From contig CP091241.1 of the NCBI GenBank assembly GCA_027627685.1, positions 2,914,396-2,978,395 on the forward strand: a stretch of DNA of 64,000 bases, read 5' to 3'. Position 1 is the stretch's first letter, and every line of letters starts with the position of its first letter. The DNA is from Hyphomonadaceae bacterium ML37. GTDB taxonomy: Bacteria > Pseudomonadota > Alphaproteobacteria > Caulobacterales > Maricaulaceae. Shown here one piece after another: positions 1 through 64,000 of this stretch. The notes under the pieces were generated by a model. The model worked only from the letters and a program-made list of their open reading frames with translations. It had not been told where the DNA came from and did not search any database. The translations under genes and the position numbers were made by a program.

Positions 1-1455
1 GACGCTGATCAGGCTGTCCTTCGCGCCGCAGGACGGGCAGGCCTCTGGCCGGGGCATGGAAAAGCCGGTGACGTGGCAGACGAGGCGCCCGGTATAGCGG
101 TGCTCGACCAGATAGCGGTCGGCCTGCGGGCTTTTCATCTTGTGGCCGCAGGCCTTGCACAGCACCAGCGGGGCGTAGCCACGCCGGTTGAGGTAGAACA
201 TCACCTGCTCGCCGCGCGCCAGCGTCTCGGCGGCGGCGCGCGCCAGCACGGGCGAAATCCACTCGCCTGTCTCCGGCGGATGCTCGCGCAGATCAATCAG
301 CTCGATCTCGGGCAGGACCGCCCCGGCGGCGCGGGCGGGCAGGCGCACATGGACGTAGCGGCCGGTCTCGGCATTCACGAGGCTTTCCATGGACGGCGTG
401 GCGCTGGCCAGCACGCACAGGGCGCCGGCGATCTTGGCGCGGACCACCGCCAGATCGCGGGCGTTATAGGCGAGCATCTCGTCCTGCTTGTAGGTCGGAT
501 CATGCTCCTCATCGACGATGATGCAGCGCAGTTTGGCGAAGGGCAGGAAGATCGCCGAGCGCGCGCCGGCCACAATGCGCGCGCGTCCCGACGCCGCCTC
601 GCGCCAGACCCGGCGGCGCGCCTTGTCGGACATCCCCGAATGCCAGACAGCGGGCTCGGCGCCGAAGCGTTCCTCAAAGCGGCGGGTCACCGCTTGAGTG
701 AGGGCGATCTCGGGCAGAAGGACCAGAACCTGGGCGTCGGGCTCGCGGCGCAGGATTTCGGCGGCGGCCTCGAAATACACCTCCGTCTTGCCCGATCCGG
801 TCACCCCGTCGAGCAAGGCCGCCTGATACCCGCCCGCCGCCGCCATGCGCCTCAGCGCCGCCGAGGCGCTGGCCTGAAGATCTGTCAGCTCCAGACCGGC
901 CTGCTCGGGATCAGGCGCGGCGAAGGGCGGATCGGTGGCGATGTCCTCGGCCCGCAGGCCGCCCGCCTCAGCTAGCCCCGACACGACCGAGCTGGACACA
1001 CCCGCCCGGCGGCCCAGCTCGGCGGCGGTGGCCGGGCCTTCAGCCGCGGCGTCCAGCACGGCGCGGCGGGCCGGGGTCAGGCGGGCGAGCGTTGCGTGGG
1101 TGAGGTGGTAAACTGTTTCGATGGGCGAGGGCCGCAACGCGCCCGGACTGCGCAGGACCGCGCGCAGGACCACGCCGGGCGGCTCCACAAGATAGCGCGC
1201 GCTCCAGTCGATAAAGCGCCGGGTGGTTTCGCTTAGCGGCGGCCCGCCGATCACCGCCTCGATGGATTTGAGCTTGCGCGACCCGTCATCGGCGCTGACG
1301 GCCCAGACCACGCCCGCCGCCGAACGTTTGCCCAGCGGCGCCACCACGTGATCGCCCGGGCGCACCTCCACGCCCTCCGGGACCGCATAGTCAAACGGTT
1401 CGGGCAAGGGCATCGGAAAGAGAACCGACGCCTTGACGCTCAACAGGGCGGACAT
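1..1455 (-). CDS. priA: Primosomal protein N' (PriA helicase), 3' end outside window
   Basis: Replication-restart helicase that reloads DnaB at stalled forks. Reading down from the ATG at 1455-1453 the frame stays open for 485 codons to the window edge; PriA is normally about 730 aa, so roughly the last 240 residues are missing. Visible parts are an N-terminal 3'-binding region, a helicase core with the Walker A segment GVTGSGKT (around 795-815), the DEEHD box (around 500-515), the SATPS motif (around 400), and at the window edge the first cysteines of the zinc-binding module (C-P-x-C-G, about 24-40). It is transcribed away from cheZ and probably has its own promoter in the 109-bp gap. Identity is secure from the motif set and order. 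Confidence 0.93.
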   Translation of the reverse strand, partial: MSALLSVKASVLFPMPLPEPFDYAVPEGVEVRPGDHVVAPLGKRSAAGVVWAVSADDGSRKLKSIEAVIGGPPLSETTRRFIDWSARYLVEPPGVVLRAVLRSPGALRPSPIETVYHLTHATLARLTPARRAVLDAAAEGPATAAELGRRAGVSSSVVSGLAEAGGLRAEDIATDPPFAAPDPEQAGLELTDLQASASAALRRMAAAGGYQAALLDGVTGSGKTEVYFEAAAEILRREPDAQVLVLLPEIALTQAVTRRFEERFGAEPAVWHSGMSDKARRRVWREAASGRARIVAGARSAIFLPFAKLRCIIVDEEHDPTYKQDEMLAYNARDLAVVRAKIAGALCVLASATPSMESLVNAETGRYVHVRLPARAAGAVLPEIELIDLREHPPETGEWISPVLARAAAETLARGEQVMFYLNRRGYAPLVLCKACGHKMKSPQADRYLVEHRYTGRLVCHVTGFSMPRPEACPSCGAKDSLISV

Positions 1456-1564
1456 GGCGGGCGCACGGGCCTCCGCTCGCGGGGGAATCACACGCCCCAC
1501 CATAGCAGAGGCCGGCGCCTTGACGCGCCGGGCCTGTGTTCAGCCCGGATGATCCTTGGAGGTT

Positions 1565-2233
1565 TTAGTCGAACAGGGCGTCGATGGCGTCCTGGTCCAT
1601 GCCCATCAACGCGTCGACATCGTCCTGGCCGGTCTCCGGCCCGCCCAGGGCCGGACCGTTGAGATGCAGCTTCTGGCGGCGGTCGGTCTCGGCACGCTCG
1701 TCCTCGCTGGCCTCGGCGTCCCGCACGCCCATGGTGGCGGCGAAGCGGGCCACGCGCTGTTCGATATGGCGCAGGGACGTCACCACTTTGGAGACGCGCT
1801 GCCCTGCGAGGTCCTGAAACGCACACGCCTCAATGATCCGCGTCATCGCTGCGTCGACCTCGGCCTTGTAGGTGGTGGAATCGCCGCTGCCGAGCGCCAT
1901 GACCGCCTCGGCTTCTGACATGATCGACTCGGTGGCGCGTTCGGTGTCTCCGACCACCGCTTCCAGCTCGGCGCCGGCGACCGGGATGCGCTGCTCGCGA
2001 ATATCGTTCGGGCGCAGCTGGGCGATCTCGTCGCGGGTGCGGGCAATATAGGCGGCGATATCGTTGAATTCGGCATGGATCGACTGATCCAGCGACCCGA
2101 AGAACATCTGCATGGTGTCGGTCAGCTGCTGCGCCAGACGCAGCACCTCCATCAGCTGGGCGTCCTTGAGATCGGCGGCTTTCACCGACCGGAGGGATTC
2201 GCGCACGCGCGCGGCGACCTCGGCTGCAGGCAT
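1565..2233 (-). CDS. cheZ: Protein phosphatase CheZ
   Basis: CheZ speeds dephosphorylation of CheY-P and so terminates the chemotaxis signal at the flagellar motor. The 222-aa product is almost all helical, as expected for the long four-helix hairpin. The active-site segment reads A-F-Q-D-L-A-G-Q, matching the D-L-x-G-Q pattern whose Gln acts in catalysis. The last residues (Q-D-A-I-D-A-L-F-D) match the acidic C-terminal peptide that docks on CheY. It lies 81 bp downstream of cheY on the same strand, which fits a cheY-cheZ unit. Most alphaproteobacteria lack CheZ; it occurs in Caulobacterales-like groups and others. Confidence 0.88.
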   Translation of the reverse strand: MPAAEVAARVRESLRSVKAADLKDAQLMEVLRLAQQLTDTMQMFFGSLDQSIHAEFNDIAAYIARTRDEIAQLRPNDIREQRIPVAGAELEAVVGDTERATESIMSEAEAVMALGSGDSTTYKAEVDAAMTRIIEACAFQDLAGQRVSKVVTSLRHIEQRVARFAATMGVRDAEASEDERAETDRRQKLHLNGPALGGPETGQDDVDALMGMDQDAIDALFD

Positions 2234-2314
2234 GGACTATCCTTCCCTCGTAACGCTCGGGCCCTGTCGCGCGTTGACCGCGCTGTGACGGGCCCTCAAT
2301 TTAAATGCAGCCGT

Positions 2315-2701
2315 TCAGAAATCACCGATCACGGCGGCCATCTTGGCCTTCAGCGTGCCGGCGTTGAACGGCTTGACGATATAGTTGTTTACCCCGGCCT
2401 TCTTCGCGGCGATCACATTCTCGGTCTTGGATTCAGCCGTGATCATGATGAACGGGGTGGATTTCACCGTGTCGTCCGCCCGCACATTCTGAAGCAGCTC
2501 GTAGCCGGTCACCGGCTCCATATTCCAGTCGGAGATCACCAGCCCGTATTTGCGCTTTTTCATCATCTCGAACGCTTCGGCGCCATCGCTGGCCTCGTCC
2601 ACATTCTCAAATCCGATCTGCTTGAGCAGATTGCGGATGATGCGCACCATGGTCTTGTAATCGTCCACCACCAGGATCGGCATGTTCATCTCAACAGCCA
2701 T
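2315..2701 (-). CDS. cheY: Chemotaxis response regulator CheY (single receiver domain)
   Basis: Single receiver domain of 128 aa with no output domain, the phospho-switch that binds the flagellar motor. The acidic pair is D13-D14, the phospho-acceptor is D58 in the segment VISDWNM, the conserved Thr lies in I-M-I-T-A-E and the conserved Lys in Y-I-V-K-P-F. The frame is open further upstream, but the start at 2701 is chosen because GGGAGG lies 7-13 bases before it and because the protein then begins right before the first beta strand. The neighbouring cheZ supports a chemotaxis role rather than a generic single-domain regulator. Confidence 0.9.
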   Translation of the reverse strand: MAVEMNMPILVVDDYKTMVRIIRNLLKQIGFENVDEASDGAEAFEMMKKRKYGLVISDWNMEPVTGYELLQNVRADDTVKSTPFIMITAESKTENVIAAKKAGVNNYIVKPFNAGTLKAKMAAVIGDF

Positions 2702-2795
2702 CTGACCACCCTCCCACCTGTTTCGACGCGCGCAGGAGGCGACCGGACTGATGTCCATGAACGCCCCACGCGCAAACAAAGCTAGACAAGTGCAA

Positions 2796-2810
2796 TCAAA
2801 TTTCGGTTAA
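2796..2810 (-). promoter_or_regulatory. Possible CtrA-type site (TTAA-N7-TTGA)
   Basis: On the minus strand, about 95-110 bp before cheY, the sequence reads TTAA, seven bases, TTGA. This differs by one base from the CtrA consensus TTAA-N7-TTAA. CtrA commonly controls flagellar and chemotaxis genes in this bacterial group. It is a single imperfect match in the divergent cheY/maoC gap, so confidence is low. Confidence 0.25.
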
Positions 2811-2843
2811 ACACCGCGCCAGACCAAAAAGGGGCGCACACGC

Positions 2844-3284
2844 ATGACCGGCGGCGAAGGCTTTGGGATCAACGAACTCGTAATCGGCCAGACAGCGGAG
2901 ATATCGCGTCTGGTGGATGAGGACACAGTGCGGCGCTTCGCTGAAGTGTCAGGCGATTTCAATCCCTTGCACATGGATGAGGCGTATGCCGCGCGCTCGC
3001 CTTTCCGCGGGCGGATCGCCCATGGCGCGCTGGTGGCGAGCTTCATTTCCTGCGTGCTGGGCAATCATCTGCCCGGCCCGGGCGCTGTGTTCGCCGGTAT
3101 GACCATGCGGTTTGAACGCCCTGTGCGCATCGGCGACACGGTGGTGGCGCGCGCCACAGTGGTGGAAATCGACGTCAAGGCCCGTAAGGTGAAGCTCGCC
3201 TGCGTATGCGAAGTGGACGGCCAGACCTGCATGGAGGCCGACGCCGAGGTCGTGGTGCGCAAGCGCCGGCCGGCCAGCGCCTGA
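2844..3284 (+). CDS. MaoC-like (R)-specific enoyl-CoA hydratase
   Basis: Hot-dog fold hydratase of 146 aa that adds water to trans-2-enoyl-CoA to give (R)-3-hydroxyacyl-CoA (PhaJ type). The hydratase motif is visible as F-x-x-V-S-G-D-F-N-P-L-H followed by R-I-A-H-G-A-L; the Asp and His are the expected catalytic residues. The start ATG at 2844 is preceded by GGGG at about 10 bases. The ribF start follows the stop by 8 bp, so the two are probably cotranscribed. It could serve beta-oxidation intermediates, fatty-acid synthesis or PHA supply; no PHA synthase is nearby to decide. Confidence 0.85.
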   Translation: MTGGEGFGINELVIGQTAEISRLVDEDTVRRFAEVSGDFNPLHMDEAYAARSPFRGRIAHGALVASFISCVLGNHLPGPGAVFAGMTMRFERPVRIGDTVVARATVVEIDVKARKVKLACVCEVDGQTCMEADAEVVVRKRRPASA

Positions 3285-3292
3285 CCGGCCTG

Positions 3293-4225
3293 ATGCAGAT
3301 TTTCCATGGCTATACCGGCCTGCCCGGCGCCGCCCGCGGCGCCGTGGCGGCATTGGGCAATTTCGACGGTGTGCATCTGGGCCATCAGGCGGTGATGGCG
3401 CAGGCCGCGGATCTGGCGCGCACGCTCGACGCGCCGGCCGCCGCCGCCGTGTTCACCCCGCATCCCCGCCGCGTGTTCCAGCCGGACAGCGAGCCCTTTG
3501 CTCTGATGACCGACGCCCAGCGGGTACGGGCGCTGGGCGAAGCGGGCGCGGCGCTGGTCCATCACATTCCGTTTGACCGTGCCCTGGCGGCGATGACGCC
3601 GGAACGCTTCGTGGCCGAGGTGCTCGATAACGGCCTGGGCCTGACGGGCGTGGTAACGGGCGCTGATTTCTGCTTCGGCAAGGACCGGTCAGGCAATGCG
3701 CAGGCGCTTCAGGACCTGGGGGCGGCGCGGGGCCTGACGGTCGCCATCGCCCGGCCGGTGAGCACGCAGGGGCAAGCGGGCAAAATCTCTTCCTCCGATG
3801 TGCGCCAGGCCTTGCGGGCAGGCGATCCGGAGCGCGCAGCGGCTCTGCTCGGGCGGCCCTTCGCCATCGAGGGCGTGGTCAGCCAGGGCGATCAGCGCGG
3901 GCGCACGCTGGGCTTTCCCACCGCGAATGTGGCGCTGGGCGAGTATGTCCGCCCGGCGTTCGGCGTTTACGCCGTGCGCGTCGATCTGGGCGCCGGCGAA
4001 GCGATACCTGGCGTCGCCAATATCGGGCGCCGCCCCACCGTGGACGGGACGCAGGCGCGGCTGGAAGCCCATTTGTTCGATGTCAGCGCGGACCTGTACG
4101 GACGGCGCATCTCCTGCGCGCTGGTGGCTTTCCTGCGCCCGGAGCAGCGGTTTGACGGGCTGGATGCCTTGAAGGCGCAGATCGCCGAAGATTGTGAGAC
4201 GGCCCGCCGGTTGCTGGGCGCATGA
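3293..4225 (+). CDS. ribF: Bifunctional riboflavin kinase / FAD synthetase
   Basis: Converts riboflavin to FMN and FMN to FAD. The 310-aa product has an N-terminal nucleotidyltransferase domain with G-N-F-D-G-V-H-L-G-H (the HxGH-type signature) and S-S-S-D-V-R, and a C-terminal riboflavin kinase domain starting near F-A-I-E-G-V-V with G-F-P-T-A-N (kinase signature). The frame is open upstream into maoC, but the start at 3293, 8 bp after the maoC stop, places the first beta strand correctly. Flavin supply fits a genome stretch rich in flavoproteins, though that link is only suggestive. Confidence 0.93.
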   Translation: MQIFHGYTGLPGAARGAVAALGNFDGVHLGHQAVMAQAADLARTLDAPAAAAVFTPHPRRVFQPDSEPFALMTDAQRVRALGEAGAALVHHIPFDRALAAMTPERFVAEVLDNGLGLTGVVTGADFCFGKDRSGNAQALQDLGAARGLTVAIARPVSTQGQAGKISSSDVRQALRAGDPERAAALLGRPFAIEGVVSQGDQRGRTLGFPTANVALGEYVRPAFGVYAVRVDLGAGEAIPGVANIGRRPTVDGTQARLEAHLFDVSADLYGRRISCALVAFLRPEQRFDGLDALKAQIAEDCETARRLLGA

Positions 4226-4297
4226 GCGCTCTGTCACTGGACCGCAGCGCCCGGGCCTGCTAGCCAACATGGGGCGGGGGAGGAGGACGACAGGCGC

Positions 4298-4804
4298 ATG
4301 AAGTTCATGTTCGCGCGACGCCGGACTTTTTCGGCGCCAGTCCTGATCGGGCTGTTGACGGTGATCGCCGTCCTGGCCGCCGATCAGGCGTCCAAGGCCT
4401 GGATCCTCTATGCGTCCGGGCTTCCCGAGGCGGGCCAGATTCTGGTGCTGCCGCCCTGGTTCAATCTGACCATGGTGTGGAATCGCGGGATCAGCTTTGG
4501 CCTGTTCGCCGCCGACAGCCTGTGGCAGCGCCTGATCCTGGTGGCGGTGTCGCTGGCCGTGGCCGGCTTCCTGGCCGTCTGGATGATGCGCGCCGAGCGC
4601 GCGCTGCAGGCGGGCGCTTTCGGCCTGATCATCGGCGGCGCCATCGGCAATGTCATCGACCGGCTCGCCTATGGCGCAGTCGCAGATTTCCTCGATTTTT
4701 CGGGGCTGTATTTCCCCTTCGTGTTCAATGTCGCCGACGCCGCGATCTCCATCGGAGTCGTGGTGATGCTCATCGATCTCCTGCTGAATGATCGCAAGCG
4801 CTAG
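4298..4804 (+). CDS. lspA: Lipoprotein signal peptidase (signal peptidase II)
   Basis: Inner-membrane aspartyl protease that cleaves the signal peptide from lipidated prolipoproteins. The 168-aa product has four membrane segments. The family signatures are present: N-R-G-I-S-F-G, then G-G-A-I-G-N-V-I-D-R, then the two catalytic aspartates in V-A-D-F-L-D and F-N-V-A-D-A-A. A strong purine-rich ribosome site (GGGGGAGGAGGA) precedes the ATG. The next gene encodes one of its likely substrates, a small lipoprotein, and both end at the terminator at 5468-5494. Confidence 0.95.
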   Translation: MKFMFARRRTFSAPVLIGLLTVIAVLAADQASKAWILYASGLPEAGQILVLPPWFNLTMVWNRGISFGLFAADSLWQRLILVAVSLAVAGFLAVWMMRAERALQAGAFGLIIGGAIGNVIDRLAYGAVADFLDFSGLYFPFVFNVADAAISIGVVVMLIDLLLNDRKR

Positions 4805-4896
4805 ACCGGGCGCCGGGCGCACTGGCCATAGCCGCCCCGGCTCTGTTACAAACGCGGGTGAGACCGCACTGAAAACTGAGAAAGAGCGTAACCGCC

Positions 4897-5436
4897 ATGC
4901 ACATGCGCACTGCCCTTATCATTGCGGCCGCGGCCCTGTTCGGCGCCTCGGCCTGCACGTCAGGCGTCCGTCAGGCGCTGGGCGCGGACAAGACCGTGCC
5001 CGACGAGTTCCGCACCGTGACCATCGCGCCGCTGACCGTGCCGCCGGAGTTCAATCTGCGTCCGCCGCGTCCGGGCGAGCTGCGCCCCGAAGATATTTTC
5101 CAGGACCAGGCCGCGCGCCGCGCCCTGTTTGGCGACATGGCGGCGTCTGACGCCACCGATGCCGAGATCATGTTCGCCCAGCGCGCCGGCGCTGCGGACG
5201 CCATTCCGGATGTGCGCGCGCTGATCGACGGCGAAACCGCCGCCATTGTCCGCCAGCCGCCCAGCATCGCCGACCGCATCCTGTTCTGGCGCGACAATGA
5301 CCGCCTTGAGCAGCATGGCGGCGACCCGGTCGACTATGAAGACGAACTAACCCGCGCTGCCGCCGTGACAGGCGGCGGCCAGGTGGAGATCACCCGCGAA
5401 CGCCGCCGGGTGCGTCCCAAGCTTCCCGGCCTGTAA
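4897..5436 (+). CDS. Small lipoprotein, DUF3035-like
   Basis: Predicted exported lipoprotein of 179 aa. It has a short basic start, a hydrophobic stretch and a lipobox-like F-G-A-S-A-C at residues 15-20, so Cys20 would be lipidated. The mature part is rich in Pro and charged residues with P-P-E-F-x-L-R-P-P, typical of DUF3035 proteins of alphaproteobacteria, which often sit next to lspA. Function is unknown; a role near the outer membrane assembly machinery is sometimes supposed from context, which this window cannot test. It lies 92 bp after lspA and is followed by a clear terminator. Confidence 0.75.
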   Translation: MHMRTALIIAAAALFGASACTSGVRQALGADKTVPDEFRTVTIAPLTVPPEFNLRPPRPGELRPEDIFQDQAARRALFGDMAASDATDAEIMFAQRAGAADAIPDVRALIDGETAAIVRQPPSIADRILFWRDNDRLEQHGGDPVDYEDELTRAAAVTGGGQVEITRERRRVRPKLPGL

Positions 5437-5467
5437 GGGCGCTCGTGCTTTCGAGCGCTGACGCGAT

Positions 5468-5494
5468 AACGGCCCCGCCCTGTGCGGGGCCGTT
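5468..5494 (+). terminator. Intrinsic terminator after lspA-lipoprotein
   Basis: Perfect 11-bp inverted repeat (AACGGCCCCGC / GCGGGGCCGTT) with a 5-base loop CCTGT, lying 31 bp after the lipoprotein stop and running into TTTGCGTT. The stem is very stable; the T tract is short. The A-rich 5' side could also let it work in the opposite direction. Confidence 0.85.
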
Positions 5495-5530
5495 TGCGTT
5501 CAGGGAAGGCCTGATCACCGACAAAATCAC

Positions 5531-6379
5531 ATGAGCGAGACGCCGCTGATCGCGCTGCTGGCGGCGCTCGGCTCGGCGATGGCCCACTCCGGCATGACCC
5601 TGTTCACCAAGCAGGCGCGCGACATGCTGGTGTTCCGCGCCGTGACCATGTCGATCTGCGCCAGCCTCATGATCCCGGTGCTCGTGCTGGCGCCCTTCCC
5701 GCCCTGGGAGGCCTGGCGCTTTCTGCTGCTGGGCGCGGTGATCATCTGGGCGTTCAACATGCTGATGATCTCCGCCATGACGCGCGGCCAGATGAATCTG
5801 GTCTATCCGGTCATGCGCGGCGCGGCGCCGGCGCTGGCGGGCCTGTTCGCTGTGATCGTCCTCAACGAGCCCTTGAGCCCGCTCTCGATGGCCGGGCTGG
5901 CGCTGGCGTCTGCAGCGCTGGTCGCCTTCGCCTGGCCCGAGCGCGGCGGCGCGCCCAAGGCGGCGGCGCTGGCGTTCGCCCTGTCGGCCGCCGTGATGAC
6001 GGCCAGCTACACGGTCAATGACGCGTCAGGCGTGCGCGCCGCCGGGTCCACCTTGAGCTATCTGGCCTGGTTCTTCGTCCTCAGCGCCGCGACCCTGACC
6101 GCCACGGCCGTGATCCGGCGCGGGCGGCGCTTCGTGGTTCAGGCGCGCCCGGAACTCCGCCGCGCCGCCCTGTCATCGCTGTTCAACATCACCACGTACG
6201 GGCTGGCCCTCTACGCCCTGTCCATGGCGCCGGTCGCGCCCGTGGCGGCGGTGCGTGAGACGTCCATCGTGTTCGGCGCCATCCTCGCCGCCCTGGTGCT
6301 GAAAGAGCCGTTCGGCGTGCGCCGGGCGCTGCTGGCGGCCGCGCTGGTCGGCGCACTGGCCCTGCTGCACGTGGGCTGA
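5531..6379 (+). CDS. EamA/DMT-family transporter
   Basis: Integral membrane protein of 282 aa with about ten hydrophobic segments arranged as two five-helix EamA halves. The G-A-x-P-A-L-A-G-L-F-A-V-x-x-L-N-E-P segment near residues 97-116 and its counterpart A-x-R-E-T-S-I-V-F-G-A-I-L-A-A-L-V-L-K-E near 235-258 are the repeated family signature. Members export metabolites, amino acids or drugs; the substrate cannot be told here. It ends 6 bp from the convergent rpoH stop, leaving no room for a separate terminator. Confidence 0.85.
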   Translation: MSETPLIALLAALGSAMAHSGMTLFTKQARDMLVFRAVTMSICASLMIPVLVLAPFPPWEAWRFLLLGAVIIWAFNMLMISAMTRGQMNLVYPVMRGAAPALAGLFAVIVLNEPLSPLSMAGLALASAALVAFAWPERGGAPKAAALAFALSAAVMTASYTVNDASGVRAAGSTLSYLAWFFVLSAATLTATAVIRRGRRFVVQARPELRRAALSSLFNITTYGLALYALSMAPVAPVAAVRETSIVFGAILAALVLKEPFGVRRALLAAALVGALALLHVG

Positions 6380-6385
6380 TGGGCC

Positions 6386-7279
6386 TCAGGCCATCGGGAT
6401 CAGCCCGGCCTCGGCCGGGTCGCCCACCTGCTCCACCAGCGCCTTGCGGAGCTTGGAGAGGGCATGGTGCTCGATCTGGCGTACGCGCTCCTTGGAGATG
6501 CCCAGACGCTCGCCCAGCTGTTCCAGGGTCACGCTATCCTCACGCAGGCGGCGCTCGCGTATGATCAACTGCTCGCGGGCGTTCAGCCGGTCCATGGCCG
6601 CGCCCAGCCATTCGCTGCGCTTGGCGGTGTCGCGGCTTTCCATGACGGAGGCTTCAGGGCTGGGCGCGTCGCTGGCCAGCAAATCCTGCCACTCGCCCTC
6701 GCCATCCTCGCCAAACGGGGCGTTGAGCGAGCGGTCCACAGCCGCCAGGCGCGAGGCCATCTGCTCCACATCATCCTCGCCGACCTTCAGCGCCTGGGCC
6801 ACATAGGCCCGGTTTTCCGGCGTCAGGGCGCCGGAGCTGACATCGCGGATCAGGGCGCGCAGGCGGCGCAGATTGAAGAACAGCGATTTCTGGGCCGCCG
6901 TGGTGCCGGTGCGCACGATGGACCAGTTGCGCAGGACATAGTCCTGGATGGAGGAACGGATCCACCAGCTGGCATAGGTGGAAAAGCGCACGCCCCGCTC
7001 CGGCTCGAAGCGCGCAGCCGCCTGCATCAGGCCGATATTGCCTTCAGAGACCAGATCCGGAAACGGCAAGCCGTAATGGCGGAACTTGGCCGCCACAGCG
7101 ACGACCAGGCGCATATAGGCGCTGGTGAGCTTGTGCAGCGCAGCCTCGTCGCCCTCTTCACGCCATGCGGTGGCGAGCGCCAGCTCCTCCTCGCGTTCAA
7201 GCAGAGGGGTCGCCATGGCCCGCTTGAGATAGCGGCGATCAGGGTCGACGGATCTGGAAGGAGCAACGCGCGTGGTCAT
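6386..7279 (-). CDS. rpoH: RNA polymerase sigma-32 factor (heat shock)
   Basis: Alternative sigma factor of 297 aa for heat-shock and protein-quality genes. Region 2 shows L-V-S-E-G-N-I-G-L-M-Q-A and F-S-T-Y-A-S-W-W-I-R-S-S-I-Q, region 4 shows L-E-Q-L-G-E-R-L-G-I-S-K-E-R-V-R-Q-I-E. The RpoH box, Q-K-S-L-F-F-N-L-R-R-L, separates it from RpoD and other sigma-70 members. The leader contains a 12-bp direct repeat at 7338-7364. Alphaproteobacteria often carry more than one rpoH, so this may be one of two copies. Confidence 0.93.
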   Translation of the reverse strand: MTTRVAPSRSVDPDRRYLKRAMATPLLEREEELALATAWREEGDEAALHKLTSAYMRLVVAVAAKFRHYGLPFPDLVSEGNIGLMQAAARFEPERGVRFSTYASWWIRSSIQDYVLRNWSIVRTGTTAAQKSLFFNLRRLRALIRDVSSGALTPENRAYVAQALKVGEDDVEQMASRLAAVDRSLNAPFGEDGEGEWQDLLASDAPSPEASVMESRDTAKRSEWLGAAMDRLNAREQLIIRERRLREDSVTLEQLGERLGISKERVRQIEHHALSKLRKALVEQVGDPAEAGLIPMA

Positions 7280-7337
7280 GGCTGGCGCCTTTCATAGCGG
7301 CTCGCGATTGTCTGTATTCGTGCCATCTGTACGCGCC

Positions 7338-7364
7338 TCACACGGGCGCGGATCACACGGGCGC
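7338..7364. repeat. 12-bp direct repeat upstream of rpoH
   Basis: TCACACGGGCGC occurs at 7338-7349 and again at 7353-7364, starts 15 bp apart, about 60-85 bp before the rpoH start codon. It may be a regulator site or chance in GC-rich DNA. Confidence 0.4.
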
Positions 7365-7400
7365 CGCAATTTGGCCACGCCTGCGTCAGGATGGCGCAGA

Positions 7401-8915
7401 TCAGCGCGCGGCGGCGGGCGCCAGCGCCGCGCCGGCGTGCGCACCTGCGGCCTTGCCAAATTGCAGATGCCCGTCCTCCAGCCGCCCATACCGGATCGAC
7501 AGCATGTCCTGGAGGTAATTCTGGTGCGTTTTCCAGGGCGTATGAGCGCCCTGACGCGGCAAGCCGGGCAAGGCCCGTTGCACATAACCCGAGGAGAAAT
7601 CCAGAAGCGGCAGCGTCTCCAGATCCTCTGGCGGGACGGGCACGCAGTAATCATCGCCCGTGCGAGCCATGTGGTTCAACAGGCGGCACACACGCTCGCA
7701 CGTCAGGTCGATCTTCAGCGTCCAGCTGGCGTTGGTGTAGCCGAACGCCATCGCTGCATTGGGCACGCCCGACAGCATCATGCCGCGATAGGTGATGGTT
7801 TCTGACGGCACGAAGGGCCGGCCATCAATCGATATCTCAATGGCGCCGCCCACCTGCATCTCGAGCCCGGTGGCCGGGATCACCAGATCGGCCTTGATCT
7901 CTTCACCCGATTTCAGGCGGATGCCATCAGGCGTGAACCGGTCGATCTCGTCGGTGACGATGCTGGCGCGGCCGGACTTGAGCGCCTGGAAGAAATCGCC
8001 TTCCGGGGCCAGGCAGAAGCGCTGATCCCACGGGTTATAGCGCGGCGAGAAATGGCGCTCGACGTCAAAATCCTCGCCCAGCTCGGCGCGGATCTGCTTG
8101 AGCACACCCTTGCGCACGAAGTCCGGCCAGCGCCGCGCCAGCTGAAAGAACACCATGGCCAGGGCGATATTCTTGTAGCGCGTGATCCCATAGGCGATCC
8201 CGCCCGGCAGGACTTTGCGCAGGGCGTCGGCGATGGCGTCGTGTTGAGGACGCCCGGCGATATAGCTGGGCGAGCGCTGCAGCATGGTGACGTGGGCGGC
8301 CTCGTCGGCCATGGCGGGGACCAGCGTAACCGCGGTGGCCCCTGATCCGATCACCACCACCCGCTGGCCGGCGAACCGGGTGCCTTCGCGCCAGAGCTGG
8401 GGGTGGATCACCCGGCCGGTGAAATCCTCAAGGCCTTCAAATTCCGGCATATAGCCATGGTCATACCGGTAATATCCCGAACACAGCATCAGGAAGCGCG
8501 CGGTCACGATCTCGCGCCCGTCCGGGCCCTCCGCCTCGACGGTCCAGCGCGCCGTAGGACTGTCCCAGCGCGCCGACACCACCCGGCGTCCAAAGCGGAT
8601 ATGGCGGTCAATGCCGGCTTCACGCGCCGTGTCTTCGATGTAGCTGCGAATGGCCGGCCCGTCGGCGAACACCTTGCCGTCCACCCAGGGCCGAAAGGCG
8701 TAGCCGAACGTGTACATGTCGCTGTCGGAGCGGATACCGGGATAGCGGAACAAATCCCAGGTCCCGCCCATCGCCGCGCGCGCTTCGAATATGGCGTAGG
8801 TGCGCCCCGGGCAACGGTGCTGGATGTGCCAGGCCGCGCCGACGCCGGAAATGCCGGCCCCGACGATCAGCACGTCCAGATGCTCGTCCGCGCCGGGCGC
8901 GGGTTCGGTTTTCAT
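7401..8915 (-). CDS. Flavin-containing monooxygenase, Baeyer-Villiger type
   Basis: Class B flavoprotein monooxygenase of 504 aa, using FAD and NADPH to insert one oxygen into ketones or related substrates. An FAD Rossmann motif (V-G-A-G-I-S-G) lies near the N-terminus, the second (NADPH) motif is I-G-S-G-A-T-A, and between them F-T-G-R-V-I-H-P-Q-L-W fits the FxGxxxHxxxW fingerprint, although the next residue is Arg instead of the usual Pro/Asp. The start at 8915 is chosen because the FAD motif then falls at the normal distance; the frame is open 15 codons further. A 31-bp palindrome at 8945-8975 precedes it, and an OmpW porin gene lies upstream on the same strand. Confidence 0.87.
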   Translation of the reverse strand: MKTEPAPGADEHLDVLIVGAGISGVGAAWHIQHRCPGRTYAIFEARAAMGGTWDLFRYPGIRSDSDMYTFGYAFRPWVDGKVFADGPAIRSYIEDTAREAGIDRHIRFGRRVVSARWDSPTARWTVEAEGPDGREIVTARFLMLCSGYYRYDHGYMPEFEGLEDFTGRVIHPQLWREGTRFAGQRVVVIGSGATAVTLVPAMADEAAHVTMLQRSPSYIAGRPQHDAIADALRKVLPGGIAYGITRYKNIALAMVFFQLARRWPDFVRKGVLKQIRAELGEDFDVERHFSPRYNPWDQRFCLAPEGDFFQALKSGRASIVTDEIDRFTPDGIRLKSGEEIKADLVIPATGLEMQVGGAIEISIDGRPFVPSETITYRGMMLSGVPNAAMAFGYTNASWTLKIDLTCERVCRLLNHMARTGDDYCVPVPPEDLETLPLLDFSSGYVQRALPGLPRQGAHTPWKTHQNYLQDMLSIRYGRLEDGHLQFGKAAGAHAGAALAPAAAR

Positions 8916-8944
8916 GGCGCGAGCGGTCTCCCGGACACTGGCAC

Positions 8945-8975
8945 TCCGGGAAGTGAACACTGTTCACCTCCCGGA
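8945..8975. promoter_or_regulatory. Near-perfect palindrome, probable operator
   Basis: Two 15-bp arms around a single C at 8960 match with one mismatch; the inner part, GTGAACA-C-TGTTCAC, is perfect. It lies 30 bp before the monooxygenase start and 30 bp after the OmpW stop on the same strand. No T run follows on the minus strand, so an intrinsic terminator is unlikely. Size and symmetry resemble a TetR-family operator. No TetR gene is present in the window. Confidence 0.65.
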
Positions 8976-9004
8976 AGCAAGGGGACGCGCGCCTGAAGAC
9001 GGCG

Positions 9005-9646
9005 TCAGTAGCGCCAGCCGAAGCCGACGCCGAAGACCCAGGGGTCAATGTCCACATCCGCCGTAACGCGACCCAGCGCGCCTGCATCAATGGTCACATC
9101 GGTACTGATCCAGATCTTCTTGATATCAAAGTTCAAAAACCAGCGCTCATTGATCTGGTAGTCGACACCGGCCTGCAGAGCGAAGCCCAAACTGTCATCA
9201 TAGCTGATGGAATTCAGCGGCGAGGCGGACGGCAGGCTGGAATTGAAGAAGTGGGTGAAGTTCACCCCGGCGCCGGCATAAGGCCGGATCTGCTCGCCCG
9301 GATTGAAGTGGTATTGCAGGGTCAGCGTCGGCGGCAGTAGCCAGACATCTCCCAGCTCGACATCGCCCAGCGCCGTGTTGACCGCGGTCACGTCGTGCGG
9401 GGTCACGCCCAGGATCAGTTCAAGCGCCAGATGGTCCGACAGGAAATAGGTGATGTCGAACTCGGGCACGATCGAGGTCGCGATATCCACAGACCCGCCG
9501 ATAGGCGAGATGGCCGCGCCCTCGTCCGGCATGACGGTGATCGCGCGGACGCGGAACATCCAGTCGCTATCCTGGGCGAACGCGGCGGGTGCGGCCGCGC
9601 CGGCGGCGATCAGAACGGCGGCGGTGGTGGCAAGCATGGATTTCAT
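9005..9646 (-). CDS. OmpW-family outer membrane protein
   Basis: Small eight-stranded beta-barrel of 213 aa. A classic signal peptide (M-K-S-M-L then an Ala-rich core ending A-F-A-Q near residue 25) leads to W-M-F-R-V-R-A, and the chain ends in G-F-G-W-R-Y with the terminal aromatic residue needed for barrel assembly. Family members such as AlkL admit hydrophobic molecules. Placement just before a Baeyer-Villiger-type monooxygenase suggests uptake and oxidation of a hydrophobic compound, an inference from context only. Confidence 0.88.
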   Translation of the reverse strand: MKSMLATTAAVLIAAGAAAPAAFAQDSDWMFRVRAITVMPDEGAAISPIGGSVDIATSIVPEFDITYFLSDHLALELILGVTPHDVTAVNTALGDVELGDVWLLPPTLTLQYHFNPGEQIRPYAGAGVNFTHFFNSSLPSASPLNSISYDDSLGFALQAGVDYQINERWFLNFDIKKIWISTDVTIDAGALGRVTADVDIDPWVFGVGFGWRY

Positions 9647-9751
9647 GGCAGTCCCCTTTTCCTTACTTGGAATAGGGTCTTTCTTGCGCCCGCAACGCCG
9701 GACGGGGGAGTGGACAAGGCGCCGCGCGTCAGGCTGCCGCAGGGCGGTCGC

Positions 9752-11194
9752 CTAGCTGATCTGAGGGGGCGCGCTGGCCACCTCGCGCGCGGCGCGCCAG
9801 CGCATGACGATCCACACCAGTACAATGGCGGGCGCGCCGATCAGGGCGGTGGTGGCGAAGAAGCTGGCATAGCCCAGACCGTCCACCATGATGCCTGAGA
9901 ACCCGCCGAACAACTTGCCCGGCAAGGCGTAGAAGGAGCTGAACAGGGCATATTGCGTCGCCGAGAACGCCCGGTTGGTCAGGCTCGACATGTAGGCGAT
10001 GAGCGCAGTGCCGGACCAGCCGATCGCCACGTTCTCCACGGTAATCGCCAGGGTGAGGTAGAGGATGGAGGGGTCTTTTTCGAGCGGCCAGGGGGTGAAG
10101 GCGACGCCGTCCAGCGTGGTGACGGCTTCGGTGGGCTGGATCATGGCGAGCCACACGAAGGCGAAGGTGGACACCACGCTGATGATCGCCCCGAAGAGCA
10201 GCACCGGATAAACGCCGTACCGGGTCGCCGCGACGCCGGCCAGCATGGCGCCCGCCAGCATGGCGACTACGCCGTAAATCTTTGAAACCGCCGCTATTTC
10301 CGACAGGGTGTAGCCCATGTCCACATAAAAGGGATAGGCCATGAACCCGAGCACGAAATCATTGAGCCGGTAGGCCCCGATCAGGGTGAGGATCAGAAGC
10401 GCAATCCAGCGATAGCGCACGATGAAGTCCACGAACGGCGCCACCACGGCGGAGTACAACCAGGCGGCGGCCTGGCCCAGCGGATTGCCTTTCACCGCCC
10501 CTTCAATGGCCTCGGCTCCACCGCCCAGCGCCTGTGGCCGGGCCGGTTCCGGCGCCAGGAAAACGCCCACGACGCCGATGCCCATCAAGCCTGCCAGAAC
10601 ACCGTAAGCAAATGGAAACCCGCCATAATCGGCCATCACCAGCGCGCCGGCGCCCGCCGCGATCATCCCGAACCGGTAGCCCCACTGATAGATCGCCACC
10701 AAAAGCGCCTGAAGACGGTCCTCGGCGATGTCGATGCGCCAGGCGTCCAGCGCAATGTCCTGGGTGGCCGAGCCGAAGCCGATCATCACCGTGGCGAAGG
10801 CGATCACCACCAGACCGTCGGCGGGGGACGCCGAGGCGGCCAGCAGGATCGCGGCGATCACAATCAGCTGGGCGAACAATATCCAGGACCGCCGCCGGCC
10901 CAGAAGCGTGTCCAGAAACGGCAAGGGCAGCCGGTCGACCAACGGCGCCCAGATGAATTTCAAGGTGTAGGAGAGGCCCGCCCAGGCAAAAAAGCCGATC
11001 TCGGTGCGCGATACGCCCTCAATCCGCAGCCACGCGGAAAGCGTTGAAAAGACGAGCAAAATCGGCAGGCCGGCGGCGAAGCCCAGAAGCAGCATCACGC
11101 AGGCGCGCCGCCAGCCGAGGCTCGACAGCGCCCGCCACAGCGTCAGGCGCGGTTCAGCGCCGGAGAGGGAAGCGTCGGTTGAGGCGTCAGTCAT
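9752..11194 (-). CDS. ampG: AmpG-like MFS permease (muropeptide uptake)
   Basis: Membrane protein of 480 aa with about twelve to fourteen hydrophobic segments. The N-terminal L-L-L-G-F-A-A-G-L-P and W-A-P-L-V-D-R segments and D-I-A-L-D-A-W-R-I-D are typical of AmpG, the permease importing GlcNAc-anhydroMurNAc peptides during cell-wall recycling. The window also carries amgK and murU (24132-25942), which salvage MurNAc, so a role in muropeptide recycling is consistent. Some AmpG-like MFS proteins have other substrates, hence moderate confidence in function. Confidence 0.82.
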   Translation of the reverse strand: MTDASTDASLSGAEPRLTLWRALSSLGWRRACVMLLLGFAAGLPILLVFSTLSAWLRIEGVSRTEIGFFAWAGLSYTLKFIWAPLVDRLPLPFLDTLLGRRRSWILFAQLIVIAAILLAASASPADGLVVIAFATVMIGFGSATQDIALDAWRIDIAEDRLQALLVAIYQWGYRFGMIAAGAGALVMADYGGFPFAYGVLAGLMGIGVVGVFLAPEPARPQALGGGAEAIEGAVKGNPLGQAAAWLYSAVVAPFVDFIVRYRWIALLILTLIGAYRLNDFVLGFMAYPFYVDMGYTLSEIAAVSKIYGVVAMLAGAMLAGVAATRYGVYPVLLFGAIISVVSTFAFVWLAMIQPTEAVTTLDGVAFTPWPLEKDPSILYLTLAITVENVAIGWSGTALIAYMSSLTNRAFSATQYALFSSFYALPGKLFGGFSGIMVDGLGYASFFATTALIGAPAIVLVWIVMRWRAAREVASAPPQIS

Positions 11195-11219
11195 CAGCTT
11201 TGGCGTCTCACTGGCGGCG

Positions 11220-13088
11220 TCAGGCGAGCCTTGCGCGGTTTTGGGGCGCGCACAAGCCGGTCAGGGTGTCGGCCAGCATATCGGCGTTGAGCGGCTTGGC
11301 CAGAAACGCGTCCATGCCCGCAGCCAGACACGCCAGACGGTCGGCCTCAGTGGCGTTGGCGGTGAGGGCGGCCAGCGGCAGTCCGGCCCCGGCGCCGGTC
11401 AGGGCGCGGATCGCGCGCGCGGCCGCCAGCCCGTCCATCACCGGCATGCGCAAGTCCAGCAGCGCCGCATCATGGGCGCCGGTGGCGGCGGCGTCCACCG
11501 CCGCCTTGCCATCGGTCACGTGGAGGACGTCGGCTCCAAGACGCCCCAGAACCGTGCGCGCAATCAGGGCGTTGACCGGATCATCCTCGGCCAGGATCAC
11601 CGACAGGCCCTTGAGCGGCTGGCCGGCGCGGAGGGCAGATGCCGCGGTGGGGACCGGCGAAGGCTCACGCCGGTCAGGCTTGGCATCGGGTGCATCATGG
11701 CCAGCTGCAAAAGCCGCCAGGGACGCCAGGCGCACAGGCGCCACCAGCCAGCCGTCAAAGCCGACGGGACGCGCCGCAGCGCTGAACAAATCCTTCGTCT
11801 GGGGCCGCGCCAGCGCCATCAGGCGCGCGCGCGGCGCAGCCGCCTTGACGGCGCGTGCTTCGGCCGCCCAACGCTCGCTCAGGATCACTGTGAGGTTCTC
11901 GCGCAGGCGCGCTGCTTGCCGCATGGCCTCACGCGGCTCACTGGCGCAGACGACCTTCGCGCCGAGCGCCGCGGCCTGAGCCGCCAGCGCTTCTCGCTGG
12001 AGCGGCGACGGCGCCGCGATCAGAACCGTCCGTCCGCGCAGGGGCCGGGCCGCGGGCGCCGGCTCGATGGGCTCGCACGGCCAGGCGCACCAGAACACAG
12101 CGCCCTCGCCGAGGCGCGATTCCACGCCCACATCGCCGCCGGCGGCCTGAACCAGGCGGCGCACCATGGCCAGACCCAGCCCCGCGCCGGGCGCGCCGGA
12201 GCCTTCCTGGGCGCCGCGCTCAAACTGTTCGAATAATCGCGCCTGATCGGCCTCGCTGATCCCGGGCCCGGTGTCGCGCACGCTGAGGCGCACCGCCCCA
12301 TCAACATAATCGGCCTCCACCAGAACGCCGCCCGTGGCGGTGAATTTCACCGCGTTGCCGGCCAGATTGAACAGTATCTGGCGCACCCGCGCCGGGTCGG
12401 CGCGGAGGCGTTCGGGCACGTGTGGATGGATCACATGATCAAGGGTGAGGCCCTTTTGCGCGGCGCGCAGGGCCAGTAGCTCGCAGGCATCCTCCACCAG
12501 CGCGCGCAGATCGACCGGTTCGGGCCGCAGCGCCAGCTGGCCAGCCTCAAGGCGCGACAGGTCGAGAATGTCGTCGATCAGCTTGAGCGCATGCTCGGTG
12601 CTGGCGCGGATCACATCCAGATACGCATGCTGGTCAGGCTTCAGCCGGGTCTCGCGCAACAAGTCCGCCGCCCCCAGCGCGCCGGCCAGAGGCGTACGCA
12701 GCTCATGGGTGACCGAAGCGAAGAACACCGTCTTGCCGCGCGCCGCCTCGCTGGCCGCCGCGCGGGCCTGGCGTTCCGCCGTGACATCGCGGCCCAGCGC
12801 CACCGCGCCGCCGCCCGCCAGCGGGGTCTGCGACCATTCGATGAAACGGGACCCGGCGCGGGTCTGCATGGCTGAATCAAAGCGGCGCGCCTGTCCGGCC
12901 TCGCCCAACCCCGGCGCCACGGCGAACCAGCGCCCGGCCCAGTCTTCCGCGCGGCCGCCAAAGGCCGCCAGAAACGCTGCGTTGACCCGGGCCACGCGCC
13001 CGTCCGCATCGCGCACCACGACCATCTCGCCAAGGGCGTCCAGAACGGTGCTGGCGTCAGGTGAAGGGGCGGGTCCAGAGCTCATCAT
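11220..13088 (-). CDS. Hybrid sensor histidine kinase with degenerate and intact receiver domains
   Basis: Cytoplasmic hybrid kinase of about 622 aa with no membrane segment. Order: a PAS domain (about 10-115), HisKA with H-box S-V-T-H-E-L-R-T-P-L near residue 127, an HATPase with N box (N-L-A-G-N-A-V-K-F), G1 (D-T-G-P-G-I) and G2 (G-A-G-L-G-L), then a receiver-like domain lacking both the acidic pair and a phospho-Asp, then a full receiver with A-E-D-D, L-D-L-R-M-P-V-M-D-G (phospho-Asp around residue 544) and the A-K-P-L lysine. The open frame extends 60 codons upstream through Arg/Pro-rich sequence that looks non-coding; the paired ATGs at 13088/13085 are the likely start. No cognate regulator is adjacent. 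Confidence 0.85.
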   Translation of the reverse strand: MMSSGPAPSPDASTVLDALGEMVVVRDADGRVARVNAAFLAAFGGRAEDWAGRWFAVAPGLGEAGQARRFDSAMQTRAGSRFIEWSQTPLAGGGAVALGRDVTAERQARAAASEAARGKTVFFASVTHELRTPLAGALGAADLLRETRLKPDQHAYLDVIRASTEHALKLIDDILDLSRLEAGQLALRPEPVDLRALVEDACELLALRAAQKGLTLDHVIHPHVPERLRADPARVRQILFNLAGNAVKFTATGGVLVEADYVDGAVRLSVRDTGPGISEADQARLFEQFERGAQEGSGAPGAGLGLAMVRRLVQAAGGDVGVESRLGEGAVFWCAWPCEPIEPAPAARPLRGRTVLIAAPSPLQREALAAQAAALGAKVVCASEPREAMRQAARLRENLTVILSERWAAEARAVKAAAPRARLMALARPQTKDLFSAAARPVGFDGWLVAPVRLASLAAFAAGHDAPDAKPDRREPSPVPTAASALRAGQPLKGLSVILAEDDPVNALIARTVLGRLGADVLHVTDGKAAVDAAATGAHDAALLDLRMPVMDGLAAARAIRALTGAGAGLPLAALTANATEADRLACLAAGMDAFLAKPLNADMLADTLTGLCAPQNRARLA

Positions 13089-13139
13089 TCCGATATGCCA
13101 TGAGAGCGTTAACGCTCCGCTGACCGGCGGCGCGGGCGG

Positions 13140-13215
13140 GGATAGCGGGCGAGACCGGGGGGCGGATAGCGGGAGATCGCCGCGGGGGATAGAGAGCCGG
13201 GCCGAGCGGGGATAG
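13140..13215. repeat. Four spaced GGATAG repeats (CTATCC on the minus strand)
   Basis: GGATAG starts at 13140, 13164, 13187 and 13210, i.e. every 23-24 bp, mostly within GGGGATAGCG. The tract lies in the 260-bp gap between the DUF4340 stop (13349) and the kinase start (13088). As minus-strand RNA it is C-rich with regularly spaced CUAUCC units, which could be a Rho-loading region downstream of the DUF4340 gene or regulator sites for the kinase gene. Confidence 0.6.
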
Positions 13216-13348
13216 CGTGCGGTCATGACCGGCGTGTATGGAGTCAAAGTCTGCCGTTTATGTGACAAAAGCAGCGGCGTTGGGGTCGTGGCGGCGCGTT
13301 TGGCGGTTCAGACCGCCGGCCGCCCCGAAACACCGCGAAGCACCGGCC

Positions 13349-14428
13349 TCAGCCACCCCCGCGCTCGGCCAGCTCGGCCAGCGGCCGGGTCAGGCGCTCA
13401 TACGCGTCGGCGCTGACCAGAAACGCCCAGCCCTCGGTCCGGGCATTGAGCTCGGCGGCGCGGGCTTCGGCTTCGGGGGTCAGAGCGCGCACCTCGATGC
13501 GGGCCCAGCGCTCCTCGCCTTCGGCCAGGAAATCGAAGCGCCAGGCGAGGCCGTCAAAGCTGACCCCGGAGTGGCGGGCGGTGAAGGCGCCGGTCAGGGT
13601 CTGGTCCGGGCGCACATCGCGAAAACGCAGCCGGGCGCCGGCGGCGGCCACGCCATTGGCCGCGCCCGCTGTGATCAGGCGCCAGCCGCTTGGCGAGGTC
13701 AGGGCGTGATGACGGTCGGTGGGCGCCTCGCGGGCGAGCGCGTAGACCGGACCCCGGGCCGGACGGATGTCGGCGCGGGCCACAGTGCCGGGATCGAGAT
13801 CCCAGAAATCGAGACCCAGCCAGCGTCCCGGATCGGCCAGCTCGGGCAGCGCGCCATCGGCGGCGAAGGCGCGCGGCGATGCGTCAGGACGCACATATTG
13901 ACCCGTCTCGCCCCGGCTGGCGCCGGCGATGAGCGAGACCAGCACCCGGTCGTCGGCGTCCAGCACAGTGAGCCGCACCCCCGCCCCGCCCTCGGCCGGG
14001 TCATCCACGCCCAGGCGTTCGAAGCGGTCCGGGTCGCGGGTCAGGGCGCGCGCGAAGGTGAGGCCACGCAGCGCCTCGTCCAGCTCGGCGATGCGTTCGG
14101 GGCGCACGGCGTATCCGCCGCGCGAGGGCATGATCCAGCCATCCGCCGTGCGCTGCAGGACGAACTGGCCGTCCGCGCTCATGATCTCGATCCGGTCGGC
14201 GCGCGGCGCTTCATCCGCCCAGCCCGGCGCGACGGGTCCCGACACGCCCGGCGGCGCGCCGGTGGCCGCTTCACGCCACAGGGCCAGCACGCTGATGATC
14301 ACCAGAGCGGAGGCGGTCAGCGCGGCGGCGAGCGCCTGACGCCGGCGGCGCAGGGCGGGCGCGGTCAGGGGCGGCGTCGCCGGTGCTGGCGCCTCGGGCG
14401 TTTGCGTTTCGGGAGCGGCTTGCATCAT
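13349..14428 (-). CDS. DUF4340 domain protein of the Gld-type ABC operon
   Basis: Single-pass membrane protein of 359 aa: a short cytoplasmic Pro/Ala start, one transmembrane helix (about 30-50) and a long extracytoplasmic beta-rich part with repeats of F-x-x-x-R-x-x-x-G-W, as in DUF4340 proteins. These accompany GldG-like ABC auxiliary proteins. The start at 14428 is chosen because its ATG overlaps the stop of the upstream gene (ATGA), showing translational coupling. Function is not known; it probably acts with the transporter encoded upstream. Confidence 0.78.
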   Translation of the reverse strand: MMQAAPETQTPEAPAPATPPLTAPALRRRRQALAAALTASALVIISVLALWREAATGAPPGVSGPVAPGWADEAPRADRIEIMSADGQFVLQRTADGWIMPSRGGYAVRPERIAELDEALRGLTFARALTRDPDRFERLGVDDPAEGGAGVRLTVLDADDRVLVSLIAGASRGETGQYVRPDASPRAFAADGALPELADPGRWLGLDFWDLDPGTVARADIRPARGPVYALAREAPTDRHHALTSPSGWRLITAGAANGVAAAGARLRFRDVRPDQTLTGAFTARHSGVSFDGLAWRFDFLAEGEERWARIEVRALTPEAEARAAELNARTEGWAFLVSADAYERLTRPLAELAERGGG

Positions 14429-16272
14429 GGCCGCCTCCAGCGCCGGTAGAGGCCGAACCCGGCGCCGGCCAGGATCACCCCGCCGGCCGGAATCCACAGC
14501 GTCCAGATCATCAGGGCGCGCTCCAGCGCGTCGATCTCCACCCGGAAGCCGCGCTCGATCTCGCGCAGGCGGGCGCGGGCGTCGGCGATGGTGGCGCGCA
14601 GGGCGTCGGCCTCCACGGTCTCGGCGGTCTCCGCCCCGCCCAGCGCCGAGGCGCGGCCGGTGCGGCTGAGCTCCGCCAGGCGCGCTTCGGCATCCAGAAG
14701 GCTCGCCTGCAACTGGTCTTCCAGGGTCAGGTAGCGCGCTTCGGCCTCGCTGCGCAGCTGGTCGACGCGCACCATGGGCCGGGCCGAGCTAGCCCGCGCG
14801 CGCAGCCCCACCAGCGCCGGATCGCCCGCCAGCCAGTCGGCGAGATTGAGCACGAGGGCCAGATTGTCAGCGACGACCTGCAGGCCCTGCACCGGGTCAT
14901 TGCGCTGGAAGAAGGCCGGATCGAACAGATCTGAGTCCGCCAGAATGACGATTTCGGCGTCCAAGGCGGAGCGGTCGAGATGATCGCCGGGCGCAAACAC
15001 GCCCTCACCCGCGGGCGGGCCATCGGGGAAGGCGCTGGCGAAGCGGCCTGACACCCGGGCGCCCAGCACCAGCGGCGCGTCGGCGGCGGTCTCGTAATCG
15101 CGCATAAGGTCCTCGGGCGAGGGCGAGGCGGCGGCGCGGTCCACGTCCAGCCGGGCCGCGTCCGGCCCGGTGAGGATCAGCGCCGAGAAGCGGCTTTCGA
15201 GGCCCGGCGCCGGCAAAAGCGCGCCAGGCGAACCCAGATTGATTCCGCGCGACAGGGCGGCCACCGCCGGCAGATCACGGTCAAGGCCCGCAGGCGGCAC
15301 AGAGAACCAGAGCGGGTAGGCGCGCATGCGCGTGCGGCCCGCCTCCTGAATCTGCACCGGCAGGCCGGCCTCGGCGTCCATGGCAACGGTGTTGACGTCG
15401 TACATCACGCCCCAATGGGACAAGAGCCCTGCGAGGTCCGACTCCCGCCGGGCGCGCAAAGGCGGCAGTCCGTCCGGGCCGGGCTTGAGGGCGACATGGG
15501 AAAGCGGGTCCACCGCCGCCAGCACCCGTCCGCGCGACAGCACGAACTGGTCCACCAGATAGGTCTGGGCGTCGGTCAGGGGTTCGGGATGGATCAGGAA
15601 GAGCGCATCGGCTTCAGGCGGAATGGCGTCAAACGCCTCGTCCAGCCAGATGAGTTCATAGGTTTCGGCCAGATCGGCGATGATCGGGTTGGACGCCGTC
15701 CCGCCCCGGGCCGGCGCCAGCGGCAGTGAGGTGGCGATGGCGATGACGGGCGTGCGCGCACGCTCCAGCTCTGTGATGGCGCGCACGATCTCGTATTCCA
15801 GCCGCGCCTCGTCGCGCGGATCGAAGAAGGCGATGCGCCGGGCTTCATCGATAGCGTTGCGCGCGGTCAGGCCGAAGAAAATCTGGCCGCCATCATCAGT
15901 AGGCAGAGGCGACAGGCCCGCGGCAATGGCGGCGTCCTCGGCGGCCGAGAAGGGCGCGGGGTCGATCTCCTGCAGGATCAGGCGCCCGCCCGAGCGGGCG
16001 ACCAGCGTCCGCAAAAGCTCGCGCACCCGCGCGCCATAGGCGCGCACGGCCGGGTACTGCGCCGCCTCGCTGCGCGAATAATACAAGGTCAGGCTTACCG
16101 GCTCGTCGAGCCGGTCAATCATGCCCAGCGCGCCCGGCGACAGGCGGTAGAGCTGGCTTTCGGTCAGGTCCAGGCGCACGCCCTCCAGCGTGGCGCGCAG
16201 GAACAGGTTCAACCCGGCGAAGCCCAGGATCAGGCTGGCGATCATCACCGCGATGAAACGCCCCGCACTCAT
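14425..16272 (-). CDS. GldG-like ABC transporter auxiliary protein
   Basis: Membrane-anchored protein of 615 aa. One N-terminal transmembrane helix leads to L-D-L-T-E-S-Q-L-Y-R-L-S, the opening signature of the GldG/ABC auxiliary family, followed by a large periplasmic part with F-G-L-T-A-R-N and Y-E-I-V-R-A-I segments. A coiled-coil-like stretch (about 500-590) precedes a C-terminal transmembrane helix and a basic tail. In Bacteroidetes GldG partners with GldA/GldF for gliding; proteobacterial homologues exist in non-gliders and their role is open. It overlaps both neighbours by 4 bp. Confidence 0.82.
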   Translation of the reverse strand: MSAGRFIAVMIASLILGFAGLNLFLRATLEGVRLDLTESQLYRLSPGALGMIDRLDEPVSLTLYYSRSEAAQYPAVRAYGARVRELLRTLVARSGGRLILQEIDPAPFSAAEDAAIAAGLSPLPTDDGGQIFFGLTARNAIDEARRIAFFDPRDEARLEYEIVRAITELERARTPVIAIATSLPLAPARGGTASNPIIADLAETYELIWLDEAFDAIPPEADALFLIHPEPLTDAQTYLVDQFVLSRGRVLAAVDPLSHVALKPGPDGLPPLRARRESDLAGLLSHWGVMYDVNTVAMDAEAGLPVQIQEAGRTRMRAYPLWFSVPPAGLDRDLPAVAALSRGINLGSPGALLPAPGLESRFSALILTGPDAARLDVDRAAASPSPEDLMRDYETAADAPLVLGARVSGRFASAFPDGPPAGEGVFAPGDHLDRSALDAEIVILADSDLFDPAFFQRNDPVQGLQVVADNLALVLNLADWLAGDPALVGLRARASSARPMVRVDQLRSEAEARYLTLEDQLQASLLDAEARLAELSRTGRASALGGAETAETVEADALRATIADARARLREIERGFRVEIDALERALMIWTLWIPAGGVILAGAGFGLYRRWRRP

Positions 16273-17009
16273 CGCCCGCCTCCCCGGCGTGCGTCGATCA
16301 ATGTCATGGCGCAGGCCAGGCCCAGCACGATCAGGCTGAGGAAATAGGCGATGTCGGGCAGGCTGATGACGCCGCGGCGCAGGGATTCAAAGCGCGACAG
16401 GGCCGACAGCTCAGCCAGCGCCTCGGCCGCCGCGCCCGGCAGCCAGGCCGACATGGCATCCAGCACCAGCGGCAGGCCGGCCAGCGTGATCAGAAGGCAC
16501 GCCGCGGCGCCCAGCACGAACGCGATCACCTGATTGGTGGTGGTGGCCGACAGCGCCTGGCCAATGGCGAGATAACCGCCCGCCAGCAGCAATGCGCCGA
16601 AATACGCCGTGGCGGTGGCGGCGTTGTCGGGCGAGCCCAGCCAGTTGATGGCGATCCACAAGGGAAAGGTCAGCGCCAGCGCGAGACCCGCCACCGTCCA
16701 GGCGGCCAGGAACTTGCCCGCCGCCACCTCCCACAGGGCGACGGGGCTCGCCAGCAGGGTTTCCAGCGTGCCGCGGTCGCGCTCCTCGGCCCATGCGCGC
16801 ATGGCGAGCGCCGGCATCAGCACCAGAAGGAGCCAGGGCAGATAGTCGAACAGCGGCGCCAGATCGGCGCGTCCGGTTTCGAACAGGCGCCCGGTCTGCC
16901 AGGTCAGGCTGGGCGCGGCGATGGCGAACACGGTCAGGAAGACCCAGGCCAGAGGCGTCTGGAAATAGGCCGCCAGCTCGCGGCGGTAGATGGCGTTGAG
17001 ACCGGTCAT
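16269..17009 (-). CDS. ABC-2 type permease, GldF-like
   Basis: Integral membrane protein of 246 aa with six predicted helices. It begins with a cytoplasmic Y-R-R-E-L-A-A-Y-F-Q-T-P-L-A-W-V-F motif typical of ABC-2 permeases of the GldF/NosY group and carries R-A-W-A-E-E-R-D-R-G-T-L-E-T-L-L in the first loop, the family's coupling helix. It is flanked by its ATPase and the GldG-like subunit with 4-bp overlaps on each side, so the proteins are probably made in a fixed ratio. Substrate unknown. Confidence 0.85.
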   Translation of the reverse strand: MTGLNAIYRRELAAYFQTPLAWVFLTVFAIAAPSLTWQTGRLFETGRADLAPLFDYLPWLLLVLMPALAMRAWAEERDRGTLETLLASPVALWEVAAGKFLAAWTVAGLALALTFPLWIAINWLGSPDNAATATAYFGALLLAGGYLAIGQALSATTTNQVIAFVLGAAACLLITLAGLPLVLDAMSAWLPGAAAEALAELSALSRFESLRRGVISLPDIAYFLSLIVLGLACAMTLIDARRGGGR

Positions 17010-17761
17010 GGCGCGCGCCTGCGGCGCCGGCTGGAGATCGCCTCGCCGCTGAGCGAGGTGAGGTCGCGGAAGGCCGAACGGATGTCGCCATCCGGGCTTT
17101 GCGCGGCGAGAGCCGCCGGCGTGCCGTCGGCGAGAATACGCCCGTCTGCAATGATGATGGCGCGCGTGCAGATCGCCTCCACCTCGTCCAGCAAATGGGT
17201 GGAGATGATGATGGCCTTGTCCGGCGCCATGGCGGTGATGAGCGCGCGCACGCCGTCTTTCTGATTGGGATCGAGCCCGTCGGTGGGTTCATCCAGAATC
17301 AGCACGGGCGGGTCATGGGCGATGGCGGCGGCCAGGGCCGCGCGGCGCTTGTAGCCTTTGGAGAGGGTTCCTATGGCCTTCTCTGCGGCTTCGCCCAGAT
17401 TGGCGCGGTCGAGCGCGCGCTCGGCGGCCTGGTCCAGATCAGCGCCGGAAAACCCGCGCGCCCTCAGACAGAAGCGCACGAAGCTGCGCGCGGTCATGGC
17501 CGGGTAGGCGGGCGCGCCCTCGGGCAGATAGCCCAGCTGGGTCTGGGCCTGCCGGCGCTGCATCGCGCTGTCGAAACCGGCGACCGTCGCCCGGCCGCCA
17601 TCGGGCTCGAGGCAGCCGGCGATCATGCGCATGGTGGTGGATTTGCCCGCGCCATTCGGGCCGAGAAAGCCGAGGACCTCGCCCTGACGGACCTCGAAGC
17701 TGACATGGTCCACCGCCGCTTTGCCGGCGAAGGTTTTGACCAGGGAGTCGGCGAGGATCAT
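17006..17761 (-). CDS. ABC transporter ATP-binding protein, GldA-like
   Basis: Nucleotide-binding subunit of 251 aa. Walker A is G-P-N-G-A-G-K-S-T, the signature is L-S-K-G-Y-K-R-R, Walker B is L-I-L-D-E-P-T-D-G-L-D-P, followed by the switch His in S-T-H-L-L. The open frame extends about 45 codons upstream, but the start at 17761 places the first strand (L-A-D-S-L-V-K-T-F) as in other family members; a GGA lies 10 bases before it. First gene of the four-gene operon ending with DUF4340. Confidence 0.9.
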   Translation of the reverse strand: MILADSLVKTFAGKAAVDHVSFEVRQGEVLGFLGPNGAGKSTTMRMIAGCLEPDGGRATVAGFDSAMQRRQAQTQLGYLPEGAPAYPAMTARSFVRFCLRARGFSGADLDQAAERALDRANLGEAAEKAIGTLSKGYKRRAALAAAIAHDPPVLILDEPTDGLDPNQKDGVRALITAMAPDKAIIISTHLLDEVEAICTRAIIIADGRILADGTPAALAAQSPDGDIRSAFRDLTSLSGEAISSRRRRRAP

Positions 17762-18089
17762 TGGGCGTCCGCAAGCTTTGCTGAAATCCGGGACGCACCA
17801 GCGATATCGCATGGCGCAGCCATGCGCCACCGCTCCGGCGCCTTTGGGTGGTCGGGCGCGATGGTGACGTAATCGCCATAATGGAAGGTAAAGCACCGGT
17901 CAGTGCGAACCCTCCGGATCCGGGGGGCTGGGGGGGCTGTGAATCCAGACCCGGCGGTCTTGACCGCACTAACCGGCAGGACTGAAGGTGGGAGCGTGGT
18001 GAGGCTGCGCAAGGACCAAATCATGGCCGGATTGCGGCGGAACGTGAATTGTCTGTAAGCTTGCCGCCATTATCGCATTGGAAGATTTC
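17762..18089. other. Intergenic region between the GldA-like ABC gene and DUF2794
   Basis: A 328-bp divergent gap with no convincing gene. It contains short perfect hairpins: GGCGCA/TGCGCC at 17813-17828 and GCGGTC-TT-GACCGC at 17954-17967. It must hold promoters for both directions, but no clear consensus promoter was found by eye. Confidence 0.5.
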
Positions 18090-18431
18090 ATGACGCCACT
18101 CAATCCGCCCGCGCCGCGCGATGACAGGGTCATGTTCGAGCGCGCCGAGCTCGACCGCATACTCTGGCTCTACGGAATGATGGTCGCGGGCGGGGAGTGG
18201 CGCGACTACGCCATAGACGGGCTGAAGGACCGCGCCGAGTTTTCGGTGTTCCGCCATTCAGCAGACTTTCCGCTCTACCGCATCGTCAAGACGCCTGGCG
18301 ATGCGCGCCGTCAGGGCGCGTGGAAAGTCATGGGCGGGGGCGGCGCCATATTGAAACGCGGCCACGAGCTGGAGGCGGTGCTGGCGGTGTTCGACCGGCA
18401 GCTCAAAAAGCTCGCCTGGCGCACGGAGTAA
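18090..18431 (+). CDS. DUF2794 family protein
   Basis: Conserved alphaproteobacterial protein of 113 aa, no known function. The family block is visible: W-R-D-Y-A-I-D, then R-A-E-F-S-V-F-R, P-L-Y-R-I-V-K and I-L-K-R-G-H-E-L. The ATG at 18090 is preferred over the one at 18078 because GGAAG lies 5-9 bases before it. No membrane segment or signal peptide. It converges with the Crp-like regulator gene, 4 bp apart at the stops. Confidence 0.82.
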   Translation: MTPLNPPAPRDDRVMFERAELDRILWLYGMMVAGGEWRDYAIDGLKDRAEFSVFRHSADFPLYRIVKTPGDARRQGAWKVMGGGGAILKRGHELEAVLAVFDRQLKKLAWRTE

Positions 18432-18435
18432 GGCC

Positions 18436-19170
18436 TCACCGCAGCAGCGGTCCTTCCTGATCGAGATAGCCGGTGTCAAAGCCCGCCAGCGTCACCAGGG
18501 CGTTGAAGTCGTGGAAGGTGACCCGCCCTTTCTGAAAGGTGACCAGACCCTGCTCGCGCAATTGGCGCAGGACGCGGTTCACATGGACCGCGGTCAGGCC
18601 CAGTGCATCGGCCAGATGATATTGCGTCAGCGGGCAGACAAAGCCCGTGCGGTCGCCCACGCCCACCAGATTGAGCCGGGTAGCCAGCTCCAGAAGGAAA
18701 TGCGCCATGCGCATGTCGGCCGAGCGCCGGCCCAGATTGACCAGATGCTCAACCACCATCGCCTCATCGCGCGAGGCGGCCCAGAGCACGGCGGCGGCCA
18801 GGCGCGGGGCGCTGCTGAAGGCGTCGAAAATGCCTGACGCCAGCACTTCGGACGCCTCGATCCGGGTCACGGCCTCAATGGTGTGATCGGAGGTGCGAAA
18901 CAGGATGCTGCGCAGGCCGAGAAAATCGCCGGGGATCTGGAAGTCGACGATCTGGCGCTCGCCATCAGGCAGGATTTTGTACGAGCACGCCCAGCCGTCC
19001 GACAGAATGAACGCTGACGCGTTGCGCTGGCCCTCATGAACCATCTGGTGGCCGCCCAGAAACGTCCGGCGGCGCCGGTCAAAGCGCGCCAGCGTCGACA
19101 GATCAGTCTGTGACAAGGCGACGAAAGCCGACAGCTTTCGCGTAAGCGGGCTGGGCTGGATCAACGGCAT
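18436..19170 (-). CDS. Crp/Fnr-family transcriptional regulator
   Basis: Regulator of 244 aa with an N-terminal cyclic-nucleotide-binding-like beta barrel (about 20-140, F-L-G-G-H and G-D-F-L-G-L-R-S) and a C-terminal Crp-type winged helix (about 170-225; L-T-Q-Y-H-L-A-D-A-L-G-L-T-A-V-H-V-N-R). There is no N-terminal Cys cluster like that of Fnr, so it is not an oxygen-sensing Fe-S Fnr. The recognition helix differs from the E-T-V-S-R type of Crp. The adjacent stress-type genes are possible targets; no palindromic site was identified. Confidence 0.88.
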   Translation of the reverse strand: MPLIQPSPLTRKLSAFVALSQTDLSTLARFDRRRRTFLGGHQMVHEGQRNASAFILSDGWACSYKILPDGERQIVDFQIPGDFLGLRSILFRTSDHTIEAVTRIEASEVLASGIFDAFSSAPRLAAAVLWAASRDEAMVVEHLVNLGRRSADMRMAHFLLELATRLNLVGVGDRTGFVCPLTQYHLADALGLTAVHVNRVLRQLREQGLVTFQKGRVTFHDFNALVTLAGFDTGYLDQEGPLLR

Positions 19171-19341
19171 GACGTCCAGCCTGGGTCGGCAAGCGAACGC
19201 CAGCCGGTCCGGGCCGCTGAGAATACAAGGCTTAAAGCTGCTCTGTATAAGTCCAGCACCTCAGCACCCCCCTATTATCGGGGCGCATTCCAGCAAACCG
19301 GTGCGGGACTGTTTGCTACCCATTTGAAGGCGACGCCCATC

Positions 19342-19575
19342 ATGACCACACCTCACGACGTGCCCGGAACGGCAGCGCTGGCGATCTGTGAATCGCTGCT
19401 TCTGGCGCTGAACGACCGCAATATTCTGCCCGAGGCCGAAATTGTCGGAATCCTCAAGGATGCGGCGTCCGCCCATGAAGAAGCGCCCGCAGGCGAGCAT
19501 GACGCGCTCCACGCCGCCGTCGCCGCGCTGATCAACAGCATTCTGGACGGCGGCAATTCGGTGCGCCGCCCCTGA
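19342..19575 (+). CDS. Hypothetical small protein
   Basis: Acidic, helical protein of 77 aa (A-I-C-E-S-L-L-L-A-L near the start, I-V-G-I-L-K-D-A in the middle). No membrane segment. A GAAGG lies about 12 bases before the ATG at 19342; a TTG at 19324 is an alternative start. It is divergent from the Crp-like regulator with a 171-bp gap, so the regulator may control it. I do not recognise the family. Confidence 0.6.
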   Translation: MTTPHDVPGTAALAICESLLLALNDRNILPEAEIVGILKDAASAHEEAPAGEHDALHAAVAALINSILDGGNSVRRP

Positions 19576-19648
19576 TGACGACGTCCGCCGGGACCCCGGG
19601 GCGTGCGGCCTGTCCGTCCGCCCCGGGGTGCGCCAGCCGATCATGGCG

Positions 19649-19804
19649 TCACAGATAGCCCAGCAGAACCAGGATGATCAGGATCACAAGAATGACCCCG
19701 ACCCCGCCGCTGGGCGCGTAGCCCCAGGACCGGCTGTGGCCCCAGCGCGGCAGCGCGCCGATCAGGGCGAGAATCAGGATGATAATCAGAATGGTTCCAA
19801 GCAT
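19649..19804 (-). CDS. DUF3309 small membrane protein
   Basis: Tiny hydrophobic protein of 51 aa with two membrane segments: M-L-G-T-I-L-I-I-I-L at the start, a central W-G-H-S-x-x-W-G-Y-x-P-S-G-G, and I-L-V-I-L-I-I-L-V-L-L-G at the end. The central W-G-Y-x-P-S-G-G is the DUF3309 signature. AAGGA lies 7-11 bases before the ATG at 19804. Such proteins are common beside CsbD genes in proteobacteria; function unknown, presumed envelope stress. Confidence 0.85.
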   Translation of the reverse strand: MLGTILIIILILALIGALPRWGHSRSWGYAPSGGVGVILVILIILVLLGYL

Positions 19805-19925
19805 GAGGCTATCCTTTTCTTCAAAATGGTCCGGCGATTAAGCGCTGAACGGAGCGCGCCTGACGCCCGCCTAGCGGCGTTCGGTCAGGCTGCGCCCCGT
19901 CCGGGCGGCAGGCTGGCGTCAGGGT

Positions 19926-20099
19926 CTAACCCTTGCGGGCCGCGTCCTTGGCCTTGCCGACATTCTTCTGGACCGAGCCGGCGGCCTTGTCGGCCTTGCC
20001 TTCAAATTCCAGCTTCTTGTTTCCGGTGACCTTGCCGGCGGTCTCCTTGACATTGCCCTTGGCCTGCTTGGCGGTTCCTTTGGTGCGGTCGTCACCCAT
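19926..20099 (-). CDS. CsbD family stress protein
   Basis: Small, highly charged protein of 57 aa of the CsbD family: K-G[18 protein letters not shown] followed by E-G-K-A-D-K-A-A-G. Members are abundant under general stress. The start at 20099 is chosen over longer options because AGAGG lies 9-13 bases before it and the family motif begins directly. A strong EcfG-type promoter lies about 100 bp upstream at 20206-20231, so it is likely part of the general stress response. Confidence 0.9.
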
Positions 20100-20205
20100 G
20101 ATCGTCATCCTCTTCCTGATCGTCAGCGCCGGACCAGGCCAGGGATCTGAACTGGAGACGGCCTGAGCGGTTGGCATCTTCACCGGGCATCGCCGGTATC
20201 ACGCT

Positions 20206-20231
20206 AACGTGCATCAGCGGGTTTTCGTTCC
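20206..20231 (-). promoter_or_regulatory. EcfG-type general-stress promoter of csbD
   Basis: On the minus strand the sequence reads GGAAC (20231-20227), 17 bases, CGTT (20209-20206). This matches the EcfG (PhyR-NepR controlled) consensus GGAAC-N16-17-CGTT exactly. It points at csbD with a predicted leader of about 100 nt. Confidence 0.8.
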
Positions 20232-20272
20232 CGCCCGGCGTGGCCGGGCCGGGCGATTCTTTCGGGCCGTCA

Positions 20273-20659
20273 TCACGACCGGCGCGCCATCACGACGGCG
20301 GCGATACCGCCTGCCACAGACAGCAAGGGCACCACCAGCTTGAGCGCGGCGCTGGCCATGGCGGCGTCGGCGACAGCGCGGCTCTCGGCTGACGCGATCT
20401 GGGCCGCGCGCCGCTTGGCGCGCTGACGGGCGTACAGATGCACGGCCAGCGCCAGCAGGACGAACAGGGCGGCGAAGGCCAGCGAGGCGAGAGCAAACCC
20501 GATGACGGCGGCGAGCGATACCACGCCCGCCGCTGTCAGGAAGGCAGCCGCGACCCCGCCGAGCGCCACGGTGGCGGTCGATGCTGCAGCCTGTTCCGCG
20601 GCCTTGCCGGCATGACCGGCGATCAGGTCGCGCAGAGGCGCGAGGAGCGGCAACGTCAT
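20273..20659 (-). CDS. Holin-like small membrane protein
   Basis: Membrane protein of 128 aa: an amphipathic start, two adjacent transmembrane helices (about 33-55 and 57-78), a basic linker A-R-Q-R-A-K-R-R and a third helix at the C-terminus. The layout resembles the small DUF1469/holin-superfamily proteins found beside DUF883 genes. It follows the DUF883 gene by 6 bp, so the two form an operon. Role unknown; probably envelope stress. Confidence 0.68.
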   Translation of the reverse strand: MTLPLLAPLRDLIAGHAGKAAEQAAASTATVALGGVAAAFLTAAGVVSLAAVIGFALASLAFAALFVLLALAVHLYARQRAKRRAAQIASAESRAVADAAMASAALKLVVPLLSVAGGIAAVVMARRS

Positions 20660-20665
20660 GGCGGA

Positions 20666-20938
20666 TCAGCCCTTGTGCAGAAGCAGGCCCACAACGAGGC
20701 CGAAGCCCGCAGCGATGCCCACAGCCGCCAGCGGATTGTTACGCACCGCCTTGGTGGCCCGTTTCGTGGCGTCCTTGCCGGACTTGCTGATCTTGCGGCC
20801 GGCATCCTCGATGCTGTCAGACACGTCGTCAGTGACGGTGGCGGCCAGTTCGGACAGGTCCTTGCGCAGGGATTCAATCTGCGCCTTCAGGTCGTCGTGG
20901 TCGCCAGAGGCTTTGTTCGGCGATGTCATAGCATTCAT
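20666..20938 (-). CDS. DUF883 (ElaB/YqjD-like) protein
   Basis: Protein of 90 aa with a helical charged N-terminal part (L-K-A-Q-I-E-S-L-R-K-D-L) and a C-terminal membrane anchor N-N-P-L-A-A-V-G-I-A-A-G-F-G-L-V-V-G-L-L-L, the hallmark of ElaB/YqjD proteins, which tether to the inner membrane and in E. coli bind ribosomes in stationary phase. GGAGAG lies 6-11 bases before the ATG at 20938. A perfect hairpin at 21001-21018 lies in its leader. Confidence 0.87.
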   Translation of the reverse strand: MNAMTSPNKASGDHDDLKAQIESLRKDLSELAATVTDDVSDSIEDAGRKISKSGKDATKRATKAVRNNPLAAVGIAAGFGLVVGLLLHKG

Positions 20939-21000
20939 GGGGGTCTCTCCAGACAGGGGGCGATGACCCCGGATTGTGCCGGGGCTCACATCAACACGCG

Positions 21001-21018
21001 CCTGTCGCTTGCGACAGG
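21001..21018. other. Perfect 8-bp hairpin upstream of DUF883
   Basis: CCTGTCGC-TT-GCGACAGG, a fully symmetric inverted repeat with a 2-base centre, 63-80 bp before the DUF883 start and 60 bp after the stop of the small membrane peptide gene on the same strand. It could be a terminator stem, though no T tract follows, or an operator. Confidence 0.5.
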
Positions 21019-21077
21019 TGCGCGCCGGTTGGTTTCAGTTGGGGCTGACGATCAGAGCGGGGCGCTTGCCCGCAGGC

Positions 21078-21188
21078 TCAATGCAACCCGAGGAATCCGA
21101 GAACGACCCGGGCAAGCACGATGAAGCCGGCAAGGTACATAAGCCGGGAAAAGGGCGTGGGTCTGGCAAGGTCGGTGTTCCGGTCCAT
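21078..21188 (-). CDS. Putative 36-aa single-pass membrane peptide
   Basis: Short reading frame starting at the ATG at 21188 and ending TGA at 21078. It encodes a polar N-terminus (M-D-R-N-T-D-L-A-R-P) and one hydrophobic helix (Y-L-A-G-F-I-V-L-A-R-V-V-L-G-F-L-G-L). A GGAG lies 6-9 bases before the ATG, well placed. It sits in a cluster of small stress-type membrane proteins. No family was recognised; support comes only from the ribosome site, clean hydrophobic helix and location. Confidence 0.5.
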   Translation of the reverse strand: MDRNTDLARPTPFSRLMYLAGFIVLARVVLGFLGLH

Positions 21189-21302
21189 GGGCGCTCCGCT
21201 TGTCTTGCGTTCGCTCGTTTCCCCGGCAATGTGAAGATAGCCGCTCGCGCGGCCGTCGAGCTAACCTGGATCAGTTTTGGGCGCGATTACTGGCGCGATG
21301 AC

Positions 21303-21896
21303 CTAGAACGGCCACCCGTCCATCAGACCATCCAGCCCGCCGCCTTGCCGGGCGTAAAGACCCCGGTCGCATGTGGTGTAGGCGCGCTCTACCGTGACCA
21401 TCTCGCCGTCTTCAGACTGGCCGCTCATCACCGCGTAGACGCCGAAATCAGGATGGTACCAGACCCGCGTCGCCCAGCCAGCGGGGTTGGCGCCTTCGAT
21501 CAGATAGGCCTCTCGCGCGCGCCCGCAAAAGCGCCGCTCCACCTGCTCGACGATGCGGAACTGGTAATCGCCGACGCTCCAGCCGTCCTCCGGCGCGTCG
21601 CCGCGCAGCGGGAAGGCGAAGACGAAGGGCCATTCCTGACAATGATAGCCCGCCGCTTCGCAGGCGATCACCGGCTCGGCGCGGCCGAACTCGATGAACA
21701 CGTTGTGGTCCGGCGCGATATAGAGATCAGTCCAGGGATCGGTGAGGCTGACCAGGTGATGGACCGGATAGCTGTCCTCGCCGACAGTCACTGTGCGGGG
21801 CGGAGCGCCTTCCGAACAGGCGCTCAGGGCCAATGCTGCGATCAGGACGCAGATCGGCGCCGCAAGTCCTGATCCTGCCGGTTGCGATTGCGCCAT
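21303..21896 (-). CDS. Hypothetical lipoprotein
   Basis: Protein of 197 aa with a signal peptide and lipobox A-L-S-A-C (Cys27). The mature part has several Cys (around A-C-E-A-A-G-Y-H-C, F-C-G and T-T-C-D) that could form disulfides in the periplasm, and no recognised domain. It is likely attached to the outer or inner membrane facing the periplasm. The nearest gene on the same strand is the ferredoxin gene, 90 bp upstream, with no evident functional link. Confidence 0.65.
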   Translation of the reverse strand: MAQSQPAGSGLAAPICVLIAALALSACSEGAPPRTVTVGEDSYPVHHLVSLTDPWTDLYIAPDHNVFIEFGRAEPVIACEAAGYHCQEWPFVFAFPLRGDAPEDGWSVGDYQFRIVEQVERRFCGRAREAYLIEGANPAGWATRVWYHPDFGVYAVMSGQSEDGEMVTVERAYTTCDRGLYARQGGGLDGLMDGWPF

Positions 21897-21985
21897 GGCG
21901 TGCGTCCCCTCGCTGGCGTCCGGGCGCAGCGCTGCGGAGCGCCGCCTGCGTCCGCCCTCCCCAGCGGATCACAGGCGATATCGTC

Positions 21986-22306
21986 TCAGCCCTGCTGCTC
22001 GGGCAGGCGCACGATCAGACCGTCGAGCGCCTCGTTCACCTTAATCTGGCACGAAAGACGCGAATTGTCCCGCACATCGCCCGCAAAATCGAGCATGGAC
22101 TCTTCCATGGACTCGCGCGGACCAGTCAGCGGCATCCAGGCCGGGTCGACATAGACATGGCACGTCGCGCAGGCGCACGCGCCGCCGCAGTCTGCGTCGA
22201 TGCCCGGCACCAGGTTGCGGATCGCGCCTTCCATAACGGTCAGGCCGGTCTCTACATCCACCACATGTTCTGCGCCGGAATGCTCGATATAGGTGATTTT
22301 CGCCAT
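21986..22306 (-). CDS. [2Fe-2S] ferredoxin, adrenodoxin type
   Basis: Small electron carrier of 106 aa. The cluster ligands are visible as C-x5-C-x2-C in [13 protein letters not shown] and a fourth Cys in L-S-C-Q-I. The C-H-V-Y-V-D and the closing R-L-P-E-Q motif match vertebrate-type/putidaredoxin-like ferredoxins. The start at 22306 is favoured (M-A-K-I-T-Y); another ATG at 22324 is in frame and neither has a strong ribosome site. The matching reductase gene lies directly upstream. Confidence 0.9.
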
Positions 22307-22354
22307 GAAGAAGTCGGGTCCCATGCTGGTCAGAGGCGTGCGCCGGGGCGCTAT

Positions 22355-23572
22355 TTAGGACAGGAAGGCGCGCATCGCCACTGTCACGTCCCGCAATGCG
22401 TCGGGATCGGGCCGGGCGCGCGCCGCGATCAGGCGCTGGGCGGCCATGAATTCCGGCGCGGCGTTGACCGCCTCGCAGGCGATCAGCACGCCATCCTTCA
22501 GGTGAAACAGGGCGAACGCGCCCTCTTCGGGATCGCCGCGGCGCACCATCTGGTCGGCGCCGTCGATCAGCCCGGCGATCTGCAGTTTCATGGCGTACTG
22601 GTCTGACCAGAACCACGGGACGGGATCATATGTGACCGGCGCGCCGCAGATCGCCGCTGCGGCGGCGCGGCCCTGTTCGATAGCGTTCTGGACCGATTCC
22701 AGCCGGATCGAGCGGCCGTAGAGACCGGACTCAAAGCGCGCCACATCGCCGATGGCGAAAATGTCGCGGTCGCTCGTGCGCGCATGCGCGTCCACCAGAA
22801 TGCCGTCAGCGCAGGCGAGCCCCGCCTCTTCTGCCAGCTGTGTGCCCGCAACCAGCCCGGCGGCGATCAGCACCAGATCGGCCTCGATCCGCTCACCATC
22901 GGCCAGGCGCACGCCGTCGGCGCGCGCCGCACCGGTGATGGCCGCCACGCCCGTGCTGACCTGAAGATCGACGCCATAGCCGCGATGCAGCGCCCCGAAC
23001 CAGCCGCCCAGCAGGGGGCTCGCCGTGCGCGCCATGGGCCGGTCGGCGGCTTCCAGCACGCTCACTTCAAGCCCGCGCTTTCGCGCGCTGGCCGCCACTT
23101 CCAGTCCGATATAGCCCGCCCCGATGATCGCCAGCCGCTTCGCGCCCGCCATGGCGTCCGACAAGGCGTCGGCCTGGGCGAGGCTGCGCAGCACGTGCAC
23201 GCCCGGCAGCTCCGCTCCCGGCAGGGCCAGGCGCCGCGCCGCACCGCCCGTGGCCAGAATGAGATAATCATAGGCGATGGCCTCGCCCTCGCCGGTGATG
23301 ACGCATTTGACGCCCCGGTCGATCCGCGTGACATGCACGCCGGTGCGCAAATGGATGCGGGCCGCGTCAAAATAGGCTTCGGGCTTCAGCCACAGCCGCT
23401 CGGCTGGCAATTCGCCCGACAGATAACCCTTGGACAGAGGCGGGCGCTGGTAGGGCGGGGCGAATTCAACGCCGATCAGCGTGACCGGGCCCTCATAGCC
23501 GCGCTTGCGCAGCGCCTCGGCCGCCGACAGGCCGGCCTGGCCCGCCCCGATGATCACGGTTCCCGCTGTCAC
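22355..23572 (-). CDS. NAD(P)H-ferredoxin reductase, putidaredoxin-reductase type
   Basis: FAD flavoprotein of 405 aa that transfers electrons from NAD(P)H to the adjacent [2Fe-2S] ferredoxin. It has the FAD motif I-I-G-A-G-Q-A-G at the N-terminus, P-P-Y-Q-R-P-P-L-S-K of the family, the NAD motif I-I-G-A-G-Y-I-G-L-E-V-A, and F-A-I-G-D-V-A for the flavin. The C-terminal dimerisation-like domain includes P-W-F-W-S-D-Q. Such pairs serve cytochrome P450s or ring-hydroxylating oxygenases; no such enzyme lies in this window. Confidence 0.9.
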   Translation of the reverse strand: MTAGTVIIGAGQAGLSAAEALRKRGYEGPVTLIGVEFAPPYQRPPLSKGYLSGELPAERLWLKPEAYFDAARIHLRTGVHVTRIDRGVKCVITGEGEAIAYDYLILATGGAARRLALPGAELPGVHVLRSLAQADALSDAMAGAKRLAIIGAGYIGLEVAASARKRGLEVSVLEAADRPMARTASPLLGGWFGALHRGYGVDLQVSTGVAAITGAARADGVRLADGERIEADLVLIAAGLVAGTQLAEEAGLACADGILVDAHARTSDRDIFAIGDVARFESGLYGRSIRLESVQNAIEQGRAAAAAICGAPVTYDPVPWFWSDQYAMKLQIAGLIDGADQMVRRGDPEEGAFALFHLKDGVLIACEAVNAAPEFMAAQRLIAARARPDPDALRDVTVAMRAFLS

Positions 23573-23689
23573 GCCCGCGCCGCCTGTTCCGCCGTCATGA
23601 GGGCCGCAGGACGCCGCGCGGAAGCCGCGAAGTCAAGCAGGCGGTTCACGCCTTGCCGCAACCGCGCGCGCCGCGCTATCAGCGCGGTC

Positions 23690-24148
23690 ATGCGTGAACG
23701 CCGCCTCCATCTCGCCAGCCCTGACGACGCCGCCTCGCTCGGCGCGCGCATCGCGGCGCAGCTTGAGGCGGGCGACGCGGTGCTGCTGGAAGGCGATCTG
23801 GGCGCGGGCAAGACTACGCTGGCGCGCGCCATCATCGCGGCGCTGACCGGCGAGACCGACGCGCCGAGCCCCACCTACACGCTGGTGCAGAGCTATGAGG
23901 CGCAGGCCGGGTTCGGCCTGCTGCACGCTGATCTCTACCGGCTGGAAGATACTGGCGAGCTCGACGAGCTGGGCCTGGACGAGGCGCTGGACCAAGGCGC
24001 GGCGTTGATCGAGTGGCCCGACCGGCTGGGCGCATGGCGCCCGGCCGACCGGCTGGACATTCGCCTTGAAGAGACCGGCGATGGCGGGCGAGGTGTGCGC
24101 CTTGCCGCCCATGGCAGCTGGGAGACGCGCCTTGATTCCCTCCTCTGA
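23690..24148 (+). CDS. tsaE: tRNA threonylcarbamoyladenosine biosynthesis ATPase TsaE
   Basis: ATPase of 152 aa needed for t6A37 modification of tRNA with TsaB and TsaD. Walker A reads E-G-D-L-G-A-G-K-T-T-L-A-R, followed by P-S-P-T-Y-T-L-V-Q-S-Y and H-A-D-L-Y-R-L, both diagnostic. The frame is open far upstream, but the start at 23690 puts Walker A at residue 35-42 as usual. First gene of the plus-strand operon with amgK, murU, addB and addA. Confidence 0.93.
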   Translation: MRERRLHLASPDDAASLGARIAAQLEAGDAVLLEGDLGAGKTTLARAIIAALTGETDAPSPTYTLVQSYEAQAGFGLLHADLYRLEDTGELDELGLDEALDQGAALIEWPDRLGAWRPADRLDIRLEETGDGGRGVRLAAHGSWETRLDSLL

Positions 24149-25232
24149 CCGCACGGAGCGCCGGGCTGCGCTGATCCGCGACTCCGGCTGGGCGGACGCC
24201 CGCGAGACGCCGTTCCCCGGCGACGCCTCCACCCGCGCCTATGTGCGCCTGAGCGAGGGCGGGCGGTCGGCTGTGCTGATGGACGCCCCCGGCGCCGCCG
24301 AAGCCCCCGCCTGCCCGCCGGACGCCGATCCGCAGGCCCGCAGGGCGCTGGGCTATAACGCCCGCGCCCGGCTGGCGGGCAACAGCACCGCCGCCTTTGC
24401 GGCCATCGCCGGCGCGCTGACGGCGCGCGGCTTTTCCGCGCCGCGCGTCTATGCCGCCGACCAAGAGGCGGGCTATCTGCTGATCGAGGATCTGGGCGAT
24501 GATCTGTATGCCCGCCTGATCCCCCAGCGCGCCCATGAGGGGCGGCTGTATGCGGGCGCGGTCGACACGCTGGCCGCGCTCTACCGCTCCACAATCGAAG
24601 CCGAACCTGAAGCCTTCGGGCGCAGCTGGCGCATTCAGGACTATGACGCCGAAGCCCTGCTGGCCGAGACCGAGCTGATGCTTGACTGGTATGCGCCCTT
24701 CCGGGGCGGCGACTTCAAGCCCGCCCTGCGCGATGACTGGGCCGACGCCTGGCGGCGCGCCTTCAAGGTTCTGGACGCCCATGCGCCCGGTCTTGTGCTG
24801 CGCGATTTCCATGCGGAGAATCTGATCTGGCTGCCCGAGCGGCAGGCCGAGGCGCAGGTGGGCCTTCTGGATTTTCAGGACGCCCTGTTCGGCCACCCCG
24901 CCTATGATCTGATCTCGCTGATCGAAGACGCAAGACGCGACGTGAAGCCGGAGCTTGCGCAGCCCCTCACCGACCGCTTCTTCGCCGCCGCCGGTCTGGC
25001 CGACCGCGAGGCGTTCGACGCGGCCTGCGCGGTGCTCGCCGCCCAGCGCAACGCCAAGATTCTGGGGATTTTCGTGCGTCTCGCCGAGCGCGACGGCAAG
25101 GCGCGATATCTCGACCTTCTGCCACGCGTGGCGCGCCATTTTGTGCGCGACATCGCCCATCCCGCCCTGGCCGAGGTGCGCGCCCTGGTGCGTGAGGCCG
25201 CGCCGGGCGTCTATGCGGAGGCGGACACGTGA
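24132..25232 (+). CDS. amgK: AmgK-like sugar kinase (N-acetylmuramate/GlcNAc 1-kinase)
   Basis: Aminoglycoside-phosphotransferase-fold kinase of 366 aa that phosphorylates MurNAc or GlcNAc at the anomeric position. The active-site loop R-D-F-H-A-E-N-L with L-L-D-F-Q-D-A-L-F-G-H-P-A-Y-D matches AmgK; the N-terminus has L-I-R-D-S-G-W and P-G-D-A-S-T-R. The likely start is the TTG at 24132, with GGGAG 8-12 bases before it, overlapping tsaE by 17 bp; an ATG at 24111 has no ribosome site. The next gene is murU, the partner enzyme, which makes the assignment more secure. Confidence 0.87.
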   Translation: MIPSSDRTERRAALIRDSGWADARETPFPGDASTRAYVRLSEGGRSAVLMDAPGAAEAPACPPDADPQARRALGYNARARLAGNSTAAFAAIAGALTARGFSAPRVYAADQEAGYLLIEDLGDDLYARLIPQRAHEGRLYAGAVDTLAALYRSTIEAEPEAFGRSWRIQDYDAEALLAETELMLDWYAPFRGGDFKPALRDDWADAWRRAFKVLDAHAPGLVLRDFHAENLIWLPERQAEAQVGLLDFQDALFGHPAYDLISLIEDARRDVKPELAQPLTDRFFAAAGLADREAFDAACAVLAAQRNAKILGIFVRLAERDGKARYLDLLPRVARHFVRDIAHPALAEVRALVREAAPGVYAEADT

Positions 25233-25942
25233 CGATCACCACCGCCATGGTCATGGCGGCGGGCGTCGGCTCGCGCATGCGTCCGCTGACCGATGACCGC
25301 TGCAAGGCGCTGGTGGCGGTGGACGGCAAGGCGCTGATCGACTGGACGCTGGACAAGCTGGCGGGCGCAGGCGTGGCGCGCGCGGTGGTGAATGTCCATC
25401 ACTTCGCCGACGCGCTGGAAACTCATCTGTCAGGCCGGACCAAACCGGAGATCCTCATCTCCGACGAGCGCGACCAGCTGCTCGAAACCGGCGGCGGGCT
25501 GGCCAAGGCCGCGCCGCTGCTGGGTCGCGGCCCCATCTTCACCGCCAATATCGATGCGCTGTGGGTGGACGGGACGCAGGCCGAGCTGCCGCGTCTGGCC
25601 GATGGCTTCGATCCCGGGCGCATGGATTTCCGGCTGATGCTGGCGCGGCTCGATCACACGCTGGGCTTTGACGGGCCGGGTGATTTTTATCTGGACGCTG
25701 AGGGCCGCCTGACGCGGCGCGGCGAGCGCCCGACCGCCCCCTTCGCCTATGCCGGCGTGCAGGTGATGAACCCCCGCGTGCTGGCGGGCCGGGCCGTCGA
25801 GCCCTTTTCCACCAACAGGCTCTGGGATGAGGCGCTGGCGAAGGGGCGCGTGTTTGGCTGCGTCATGGACGCGTTCTGGATGCATGTGGGCGATCCGCAA
25901 GCGCGTGACGCGGCGGAGAATCGGCTACGCTCTGGTTTATGA
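25229..25942 (+). CDS. murU: N-acetylmuramate-1-phosphate uridylyltransferase MurU
   Basis: Nucleotidyltransferase of 237 aa that turns MurNAc-1-P into UDP-MurNAc, bypassing MurA/MurB in wall recycling. The N-terminal signature is M-A-A-G-x-G-S-R-M-R-P-L-T; then N-V-H-H and T-N-x-D-equivalent F-T-A-N-I-D-A-L. The start is GTG at 25229 overlapping the amgK stop (GTGA), showing coupling. Alone it would be annotated as a generic sugar nucleotidyltransferase; the amgK neighbour makes MurU probable. Confidence 0.86.
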   Translation: MTITTAMVMAAGVGSRMRPLTDDRCKALVAVDGKALIDWTLDKLAGAGVARAVVNVHHFADALETHLSGRTKPEILISDERDQLLETGGGLAKAAPLLGRGPIFTANIDALWVDGTQAELPRLADGFDPGRMDFRLMLARLDHTLGFDGPGDFYLDAEGRLTRRGERPTAPFAYAGVQVMNPRVLAGRAVEPFSTNRLWDEALAKGRVFGCVMDAFWMHVGDPQARDAAENRLRSGL

Positions 25943-28900
25943 GCGCCCATGACCTGTTCTCCGGCCCTGCGCCGCGTGTCTTCACCCTGCCCGCCGGCGC
26001 GCCCTTCCTGAGCGTGCTGGCGCGGGGTCTGAGCCGCGCCTTTCCCGATCCCGGCGCGCTGGCGGGGGTGACCGTGCTGGCCCCCACGCGGCGGGCGGGC
26101 CGGGCGCTGGCGGACGCTTTTGCAGGCCTTGAAGGCGGACCCGGCGCGGCGCTGCTGCCCATGATCCGCCCCATTGGCGATGTGGACGCCGACGATCCCC
26201 CGTTCGAGCCCGGCGAACTGGCTGAGGCTGCGCCCGACGCGGTCTCGCCGGCGCGGCGCCAGTTTGAACTCGCCCGCCTGGTGCTGCAGCGCGAGGCGGC
26301 GGCAGGCCGGTCCATGGGGGCGGGCGGGGCGCTGGCGCTGGCCGGGGATCTGGCGCGCCTTGTGGATGATCTGGCGACGGCGGGGGTGCGTGATCTGTCG
26401 GCGCTGGACGCCGATATCCGCGCCGCGCTGCCCGCCCACCGGCAGGAAGCGGCGCTGTTTCTCGACATTATTCTGGAGGCCTGGCCCGCACGTCTGGCCG
26501 AGCTGGGGCTTGTGGACCCGGCGGAACGGCGCTCAAGGCTCTTAAGTGCGCTGGCCGCACGCTGGCGCGAGACGCCGCCGCCCGGTCCGGTGATCGCGGC
26601 CGGCTCCACCGGCTCCATCCCGGCGGCGGCCGATTTGCTGGCTGTGGTGGCGCAGCTCAAACAGGGCTGCGTGGTGCTGCCCGGCCTCGACACAGCCATG
26701 GACGAGGCGGCGTGGGACGAGGTGGACGACACCCATCCCCAGCGCGCCATGAAGGCGCTGCTGGAGCGGCTGGAGCTAGACCATGGCACCATCCCCGTCT
26801 GGCCCGGCGCCGAGCCCGGCGCGCGGCAGGCGGCGCGGGCGCGGGTCATCGCCGAGGCGCTGCGGCCCGCGCGCGCCACCGGCGACTGGCTCAACCAGGT
26901 GCGCGCCATCGAAGCGGGACGCGGCGATCAGGCCTTCATTCAGGCCCTCGACGGGCTCAGCCTGATCGAGGCCCCCGCCCCCGCCGAGGAAGCACGCGCC
27001 ATCGCGCTGGCCTTGCGTGAAACGCTGGAGACCCCGGCGCACCGCGCCGTGCTGGTGACGCCCGACCGGGGGCTGGCCCGCCGGGTCATCGTGGAGATGG
27101 AGCGCTTTGGCGTGACGCTGGACGATTCGGCCGGCGCGCCCCTGTCCCACACGCCGCCGGGCGCCTTTCTGATGCGCATCCTCGAAGCCGCGCGCGATCC
27201 GGGATCCGCTTTGGCCTTCATCGCCCTGTCCGCCTCACCCCTGTTTGCGCTGGGCGAGACGCGCGCCCAGCTGTCGCTGGACCTGATGCCACTGGAGCGC
27301 TGGACCCTGCGCGGGCGCCGGCCCGGCCATGACTGGGCCGCCCTGCGCCGCTCGGTCGAGACCGCTGACCTGCCTGACCGAGTCGAGCCGCAGCGCGAGC
27401 GCTGGCTGGCGCTGATCGACCTGACGATGGCGGCGATGGCCCCGCTGACGGGGCTTGCCGGCGATCATCCGTGTGCGGACTGGGCCAAAGCGCTGGCCGA
27501 GGCTGGCGAGGCGCTGGCGGCGGATGAGACGCATGCGGGCGCGGACCGGCTATGGGCCGGGGATGCGGGCGAGGCGGCGGCGGGTCTGGTGCGCGCCTTC
27601 TTGCACGAGGCCGAGGCGCTGACCGCGCTGTCCTTGCATGATTTCGCCGGCGCTTTTCTGGAGGCCGCTCGCAGCCGCATGGTGCGACAGCGTGCGGGCG
27701 GGCATCCACGCCTGCAGGTGCTGGGCCCACTGGAAGCGCGCCTGATCAGCGCCGACCGGGTGATCCTGGCGGGCCTGAATGAAGGCGTCTGGCCGGCGCC
27801 GGCCAAGGCCGATCCGTTCATGAGTCTCGGGATGCGCGCCCGCGCCGGCCTCGCCGCGCCCGAACAGCGCTTTGGCCTGGCCGCCCATGATTTCGCCCAG
27901 CTCGCCTGCCTGCCCGAGGTGATCCTGACCCGCTCCACCCGCGTGGACGGCGCGCCCACCGTGGCGTCGCGCTGGCTGTGGCGGCTGCAGACGCTGGCGC
28001 GCGGGGCGCTGGGCGAGGCGGCGGATAAAGCGCTGGCGCCGGCGACGGATTATCTGGCGCTGGCGCGCCAGCTGGATGAGCCGGGCGCCCGCACCGGCGT
28101 CAATCCGCCCGAACCGCGCCCGCCGGTGGACAAGCGGCCGCGCGCGCTGTGGGTCACCGACATCTCCACCTGGGTGCGCGATCCGTATGCGATCTACGCC
28201 AAGCATGTGCTGGGCCTGAGAGAGCTGAAGGCGCCCGACCAGGCGCCAGGCCCGGCCGAGCGGGGCAATGCCTATCACACGGCCTTCGAGGTCTGGGTCA
28301 AAGACCTGGGGCGCGCGGATGATCTGCCGCGCGACGCCTGGGACCGGCTGATGGCGGCGGGGCGCGACGCGCTTTTGGAGGCCGGCATGCCCGAGGCCAT
28401 GCTGGGGCTGGAGCTCGCGCGGTTCGCGCGCGCGGCGCATTTCATGATGGACTGGGAGGGTGAGCGACGCCGGGCCGGCTTCCTCCCCGAGATTCTGGAG
28501 AGGCGCGGCGCGCTGACCCTGAACGACGCGCCGGGTGGACCGTTCACCCTGAGCGCGCGCGCCGACCGGATTGATCTGCGCCCGGACGGGGCGCTGGACA
28601 TTATTGATTACAAGACCGGCTCGGCCCCCAGCGCCAAAGAGGCGGCCGCCTTCTTCGCGCCCCAGCTGGCGCTGACCGCCCTGATCGCCGCGCAGGGCGG
28701 GTTTGAGGACTGCCCGCGCCACGAGCCGGGTGATCTGATTTATCTGAAAGCCGGCGGCGGCAAGGACCCGGGCGAAGAGGCCTCTATCGTCAAATATCCG
28801 GGCACGGATGAAGCGTCTGACCTGATGCGCGATGCGCGCGAGGATCTGATCGACTGGATTACGCGGTTTGACGATCCGGAGACGGGCTATCCCAGCCAGC

Positions 28901-29004
28901 CGCGGCGCAAATGGGTCAACACCTACGGCGTCTATGATCATCTGGCCCGGCGCAAGGAATGGGCGAGCGCCCCCGGCGAAGGCGGCGAGGGGGGCGGATC
29001 ATGA
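25939..29004 (+). CDS. addB: Double-strand break repair protein AddB (alphaproteobacterial type)
   Basis: Subunit of the AddAB helicase-nuclease, which resects broken DNA ends before RecA loading. The 1021-aa protein opens with V-F-T-L-P-A-G-A-P-F-L, the alphaproteobacterial pattern, with no GxGKT Walker A there. The C-terminal nuclease domain shows D-I-I-D-Y-K-T-G with A-D-R-I-D-L before it, the PD-(D/E)xK active site. I see no Cys cluster (C..CxxC) for the Fe-S cluster found in Bacillus AddB. It overlaps murU (ATGA) and addA (ATGA). Confidence 0.93.
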   Translation: MSAHDLFSGPAPRVFTLPAGAPFLSVLARGLSRAFPDPGALAGVTVLAPTRRAGRALADAFAGLEGGPGAALLPMIRPIGDVDADDPPFEPGELAEAAPDAVSPARRQFELARLVLQREAAAGRSMGAGGALALAGDLARLVDDLATAGVRDLSALDADIRAALPAHRQEAALFLDIILEAWPARLAELGLVDPAERRSRLLSALAARWRETPPPGPVIAAGSTGSIPAAADLLAVVAQLKQGCVVLPGLDTAMDEAAWDEVDDTHPQRAMKALLERLELDHGTIPVWPGAEPGARQAARARVIAEALRPARATGDWLNQVRAIEAGRGDQAFIQALDGLSLIEAPAPAEEARAIALALRETLETPAHRAVLVTPDRGLARRVIVEMERFGVTLDDSAGAPLSHTPPGAFLMRILEAARDPGSALAFIALSASPLFALGETRAQLSLDLMPLERWTLRGRRPGHDWAALRRSVETADLPDRVEPQRERWLALIDLTMAAMAPLTGLAGDHPCADWAKALAEAGEALAADETHAGADRLWAGDAGEAAAGLVRAFLHEAEALTALSLHDFAGAFLEAARSRMVRQRAGGHPRLQVLGPLEARLISADRVILAGLNEGVWPAPAKADPFMSLGMRARAGLAAPEQRFGLAAHDFAQLACLPEVILTRSTRVDGAPTVASRWLWRLQTLARGALGEAADKALAPATDYLALARQLDEPGARTGVNPPEPRPPVDKRPRALWVTDISTWVRDPYAIYAKHVLGLRELKAPDQAPGPAERGNAYHTAFEVWVKDLGRADDLPRDAWDRLMAAGRDALLEAGMPEAMLGLELARFARAAHFMMDWEGERRRAGFLPEILERRGALTLNDAPGGPFTLSARADRIDLRPDGALDIIDYKTGSAPSAKEAAAFFAPQLALTALIAAQGGFEDCPRHEPGDLIYLKAGGGKDPGEEASIVKYPGTDEASDLMRDAREDLIDWITRFDDPETGYPSQPRRKWVNTYGVYDHLARRKEWASAPGEGGEGGGS

Positions 29005-32000
29005 GCACGCCGGGATTTGATCCGATTGTCGTCGAAGCCGCCAGCCAGGCCCAGCGTGACGCCGCCGATCCGGCGCGCAGCGTGTTCGTGGAGGCCAATG
29101 CCGGATCGGGCAAAACACGCGTTCTGGTCGACCGGGTGGCGCGCTTGCTGCTGGGCGGCGCGGCGCCCGAACGCATATTGTGCGTGACCTTCACCAAGGC
29201 CGCCGCAGGCGAGATGCAGACGCGCCTGTTCCGCAAGCTGGGCGCCTGGTCGGTGATGCCGGACGATCAGCTGCGCGCCGAAATGGCCGCGCTGTCGGGC
29301 GGCGCTGAAGCAACCCATGATCTCGCCGCCGCGCGCCAGTTGTTCGCCCGCGCGCTGGAGACGCCGGGGGGCCTGAAAATCCAGACCCTGCATGCGTTCT
29401 GCGAAAGCCTCTTGCGGCGCTTCCCGCTGGAGGCCGGCCTGCCGCCGGGCTTTGAGGTTCAGGACGATGCGGTCAAGGGCGTCATCACTGAAGAGGCGCT
29501 GCAGGCTGTCTGGGGCGAGGCGGCGCGCGCGCCCGATGGTCCGCTGGCGGACGCCATCGCCCAGGCGCTGGAGGCCGGGTCTGACAAGCCAGCCGAGATC
29601 GCCTCCTTCGCCCTGGCCCGCCGTCACGAGCTGCGCGCCTGCCTGGACGCCGCCGGGTCGCTGGACGCGCTGATGAACCGGGCGAGCGCAGCGCTGAAAG
29701 TCGCTCCGGATGCGGACGAAGCCTCCGCGCTGGAGGAGGCGTGGGACGATACGCCCGTGGATGATCTGGAAGCGGCCCTGTCGGCGTTCCAGGCCGGGAC
29801 CTCCAAGACTGAAAACAAGAGCGCCGCGGCGCTCGCCGGCGTGCTGGAAGCCGCCACGGTGTCGGGTGAAGACGCGATCTCGGACTATCTCGACTTCGTG
29901 CTGACCAAAAGCGGCACGTTCAAGAAACCCGGCAGTTTCTACGGCAAGGCGCTGGGCGAGCGCTACCGCATTCTGGCCACGCTCTATGGCGATGACGGCA
30001 ATGAAATGCACCGCATCATGGACGAGGTGCTGCCCGGCATCGCCGCCGCGCGCGCCAACGCCGCCACCCGCGCCGCCCTGCAGATCGGTTTCGCCGCCAT
30101 CGAGGCTTATGAGGCGCGCATGAGCCGCCTGCGCCGGGTGGATTTCGCCGATCTGGTGGTGCGCGCGCGTGCTTTGCTCACCGATTCTGACCTCAGCGCC
30201 TGGGTGCTCTACAAGCTCGATGAAGGGCTGGATCATGTGCTGGTGGACGAAGCGCAGGATACGGCGCCCGACCAGTGGGCGGTGATCAATGCGCTGACGG
30301 AGGAATTTTTCTCCGGGTCCGGCGCCCGCGCCGACGGCCCGCTGCGCACCGTGTTCTGCGTGGGCGACGAGAAACAGTCTATCTATTCCTTCCAGAAGGC
30401 CGATCCGCGCCAGTTCCTGGCCCAGCGCGCAAGGCTTGAAGCCGAAACCCATGGCGCCGGCCTCGCCTTTGCGAGCCCTGCGCTGGATGCGTCTTTCCGC
30501 TCCGCGCCCGAAGTGCTGCGGGCGGTGGATGACGCGTTCTCAGCCGAACAGGCGGCGCTGGAGGCGGCGGAGCCTGATGACGCCGGCGCCGTGCTGGAGC
30601 GCAAATTCCTGATGTCGGACCCGGAGACGGAGACGGCGCGCGACCCCCTGCCGTTCCACCGCTATCCGCCCCATCGCGCGGCGCGTCAGGGCATGCCGGG
30701 CTGCGTCGAGAGCTGGCCCGCCATTCCGCGTCCGGAGGGTCTGGAAGCCGATACGCTGGAGATCGAGCCGGTGGATGCGCGCGAGGAGCGGTCCGAGCGC
30801 AATCAGCTGGCCCAGGCGGTGGCCGACGAGATCGCCGCCATCATCGAACGCGGCGATGGCGTGTGGGAGGAAGGCAAGCCCTGGCGGCTGCGGCCTGCCA
30901 AGGCAGGCGATATTCTGGTGCTGGTGCGCCGGCGCAGCGGCGGATTGTTCGAGGAGATTATCCGCAGGCTGAAACTCAATGGCGTGCCGGTGGCCGGCGC
31001 CGACCGCATGACCCTGGCCGACCAGCTGGTGGTGGAGGATTTGCTGTCGCTGGGCCGGTTCGCCCTGCTGCCTGAAGACGATCTGGCGCTGGCTGAAGTG
31101 CTCAAAAGCCCGGTCTTCCATCCGGTCTCCAGCCCGCTGCCGCCCCTTGATGACGACGCCCTGTTCGATCTCAGCCAGCGGCCCGGACGCCGGCTCTGGG
31201 ACAAGCTGCGCCATAGCGATGATCCGCGCTTTGCTGAAGCGCGCGCGGCGCTGGACGCCGTGCGCGGACGGGTGGAGACCGAGGCGCCCTACGCCCTGTT
31301 CGCCGGCTTTTTGACGGGCGCGTCGGCCACCGGCGAAAGCCGTTTGTCGCGCATCTATGCCCGGCTGGGCGAAGAGGCGCGCGATCCGGTAGAGGAATTC
31401 TTGAGCCGGGCTTTGGCCCATGAGCGCGAGGGCGCGCCCTCGCTGGCGCGTTTCATCACGGCGCTGGCGGCGGACGAGGGCCAGATCAAGCGTGAGATGG
31501 AGGCCGGGCGCGGCGAGGTGCGGGTGATGACCGTACACGGGGCCAAGGGTCTGGAAGCGCCCATCGTCTTCCTGCCCGACACCACCCAGCTGCCGAGGAA
31601 CAAGAGCGGCGGGCTGTACGCCCACCCGGACGCCGGGCTGATCTGGGCGCCGGATTCGTCTGTTCCACCGCGCCTGGTGGCGTCCATGAAGGAACGCGCC
31701 GAGCTGGATCAGGATGGCGAGTATATCCGCCTATTGTACGTGGCCCTGACCCGCGCGCGCGACCGGCTGGTGGTATGCGGGCACCGCCATGGCCACGGGA
31801 CCGGCGAGGTCAGCGCGGGAAGCTGGTATGAGCGGTGCGCGCGGGCCTGGCGCGGGCCGGACTGGCGCCCGATCCGGACGCCGGTCAATGCGATGGCCGA
31901 CCGCCATGGCTGGCTGTCGGAGCCCGGCCTGCGTCTGGGACCGAATCCGCAGCCGCTGGGCAAGGCGCAGGATGCCGCCCCGCACGCGGCTCTGCCCGGC

Positions 32001-32654
32001 TGGTCGCGCGCGCCTGTCCCCGCAGAGCCGGCGGCCCCGCGCGCGGCGGCGCCCTCGCGTCTGCTGGAGGACGAGGCGGGCGGGTTTGCGCCCGTGTCGC
32101 TGTCCCCGCTGGCCGAAGGCGGCGAGGCGCGCTTCCGGCGCGGGGCGTTGATCCACAAGCTGTTGCAGACCTTGCCCGATCTGCCGCGCGACCGCCGCGG
32201 GTCGTCCGCCGCGCGCTATCTGGCCGCCCAGGCTGATCTCAACGACGCGCAGCGCACCGAGATCGCGGCGGAAACCTTCAAAGTGCTGGACGATCCGTCG
32301 TTTGCGCCGCTCTTTGGTCCGGGGTCGCGCGCCGAGGTGTCGGTGTCCGGCCGGGCGCCGGGATTGCCGGAGGATGTGGTGATCAACGGCCAGATCGACC
32401 GGCTGGTGGTGACCGGTCACGAAATCCTGATCGTGGATTACAAAACCAATCGCCCGCCGCCGCAGGACGTGGCGAACGTGCCGCTCACCTATCTCGCCCA
32501 GATGGCGGCGTACCGCGCGCTTTTGCAGGGCCTGCATGCCGGCAGGCCGGTGCGCTGCGCGTTGTTGTGGACCGATGGTCCGCGCCTGATGGAGCTGCCT
32601 GAGGGGCTGCTCGACGAGACACTGGCGCGGATCGGCAAAGCCCGGCGCGCTTGA
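29001..32654 (+). CDS. addA: Double-strand break repair helicase-nuclease AddA
   Basis: UvrD-type helicase with a C-terminal nuclease domain, 1217 aa. Walker A is A-N-A-G-S-G-K-T (residues 32-39), Walker B is L-V-D-E-A-Q-D-T, motif V reads T-V-H-G-A-K-G-L-E and motif VI L-Y-V-A-L-T-R-A-R-D-R. The nuclease centre is L-I-V-D-Y-K-T-N near the end. The start at 29001 overlaps the addB stop; a longer upstream frame is the addB tail in another frame. It is the motor of the AddAB complex. Confidence 0.95.
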   Translation: MSTPGFDPIVVEAASQAQRDAADPARSVFVEANAGSGKTRVLVDRVARLLLGGAAPERILCVTFTKAAAGEMQTRLFRKLGAWSVMPDDQLRAEMAALSGGAEATHDLAAARQLFARALETPGGLKIQTLHAFCESLLRRFPLEAGLPPGFEVQDDAVKGVITEEALQAVWGEAARAPDGPLADAIAQALEAGSDKPAEIASFALARRHELRACLDAAGSLDALMNRASAALKVAPDADEASALEEAWDDTPVDDLEAALSAFQAGTSKTENKSAAALAGVLEAATVSGEDAISDYLDFVLTKSGTFKKPGSFYGKALGERYRILATLYGDDGNEMHRIMDEVLPGIAAARANAATRAALQIGFAAIEAYEARMSRLRRVDFADLVVRARALLTDSDLSAWVLYKLDEGLDHVLVDEAQDTAPDQWAVINALTEEFFSGSGARADGPLRTVFCVGDEKQSIYSFQKADPRQFLAQRARLEAETHGAGLAFASPALDASFRSAPEVLRAVDDAFSAEQAALEAAEPDDAGAVLERKFLMSDPETETARDPLPFHRYPPHRAARQGMPGCVESWPAIPRPEGLEADTLEIEPVDAREERSERNQLAQAVADEIAAIIERGDGVWEEGKPWRLRPAKAGDILVLVRRRSGGLFEEIIRRLKLNGVPVAGADRMTLADQLVVEDLLSLGRFALLPEDDLALAEVLKSPVFHPVSSPLPPLDDDALFDLSQRPGRRLWDKLRHSDDPRFAEARAALDAVRGRVETEAPYALFAGFLTGASATGESRLSRIYARLGEEARDPVEEFLSRALAHEREGAPSLARFITALAADEGQIKREMEAGRGEVRVMTVHGAKGLEAPIVFLPDTTQLPRNKSGGLYAHPDAGLIWAPDSSVPPRLVASMKERAELDQDGEYIRLLYVALTRARDRLVVCGHRHGHGTGEVSAGSWYERCARAWRGPDWRPIRTPVNAMADRHGWLSEPGLRLGPNPQPLGKAQDAAPHAALPGWSRAPVPAEPAAPRAAAPSRLLEDEAGGFAPVSLSPLAEGGEARFRRGALIHKLLQTLPDLPRDRRGSSAARYLAAQADLNDAQRTEIAAETFKVLDDPSFAPLFGPGSRAEVSVSGRAPGLPEDVVINGQIDRLVVTGHEILIVDYKTNRPPPQDVANVPLTYLAQMAAYRALLQGLHAGRPVRCALLWTDGPRLMELPEGLLDETLARIGKARRA

Positions 32655-32741
32655 CCGCAAGCGCGCGCCTTCCTAGATGCGGACAACCCCAAGGGCCGCC
32701 CGACCCCGGACCGGCCCAGGATATGACAAGGAGCGATTTCG

Positions 32742-33062
32742 ATGGCGACCAAGACGGTGACCGACGATTCCTTTGACGCCGACGTGCTCAAGGCTGACGG
32801 CCCGGTGCTGGTGGATTTCTGGGCCGAATGGTGCGGGCCCTGCCGCCAGATCGCTCCGGCGCTGGAAGATATTTCCAACGACATGGCCGGCAAGCTGACC
32901 GTGGCCAAGGTCAATATCGACGAAAATCCGATGGCGCCCAGCAAGTATGGCGTGCGCGGCATCCCCACCATGATCCTGTTCAAGAACGGCGAGATCGCCG
33001 CCACCAAGGTCGGCGCCCTTCCCAAGAGCAAGCTGGTGGAGTGGGTGCAGGGCGCGATCTGA
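32742..33062 (+). CDS. trxA: Thioredoxin
   Basis: Canonical thioredoxin of 106 aa with W-A-E-W-C-G-P-C at the active site, the buried Asp before it (V-D-F-W) and the cis-Pro in G-I-P-T-M. No signal peptide, so cytoplasmic. AAGGAG precedes the ATG at 32742 by about 10 bases. The 87-bp gap after addA suggests its own promoter or read-through from the addAB operon; trxA next to addA is common in this group. Confidence 0.96.
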
Positions 33063-33257
33063 CGACGGTCCGGCCAGCGCCGGCCTTTCGCGGACACCCT
33101 GCTCGTTGCCGTCCTGATACGGCGCAGATGGCGGACCGTTGAGCGCGGCGCGTCTTCGTCCGGGAAGTCGTGTGATGACGGTTCCGTCGAACGTCGCGTA
33201 GTCTCGCCTCTGGAACAAATACATGTGATCGAATTAAGCCAATGGCTGCCGGGGACG

Positions 33258-34007
33258 ATGATGACCGACCAGACCACCATCAGAGGCTGCCAGTCGATTC
33301 ATGCCCCGTCGGGGGAAGTTCTGTTCCCTGGCCGCTGGAACAGCCTGTCACTGCTCAATGCGGTTACCGGTCCGTTGGGTGATGAGTATTGGCGCGGACG
33401 CCGGGTGCTGGATATCGGCGCGAATACCAGCGGCCTCAGCATTGAGCTCGCCCGGCGCGGGGCGTCTGTGCTGGCCATCGAGCCGGACCCGTACGGGATG
33501 AATAAGGGGAAGGCTGTCAAAATTGTCAGCGAGATCATCTCGCAGGAAGGCCTTGACATCGAACTGCGCAGCGAGGGCCTGTTTGACGCGCACAGGCTTG
33601 GCGCGTTCGACACGGTGATGTGTCTTGGATTGATCTACCATTTCCGCTCCCAGCAGTTCGTGCTCGACTATCTGTCCACGGTGAAGGGGCAAGACCTCAT
33701 CATTTCGAACCAGACCTGTGCGGGCGACGATCTGATTATGGCCAACCGGCTGTCCACGTCAGCGGCGATGTCGCCGGAGCGCTGGGAAGCTTACGAGCAG
33801 GTCCTTGCCGGCTGGCATCCGACGCACGCCTTGTTCAAGCGAATGATCGAATTCGCCGGCTTCACCGACGTGATTGCGCTGACCGACCCGTCGGTGAATT
33901 TCCCCAAAAAGCCAGTTCCGGGGGTCACGAACTCGGCCTACTATCACGCCCGCTTTGATCGCGTCGTCGATCCGATCGCGTCACAATACATGTATCTTGG
34001 GCGCTGA
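33258..34007 (+). CDS. Class I SAM-dependent methyltransferase
   Basis: Methyltransferase of 249 aa. Motif I is V-L-D-I-G-A-N-T-S-G, motif II-like acidic end is L-A-I-E-P-D-P-Y-G, and V-M-C-L-G-L-I-Y-H-F fits the post-I segment of the Methyltransf_23/CmoB-like group. Substrate unknown. Two ATGs (33258, 33261) have GGGG about 5 bases before; an earlier GTG at 33225 is possible. Its base composition is visibly less GC-rich than all neighbours (about 57%), a hint of recent acquisition. It stands alone between trxA and the thioesterase gene. Confidence 0.72.
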   Translation: MMTDQTTIRGCQSIHAPSGEVLFPGRWNSLSLLNAVTGPLGDEYWRGRRVLDIGANTSGLSIELARRGASVLAIEPDPYGMNKGKAVKIVSEIISQEGLDIELRSEGLFDAHRLGAFDTVMCLGLIYHFRSQQFVLDYLSTVKGQDLIISNQTCAGDDLIMANRLSTSAAMSPERWEAYEQVLAGWHPTHALFKRMIEFAGFTDVIALTDPSVNFPKKPVPGVTNSAYYHARFDRVVDPIASQYMYLGR

Positions 34008-34048
34008 TGCCGGCCACCGCCATTCGATCGCGCGGTCCGGGCTGTGGT

Positions 34049-34486
34049 TCAATCCGACGTCAGCTTCAGACCCTCCAGCGCCGCGCGCTGGGCGGGCGGG
34101 ATCTCCACCGCGCCATTGTCATCGGTGACAACCAGCACGGTTTCGCACGTGCCGACGCATTGCCCGTTCTGGAACAGGGCGAGCGCGATGGTGTAGCTCG
34201 ACCGGCCGATATGGCTGACGCCCGCCGCCACCTCGATATCGCCGGGATAGTGCGCCTCGGCCAGATAGGCGATGTGCACGTCGGCGATCAGCATGCGCAG
34301 CCCGCTCTCATGGCGCATCTCAAGCGGGAAGGCGGCGCGGTTGAGGCAGGCGCGGCCCTCTTCGTAGAATGAGCCCAAGGCCACATTGTTGAGATGGCCC
34401 AGCGTGTCCAGATCACGAAAGCGCGACGGCACGATGACCGAGACCGGATAGGTCTCTCGGGTCAGGCGGAAGGCGTCAGGTTTCAT
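34049..34486 (-). CDS. Acyl-CoA thioesterase, 4HBT/FabZ hot-dog fold
   Basis: Hot-dog thioesterase of 145 aa: F-R-D-L-D-T-L-G-H-L-N-N at residues 23-34 is the 4-hydroxybenzoyl-CoA thioesterase-type active-site segment (Asp and H-x-N), followed by F-Y-E-E-G-R. The frame is open far upstream, but the ATG at 34486 gives the usual family length. No strong ribosome site is present. Hydrolyses an acyl-CoA; chain specificity cannot be told. Divergent from the lipoprotein esterase gene. Confidence 0.83.
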   Translation of the reverse strand: MKPDAFRLTRETYPVSVIVPSRFRDLDTLGHLNNVALGSFYEEGRACLNRAAFPLEMRHESGLRMLIADVHIAYLAEAHYPGDIEVAAGVSHIGRSSYTIALALFQNGQCVGTCETVLVVTDDNGAVEIPPAQRAALEGLKLTSD

Positions 34487-34633
34487 CTCGAAAGTCCGGG
34501 CGGCTGAGGTGAGCGGGCCACGCCTTATGCCGTTCGCACGTCTTGTGGCCAAGCCCGGCTTGCCGTGAGCGCGCGGTGCGCCATACTCCCTTCCCGATGA
34601 GGTCCGCGCCGGACCTGAAGGGGGGACTTGCCC

Positions 34634-36352
34634 ATGATGCGCACCATCACCGCCATGCTCGTCCTGAGCGCGCTTGTGTCCGGCTGTGCCGGAGGCCCTG
34701 AGACGCCGGTGGCGGATGCGGCGACGCAGCGCACCATCGCGCAAGGCCAGATCATCGGCTTTACCCGCGAAGACGCGATTGACGGCGCCAGCGCCCATAT
34801 CTGGCAGGGCGTACCCTTCGCTGCGGCGCCGCAGGGCGATCTGCGCTGGCGCGCGCCCAGGCCCGCCCCGGCGTGGGAGGGTGTGCGCGAGGCGCTGGCC
34901 CATCCCGATCCCTGTCCGCAGGTGGCCAACGCCCTGTCGGCGGCGGCCAGCGGGGTGAGCCCGGGCGATCTGATCGGATCGGAAGACTGCCTTCAGATGG
35001 ACATCTACGCGCCTGCCGGCGCCGGTCCGGACAGCGCGGCCCTGCCTGTGATGGTGTGGATTCATGGCGGCTCAAACGTCTGGGGCCATGCCAGCCAGTA
35101 TGACGGCGCGGCGCTGGCGGCGGCTGAAAATGTGGTGGTGGCGGTGGTGCAGTACCGGCTGGGGCCCTTGGGCTTTTTCGCTCATCCGCTGATCGAGGCC
35201 GACGCGCAGACGCCCGAGGACGCGGCGGCCAATTTCGCCCTGCTGGACCTGATCGCGGCGCTGGACTGGGTGCAGGACAATATCGCCCAGTTTGGCGGCG
35301 ATGCGTCGCGCGTGACGATTTTCGGCGAAAGCGCGGGCGGTCATAATGTGGCGGGCCTGTTGGGCTCGCCGCTGGCCTCGGGCCTGTTTCACCGGGCGAT
35401 CATCCAGTCGGGCAGCTTCACCTCGATGACCTTGGAAGACGCGCAATCGGCTGCGGAGAACAACGCGCTGGACGCCGCGTCCCGCTTCGCCGGGGACGGC
35501 GCAGACGCGAATGCCGTGCGCGGCGCGGACCTCGCGGACATATACCGGGCCTATGGCGGCGGCGGGCCGCTGGGTGATCTGCCACGCATGATCGCCGACG
35601 GGGTGAGCCTGCCGCGCGACGGGCTGATCGGGGCGTTCGCGCGCGCCGACGGGTTCAACGCCGTGCCGCTGATCACCGGCACCAATCGGGATGAAACCAA
35701 GCTGTTCAACGCCTTTGTCGAGACCCTCACCCGCCGGCGGCTGGGCGTGTTGTTCAGCCCGCGCGATCCGGATTTCTATGATGCGCTGTCAGACTATCAG
35801 GGCCGGATGTGGCGCGTGCGGGCGGTGGATGAGCCGGCGGCCACCATGCGCGCGGGCGGACATGACGCCATCTGGGCCTACCGGTTTGACTGGGATGAAG
35901 GCGGATCATTCCTGACCATGGACCTCTCACGCGTGCTGGGCGCCGCCCATGCCATGGAAATCCCGTTCATCTTCAACAATTTCGACTTCTTCGGCCAGAT
36001 TGATCCCATCCTGTTCAACCGCCGCAATCGCGACGGCCGCGAGGCGCTGGCCGGATCCATGGGCGCTTATTGGGCGGCGTTTGCGCGCGATGGCGCACCG
36101 GGCGATGCGGGCGGGCCGGATTGGCCAATGTTCGAAGCCGACGGCCCCCTGATGCGCTTTGACACGCCGCAGGATGGCGGACCGGCGCTGATGCGCGGCG
36201 CCGACACGCGCGCCGCCATTATCGACGATCTGGGGCAGGACCCGCGCCTAGACGCCGAGCAGCGCTGCCAGATCGCCCGCGCGCTGGGCTTTTGGGGTGA
36301 AGAGGCGGGGGCGGAAATTCTCGGCGGCCTGGGGTGTGAGGAAGAAGCCTAA
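34634..36352 (+). CDS. Lipoprotein carboxylesterase, type B
   Basis: Alpha/beta-hydrolase of 572 aa in the carboxylesterase/cholinesterase family. The nucleophile elbow is F-G-E-S-A-G-G, the oxyanion region is W-I-H-G-G-S-N, and the acid lies near T-N-R-D-E-T. The N-terminus carries a signal peptide with lipobox L-V-S-G-C (Cys about residue 19), so it is exported and lipid-anchored, which is unusual for this family. GGGGGG lies a few bases before the ATG at 34634. It ends overlapping the convergent malic enzyme stop by 4 bp. Confidence 0.85.
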   Translation: MMRTITAMLVLSALVSGCAGGPETPVADAATQRTIAQGQIIGFTREDAIDGASAHIWQGVPFAAAPQGDLRWRAPRPAPAWEGVREALAHPDPCPQVANALSAAASGVSPGDLIGSEDCLQMDIYAPAGAGPDSAALPVMVWIHGGSNVWGHASQYDGAALAAAENVVVAVVQYRLGPLGFFAHPLIEADAQTPEDAAANFALLDLIAALDWVQDNIAQFGGDASRVTIFGESAGGHNVAGLLGSPLASGLFHRAIIQSGSFTSMTLEDAQSAAENNALDAASRFAGDGADANAVRGADLADIYRAYGGGGPLGDLPRMIADGVSLPRDGLIGAFARADGFNAVPLITGTNRDETKLFNAFVETLTRRRLGVLFSPRDPDFYDALSDYQGRMWRVRAVDEPAATMRAGGHDAIWAYRFDWDEGGSFLTMDLSRVLGAAHAMEIPFIFNNFDFFGQIDPILFNRRNRDGREALAGSMGAYWAAFARDGAPGDAGGPDWPMFEADGPLMRFDTPQDGGPALMRGADTRAAIIDDLGQDPRLDAEQRCQIARALGFWGEEAGAEILGGLGCEEEA

Positions 36353-38646
36353 CCCTCCGCCGCCTCCACGCTGTCAGCCGCCTCGCGCGACAGATCGTGG
36401 GCGGCCAGCGCGGCCAGGGTGAGGATGTCGGAAACGCCCGCGCCCAGGCGCGCGATCTGCACCGGCTTTTCCATGCCCAGGAGCATGGGCCCCAGCACCG
36501 TGGCGCCGCCCGCTGCACCCATCAGCTTGGTGGCGATGGAGGCCGAATGGATGGCCGGCATGATCAGGATATTGGCCGGGCCGGACAGGCGCGAGAACGG
36601 GTAGAGTCGGCGGTGGTCGGGGTCGAGGGCCACATCGGCGTTGAGCTCGCCCTCATATTCGAAATCGATCTCGCGCTGATCCATGAGGCGCACCGCCTCG
36701 ATCACCTTCTCGGCCCGGTCGCCCGCCGGATTGCCGAAGGTGGAATAGGACAGGAAGGCCACGCGCGGCGTGACGCCGAACCGGCGCGCGGCGGCCGCCG
36801 TCTCCACCGCCATATCGGCCAGCGCCTCGGGCGAGGGAAACTCGGTGACGCTGGTGTCGGCGATGAACAGCGTGCGTCCGCGCGACAGCAGCACGCTCAT
36901 CCCCATCACCCGCTCACCCGGCGCGGCGTCGAGCGCCAGGCGCACATCGTCCAGCGCCTGGGCGTAATTGCGCGTGGCGCCCGTGACCATGCCGTCGGCC
37001 TGGCCCAGCGCCACCATGCAGGCGGAGAAGATATTGCGGTCATTATTCACAAGGCGCGTCACGTCGCGGCGCAGATAGCCCCGGCGCTGCAGGCGCGCAA
37101 ACAGCCAGTCGGCATAGTCGGCGTTATGGTCGGACAGGCGCGCATTGATGATCTCGATGGCGTCAGACGGCACGCCCAGAAGGCGCATATTGGCGTGCAC
37201 CAGCTCCTCGCGGCCGATCAGGATGGCCCGGCCCAGATCCTGGTTCTGGAAGGCGAAGGCGGCGCGGATCACCGCCGACTCCTCGCCTTCAGCGAACACG
37301 ATGGTCTTGCGCGGGCGTGAGCGGATCTCATCCTGAATGCCCTGAAGGATCGCGGCGGTGGGATCGAGCCGGCGGGCCAGCGAGGCCTTGTAGCTGACCA
37401 TGTCCGGGATGGGCCGGCGCGCCACGCCGGTATCCATCGCGGCTTTCGCCACATAGGGCGGCACGTGGCTGATCAGACGCGGGTCGAAGGGGGCGGGGAT
37501 GATGTAATCCTTGCCGAAGGTGGGCCGGGCGCCGTGATAGGCGGCGGCGACCTCGTCGGGCACGTCCTCGCGCGCCAGCTCGGCCAGCGCCATCACGGCG
37601 GCGATCTTCATCTCCTCATTGATGGTCTTGGCGCGCACATCCAGCGCGCCGCGAAAGATGTAGGGGAAGCCCAAAACGTTATTGACCTGGTTGGGATAGT
37701 CCGACCGGCCCGTGGCCATGATGGCGTCAGCGCGCACCGCGCGCACGTCTTCGGGCGTGATCTCCGGATCGGGATTGGCCATGGCGAAGATGATGGGATT
37801 GGCGGCCATGGATTTGACCATGTCCTGATCCACCGCGCCCTTCACCGACAGGCCGATGAAACAGTCCGCGCCGGCCAGAGCCTCGGCCAGGGTGCGCGCA
37901 TCGGTGTCGGCGGCGTGGGCCGATTTCCACTGGCTCATGCCTTGCGTGCGGCCCTTGTAGATGACGCCTTTGGAGTCGCACAAAATCGCGTTGTCATGGG
38001 CCACGCCCATGGCCTTGATCAGCTCCAGCACCGCGATGCCCGCCGCGCCCGCGCCATTGACCACGACTTTCAGGTCCTTGATCTCGCGCCCGGTCAGTTC
38101 GCAGGCATTGATGATGCCGGCCGCGGTGATGATGGCGGTGCCGTGCTGGTCATCGTGAAAGACGGGGATATCCAGCGCCTCGCGCAGGCGCTGCTCGATG
38201 ATGAAGCACTCGGGGCCCTTGATGTCTTCCAGATTGATGCCGCCGAACGTATTGCCGAACCGGCGCACGCATTCCACGAAGGCGTCAGGATCGTTTTCCT
38301 CCACCTCGATATCGATGGCGTCCACATCGGCGAAGCGCTTGAACAGGACCGCCTTGCCTTCCATCACCGGCTTGGAGGCCGCCGCGCCCAGATCGCCCAG
38401 GCCCAGAATGGCGGTCCCGTTGGAGATCACCGCCACCATATTGCCCTTGGAGGTGTAGTCGTAGACCGCGTCCGGATCGGCCGCGATCGCCTTGACCGGC
38501 GCCGCCACGCCGGGCGAATAGGCCAGCGACAGATCGCGCTGGGTCGCCATGGGCTTGGTGGGTTGGAGCGCGATCTTGCCGGGCGTGGGATAGCGGTGGA
38601 AGTTCAGCGCTTCCTCATCATCCACGCGGGGGCGGCGGTCGGTCAT
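36349..38646 (-). CDS. maeB: NADP-dependent malic enzyme with phosphotransacetylase-like domain
   Basis: MaeB-type malic enzyme of 765 aa converting malate to pyruvate with NADPH production. The N-terminal part (1-430) has Y-S-P-G-V-A-A-P, N-G-T-A-I-L-G-L-G-D-L-G and F-H-D-D-Q-H-G-T-A, the family signatures; the C-terminal part (about 440-765) is a phosphotransacetylase-like domain thought to sense acetyl-CoA. The ATG at 38646 has AGGAA 9-13 bases before it and is preferred over the in-frame GTG 7 codons earlier. Divergent from mutS. Confidence 0.93.
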   Translation of the reverse strand: MTDRRPRVDDEEALNFHRYPTPGKIALQPTKPMATQRDLSLAYSPGVAAPVKAIAADPDAVYDYTSKGNMVAVISNGTAILGLGDLGAAASKPVMEGKAVLFKRFADVDAIDIEVEENDPDAFVECVRRFGNTFGGINLEDIKGPECFIIEQRLREALDIPVFHDDQHGTAIITAAGIINACELTGREIKDLKVVVNGAGAAGIAVLELIKAMGVAHDNAILCDSKGVIYKGRTQGMSQWKSAHAADTDARTLAEALAGADCFIGLSVKGAVDQDMVKSMAANPIIFAMANPDPEITPEDVRAVRADAIMATGRSDYPNQVNNVLGFPYIFRGALDVRAKTINEEMKIAAVMALAELAREDVPDEVAAAYHGARPTFGKDYIIPAPFDPRLISHVPPYVAKAAMDTGVARRPIPDMVSYKASLARRLDPTAAILQGIQDEIRSRPRKTIVFAEGEESAVIRAAFAFQNQDLGRAILIGREELVHANMRLLGVPSDAIEIINARLSDHNADYADWLFARLQRRGYLRRDVTRLVNNDRNIFSACMVALGQADGMVTGATRNYAQALDDVRLALDAAPGERVMGMSVLLSRGRTLFIADTSVTEFPSPEALADMAVETAAAARRFGVTPRVAFLSYSTFGNPAGDRAEKVIEAVRLMDQREIDFEYEGELNADVALDPDHRRLYPFSRLSGPANILIMPAIHSASIATKLMGAAGGATVLGPMLLGMEKPVQIARLGAGVSDILTLAALAAHDLSREAADSVEAAEG

Positions 38647-38779
38647 GGCGGGGTGTTCCTGGGTCACAAATCGGGCGGCGGGACCGCTAACCTACAAGGT
38701 TCGGGCGCGGCGGCAAACTCGCTGTCAGGCCGCGGGATGAGGCCTTGCTCCGCGCCCGCGCACGGGTAATTTGCGCACG

Positions 38780-41464
38780 ATGAACCGTCCGGCTGATCCT
38801 GACACGCTGATGCAGCGCGCCTTCCCCACGCCAGAGGGGGCCACGCCCATGATGGTGCAGTTTCTGGAGCTGCGGGCGCAGGCGCCGGCCGAGGCGCTCT
38901 TGTTCTACCGCATGGGCGATTTCTACGAGCTGTTCTTCGATGACGCCGTGCGCGCCGCCGAGGCGCTGGACATCGCCCTGACCAAGCGCGGCGAGCATCA
39001 GGGCGAGCCCATCCCCATGTGCGGCGTGCCGGTGCATCACGCCCAGAGCTATCTGTCGCGCCTGATCAAGGCGGGCTTCAAGGTCGCCGTGGGCGAGCAG
39101 ATCGAGGACCCGGCGGAAGCCAAGAAGCGCGGCGCCAAATCGGTGGTGCGCCGGGCCATCACGCGCATCGTCACCCCGGGCACGCTGACAGAAGAAGACC
39201 TGCTGGACGCGCGCAGCGCCAACCGCATCGCGTCGCTGGCCCGTCTGGCCGACGGCACGCGGGCGCTGGCCTGGGCCGATGTTACGGACGGTACATTCGC
39301 GTCCACAGCGCTCAGCACAGATGACGCGCTGGAGGCCGAGCTGGCGGCGCTGAACCCGTCAGAGCTTCTGTGTGCGGACGAGGATGCGCGCCTGGCCGCC
39401 ACCCTGGCCCCGTCCGCCGCGATCACGTCGCGCGCGCGGGCCAAGTTCGATGCGGGCGCCGGGGAGCGCCGGCTCAAGCAGCGCTTCGAGGTGCAGAGCC
39501 TGGAGGCGTTCGGCGATTTCAGCCGCGCGCAGATCGCGGCGCTGGGCGCGCTGCTCGACTATCTGGAACTCTCGCAAGCCGGCGCGCCCGCCCGCCTGAC
39601 GCCGCCCCGGTCCGAACGCGCTGGCGGGGTGATGGCGATTGATCCGGCGGCCCGCGCCAGCCTGGAGATCGAGCGCACCCTGCAGGGCGCGCGCAAGGGC
39701 TCCCTCATTGACGCCATCGACCGGACCGTCACTGCGCCAGGCGCCCGCCTGCTGGCCGAACGCCTCGCCCGCCCATCCATGGACGCTGTCGAGATCAACG
39801 CGCGGCTGGACGCCGTGGCCTGGTTCGCCGGGGACCGGGCCGTGCGCGCCAGCGTGCGCGAGCGCCTGAAGGCCGCCGGGGACCCGGCGCGCTGCCTGAC
39901 CCGGCTCTTGCTGGGTCGCGGCGGACCGCGCGATCTGGCCCAGCTGGCCCGCGCCCTGAAGGAAGGCGAGCGCCTGATCGCAGCCTTTGCCAAGGATCGT
40001 CTGGCCAACCCGCCCGCCAGCCTTGCCGCCGCGCTGGACGCGCTGTCGCTGGCGGCGCGGCCCGAGCTGGCGGCGCTTGTGGCCGACGCCGAGCGTGCCC
40101 TGGCGCCTGAACCGCCCCTCATGGCACGCGATGGCGGCTTCATCGCGCCGGGCTGGTCAGCCGCGCTGGATGAGGCGCGCAGCCTGCGCGACCAGTCGCG
40201 GCGTGTGGTGGCGGGCCTGCAGAAAACCTATGCCGATCAGACCGGCGTGGCGGGCCTGAAGGTCAAGCACAACAATGTTCTGGGCTATTTCATTGAGGTC
40301 ACGGCGCGACATGGCGATGCGCTGATGGGCGACCATGCCTTCATCCACCGCCAGACCATGGCCAATGCGGTGCGCTTCTCCACCCCTGAGCTGGGCGAGC
40401 TGGAAGCCAAAATCGCCCAGGCCGGCGAGCGCGCTCTGGCCATGGAGCTGGAGACGTTTGAAGCCTTCCGCGCGCGGGTCGAGGCCGAAGCCCACGCCAT
40501 CCGCGCCGCAGCGTCCGCGCTGGCGGCGCTGGATCTGGCCGCTGCGAACGCCGAGTGGGCGGCCGAAAGCGGCGCCTCGCGGCCCGTGGTCGATGACAGT
40601 TTCGCCTTCGAGGTCGAGGGCGGGCGCCATCCTGTCGTCGAAGCCGCGCTGGCGCGCGGCGGAGAGGGGCGCTTCACGCCCAATGCCTGCGCGCTGGATG
40701 GCGCGGGCAAGACCCATCCGCGCCTGATGCTGGTCACCGGGCCCAACATGGCGGGCAAATCCACCTTCCTGCGCCAGAATGCGCTGATCGCGGTGATGGC
40801 GCAGGCGGGGTTGTATGTCCCCGCCAGCAAGGCCCGCATCGGCCTGGTGGACCGGCTGTTCTCGCGCGTGGGCGCGGCGGATGATCTGTCGCGCGGGCGC
40901 TCCACCTTCATGGCCGAGATGATCGAGACCGCCGCCATCCTCAACCAGGCCGGCCCGCGCGCCCTGGTCATTCTGGACGAGATCGGGCGCGGCACGGCCA
41001 CGTTTGACGGCCTGTCCATCGCCTGGGCCGCAGTGGAGCATTTGCACGCCGTCAATACCTGCCGCGCCCTGTTCGCCACCCATTATCACGAGCTGACCCG
41101 CCTGGTGGACGCGCTGGAAGCGGCAGGCAATTGCTCGCTGCGCGCCAAGGAATGGAAGGGCGAGCTGGTGTTCCTGCACGAGGTCCAGCCCGGCCCCGCC
41201 GACCGCTCCTATGGCGTGGAGGTTGCCCGCCGCGCCGGCCTGCCCTCTGCCGCCGTGGCCCGCGCCCGCGAGATTCTCGACCGGCTGGAATCTGACGGCG
41301 CGCCCGCGGCGGCGCTGGCCGACCTGCCCCTCTTCTCCGCCAAGCCCCCTGCCCCGGCGGTAAAGCCCAGCGCCGTGGAAGAGCGCCTCAAATCCGTCGA
41401 CCCCGACGGCCTCAGCCCGAAAGACGCGCTGGAGCTGATCTATGCGCTCAAGGGGATGGTTTAG
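38780..41464 (+). CDS. mutS: DNA mismatch repair protein MutS
   Basis: Mismatch sensor of 894 aa. The mismatch-binding motif is G-D-F-Y-E-L-F (residues near 45), the Walker A is [10 protein letters not shown], Walker B is [12 protein letters not shown], and the C-terminal dimer interface helix-turn-helix is present. The start at 38780 follows alignment of N-terminal residues (M-N-R-P) and lies in a 133-bp divergent gap with maeB. Length is typical of full MutS. Confidence 0.97.
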
Positions 41465-41528
41465 AGAGCGCTCGACAGGGGCGCTGACTCGCGCTTGACT
41501 TCTGCCGGGCTTGGTAAGGGGGGCGCGT

Positions 41529-43733
41529 ATGGTGAGACTGCGTCAGCTGTTTGAGGAAGCTGCGGGCAGCGGGTGCCTCGCCATGGCAGGTCTGGTGCCT
41601 GATGGCGGGATTGCGCTGGCGGGCGCGGGCCTGATCCTCGCCTTCAGGAGCCGGTTCAAGGATGCCGACCAGCGTGCGCTGGAAGCCGCGGTCAATGGCG
41701 TGGTGCGGCGGGCGCGTGACGAGCTGGTGCTGTTCTACCGCCCGGGCGGCGAGGAATGGGAGCAGATCCTTGAGGAGAATGACGCGCGCCGGGTGGTGAT
41801 GGAGCATGTGCGCTTTGTCCTGCCCGCGCGCCAGCGGATCATCGAGACCGGGTTTGACATCGAGGTGCTGACCGCCGAGACAGTCGCGCGGCTGGCCGAA
41901 AGCGCGGGCGCCGGCGCTGATTTCAGCAATCCGGAGAGCCGGGCCGGCGCGATCGCCCGCGCCCATGTGCGCGCGCTTCTGACGGCGCTGGAAGCCGAGC
42001 GGGGGTTCCTGGCCGCCCTGTCGCCGGGCCTGACGCTGGAAATCGCGCGCGATGTGAAAGCGATGCGCGAGGATCTGCGCGCGCTGGCCGATCAGGTGTC
42101 CGCCGACCGGCAGGTGCCGGTGGAGACGCTGCGCACCATCGCGCGCAGCTTTGACCGCAGCCTGCGCGGCGAGTGGACAAGGGACGACCTGATCGACTTC
42201 CTCCAGGACAAGGCGGAGGAATACCGCGAGCTCACCCGCAGCATCGACCGCGGACGCAATGTCTCGCCCGAGATCACCCGCCTGCGCGATCAGGCGAAAG
42301 CCCGGCTGGACGCGGGCGAGCTCGAGGCTGCGCGCGGCCTGCTCAGGCAGGCGCGCGAGGCGCAGACCCGGCTGCGCGAGGAACAGGAGGCCGAAGCCGC
42401 CCGGGCGCGCGCCGAAGAGGCCGAGCTGCTGACCGAGGAGGCGCAGGCGGCGGCGCTGGCGCTGGATTACGGGGCGGCGGGCGATCTCTATCTGCAGGCG
42501 GTGGAATTGACGGGCCGGGACGGCGCTCATGCGGCGGCGGCGCAGGCGGTGCGCGCGGCGGGCAGCCTGGTGGACGGGGCTGAACGCATCGGAGACGCGA
42601 GGGGGCTGGAGGCGGCGGCGGCGCTGTTTGAGGCGAGCTTGGCGTTGAGGCCGAAAGACGCCGCTGCGCAAGACTGGGCCGGGGTGCAGAATGATCTGGG
42701 CATTGTCCTGCGCGTGCTGGGCGGATGGCGCGGCGATGACGCCCTGCTGGCGCGCGCGGCGCAGGCTTTTGAGGCCGCCCTTGCCGTGCGCACGCGCGAC
42801 GCCGCTCCTGACCAGTGGGCCATGACGCTGAACAATCAGGGCGGCGTGTTCCAGGCGCTGGGCGAACGGCGCGGCGATGAGGTGATGTTGCAGCGCGGGG
42901 TGGACGCCTATGAGGCCGCGCTGACCGTGCGCACGCGCGAGGCCGCCCCGGCGGACTGGGCGATGACGCAGAATAATCTGGGCGCCGTGCTGCGCGCGCT
43001 GGGCGAGCGGCGCGGCGACGAGGCGATGCTGGAGCGGGCGATCGAGGCCCATGAGACCGCCCTCGCCCTGCACAGCGCCGGCGACCGGCCCGCCGGCCGG
43101 GCCAAGGCGCAGACCAATCTCGCCAACGCCCTGTGGACGCTGGGCCTGCAGCGCCGCGACGGCGCCCTTCTGGAGCGCGCCATCGCCGCCCATGAGGCCG
43201 CCCTGACCGTGCGCACGCGCGAGGCCGCGCCGGCCGACTGGGCCATGACCCAGATCAATCTGGGCGGCGCGCTGGTGATGCTGGGCCTGTGGCGCGAGGA
43301 CGAGGCGCTGATCGAGCGGGCGGTGGCGGCGTTTGAAGGCGCGCTGAGCGTGCGCCCCCGCGAGACCGCCCCGGCGGACTGGGCGCTGGCGCAGAGCAAT
43401 CTGGGCGGCGCGCTGAACGCTCTGGGCGCGCGGCGCGGCGATGAAGCCCTGCTGGAGCGCGCGGTGGCCGCCTTCGAGGCTGCGCTGAGCGTGCGAACCC
43501 GCGAGGCCGCGCCGGTGGACTGGGCCATGACCCAGAACAATCTCGGCAACGCCCTGCAGGCGCTGGGCGCCGGCCGGCGCGACCCGGCCCTCATCGAGCG
43601 CGCCATCGCCGCGATCGACGCCGCAGCCGAAGCGCTCGACGCCGCCGGCCACGCCGCCTACGCGGCTACGGCGCGGAGTAATCGAGACAGGGCGCAGGTG
43701 ACGCTGGAGGAGGTGCGCGACCAGACCCCCTAA
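41529..43733 (+). CDS. TPR repeat protein with N-terminal membrane-associated and coiled-coil region
   Basis: Protein of 734 aa without a recognised enzyme domain. Residues 15-40 form a hydrophobic segment (I-A-L-A-G-A-G-L-I-L-A-F), about 40-270 is helical, and 265-330 is Ala/Glu/Arg-rich and probably a coiled coil. From about 378 to 707 there are seven 47-residue TPR-like repeats with W-A-M-T-Q-N-N-L-G and A-A-L-x-V-R-T-R-E-A-A-P. GGGGGG precedes the ATG at 41529. It lies between mutS and a convergent methyltransferase gene. Function unknown: it could be a scaffold or a sensor. Confidence 0.75.
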   Translation: MVRLRQLFEEAAGSGCLAMAGLVPDGGIALAGAGLILAFRSRFKDADQRALEAAVNGVVRRARDELVLFYRPGGEEWEQILEENDARRVVMEHVRFVLPARQRIIETGFDIEVLTAETVARLAESAGAGADFSNPESRAGAIARAHVRALLTALEAERGFLAALSPGLTLEIARDVKAMREDLRALADQVSADRQVPVETLRTIARSFDRSLRGEWTRDDLIDFLQDKAEEYRELTRSIDRGRNVSPEITRLRDQAKARLDAGELEAARGLLRQAREAQTRLREEQEAEAARARAEEAELLTEEAQAAALALDYGAAGDLYLQAVELTGRDGAHAAAAQAVRAAGSLVDGAERIGDARGLEAAAALFEASLALRPKDAAAQDWAGVQNDLGIVLRVLGGWRGDDALLARAAQAFEAALAVRTRDAAPDQWAMTLNNQGGVFQALGERRGDEVMLQRGVDAYEAALTVRTREAAPADWAMTQNNLGAVLRALGERRGDEAMLERAIEAHETALALHSAGDRPAGRAKAQTNLANALWTLGLQRRDGALLERAIAAHEAALTVRTREAAPADWAMTQINLGGALVMLGLWREDEALIERAVAAFEGALSVRPRETAPADWALAQSNLGGALNALGARRGDEALLERAVAAFEAALSVRTREAAPVDWAMTQNNLGNALQALGAGRRDPALIERAIAAIDAAAEALDAAGHAAYAATARSNRDRAQVTLEEVRDQTP
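42660..43646 (+). repeat. Seven 141-bp coding repeats (47-residue TPR-like units)
   Basis: Units start at about residues 378, 425, 472, 519, 566, 613 and 660 of the TPR protein, each 47 codons. The ends of units 2 and 4 (A-L-T-V-R-T-R-E followed by A-A-P-A-D-W-A-M-T-Q) are identical in protein sequence and close in DNA. The similarity is high enough for recombination to change copy number. Confidence 0.75.
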
Positions 43734-44677
43734 CCCCCCGCTTTCTCCCCCGCGCCTTGCTCCTTCACCCCCAGCGCATCCGCCAGCCGCACTGTCGCAG
43801 ACCCCGGCCGCAAAGGCTTGGGCTGGCTTTCGTGGGGGGCCCAGCCGGCCATGTGGAGGATTTCGAAGCGGGCGGGGAGGCGGCGGTCGGGCTCGGCGAA
43901 GCGTTCGGCGTAGATTTGCGCGGCGCGCACGAACAGGGCGCGTGTTGCCGGGGTGCGAGGGCGATCTGTCAGGGCGCTGGTTTCGCCCATCTTGCGCAGA
44001 TCGCGCATGAGGACGAAGGCGTTGCCATAGCGCGCGGTGACACGGTCCACGTCGGAGACCGGCAGGGCGAAGCCCGCCCGTCCCATGAGGCCGGCCATGT
44101 CGAACGCGTCGGCAAACGGCGAGACGCGCGGGTGGGCGCCGCCCTTGAGCTCGCTTTCCGCCGCCAGCAGGGCCTGGCGCAGCTCGGTCAGGGTCGCCCC
44201 GCCCAGCATAGCCCCGGCGAAGAAGCCGTCGGGCTTGAGGGCGTGATTGATCTGGATCAGCGCGCCCACGAGATCATTGGTCCAGTGCAGCGACAGGCAG
44301 GAGAGAACGAGGTCCACGCTCTCGGGCGCGATGGGCAGGGCTTCTTCATCGAGACACAGCGCCGGATGTGATGACAGAGCGGCCATGGCCGGGGAGATGT
44401 CGGCTTCGATCAGCGTGCCGATCTTGGCGGCGGCTTCGGGACGGTGTTTCAGCGCGCGCCCCACCGCCCCGCCGCCGCCGAGCACCAGCGCGACCGGAAA
44501 ATCACGCGAGACGCTTTCCACACGGTCGAGGAGATCATCGGCGACTCGCGCATGAAGGAAGTTATAGGCTATAAATTCGCCTGCAGCGCGATTGCGGCGG
44601 GCGCGCACCAGCGCCCGGTCGAACAGGCGCGGCGCACCGGGCGAGGCAGTGGCGGAGGGCGGGGGTGAAGCAGCCAT
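43730..44677 (-). CDS. NDUFAF5-like SAM methyltransferase
   Basis: Class I methyltransferase of 315 aa. It has L-F-D-R-A-L-V-R-A-R-R-N-R-A near the N-terminus, V-L-G-G-G-G-A-V-G-R for motif I, and L-S-L-H-W-T-N-D-L with G-A-M-L-G-G after it, the pattern of the NDUFAF5/BioC-like group that in mitochondria assists complex I assembly. Bacterial function is uncertain. The ATG at 44677 is favoured by family length; it overlaps head-to-head the comF start at 44665. Stop overlaps that of the TPR gene by 4 bp. Confidence 0.82.
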   Translation of the reverse strand: MAASPPPSATASPGAPRLFDRALVRARRNRAAGEFIAYNFLHARVADDLLDRVESVSRDFPVALVLGGGGAVGRALKHRPEAAAKIGTLIEADISPAMAALSSHPALCLDEEALPIAPESVDLVLSCLSLHWTNDLVGALIQINHALKPDGFFAGAMLGGATLTELRQALLAAESELKGGAHPRVSPFADAFDMAGLMGRAGFALPVSDVDRVTARYGNAFVLMRDLRKMGETSALTDRPRTPATRALFVRAAQIYAERFAEPDRRLPARFEILHMAGWAPHESQPKPLRPGSATVRLADALGVKEQGAGEKAGG

Positions 44678-45450
44678 GGGGCGGATATGCACGCTTTGGC
44701 GCGGCGGGCAAAGCCGGGGCTGCGCTCGGGCGCCTGCTCGATCTGATCTGGCCACCGCTCTCGCCCCTGTCAGGGCGGCCGGTGAGCGAGCCGGGATTGC
44801 TGGACCCGGACGACTGGGCGCGCATCCGGTTTCTCGCGCCGCCCTGGTGCGCGTCGTGCGGTGTGCCCTTCGCCTATCCCAGCGCCCCGGACATGATCTG
44901 CCCGGCCTGTCATGCGCGGGCGCCGGTTTATGACCGGGCGCGCTCGGCGTTTGTCTATGAGGCGTCCAGCCGGGCGCTGGCGCTGGGGCTGAAGCATGCC
45001 GGGCGTACGGACGGGCTTGCCGCCTTCGGCCGCTGGATGGCGCGCGCGGGGGCGGAGTTCCTGCCCGGCGCCGATGCGCTGATCCCGGTGCCGCTGCATC
45101 GGCGGCGGCTGCGTCAGCGCCGGTTCAACCAGTCGCTCCTGCTGGCCCAGGCCGTGTCGCGCGCCAGCGGCGTGCCGGTGGACCCCCATATATTGATGCG
45201 AGTGCGGGCGACTCCGACGCAAGGGGGCCTCAGCGCCGGGGGGCGGACGCGCAATGTGGCCGGGGCGTTCGCGGTGCGGGCGGGACACGCAGAGACGATC
45301 AAGGGCAAGCGCCTCGTGCTCATTGACGACGTCCACACCACCGGCGCCACGCTGGAGGCGTGCGCGCGCACGCTGAAACGCGCTGGCGCCGCCTCGGTAT
45401 GCGCCGTGACATTGGCGCGCGTTGTGAAACCGGTGAACCTCCTTAAATAA
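44665..45450 (+). CDS. comF: ComF family phosphoribosyltransferase-like protein
   Basis: Protein of 261 aa with an N-terminal zinc-ribbon (C-A-S-C-G and C-P-A-C-H) and a C-terminal phosphoribosyltransferase domain with the PRPP loop V-L-I-D-D-V-H-T-T-G-A-T. ComF acts in DNA uptake in naturally competent bacteria. The GTG at 44665 has GGAGG 8-12 bases before it. The 5' ends of this gene and the divergent methyltransferase gene overlap by 13 bp, which is unusual. It is first in a run with grxC, an amidase and DUF1178. Confidence 0.87.
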   Translation: MKQPWGGYARFGAAGKAGAALGRLLDLIWPPLSPLSGRPVSEPGLLDPDDWARIRFLAPPWCASCGVPFAYPSAPDMICPACHARAPVYDRARSAFVYEASSRALALGLKHAGRTDGLAAFGRWMARAGAEFLPGADALIPVPLHRRRLRQRRFNQSLLLAQAVSRASGVPVDPHILMRVRATPTQGGLSAGGRTRNVAGAFAVRAGHAETIKGKRLVLIDDVHTTGATLEACARTLKRAGAASVCAVTLARVVKPVNLLK

Positions 45451-45477
45451 GGGAGATCAGCACCGGAGTTCGCCGTC

Positions 45478-45744
45478 ATGGCCGTCACCATCTATACCCG
45501 CCCCTTCTGTCCCTATTGCGTGCAGGCGGTGGATTTGCTCAAGAAGAAGAATGTGGGTTTCGAGGAGATCGAGGCCGGTTTTGATCCGCAGAAGAAAGCG
45601 GAGATGGTCGAACGCGCCGGCGGCGCGCGCACCTTTCCGCAGATTTTTATCGGGGATGTTCACGTGGGCGGGTGTGACGACATGATGGCGCTGGAACGCC
45701 GGGGCAAGCTGGACGCCCTGCTGGCCGAGGCCAAAGACGCATGA
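45478..45744 (+). CDS. grxC: Glutaredoxin 3
   Basis: Glutaredoxin of 88 aa with the dithiol site C-P-Y-C at residues 11-14 and the glutathione-binding R-T-F-P-Q-I-F-I and G-G-C-D-D segments. Cytoplasmic, reduces disulfides and glutathionylated proteins. It overlaps the amidase gene by 4 bp and follows comF by 27 bp. Confidence 0.95.
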   Translation: MAVTIYTRPFCPYCVQAVDLLKKKNVGFEEIEAGFDPQKKAEMVERAGGARTFPQIFIGDVHVGGCDDMMALERRGKLDALLAEAKDA

Positions 45745-46565
45745 GCCGGGTGAAGATCGCCCTCATCCAGATGCGCTCCGGCGTCGATCCGGCGCGCAAT
45801 ACCGATGATGCCGGCGCGATGATCCGCGAAGCTGCGGCCAATGGCGCGCGCCTCATTGTGACGCCCGAAGTCACCAATCTGGTCCAGCGCGATTCAGGCG
45901 AGTTGTTCGACGCCCTGCGCACGCCGGGCGAGGACCCGTCTCTGGTGCGCTTCTCCGATCTGGCCCAGACGCTGGGGATTGACCTCGTCGTCGGCTCGCT
46001 GGCTTTGCTGGGTCCGGACGGGCGGGCTGTGAACCGCTCCTGCCTGTTCGGTCCCGATGGCGCGCTGAAAGCGTTTTACGACAAGATCCACATGTTTGAT
46101 GTGTCGCTGGGCGCAGGCGAGGAATATTCGGAGTCGGAAAATTATGCACCGGGCGACCGGGCGGTGATGGCGGACGCGGCGGGCCTGAAGCTCGGCCTGA
46201 CCATCTGCTATGACGTGCGCTTTGCGTATCTGTACCGGCGCCTGGCCAAGGCCGGCGCCAATGTCATGACCGTGCCCAGCGCCTTCACCCGGCCCACGGG
46301 CCGGGCCCACTGGGAGGTGCTGCTGCGCGCGCGCGCCATCGAGACCGGCAGCTTCGTGCTGGCGCCCGCCCAGGGCGGCAAGCATGAGGACGGGCGCAAG
46401 ACCTGGGGCCATTCCATGGTGGTGGGGCCCTGGGGCGAAATCATCGCGCAGCTGGCCCATGACGAGCCCGGGATATTGTACGCCGAGATCGACCCGGAAG
46501 AATCGCGCGATGCCCGCAGGCGCATCCCGGCGCTGAAAGGCGACCGGGAGATGTCCGGCCCATGA
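45741..46565 (+). CDS. Carbon-nitrogen hydrolase of the nitrilase superfamily (Nit-like)
   Basis: Amidase-fold enzyme of 274 aa with the Glu-Lys-Cys triad in T-P-E-V-T-N, Y-D-K-I-H-M-F-D and T-I-C-Y-D-V-R-F. The Y-D-K-I-H-M-F-D and the neighbour grxC fit the Nit1/NIT2 branch, whose members hydrolyse deaminated glutathione or alpha-keto-glutaramate, repair-type reactions. The substrate is an inference. Overlaps both neighbours by 4 bp. Confidence 0.88.
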   Translation: MSRVKIALIQMRSGVDPARNTDDAGAMIREAAANGARLIVTPEVTNLVQRDSGELFDALRTPGEDPSLVRFSDLAQTLGIDLVVGSLALLGPDGRAVNRSCLFGPDGALKAFYDKIHMFDVSLGAGEEYSESENYAPGDRAVMADAAGLKLGLTICYDVRFAYLYRRLAKAGANVMTVPSAFTRPTGRAHWEVLLRARAIETGSFVLAPAQGGKHEDGRKTWGHSMVVGPWGEIIAQLAHDEPGILYAEIDPEESRDARRRIPALKGDREMSGP

Positions 46566-47071
46566 TCCGCTACGCCCTGGCGTGTGAGGACGACCACGGC
46601 TTCGAGGCGTGGTTCTCCAGCTCTGACGCCTATGACGACCAGGTGGCGCGGGGACTGGTGGAATGTCCCCATTGCGGCTCCACGCAGGTGCGCAAACAGA
46701 TCATGGCCCCGGCGGTGCGCACTTCGCGCTCGAAAGAGGGGCGCTCGAAAGAGGGGCGCTGCAGAGAGGCGCGTGAGACGGTTCGCCCTGACGCGCCAGG
46801 CAGCACCCCGGGCGCCGCGCCTAGCATCAATGCGCCAGCCGAGTTCGAGGCGGTGGCGCGCAAGGTGCGCGCCCATATCCGCAGCCACTATGATTATGTG
46901 GGCGAGGATTTCGCCAGACAGGCCCGCGCCATCCATGCCGGCGACGCGCCACAGCGCCTGATCTATGGCGAGACCACCCCGGCTGAACGCGAGCGGCTGA
47001 GCGAAGAGGGCGTGCCCTGCGCGCCGCTGCCCGAACCGTTCGCGCCGGCGCCGGCCAAGAAGGCCAACTGA
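46562..47071 (+). CDS. DUF1178 family protein
   Basis: Protein of 169 aa with an N-terminal zinc-ribbon-like C-P-H-C-G (residues 35-39) after C-E-D-D-H-G-F-E-x-W-F, the DUF1178 start. An Arg/Lys-rich linker follows, with a short tandem repeat at 46726-46770, then a conserved helical end with Y-D-Y-V-G-E-D-F-A and I-Y-G-E-T-T. Function unknown; family members often follow a nitrilase gene in alphaproteobacteria, as here. Confidence 0.87.
   Translation: MIRYALACEDDHGFEAWFSSSDAYDDQVARGLVECPHCGSTQVRKQIMAPAVRTSRSKEGRSKEGRCREARETVRPDAPGSTPGAAPSINAPAEFEAVARKVRAHIRSHYDYVGEDFARQARAIHAGDAPQRLIYGETTPAERERLSEEGVPCAPLPEPFAPAPAKKAN
46726..46770 (+). repeat. 15-bp tandem repeat inside DUF1178 gene
   Basis: GCGCTCGAAAGAGGG occurs twice exactly (46726-46740, 46741-46755) with a degenerate third copy (46756-46770). 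It encodes R-S-K-E-G twice and then R-C-R-E-A in the variable linker, keeping frame. Confidence 0.85.
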
Positions 47072-47095
47072 GCCGGGCGGTTCACCGGAAACGCC

Positions 47096-49000
47096 CTAGC
47101 CGATCATCCCGCGCTTGATCAGCTGCTCGATGACCTCTTCAGCCGCAGCCTCCGCAGTCAGATCAGCAGTCCTGAGGTGCAGCTCGGGCTTTTCGGGGGT
47201 CTCGTACGGGCTGTCAAAGCCGGTGAAATTCTTGATCTCGCCGGCCTGCGCCTTGCGGTAGAGGCCTTTGGGGTCGCGCTGGATGCACAGCTCCAGCGGC
47301 GCATCCACGAAGACCTCGATAAACTCGCCTGGCTCCATGAGCTCGCGCACCATCATGCGCTCGGCGCGGAAGGGCGAGATGAAGGAACAGGTGACGATGA
47401 TCCCTGAATCCACGAACAGGCGGGCCACCTCGCCGATGCGGCGGATATTCTCCACCCGGTCCACATCGGTGAAGCCCAGATCCCGGTTCAGCCCATGGCG
47501 GATATTGTCGCCGTCCAGCGAATAGGTGTGGCGGCCGATGGCGGCCAGCTTCTGCTCCACCAGATTGGCGATGGTCGACTTGCCCGCGCCCGACAGGCCG
47601 GTGAACCACAACACCGCCGGCTTCTGGCCCTTGAGCTCTGACCGGCGTGACTTGGTCACGTCCATGGCGTGGGAATGCACATTGCTCGCCCGGCGCAGGG
47701 AGAAGGCGATCATGCCCGCCGCCACGGTCTGCTGGGTGAAGCGGTCAATGAGGATGAAAGCGCCGGTCTCGCGCAGCTCCGCATAGGGGTCGAAAGCGAT
47801 GGCGCGCGAGGTGGACAGGTTGCACACGCCGATCTCGTTGAGCTGCAGGCTCACGCCCGGCTCGCGCTCGAACGTGTTGACGTTGAGCTTGTGTTTCAGC
47901 GTGGTCACCGAGACCGGGGTGACCTGGCCGCCGGCCTTGAGCAGATAGGTGCGGCCGGGGATCATCTCCTCCTCGGCCATCCACAGAATCTCGGCGGCGA
48001 ACTGGTCCGACACGTCCGGCCGGCCCTTGGCGTCCGCCAGCATGTCGCCGCGCGCAATGTCGATCTCGCGGTCCAGCACCAGCGTCACGGCCTGACCCGC
48101 TTCGGCATGATCCAGATCGCCATCGGCGGTGACGATACGCGCGACCTTCGCGGTCTTGCCGCTCTGGGCCGCCACGATCTCGTCGCCTGGCGCCACGCGG
48201 CCGCCGGCGATGGACCCGGTGAAGCCGCGGAAATCCAGATTGGGCCGGTTGACCCACTGCACCGGCATGCGGAACGGGTGATCCACCGCCTCGGCGGCGT
48301 CGGTCTCGACGCTTTCGAGATGCTCCATCAGGGTCGGCCCGTCATGCCAGGCCATGTTGGCCGAGCGGGCGAAGATATTGTCGCCATAGCGCGCCGAGAT
48401 CGGGATCGGGGTGATGGTGTCGAAACCCAGCTCTTCGGCGATGCGCAGATAGTCGGACACGATCTCGTGGAAGCGCGCGCGCGAATAGCCGGCCAGATCC
48501 ATCTTGTTGATCGCCACCACTGCGTGGCGGATGCCCATCATGTCGGCGATATAGGTGTGCCGGCGGGTCTGGGTCAGCACGCCGCGGCGCGCATCGACCA
48601 GGATGATGGCCAGATCCGCCGTCGAGGCGCCGGTGGCCATGTTGCGCGTGTACTGTTCGTGGCCGGGCGTGTCGGCGACGATAAATTTGCGCTTTTCGGT
48701 GTTGAAGAAGCGGTAGGCGACATCGATGGTGATGCCCTGCTCGCGCTCGGCTTCCAGGCCGTCGAGCAGTAGGGCGAAATCAATCTCGTTCTCGCCAGTG
48801 GTGCCGTGCTTCTTCGAATCCTTTTCCAGCGTCCGGATCTGGTCTTCGAACAGGAGCTTGGAATCGTACAGCAGCCGGCCGATCAGGGTGGACTTGCCGT
48901 CATCCACCGAGCCGCAGGTGATAAAGCGCAGCACGCCGCGCTCGCCCGCGCGCGTGAGCCGGTCCAGCAGGGCGGCGCGTTCAGGGGAGATAGCGGCCAT
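47096..49000 (-). CDS. cysNC: Bifunctional sulfate adenylyltransferase subunit 1 / APS kinase
   Basis: Sulfate activation enzyme of 634 aa. The N-terminal part is the CysN GTPase with C-G-S-V-D-D-G-K-S-T, D-T-P-G-H-E-Q-Y and N-K-M-D-L; the C-terminal part (from about 445) is APS kinase with F-T-G-L-S-G-A-G-K-S-T. Together with CysD it converts sulfate to APS and then PAPS. It starts 2 bp after the cysD stop. Convergent with DUF1178. Confidence 0.96.
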   Translation of the reverse strand: MAAISPERAALLDRLTRAGERGVLRFITCGSVDDGKSTLIGRLLYDSKLLFEDQIRTLEKDSKKHGTTGENEIDFALLLDGLEAEREQGITIDVAYRFFNTEKRKFIVADTPGHEQYTRNMATGASTADLAIILVDARRGVLTQTRRHTYIADMMGIRHAVVAINKMDLAGYSRARFHEIVSDYLRIAEELGFDTITPIPISARYGDNIFARSANMAWHDGPTLMEHLESVETDAAEAVDHPFRMPVQWVNRPNLDFRGFTGSIAGGRVAPGDEIVAAQSGKTAKVARIVTADGDLDHAEAGQAVTLVLDREIDIARGDMLADAKGRPDVSDQFAAEILWMAEEEMIPGRTYLLKAGGQVTPVSVTTLKHKLNVNTFEREPGVSLQLNEIGVCNLSTSRAIAFDPYAELRETGAFILIDRFTQQTVAAGMIAFSLRRASNVHSHAMDVTKSRRSELKGQKPAVLWFTGLSGAGKSTIANLVEQKLAAIGRHTYSLDGDNIRHGLNRDLGFTDVDRVENIRRIGEVARLFVDSGIIVTCSFISPFRAERMMVRELMEPGEFIEVFVDAPLELCIQRDPKGLYRKAQAGEIKNFTGFDSPYETPEKPELHLRTADLTAEAAAEEVIEQLIKRGMIG

Positions 49001-49002
49001 GA

Positions 49003-49971
49003 TCAGAAATACCCCTCACGCTTTTTCTTCTCCATGGAGCCCGCCTCGTCGTGGTCGATCAGCCGCCCCGAACGCTCCGAGGTGCGCGCGGTGAGCATTT
49101 CCAGAACGATGGCCTCTATGGTGTCGGCGCCGGACTCGATGGCGCCGGTGAGCGGATAGCAGCCGAGCGTCCGGAAGCGAATCTGGCGCATTTGCGGGGT
49201 TTCACCGGCTTGAAGCGGGAAGCGGTCGTCATCGACCATGAGAATTTGCCCGTCACGCTCCACCACCGGCCGTTTGGCGGCGAGGTAGAGCGGCACGATC
49301 GGGATGTCGTCCTCCAGGATGTATTGCCAGATATCCAGCTCGGTCCAGTTGGACAGCGGGAACACCCGGATGGACTCGCCCTGGCGGATGCGCGTGTTGT
49401 AAGTGCGCCACAGCTCCGGGCGCTGATTGCGCGGGTCCCACCCATGATGGCCGTCTCGGAAGGAGAAGATGCGCTCCTTGGCGCGGCTCTTCTCCTCATC
49501 GCGGCGCGCCCCGCCGAAGGCGGCGTCATAGCGGTGCCGGGTCATCGCGGCGCGCAGCGCTTCGGTCTTCATCACCTGGGTGTGCAGGTTGGAGCCGGAT
49601 GCAAACGGGTTAATGCCGCGCTTCAAGCCCTCTTCATTGATCTCTACACGCAATTCCAGCCCCAGCGCATCGGCCAGGGCGTCGCGATAGGTGATCATGT
49701 CGCGGAACTTCCAGGTGGTGTCCACGTGCTGCAGCGGGAAGGGCGGGCGCGAGGGATAGAAGGCTTTGAGCGCCAGATGCAGCATCACCGCTGAATCCTT
49801 GCCGATGGAGTAGAGCATGACGGGGCGCTCGAACTCGGCGGCCACCTCACGCATGATGTGGATGGATTCAGCTTCCAGGGCGGCGAGATGCGGCGACAAG
49901 GGGCGCTCGCGCGGCCGGGGCGCGGTGAAGCGCGCGGCATAGCTGCGAATCTGGCTGGCGATATCGCTCAT
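49003..49971 (-). CDS. cysD: Sulfate adenylyltransferase subunit 2
   Basis: Adenylyl-transferring subunit of 322 aa with the PP-loop-type [12 protein letters not shown] and [21 protein letters not shown] typical of CysD. The ATG at 49971 has GGGGG just before it; the frame upstream is not supported. Forms the heterodimer with the adjacent CysNC. Confidence 0.95.
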
Positions 49972-50044
49972 GAGCCCCCCGTCATCCCGTGACTGTGGTG
50001 TGTTAGCCTCGCAGGCGCAGCAAGGAAAGCCCCTTCGCGCTGCA

Positions 50045-51049
50045 CTACCGGCGTGGACGCACATCCGGCGCCCGGGTGAGCAGGTTCAGCGGGTTCCAGT
50101 TGAGCCGGCGCGCAAAGCCCAGGGGCGTGACGACGCGCCGGGCCTGCAGCGCGCGGCGTTTGATCATCAGGTCAGGCCAGCCGGCCAGCGCATCGCGCAA
50201 GGCCCGGCCGAACAGGGTGAACTGGCCGAAGCGCAGCGCGGACAACCAGAGCAGGGCGGTCATCGCGATATGACCCGGCGCCAGCACCCAGACCAGCCAG
50301 CCGGGCGTGACCTTGAAGAACGTCCACAGCCGGTTGCGCGCGCCGTGAAAAGTGGCGAAGGGCGACCGGCGACCGGTGGAGGAATACCCCACATGGCTGA
50401 CCGCCGCATCACGCACCTGAACCGCCGTGTGGCCCAGAAGCTGCGCACGCGCGGCGAAATCCACGTCCTCCACATAGCAGAAATAGGCCTCGTCGAACCC
50501 GCCCAGCGCCTCGAACACATCGCGCCGGATCAATGCCGCAGCCCCGCAAGGTCCGAACACCTCACCCTCGGGCGGCGGCTGGATCGCCCGGCCATAGCCG
50601 GCACGGTAGGGCAGGCCGCTGCAGTGATACACATCCCCGCACCCGTCCAGCTTGCCCGGCGAGCCGTGGGCGCGCTGGGTGCAGCCAAACAGCGCCGCCT
50701 CCGGCCAGCGCGCCGCGGCGGCCATCATCTGTTCCAGCCAGTCCGGATCGGGATAGGCGTCGGGATTGAGCAGGAGCAGCCAGCGCGTCTGCGCGCCGCG
50801 CGCCAACAGATTATTGCCGCCCGCGAACCCCAGATTGGTTTCGCTCTCGATATGCTCCACCCAGTCCGGCACGCTGGCGGCCTCGATCTTTTCTCCCTCC
50901 GGCGAGCCGTTCTCGAGCAGCCGCACCCGCGCCGGGCGCAGGGTCTGGGCCGCCAGAGTCTCAATCACCAGCGGCAGGGTCGCCCGGCTGCGATAGGCGA
51001 CGATCAGGATGGTAACATCAGCGGTCGGGGTCGGGGCGGCGGAGCTCAT
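50045..51049 (-). CDS. Glycosyltransferase family 2
   Basis: Glycosyltransferase of 334 aa. It begins [10 protein letters not shown], the GT-A N-terminal strand, has N-L-G-F-A-G-G-N-N and L-L-L-N-P-D-A-Y (the metal-binding Asp position), and [11 protein letters not shown] as the acceptor-side motif, resembling rhamnosyltransferase WbbL-type enzymes. A long upstream frame exists, but the start at 51049 matches the family. Probably acts on a surface polysaccharide; no sugar gene cluster surrounds it. Confidence 0.85.
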
Positions 51050-51136
51050 GCCCGTTTGATGCGCGCGCACGCGCGTTCGGTCAATGGCGGGGGAGCCCAC
51101 TGGCGCGGGCAGGCCGGGCAGGGCTAGGTTGGCGCG

Positions 51137-53326
51137 ATGCTGACCCGCGCCGCCCCGCCCGCGACCCTGACGCGTGATCTCGTGCTTGTCGGGGGCGGGC
51201 ATGCCCATGCACTGGTGCTGAAACGCTGGGGGATGGCGCCGCTGCCCGGTGCGCGCGTGACGCTGATCCATCCCGGCGCCACCGCGCCCTATACCGGCAT
51301 GCTGCCCGGTCATGCAGCGGGGCGCTACACGCTCGATGAACTGGAGATCGATCTGGTGCGGCTCGCCCGCTTCGCCGGGGCGCGGCTGGTGTCGGGCATG
51401 GCGCAGGGCATCGATCCGGACGCGGGGTTGGTGCACGTGACGGGGCGTGCGCCGGTGCGCTTTGACGTGTTGTCGCTGGATATCGGCATTTCGGGCGCCA
51501 TCCCCGATGCCCCCGGCGCGCAGCACATCCTCGCCGCCAAGCCGCTGGACGTGTTCGCAGCGCGCTGGGGTGGGTTCATCCGGGCGGTGCAAGCGGGCCA
51601 TGCCCGTGCGGAGGTCTGCGTTATCGGCGCGGGCGCCGCCGGGGTGGAGCTGGCGCTGGCGGCGATGCACCGTTTGAAAACATTGGACGCGCCGGACATG
51701 TCCGTCTCGCTGGTCGAGGCGCGGTCTGGCATCGTCGCAGACCTGCCCGGCGGGCCGCGCCGCGCTTTGGTGCGGGCGCTGGAGCGCGCAGGCGTGCGCG
51801 TGATCACGGGCGCCCGCATCGCGCAGGTCAGCGGCGAAGCCGTCACCCTCGCCGATGGAACCCGCCTGCCCTCCGCCCTGACCCTGTCCGCCGCCGGGGC
51901 GCGGCCTCATGGCTGGCTGGGTGAGACCGGGCTGGCCCTCAATGAGGGTTATGTGGCGGTGGATGCGCATTTGCGCAACACCTCCCACCGGAATGTGTTC
52001 GCCAGCGGCGATTGCGCCCACCTGACCCACGCGCCCCGGCCCAAGGCGGGCGTCTATGCCGTGCGCGCCGCGCCGGTACTGGCGCGCAATCTGGAAACCG
52101 TCTTGCGCGGGACGGGACAGCTGGAGCGCTTCGCGCCCCAGGGCGATTATCTGCGCCTCATTTCGCTCGGCGGCCAGCGCGCGCTGGCGGCGCGCAACGG
52201 GTTCAGCCTTTCCGGCGGCTGGGTCTGGCGCTGGAAGGACCGGATCGACCGCGACTTCATGGAGGGTCTGAGCGAGCTGCCCCTCATGGCGCCCCCGGCC
52301 CTGCCCTCGCGGGCGGCGGCGGGACGCGACGCGGACGCCCCGCCCTTGTGCGGCGGCTGCGGCGCCAAGGCGGGGCGCGCGGCTTTGGCGAGCGTCCTGT
52401 CGTCCCTGCCCGCGCCGACCCGCGCAGACCTGCTCGCCGGGCCGGGCGATGACGCGGCGGTGCTGGTCCATGGGAGCGGCGTTCAGGTGATCACCACCGA
52501 TCATGTGCGCGCCTTCACCGATGATCACGGCCTTCTGACGCGCATCGCCGCGGTGCATGCGCTGGGCGATGTGTGGGCCATGGGCGCCGCGCCCCAGGCG
52601 GCGCTGGCCCAGATCATATTGCCGCCCATGAGCACGGCCCTGCAGGCCTCCACCCTCACCGAAATCCTCGCCGAGGCGCGCGCCGTGCTGCGCGCCGCCG
52701 GGGCCGAGCTGGCGGGCGGGCATACCAGTATCGGGGCCGAGCTGACCATCGGCTTCACGATCACGGGGCTGGCGGACAAGCCGGTGCGCCAGACCAGCGC
52801 GAAGGCCGGCGATGTGCTGATCCTGACCAAACCTGTTGGAACCGGGGTGATCCTGGCCGCCGAGATGCGTCTCATAGCGCGCGGGCGCGATGTGATGGCG
52901 GCGCTGGACATGATGGCGCGGCCCCAGGGACGCGCCGCCGCGATCCTCGCCCAAGCCGCCAGCGCCATGACCGATGTGACGGGATTTGGCCTGGCCGGGC
53001 ATCTGGCCAGCCTTCTGGGACCTGAGGGTCCGGGCGCGGATCTGGTTCTGGACGCTGTGCCGGTGCTGTCCGGCGCGCTGGAGCTGGCGGGCGCAGGCGT
53101 GCGCTCATCCCTGTTTGAAGATAATCAGGCCGGCGCCGGGCCGGTGGATGCACCCTCAGGGCCCCTGCGCGACCTGCTCTTCGATCCCCAGACGTCGGGC
53201 GGTCTGCTGGCCGCTGTGCCCGCTGAACACGCAGACGCCGCGCTGGCCGCGCTGCACGAAGCAGGCGAACCGGCCTGGCGCATCGGCGGCGTGAGTGGCG
53301 ATTTTGCAGGCGTCCGGGCGCGGTGA
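51137..53326 (+). CDS. selD: Fusion of NDH-like FAD oxidoreductase and selenide, water dikinase (SelD)
   Basis: Two-domain protein of 729 aa. Residues 1-380 form a pyridine-nucleotide-disulfide/NADH-dehydrogenase-type flavoprotein: L-V-G-G-G-H-A-H near the start, V-I-G-A-G-A-A-G-V-E-L for the second nucleotide, and F-A-S-G-D-C-A. Residues 400-729 are SelD, which makes selenophosphate from selenide and ATP: C-G-A-K (C408, K411) for the catalytic pair, G-D-D-A-A-V, T-D-V-T-G-F-G-L and Q-T-S-G-G-L. C408 is encoded by a normal Cys codon. Such fusions are known in bacteria. No selA, selB, selC or selU is nearby, so the selenium use is unresolved. Confidence 0.9.
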   Translation: MLTRAAPPATLTRDLVLVGGGHAHALVLKRWGMAPLPGARVTLIHPGATAPYTGMLPGHAAGRYTLDELEIDLVRLARFAGARLVSGMAQGIDPDAGLVHVTGRAPVRFDVLSLDIGISGAIPDAPGAQHILAAKPLDVFAARWGGFIRAVQAGHARAEVCVIGAGAAGVELALAAMHRLKTLDAPDMSVSLVEARSGIVADLPGGPRRALVRALERAGVRVITGARIAQVSGEAVTLADGTRLPSALTLSAAGARPHGWLGETGLALNEGYVAVDAHLRNTSHRNVFASGDCAHLTHAPRPKAGVYAVRAAPVLARNLETVLRGTGQLERFAPQGDYLRLISLGGQRALAARNGFSLSGGWVWRWKDRIDRDFMEGLSELPLMAPPALPSRAAAGRDADAPPLCGGCGAKAGRAALASVLSSLPAPTRADLLAGPGDDAAVLVHGSGVQVITTDHVRAFTDDHGLLTRIAAVHALGDVWAMGAAPQAALAQIILPPMSTALQASTLTEILAEARAVLRAAGAELAGGHTSIGAELTIGFTITGLADKPVRQTSAKAGDVLILTKPVGTGVILAAEMRLIARGRDVMAALDMMARPQGRAAAILAQAASAMTDVTGFGLAGHLASLLGPEGPGADLVLDAVPVLSGALELAGAGVRSSLFEDNQAGAGPVDAPSGPLRDLLFDPQTSGGLLAAVPAEHADAALAALHEAGEPAWRIGGVSGDFAGVRAR

Positions 53327-53336
53327 GCCGGGCGCC

Positions 53337-53870
53337 CTAAGGCGCATCCCCGTCCAGCGTATCAGGCATGACCACAGTCAGCCAGCCGCCGGCCAGGTCC
53401 ACATGGGGGACGGCCTCGCGGGTGAAGGGGGCGTAGGTGAGGCCGCCCGGTCCGGTTATTTCCAGCACATCGCCGGCGCCGAAATCCTGCACCGCGCGCA
53501 CCCGGCCCATGGGCGTTCCGTCCGCATCGCGGGCCTCAAGGCCAATGAGGTCAGCGTGGTAGAACTCGTCCTCGTCCGGCGGCGGCAGCACGGCGCGCGG
53601 CACGTGCAGGAGCGTGCCCTTCATGGCCATGAGCTGTTCGCGGGTGAGGTTTCCGCGCACGCTCGCAATCACGAAACCGCCTGCGCCGGGCTTGGCCTTG
53701 ACCGGGGTGAGCACGGGTTTCCCCGACGCGTCCAGAAACGCGCCATAGCTGCACACCAGCGCCGGATCGCCGAACGCCTTGATCTTCGCCTCGCCGCGCA
53801 CCCCGTGGGCGCCGGCCAGGGCGGCGATGACGATCAGCTCCGGTGACGGATCGGCGGTCTTTTTTGTCAT
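53337..53870 (-). CDS. rimM: 16S rRNA maturation protein RimM
   Basis: Ribosome assembly factor of 177 aa for the 30S head, binding S19. The N-terminal domain shows I-V-I-A-A-L-A-G-A-H-G-V-R-G-E, the C-terminal PRC-barrel contains D-L-I-G-L-E-A-R-D. It follows rpsP in the usual order (ffh-rpsP-rimM). A perfect 11-bp hairpin at 53891-53917 lies between the two. Confidence 0.94.
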   Translation of the reverse strand: MTKKTADPSPELIVIAALAGAHGVRGEAKIKAFGDPALVCSYGAFLDASGKPVLTPVKAKPGAGGFVIASVRGNLTREQLMAMKGTLLHVPRAVLPPPDEDEFYHADLIGLEARDADGTPMGRVRAVQDFGAGDVLEITGPGGLTYAPFTREAVPHVDLAGGWLTVVMPDTLDGDAP

Positions 53871-53890
53871 GACGCAGGCTCAGCGCGGTG

Positions 53891-53917
53891 CGGCCCTGCG
53901 CCAAAAGCGCAGGGCCG
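53891..53917 (-). other. Strong hairpin between rpsP and rimM
   Basis: Perfect 11-bp stem (CGGCCCTGCGC/GCGCAGGGCCG) with loop CAAAA in the 56-bp rpsP-rimM gap. No T run follows on the minus strand, so it is not a standard terminator; it may pause, stabilise or process the mRNA and lower rimM expression relative to rpsP. Confidence 0.75.
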
Positions 53918-53926
53918 GCGCGATGA

Positions 53927-54454
53927 TCAGGCCTTGGTGTCTTCAGCCGGAGCCTCTTCAGCCGGGGCTTCTTCAGCGGCGGCGTCAGCGGCGGGCGCCT
54001 CTTCGGCGGCGGCTTCAGCCGGGGCTTCTTCAGCAGGGGCTTCCTCGACCGGGGCCTCTTCCACCGGAGCCGGAGCTTCGGCAGCGGCTTTGGCTTCGGC
54101 GGCGGCAGCGGCGCGGGCCTCTTCCTTCTCGGCGCGCTCGGCGGCGCGTTCCTTGGCATTGGCGCCCGGCTCGCCCTTTTTCAGGTTCTGGCCCGGCTTC
54201 CACTCCATCACGCCCGCAGCGGCGAGGAAGCGCGCGACGCGGTCGGTGGGCTGGGCGCCCTTCTTGATCCAGTCGGCGGCTTTCTCGGTGTCGAGGGTCA
54301 CGCGGTTCTCGTGATCCTTGGGCAGCATGGGGTTATAGGTGCCGATCTTCTCGATGAAGCGGCCATCGCGCGGATTGCGGCTGTCAGCGACGACGATGCG
54401 GTAATAGGGGCGCTTCTTGGCGCCGCCACGGGCGAGACGGATTTTAACGGCCAT
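53927..54454 (-). CDS. rpsP: 30S ribosomal protein S16 with extended acidic tail
   Basis: Ribosomal protein S16: [11 protein letters not shown] and [12 protein letters not shown] at the N-terminus. The core covers about 110 residues; the rest of the 175 aa is an Ala/Glu/Pro-rich tail with repeated E-E-A-P-A. C-terminal extensions of S16 are common in alphaproteobacteria, but this one is long and low-complexity, encoded by repeated GCC/GAA/CCG-type DNA at 53934-54125. Confidence 0.95.
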
Positions 54455-54484
54455 GAGATTTTAAGTCCTTTGGTTGGTTGAATG

Positions 54485-56023
54485 TCAGCGTTTGGTTTTG
54501 CCGCCGGGCAGGCCGGGCAGACCCGGAAAGCCGCCGGAAGACGGCGGCTGTGACGATCCGCCAGCGCCCGGCAGGCCTGGCAGTCCACCCGCGCCCGAAG
54601 GCGCGCGTCCTTTGAGAAGATCGGCGGCGGCGGCGTCGAGGCCTGCGCCACCCATGCCCGGCCCGCCCATGCCCGGGGGCATCTTGCCGCCGCCCGGCAT
54701 GCCGGGCAGGCCTTTGCCCTTGCCGGCCTTCTTCATCATGTCCGCCATCTGGCGGTGCATCTTGATCAGCTTGTTGACCTCGGGCACCTCCACGCCGGCG
54801 CCCTTGGCGATGCGGCGCTTGCGGCTGGCCTTGAGGATGTCCGGCTTGGCGCGCTCTTCGGGCGTCATCGACAGGATGATCGCCTCCTGGCGCGAGATGG
54901 CCTTGTCGTCAAAGCCAGACGCCGCGACCTGCGCCTTGGCCGCCTTGTTCATGCCGGGCATCATGCCCATGATCGAGGCGAGCCCGCCCATTTTCTTCAG
55001 CTGGGCCAGTTGCTGGCGGAAATCCTCCAGATCGAACTTGCCCTTGGCCATTTTGCGCGCGAGGCGCTCGGCCTGGTCCTGGTCCACCTCGGCGGCGGCT
55101 TTTTCCACCAGCGAGACGATGTCGCCGCGCCCCAGAATCCGGCCCGCCAGGCGGCGCGCATCAAAGGCGTCGAGCCCGTCGACCTTCTCGCTGACGCCGA
55201 GAAACTTGATCGGCAGGCCGGTGACCCAGCGCATGGACAGGGCCGCGCCGCCGCGCCCGTCGCCATCCATCCGCGTCAGCACCAGACCCGTCAGCGGCAG
55301 GCGCTCGTTAAAGCGGCGCGCCGTCTCCACCGCGTCCTGACCGGTCAGGGCGTCGGCCACCAGCAGCGTCTCGCGCGGGCGGGCGATGTCGGCGATGCGC
55401 GCGGCCTCGGCCATCATTTCTTCATCGATGGAGGTGCGCCCGGCCGTATCCAGGATCACCACGTCAAAGCCCTGAAGGCGCGCCGCGCTCATGGCGCGCT
55501 TGGCGATTTCGGTTGCCGACTGGCCCTTCACGATGGGCAGGCAGGCGACGCCCGCCTTTTCGGCCATCTGGGCCAGCTGCTCCATCGCCGCCGGACGGCG
55601 CGTATCGAGCGAGGCGACCAGGACCTTTTTCTTCTCGCGCGATGTCAGGCGTAGGGCGAGCTTGGCCGTGGTGGTGGTCTTGCCCGAGCCCTGAAGGCCC
55701 GCCATCAGGATCGCCACAGGCGGCTCGCCGCCCAGCGACAGGCCTTCGGGCTCGCCCTCGCCGCCCAGCAGCACCACCAGCTCGTCATGGACGATCTTGA
55801 CCACTTGCTGGCCGGGCGCCACGGCGCGGATGACGCGCTCGCCCACCGCCTCGGCGCGCACCCGGCTCATGAAGTCCTTCACCGCCGGCAGGGCCACATC
55901 GGCCTCCAGCAGCGCCACACGGATCTCGCGCAGGGCCGCGTCCACGTCCTTCTCAGAGAGCGCGCCGCGCCCCGTGAGCTGGTCGAAAACGCCGGACAGG
56001 CGGTCGGTCAACGTGTCGAACAT
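54485..56023 (-). CDS. ffh: Signal recognition particle protein Ffh
   Basis: SRP GTPase of 512 aa that delivers membrane-protein ribosomes to FtsY. G1 is G-L-Q-G-S-G-K-T-T-T, then D-T-A-G-R, D-A-L-T-G-Q-D-A-V, and T-R-M-D-G-D-G-R-G-G. The M domain is Met/Gly-rich with repeated G-G-x-G-M-P-P and ends basic. Upstream of its start is a 240-bp gap with C-rich repeats downstream of suhB. Confidence 0.96.
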   Translation of the reverse strand: MFDTLTDRLSGVFDQLTGRGALSEKDVDAALREIRVALLEADVALPAVKDFMSRVRAEAVGERVIRAVAPGQQVVKIVHDELVVLLGGEGEPEGLSLGGEPPVAILMAGLQGSGKTTTTAKLALRLTSREKKKVLVASLDTRRPAAMEQLAQMAEKAGVACLPIVKGQSATEIAKRAMSAARLQGFDVVILDTAGRTSIDEEMMAEAARIADIARPRETLLVADALTGQDAVETARRFNERLPLTGLVLTRMDGDGRGGAALSMRWVTGLPIKFLGVSEKVDGLDAFDARRLAGRILGRGDIVSLVEKAAAEVDQDQAERLARKMAKGKFDLEDFRQQLAQLKKMGGLASIMGMMPGMNKAAKAQVAASGFDDKAISRQEAIILSMTPEERAKPDILKASRKRRIAKGAGVEVPEVNKLIKMHRQMADMMKKAGKGKGLPGMPGGGKMPPGMGGPGMGGAGLDAAAADLLKGRAPSGAGGLPGLPGAGGSSQPPSSGGFPGLPGLPGGKTKR

Positions 56024-56212
56024 TCAAAGCCCTTCAATAGCCGCTCATGTCCCTGAAGCCGCGCCGGCAAGCGCACACGCCGCAACAACCCCGCTGGACG
56101 CAACGCGTCGAGCCTGGGTGTCTCGCCGGCCTCCAGGAGGGTGTCCCGCGCTTTTGCGGGCTCCGTGTGCCGGTGATGACGAGCGGTAAGCCGGTCGCTT
56201 CAGAGAACCCGC

Positions 56213-56264
56213 GGGGGATAGGGGGAGATAGGGGGAGAGTCAAGGGAGAGGGGGGATTTCCCCC
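56213..56264. repeat. G-rich repeat tract and hairpin downstream of suhB
   Basis: Short repeats GGGGGATA, GGGGGAGATA, GGGGGAGAG (56213-56238) and a GGGGG-ATTT-CCCCC inverted repeat (56251-56264) directly at the suhB stop. On the minus (transcribed) strand this is a hairpin followed by a C-rich, G-poor stretch with CTATCCCC units, fitting a Rho-dependent termination region. The same CTATCC unit recurs at 13140-13215. Confidence 0.6.
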
Positions 56265-57061
56265 TACCCCGCCACCTTCTTCAGCCGCTCGCGCAGCTCG
56301 GCCATCACGTATTCATTGCCTGCGGCGATGTCGCCGGTTTCCAGCACGTCGCCGGTTTCCTCGATGGCGCCGGCGAAGCCGCCCGCTTCACGCATCATGA
56401 CGATGCCGGCTGCGATGTCCCAGGGCTTCAGCCCGCGCTCCCAGAAGCCGTCAAACCGGCCCGCCGCCGTCCAGGCCAGATCCAGCGAGGCCGCGCCATA
56501 GCGGCGGATGCCGGCGCACATGGGCATGATGGCGTGCAGTTCCTTCAGGGCGCGGGCATGGCCGGTCTTGCCGAAAAAGGGCAGGCCGGTGGCGATGACG
56601 CAGTCCTGGAAGTGGCGGCGCTCGGCGACGCGCAGGCGGCGATCATTGACATAGGCGCCGCGGCCCTTTTCGGCGTGGAACAGATCGTCAGTGGCGGGAT
56701 TATAGATCACGCCCGCGATCAGCTCGCCCTCGCGCTCCAGCGCCACGGAGATGGCGAAATGGGGCTGGGCGTGGGTGAAATTCGTGGTGCCGTCCAGCGG
56801 ATCGACGATCCAGCGGTGGGAGCGGTCCGTGCCGTCCACCGCGCCGCGCTCCTCCATCAGGAAGCCATAGCCGGGGCGGCCGCGCGACAGCTCGGCGAAC
56901 AGGATCTCTTCCGATTTGAGATCGGCGGCGGTGACGAAATCGGCGGGGCCCTTGCGCGAGACCTGCAAATGCTCGACCTCGTTGAAGTCGCGCACCAGCT
57001 TGCGGCCCGCCTTGCGGACCGCGCCGGTCATCACCTGCATCAGGGCGGAGACATTTCCCAT
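56264..57061 (-). CDS. suhB: Inositol monophosphatase family protein (SuhB type)
   Basis: Mg-dependent phosphatase of 265 aa: M-E-E-R-G near residue 70, then W-I-V-D-P-L-D-G-T-T-N-F, and K-P-W-D-I-A-A-G, the metal-binding signatures. In other bacteria SuhB also binds RNA polymerase and NusA for rRNA antitermination. The ATG at 57061 lies 4 bp after the efp stop, so it is cotranscribed with efp. A longer upstream frame runs through efp and is not used. Confidence 0.92.
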   Translation of the reverse strand: MGNVSALMQVMTGAVRKAGRKLVRDFNEVEHLQVSRKGPADFVTAADLKSEEILFAELSRGRPGYGFLMEERGAVDGTDRSHRWIVDPLDGTTNFTHAQPHFAISVALEREGELIAGVIYNPATDDLFHAEKGRGAYVNDRRLRVAERRHFQDCVIATGLPFFGKTGHARALKELHAIMPMCAGIRRYGAASLDLAWTAAGRFDGFWERGLKPWDIAAGIVMMREAGGFAGAIEETGDVLETGDIAAGNEYVMAELRERLKKVAG

Positions 57062-57065
57062 GGGC

Positions 57066-57632
57066 CTAGTCGGCCCGGCGCACGTATGTGCCGTCTTCGG
57101 TGGACACGACCACCTTTTCGCCCACGCCCACAAACGGCGGCACGGCGGATTTGACGCCGCCCGACAGCACGGCCGGCTTGTAGGAATTGGCCGCCGTCTG
57201 GCCCTTCACCACCGGCTCGGTCTCGACCACTTCCAGCTCCACATGGTTGGGCAGGGTGATGCCGATGGGCTTGTCCTCGTAGAGCTCGACCATCACCTTC
57301 ATGCCGTCGGACAGGAAGGCGGCGCGCTCCTCGCTGACGAAATCGATGTGCAGGGAGATCTGCTCATAGGTTTCGGTGTTCATGAACACCAGCATCTCGC
57401 CCTCGGGGTAGAGATACTGATAATCGCGCTGCTCCAGGCGCACGCGCTCCACCTTGTCGGCCGAACGGAAGCGCTCATTGAGCTTGCGCCCGTCGAGAAT
57501 GTTTTTCAGCTCCACCTGGGCGAAGGCGCCGCCCTTGCCGGGCTTCACGTGATCGGCCTTGACCGCCGTCCACAGCGTCTCCTGGTGCTTGATCACCATG
57601 CCGGGCTTGATTTCATTGCCGTTGATTTTCAT
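57066..57632 (-). CDS. efp: Translation elongation factor P
   Basis: EF-P of 188 aa that relieves ribosome stalling at polyproline. The modifiable loop reads K-P-G-K-G-G-A-F, with the Lys at position 33-34 that is lysylated in other bacteria; three beta-barrel domains follow, ending in [13 protein letters not shown]. Many proteins here are Pro-rich, which fits a need for EF-P, though that is only suggestive. Confidence 0.95.
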
Positions 57633-57739
57633 GGAAGGCGCGATCCTGGGATGCGGCGCGTCCGGGCGGGCCCGGCGCGGGTTTGTCTAGAGCCGCGCCC
57701 GTGTATCAGGGCCGCCCCGCCCCGGCAAGCTGCACGCCC

Positions 57740-58252
57740 TCACCCCGCAGCCTGCGCCCCCGCCTCCATCACCGTGCTCATCAGCCGTCGCGCCCATCCC
57801 AGGCCAAAGCTGGGGAAGGTGTTGAGCCGGGCGTAGAAGACCATCCGGCGCGCGGCGATCTCGCACAGGGTCTGCACCGGGTTCTGACGCGCGGCGGCGG
57901 CGAGGGTTTTGGGGCCGATCACGCCGTCATCGGCGACGCTGAGCGCTCTTTGCAGGAAGAGCGCCGCCTGCCGGGGGCCGTGATTGACCGCCGCATCGAA
58001 CACCATCGTGTCCACGCCCGCGGGCAGTTCATCGCAGCGGCAGGCGTCCCAGTAGCGCGCGCGATAAATGGCGCCGGCCTCCTCGACCGTCAGGGCGCGC
58101 ACATCCTCGCGGCTTACCGGCGTCCCGCGCGAGGCCGCCAGCGTGCCCTGCGTAATTCCGAAATTGGTCGCGCCGCCGGGGTCAGCCGGGTGATCGGAAA
58201 ATCCGCCCTCCCAATGAAACACGTGCGCCAGCGCCGTCTCGAACCTGTCCAT
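57740..58252 (-). CDS. GH108-family N-acetylmuramidase (endolysin type)
   Basis: Peptidoglycan hydrolase of 170 aa. Residues 12-35 carry W-E-G-G-F-S-D-H-P-A-D-P-G-G-A-T-N-F-G-I, the GH108 active-site block with catalytic Glu, and the rest (A-V-N-H-G-P-R, D-G-V-I-G-P-K-T-L) is the peptidoglycan-binding-type second half. No signal peptide, as in phage endolysins, so export would need a holin. AAGGAG precedes the ATG at 58252. No phage structural gene is near; it may be a remnant or part of a gene-transfer-agent lysis set located elsewhere. Confidence 0.88.
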   Translation of the reverse strand: MDRFETALAHVFHWEGGFSDHPADPGGATNFGITQGTLAASRGTPVSREDVRALTVEEAGAIYRARYWDACRCDELPAGVDTMVFDAAVNHGPRQAALFLQRALSVADDGVIGPKTLAAAARQNPVQTLCEIAARRMVFYARLNTFPSFGLGWARRLMSTVMEAGAQAAG

Positions 58253-58376
58253 GCCTGTCTCCTTGAGTTGCGTCCAGGAAGCATGAGGGCTGCAGACGGG
58301 GCCGCTGATAGCCAAGCCGCCGGACAATGGCGAAATCCATTCCCGTGAGCGCGCAAAGCCCGTAAACCTCGCCCCC

Positions 58377-60557
58377 ATGATTCACGGTCTTTCCCGTCTC
58401 GGCTTCGGCGTCTCGGGCGCTCACGGCACGCCGCTGGTACCAGCGCAGACCACGCGCCGGCTGATCGCGCGCGCGTTCGAGGGCGGCGTGCGGGTGTTCG
58501 ACGCGGCGCCCGCCTATGGCGCGGGCGAGGCGGAACGCCGTCTGGGCCGGGCCTTGCGCGACCTGCCTCGCGATCAGGTCTTTGTGTGCACAAAGGCGGG
58601 GATAGCCAGCGAGGGTGTCTCCGAGCGGTTGCGGGATTTCTCGCCCGCCGGCATCGAAACCAGCGTGCACGCCAGCCTGTCGCGGCTGGGGGTGGAGGGC
58701 GTGGACGCCCTGTTCCTGCACGGGCCGGACCCGTATGAGCTGACGGATGAGCTGTTCGCCCGGCTCGCCGCGCTGAAATCAGCGGGCGCCTTCGCGGCGC
58801 TGGGCGTCACCGGTCTGGGGCCGGAGCTGGATGCAGCCATCGCGTCGGGGCGGTTTGATCTGATGATGACGCCCGTGCACCCGTTCATCAATGCGCGCGA
58901 GGAGGCGCGTCTGGCGTCGGCGCGGGCGCGTGGCATGGCGGTGATCGCGATCCAGAGCGCCGGCGACACGCCCCCGCCCCGGCGCATGCCCCGCCAGCCG
59001 GCGGACCTGTATGCGCTGGCGCGCGCCCTGCGTCCCGCCACCCCCGGCCGGGGCCGCGTCGCTCCGGTGGAGGGCGTGCGCGCTGCGCTGGCGCGCGCGG
59101 AAGTCGACACAGTGCTGATCACGACCACGCGGCGCGCCCATCTCGACGCCCATCTGGCGGCCTGCGCCAGCGCTGGCGGAACGGGTTGGGCCCGCGCGCC
59201 GCAGGCTGCGCCGATGGCACAGGTCAATCTTGCTGAAGAAGCGGCTCCGCCAGAGGTCGCCGCACCCGCAGACGACGTCACGGCGCCGGAGCCTGACGCT
59301 GACACGGCCCTGCCCGCCTTCGCCTTTCCCGCACCGACGCGCGCCGCCGGGTTGGCGCGGCTGGAGGCGTTCACACCCGCCATGGGGGGCGTTTACGCCG
59401 CGCACCGAAATGAGGACCGGGGACCGCACGACCGCTCCAACGTCTCAGCCTTGAGCGCGCATGTGCGCCGCCGGATCATCCGCGAAGACGAGCTGGTGCG
59501 CGCCGCCATCGACGCCCACGGGCTGGAGGCGGCCGAGGCCTTCATCGGGGAGGTGTGCTGGCGCACCTACTGGAAAGGCTGGCTGGAGATGCGGCCCTCC
59601 GTGTGGGCCGACTACCGCGCCGGGCTGGCGGGCGATCTGGACGTGCTGAAGCGCGATGGCGCGATGGCGCAGCGCTACGCCGCCGCTATCGAAGGCCGCA
59701 CCGGGCTGGACTGCTTTGACGCCTGGGCGCACGAGCTCAACGAGACCGGCTATCTGCACAATCATGCGCGCATGTGGGCGGCGTCGATCTGGATCTACAC
59801 GCTGGACCTGCCCTGGCGCCTGGGCGCGGACTGGTTCCTGCGCCATCTCATCGACGCCGACCCGGCGTCGAACACGTTGAGCTGGCGCTGGGTGTGCGGA
59901 CTGCACACGCCGGGCAAGACCTATCTGGCGCGCGCGGGCAATATCGCCCGCTTCACCGGTGAGCGCTTCAAAGTGAGGGCGCCTGATCTCGCCGCCGAGG
60001 CGCCGCCTCTGGCCGTGGACCCGGGCCATCCCCCGCCCGTCCCGCTGGCGCCGGGCGCGCAGCCCGATGCCGATGCGCCCGCCTTCCTCCTGATCACCAG
60101 CGAAGACCTTCACCCGGAAAGCTGGGGCGTGGAGGGGCTGGATTTGCGCGGCGCGGCGACGCTGGATACGTCCGCCGCCCTCAGCCCGCTGCCTGTCGGA
60201 GAGGCCGCCAACGCCTTCACCCGCGCCGCGTTTGAGGACGCAAGCCAGCGCGCTGCGAGCGTGTTCGGCTTTGCGGTCAGCGAAGCGGCGGACATGGAGG
60301 CGGTCATTGCGCTCGCCCGCAAGGCGGGCGCGCGCCAGATCATCACCCAGCGCCCCTGTCAGGGCCCGGCCCGCGACGTGCTTGATTCGGCGGCGCCGGC
60401 GCTGGAGGCCGCCGGTTTGACCCTGTGCGAATTGCGCCGGGACTGGGACAGCGCCTTCTTTCCGTACGCGGACAAGGGCTTTTTCAGATTGAAGAAGGCG
60501 ATTCCGCGCGTGCTGGACGCGCTTGGTCTCATCACGGGCGCGGGTGCGCCCGGATGA
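58377..60557 (+). CDS. Aldo-keto reductase fused to photolyase/cryptochrome-like FAD domain
   Basis: Fusion protein of 726 aa. Residues 1-265 are an aldo-keto reductase with the tetrad D42, Y47 (in F-D-A-A-P-A-Y-G), K73 (C-T-K-A-G) and H115 (L-F-L-H-G-P-D). After a Pro/Glu/Ala linker, residues 314-545 are a photolyase-type FAD-binding domain: H-N-H-A-R-M (461-466), D493, D495, N499, W503, W505 and W480 align by eye to E. coli PhrB D372, D374, N378, W382, W384 and W359. Residues 566-715 resemble the photolyase N-terminal alpha/beta domain (A-R-Q-I-I-T-Q-R-P-x-x-G-P-A-R-D, then Y-A-D-K-G-F-F), here placed last. The photolyase assignment is strong; the permutation and its meaning are inferred. 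Confidence 0.8.
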   Translation: MIHGLSRLGFGVSGAHGTPLVPAQTTRRLIARAFEGGVRVFDAAPAYGAGEAERRLGRALRDLPRDQVFVCTKAGIASEGVSERLRDFSPAGIETSVHASLSRLGVEGVDALFLHGPDPYELTDELFARLAALKSAGAFAALGVTGLGPELDAAIASGRFDLMMTPVHPFINAREEARLASARARGMAVIAIQSAGDTPPPRRMPRQPADLYALARALRPATPGRGRVAPVEGVRAALARAEVDTVLITTTRRAHLDAHLAACASAGGTGWARAPQAAPMAQVNLAEEAAPPEVAAPADDVTAPEPDADTALPAFAFPAPTRAAGLARLEAFTPAMGGVYAAHRNEDRGPHDRSNVSALSAHVRRRIIREDELVRAAIDAHGLEAAEAFIGEVCWRTYWKGWLEMRPSVWADYRAGLAGDLDVLKRDGAMAQRYAAAIEGRTGLDCFDAWAHELNETGYLHNHARMWAASIWIYTLDLPWRLGADWFLRHLIDADPASNTLSWRWVCGLHTPGKTYLARAGNIARFTGERFKVRAPDLAAEAPPLAVDPGHPPPVPLAPGAQPDADAPAFLLITSEDLHPESWGVEGLDLRGAATLDTSAALSPLPVGEAANAFTRAAFEDASQRAASVFGFAVSEAADMEAVIALARKAGARQIITQRPCQGPARDVLDSAAPALEAAGLTLCELRRDWDSAFFPYADKGFFRLKKAIPRVLDALGLITGAGAPG

Positions 60558-60635
60558 CAAATCGCCCCGGCCCCGCTAAGCCATAAGGGTCTGGCCGCGC
60601 GTGCGCTCCGGTCCGGCGCGGAGCGAGGTGGCGGG

Positions 60636-61583
60636 ATGCAGACTGATCTGCTGGCGAAACTGAAGGCGCTTGCCGAGCCCTCGCGCCTGCGCATCGTGTC
60701 GCTGCTGTCCCAGGGCGAAATGACGGTGAGCGAAATCATCCAGGTGCTGGGCCAGAGCCAGCCGCGCGTGTCGCGCCACCTGAAGCTGCTCGCGGACGCG
60801 GGATTGTGCGAGCGCTTTCCCGAAGGCGGCTGGGTGTTCTACCGGCTGGTGCGCACCGGACCGGTCTCGCGGCTGGCCGCGCTGATCGAGGATTTCACCG
60901 ATACTGACGACCCCCAGGTGCAGCGTGACCGCCAGCGCCTCAGCGAGCTCAAACGCCTGCGCGCCCAGAGCGCCGAACGGTTTTTCGAGGCCGCCGCCGC
61001 GCAATGGGCGCAGATTCGCTCCATGCATTTCTCTGAAGGCGCGGTGGAGACCGAGCTGGTGCGGCTGGTCGCCGGGCGGCGCTTCAAAAGCCATGTGGAT
61101 GTGGGCACGGGCACGGGCCGCATGCTGGAGCTGTTCAGCGCCCAGGCCGATGAAGGCATGGGCGTGGATCTGTCGCGCGAAATGCTGTCGGTGGCGCGCG
61201 CCAAGCTGTCCGAAGCCGGATTGAGCACGCGCTTCGTGCGCCAGGCGGACGCCTCGGCCTTGCCGGTGGAAGATGGCGCAGCCGACCTCGTCACGGTGCA
61301 TCAGGTGCTGCATTATCTCTCCGACCCGCGCGAGGCGGTGCGCGAATGCGCGCGCGTGCTGGCGCCGGGCGGCGTGTTGCTGATCGTGGATTTCGCCGAG
61401 CACCGCCACGAGGCCCTGCGCGTGGAGCATCATCACCGGCATCTCGGCTTCCCCCCCGCCCAGGTCACCGGCTGGTTGACCGGCGCCGGGCTCGACCTCA
61501 AACAGCTTGTCACGCTTGAGCCCGAAGGCATCAAGGGCGGGCTGACCGTACTGATCTGGGCCGCCGAACACCGGCAGGACTGA
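60636..61583 (+). CDS. ArsR-family regulator with SAM methyltransferase domain
   Basis: Regulator of 315 aa. The N-terminal winged helix (1-95) has A-L-A-E-P-S-R-L-R-I-V and Q-P-R-V-S-R-H-L-K-L-L, typical ArsR; there is no metal-binding Cys-x-Cys. Residues 140-315 form a class I methyltransferase fold with H-V-D-V-G-T-G-T-G-R and D-L-V-T-V-H-Q-V-L-H-Y. Such proteins bind SAM or SAH and in many alphaproteobacteria control methionine-cycle genes; none is near here, the next gene being pgi 18 bp later. Confidence 0.88.
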   Translation: MQTDLLAKLKALAEPSRLRIVSLLSQGEMTVSEIIQVLGQSQPRVSRHLKLLADAGLCERFPEGGWVFYRLVRTGPVSRLAALIEDFTDTDDPQVQRDRQRLSELKRLRAQSAERFFEAAAAQWAQIRSMHFSEGAVETELVRLVAGRRFKSHVDVGTGTGRMLELFSAQADEGMGVDLSREMLSVARAKLSEAGLSTRFVRQADASALPVEDGAADLVTVHQVLHYLSDPREAVRECARVLAPGGVLLIVDFAEHRHEALRVEHHHRHLGFPPAQVTGWLTGAGLDLKQLVTLEPEGIKGGLTVLIWAAEHRQD

Positions 61584-61601
61584 CATTCTGGAGCGCCGCC
61601 C

Positions 61602-63140
61602 ATGACCCTCGCTACTCTGACCGCCCACGCTGACCGCCTCGCCAGCGCGGACATGAGCGGCCTGATCGCGCAGCCGGGCCGCGATGACGCGCTGGTGGTG
61701 GAGGCCGCCGGACTGGTGTTTGACGCCCGCCGCCAGCGGATCGATCTGGAGGCCTGGGCCGGCCTGCTGGGCGCCGCCGCCGAGGCCCGAATCCCGGACG
61801 CCTTCGCGGCCATGATGCGCGGCGACATCGTCAACACCACGGAAGGCCGCCCGTCTTTGCACGCCGCCTGCCGCAATCCGGACCGGCTCGCGGACAAGGC
61901 GCTGGCGGACCGGCTGCGCGACGCCCGCGCGCGCACCGCCGCCTTTACGGATGCGACTGAAGCGCCTGATGCGATGGACGGTCATCCCTTGCGGCGCATC
62001 ATCAATATCGGCATTGGCGGGTCGGATCTGGGGCCGCGCTTCATCTATGACGCGCTGAAAGCCTGGCGGCGCGAGGGGGTCGAAGCGCGCTTCGTGTCCA
62101 ATCTCGACCCGGCCGATCTGGACGATGCGCTGGAGGGCGCTGAGGCCGAGACCACGCTGGTGGTCATCGTGTCGAAATCCTTCACCACCCAGGAAACCCT
62201 GATGAACGGCCAGGCCGCGCGCGACTGGCTCGCCGCACGGCTGGGCGAGGCGGGCGCCAATGCGCGCCTGTGCGCCGCCACCGCGGCGCCAGACAAGGCG
62301 GCGGCATTCGGCGTGGACAAGGCGCGCATCTTCCCGTTCGAGGACGGGGTGGGCGGTCGCTATTCGCTGTGGTCGCCGGCGGGGATCGCCATCGAGCTGG
62401 CGGTGGGCTCGCGGGTCTATACGCGCCTGCTGCACGGCGCACGGGTGATGGACGACCATGTGATTGACGCGCCGCCCGGCGCCAATATGGCCATCGCCAA
62501 AGGCCTGGTGGACGCGTGGAACCGGGCCGCGCGCAGGCTCCCCTCGCGCTGCGTCACGGCGTATTCCTCTCGGCTGGAGCGCCTGCCTGCCTATCTGCAG
62601 CAGCTGGAGATGGAAAGTCTGGGCAAGTCGGTGACGCACGGCGGCGAAGCCCTCGCCCCGGCCCATTCCGGCGCGCTGGTCTGGGGCGGGCGCGGCTCGG
62701 ACCTGCAACACTCGGTCTTTCAGTGGCTGCATCAGGGTCAGGACGAGGCGCCGGTGGATTTCATCGCCCTCAAGGACGCGGTCTTCATGGAAGACCCGCG
62801 CGCCCGCGCCCTCAACGCCAATCTGGCCGCCCAGGGCGCGGCGCTGACCACCGGACGCTCCGGCGAGGGCGCACTGGCCGCTCACAAGGCCATCGCCGGC
62901 GGGCGGGCGAGCAGCACGATCCTCCTGCCCGGCCTGAGCCCGGAGAGCCTGGGCGCGCTGGTCGCTCTGCATGAGCATAAAGTCGCAGTGGAAGCCACGC
63001 TTTACGGTCTGAACCCGTTTGACCAGTGGGGGGTGGAGCTGGGCAAGGCGCTTGCCCGTGACCTGCTTTCCGGCGACACGGGCGGCTTCGATCCCGTTGC
63101 GCTGGACCTCGCCCGCCGTCTGGGGCTGGACGCCTCCTAG
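61602..63140 (+). CDS. pgi: Glucose-6-phosphate isomerase
   Basis: Glycolytic/gluconeogenic isomerase of 512 aa. Signatures: N-I-G-I-G-G-S-D-L-G-P, V-S-K-S-F-T-T-Q-E-T, G-G-R-Y-S-L-W-S, and G-K-S-V-T-H-G-G-E. The active-site segment reads V-W-G-G-R-G-S-D-L-Q-H (residues 360-370), whereas the standard pattern is W-G-E-P-G-T-N-G-Q-H with the catalytic Glu; here G363 sits at the Glu position. The rest of the fold is intact. It is 18 bp after the ArsR-methyltransferase and 70 bp before tktA. Confidence 0.93.
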   Translation: MTLATLTAHADRLASADMSGLIAQPGRDDALVVEAAGLVFDARRQRIDLEAWAGLLGAAAEARIPDAFAAMMRGDIVNTTEGRPSLHAACRNPDRLADKALADRLRDARARTAAFTDATEAPDAMDGHPLRRIINIGIGGSDLGPRFIYDALKAWRREGVEARFVSNLDPADLDDALEGAEAETTLVVIVSKSFTTQETLMNGQAARDWLAARLGEAGANARLCAATAAPDKAAAFGVDKARIFPFEDGVGGRYSLWSPAGIAIELAVGSRVYTRLLHGARVMDDHVIDAPPGANMAIAKGLVDAWNRAARRLPSRCVTAYSSRLERLPAYLQQLEMESLGKSVTHGGEALAPAHSGALVWGGRGSDLQHSVFQWLHQGQDEAPVDFIALKDAVFMEDPRARALNANLAAQGAALTTGRSGEGALAAHKAIAGGRASSTILLPGLSPESLGALVALHEHKVAVEATLYGLNPFDQWGVELGKALARDLLSGDTGGFDPVALDLARRLGLDAS

Positions 63141-63209
63141 GCGTTCGCTTCCTCGGCGCGAATCCGCTTATAAGCGCGCTCAAGACCGGCTCTTGACGAA
63201 GGCTCGCCC

Positions 63210-64000
63210 ATGACACGCACGCCCGCTCTCCCCCCTCTGGACAATGCCGCGATCCAGCCGCTGGCCGACGCCATCCGCGCCCTCGCCATGGACGCGGTGG
63301 AAGCCGCCAAATCCGGCCACCCGGGCATGCCCATGGGGATGGCGGACGCCGCCGCGGTCCTGTGGACGCGCCACATCAAATTCGACCCCGCCGATCCGGC
63401 CTGGCCGGACCGGGACCGGTTCGTCTTGTCAGCCGGTCACGGCTCCATGCTGGTCTATTCCATCCTGAACCTGATCGGGGTGGAGGGTGTGACGATGGAG
63501 GAGCTGAAAAACTTCCGCCAGCTCGGCTCCAAAACGCCGGGCCATCCCGAATACGGCCATACGCCGGGCGTGGAGACCACCACCGGCCCGCTGGGCCAGG
63601 GCATCTCCACCGCCGTGGGCATGGCGCTGGCAGAGCGTATGCTGAACGCGCGCTATGGCGATGATCTGGTCGACCACCACACTTTCGTCATCGCGTCCGA
63701 CGGCGATCTGCAGGAAGGCGTCAGCCAGGAAGCCATTGCGCTGGCCGGTCACTGGAAGCTGAACCGCCTGGTGGTCTTGTGGGACGACAACTCCATCTCC
63801 ATCGATGGCTCCACCGATCTATCCGACACCACTGACCACGGCGCGCGCTTTGAAAGCGCGGGCTGGACCGTGATGCACGTGGACGGCCATGACGCGACGG
63901 CGGTGGATGCGGCGCTGACAAAGGCGCGCGCCAGCGACAATCCGGTGCTGATCGCGTGCAAGACCATTATCGGCAAGGGCGCCCCCACCAAGGCGGGCAC
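63210..64000 (+). CDS. tktA: Transketolase, 3' end outside window
   Basis: Pentose phosphate/Calvin-type transketolase. The first 263 codons are present: [39 protein letters not shown] and S-D-G-D-L-Q-E-G, ending within the TPP domain at G-K-G-A-P-T-K. The start at 63210 gives the normal N-terminus. With pgi it forms a central carbon unit. A full protein would be about 650-670 aa. Confidence 0.95.

Follow-up and report, generated by a model that had tools for sequence, protein, structure and literature searches.

The window, that is, the whole stretch of 64,000 nucleotides analysed here, spans positions 2914396-2978395 of C1, the single contig of a 3.04 Mb genome. An uninterrupted frame of 726 codons on its forward strand (58377..60557, +) encodes an aldo-keto reductase (AKR) continuing into a photolyase-type FAD domain, as a preliminary description of this DNA had claimed and as Pfam searches bore out (Aldo_ket_red at residues 8-193, E 6e-27; FAD_binding_7 at residues 389-517, E 8e-23). 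The AKR domain (PF00248) occupies residues 1-262 (58377..59162, +) and is followed by a Pro/Ala/Glu-rich linker of ~55 residues (263-317; 59163..59327, +). The remainder of the protein is a complete short photolyase (residues ~318-726), consisting of an FAD-binding domain (PF03441; residues 318-535; 59328..59981, +) and a C-terminal alpha/beta 'Z-domain' (residues ~567-715; 60075..60521, +). A putative -10-like element, GTAAAC (58361..58368, +), lies 14 nt before the AKR ATG and probably directs a near-leaderless start. Two conserved neighbours, assigned by Pfam and synteny, are found downstream: an ArsR-family regulator/methyltransferase (60636..61583, +) and a phosphoglucose isomerase (61602..63140, +). 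Another composite frame was noticed elsewhere in the window, where 729 amino acids (51137-53326, +) join a pyridine-nucleotide-disulphide oxidoreductase domain to AIR-synthase-type (SelD-like) domains.

The fused frame occurs in three species of one genus: in the window, in G001 (83% identical, full length) and in G013 (83%, truncated where its contig stops). A sequencing error joining two genes was ruled out, as G001 and G013 carry the same continuous frame at 82-83% protein identity, with linkers that differ in length yet are all multiples of 3. A literature search for AKR-photolyase fusions gave nothing relevant.

The aldo-keto reductase half

The catalytic tetrad D42/Y47/K73/H115, recognized in the preliminary description, is identical in 19/19 aligned orthologues. 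The closest solved structures by sequence are L-galactose dehydrogenase (7ezi) and IolS (1pyf), which the AKR part resembles in this tetrad and in AKR-type sequence over residues 6-267. It differs from known AKRs in being short (~262 aa) and family-specific, in its diverged C-terminal part (TTTR..HL motif) and in its fusion to a photolyase. The AKR half should perform NAD(P)H-dependent reduction of some carbonyl compound.

The photolyase half

The closest solved relatives of the second half by sequence are DNA photolyases. Residues W480, D493, D495, N499, W503 and W505, put forward earlier as FAD-site and photolyase-type residues, are invariant in a 38-sequence alignment. W480 and W503 form an invariant Trp dyad, and in a profile alignment to the A. 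nidulans photolyase the column facing the third Trp of the classical triad (E. coli W306) is not a Trp column. The absence of this third Trp, as claimed before, is thus supported, while its assignment to Asp427 is uncertain.

Structure prediction of the photolyase half with AlphaFold2 (49 sequences) gave a confident model (pLDDT 95.6, pTM 0.92), with pLDDT mostly >94 in the FAD domain and ~97 in the Z-domain (569-715). The C-terminal part folds as a five-strand alpha/beta domain, and the proposed domain order AKR-FAD-alpha/beta was borne out by Pfam (FAD_binding_7) and this model. The FAD domain is folded like that of CRY-DASH and class I photolyases (VIA-align Z ~16-18 over 208-218 residues, the matches spanning the FAD domain only). 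Similarity of the Z-domain to the photolyase N-terminal domain is weak: comparison with a PF00875-type domain by hhalign gave P 9.5e-4, a probability of 22% and a score of 27.3, against 27.1 for the best of 200 shuffled-column decoys. PF00875 (DNA_photolyase) itself was detected in 1/36 members (E 0.056), and searching PDB sequences with a profile of the Z-domain returned weak, unrelated alpha/beta proteins only.

Homologues of residues 312-726 were found in at least 588 bacterial genome stretches as free-standing proteins of ~400-430 aa; the 80 that were kept are mostly from Alphaproteobacteria, with some from Gamma- and Betaproteobacteria. Homologues at 42-63% identity fall in the same bacterial groups as the characterised NewPHLs A8LJA9 and M7YZC8. 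In the passages of PMC13274461, PMC9426592 and PMC9649867 that refer to Emmerich 2020 and Xu 2021, the NewPHL/SPL topology is given as one in which the alpha/beta domain comes after the FAD domain. The first two, citing Emmerich et al. 2020, describe this inverted topology together with repair of CPDs in single-stranded DNA (PMC13274461, PMC9426592), and NewPHLs are further said to possess 'a mere Trp dyad' (PMC8948257). Since inverted order and Trp dyad are both published NewPHL traits, they belong to the family and are not peculiar to this locus. Of the 'permuted' domain inferred in the preliminary description, the order FAD-then-alpha/beta therefore stands; its novelty does not, as this is the known NewPHL/SPL architecture, free-standing in hundreds of genome stretches, and a novel permuted photolyase was ruled out.

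Compared with published descriptions of NewPHL/SPL CPD photolyases (e.g. Prochlorococcus Phr7), the second half is alike in its N-terminal FAD domain and C-terminal alpha/beta Z-domain, its size of ~400 aa, its conserved FAD and photolyase residues, its Trp dyad without third Trp and its alphaproteobacterial distribution; the AKR and linker at the N-terminus are found only in the fusion. Class I and CRY-DASH photolyases (1dnp, 1owl, 2j4d) share the FAD domain fold with VIA-align Z of 16.7-17.8, but the fusion has the reversed domain order, has no N-terminal antenna domain and misses the third Trp. The AKR fusion is what is new at this locus, and it extends the NewPHL domain architecture. By analogy with characterised NewPHLs, the photolyase half is predicted to bind FAD, to be photoreduced via W480 and W503 as its Trp dyad and to repair UV dimers, presumably in single-stranded DNA.

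The NewPHL gene of several lineages has a canonical photolyase (DNA_photolyase + FAD_binding_7) as its immediate or very close neighbour (L018, L020, L037, L071, L086, L087 and L098; Pfam covered L018, L037, L071, L086 and L087). Such side-by-side arrangements represent tandem photorepair genes.

Distribution and origin of the fusion

The locus order in the genus, established by Pfam and synteny, is AKR - NewPHL - ArsR/methyltransferase - phosphoglucose isomerase. AKR and NewPHL genes lie side by side in one reading frame in G009, G008, G007 and G014, where the AKR stops at its own TGA. They are unfused and overlap in different frames in G012, and in G065, of another genus, they are adjacent with overlapping open frames but are separate genes. 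G006, G004 and G062 have the ArsR/methyltransferase gene directly after the AKR, with no NewPHL between. The flanking neighbours are kept at these loci (L155/L156 in G006, L157 in G004, L152 in G062), which indicates that this site repeatedly lacks the photolyase. In G002, G003, G005, G010 and G011 the AKR has no direct contact with the NewPHL locus, but lies on another contig or ~2 to 6 kb off.

Among the family genomes, the AKR is present in 72/137 and NewPHL in 22/137, with ~55 harbouring the AKR without NewPHL; each gene has been lost or moved independently. This particular AKR was not found in the fetched flanks of any of the 80 NewPHL loci kept from genome contigs (0/80). The domain order of the fusion did not recur in more distant relatives, as 398 genomes of the order and 385 of the class yielded no other NewPHL fusion. 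Four long open frames with NewPHL that emerged from this search were rejected as GC-rich frames with no second domain recognisable by eye. A conserved functional pairing of AKR and NewPHL was likewise dismissed, none being seen beyond the genus and the one neighbouring species G065.

In a tree of NewPHL domains, the three fused proteins group with that of unfused G012 and then with that of G009, with 100/100 support for the five. As the fused species fall in one clade with G012 and the genes of sister species are adjacent but stop-separated or out of frame, a single origin of the fusion is probable, through a small indel that abolished the stop codon at the 3' end of the AKR gene. In this small clade of an Oceanicaulis-like genus, such an indel would have set the AKR in frame with the adjacent NewPHL gene, yielding a recent composite gene.

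Promoter elements and the ancestral start of NewPHL

At loci L001-L013, -10-like elements are found ~13-14 nt before the ATGs of both AKR and NewPHL, which suggests near-leaderless transcripts and separate promoters despite the adjacency of the genes. A CTA-type element precedes the NewPHL ATG by 13-14 nt in 11/11 unfused genes (genus plus G065) and resembles the Caulobacter RpoD -10 box GCTANAWC (PMC8144410). The corresponding site in the window (59197..59204, +), a putative remnant of the ancestral NewPHL promoter, reads GCCGCAGG, whereas unfused relatives have CTANNTC-like sequences. Among the fused species, G001 has kept the element intact (GCTAAATG), G013 carries an altered form (GCTGAAGC) and the window has lost it. 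From this loss we infer that the window species now produces its photolyase only as a fusion. Junction alignment places an ATG (Met280; 59214..59216, +) at the ancestral NewPHL start position, followed by a degenerate clamp motif, QVNLA, and this internal ATG could still yield some free NewPHL.

The unfused NewPHLs of the genus begin with MSQxDLF-type peptides (L004, L005, L006, L007, L009, L010, L011, L012 and L013), and that of L008 begins with the variant MSTQELF. The pattern Qx[SDE]LF is matched by 9/10 unfused NewPHL N-termini, against a mean of 0.04 and a maximum of 2 for shuffled tails. QxxLF is the consensus for binding to the bacterial sliding clamp (PMC12309361), and DnaE of the same genome carries QASLF. 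These likenesses suggest that the presumed single-stranded DNA photolyases of the genus may dock on the replication clamp via a QxxLF-like motif; a literature search found no paper linking a photolyase with a clamp-binding motif. The fused proteins, in contrast to the free NewPHLs of the genus, are without the motif, which has decayed to MAQVNLAEE (window site 59214-59231), MAQNDLPDE and MIQTERPE, as one would predict if this N-terminus had ceased to be free.

It might be argued that the fusion is a neutral accident with no function of its own, free NewPHL still being made by internal initiation at Met280. This methionine is indeed kept in 3/3 fused species, and G001 retains its -10-like element. 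However, the element is lost or altered in the window and G013, the clamp-like motif has decayed in all three species and the frame of the linker is constrained (see below), so that a neutral accident is considered unlikely.

Selection on the domains and the linker

Purifying selection still acts on both domains. Comparisons among the three fused genes gave dN/dS values of 0.14-0.15 (AKR), 0.13-0.21 (FAD domain) and 0.23-0.34 (Z-domain). The linker ranges from 39 to 65 residues among the fused species, differing by whole codons only, and the span from TTR to PTR measures 210, 237 and 159 nt. Synonymous changes in its sequence mildly exceed what neutrality would predict (P 0.016-0.022 in three comparisons that are not independent). 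Judging from the sequences compared, the fusion is real and is maintained by selection. Fixation in three species and growth of the linker without loss of frame could alternatively be read as a sign that tethering itself is useful.

Independent or coupled activities

The preliminary description had suggested that the AKR reduces the flavin in the dark or that light controls carbonyl reduction. Neither idea found support, as most genomes have the partners at separate places, a single small clade has them fused and the linker between them is long and variable. According to the first, NAD(P)H of the AKR would maintain the FAD of the photolyase in its reduced state in the dark, the AKR serving as a built-in flavin reductase that keeps the enzyme always repair-ready. 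AKR hydride acceptors are carbonyls, not a flavin buried in another domain, which counts against this possibility. The two proteins are physically linked, and an extra electron source could help NewPHLs, which have a Trp dyad only and in which ~90% of the photoinduced pairs recombine within nanoseconds (PMC8948257). In nearly all genomes, however, NewPHL lacks this AKR as a neighbour, the many family genomes with an AKR but without NewPHL argue in the same direction, and the linker is long and variable, making dark reduction very improbable. According to the second idea, the photolyase half would be a cryptochrome-like sensor switching the AKR on or off. A photoactive flavin domain is indeed fused to an enzyme here, but all photolyase-type residues are kept, the FAD and Z-domains evolve like those of free-standing NewPHLs and the linker, so variable in length, offers no rigid or conserved inter-domain element; light control is regarded as even less probable.

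More generally, AKR and NewPHL may be functionally coupled, with NAD(P)H electrons or docking of the AKR keeping FAD reduced, or blue light modulating the reductase. A full-length model has pLDDT 30-50 in the AKR half, its alignment containing no AKR homologue. As the two genes do not co-occur more widely, the linker is not conserved and the model is unusable at the interface, nothing supports coupling, and it is deemed improbable.

The best explanation, with a probability of roughly 0.7, is a bifunctional fusion with two independent activities, a recent composite gene formed by an indel, in which the photolyase is expressed from the AKR promoter. The halves would act independently across a flexible linker, each retaining the activity expected of it, and expression of the photolyase would have been taken over by the AKR promoter.

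If coupling were nevertheless true, this protein would amount to a photolyase that carries its own source of electrons for the dark, or to an AKR gated by light. The fusion is also a naturally occurring construct with which to examine whether linkage of an NAD(P)H enzyme to a photolyase alters the redox state of the flavin. The relatives show each step of the process, from separate, adjacent and overlapping genes to fused genes and subsequent loss of the downstream promoter, which makes this locus a clean example of the birth of a gene fusion.
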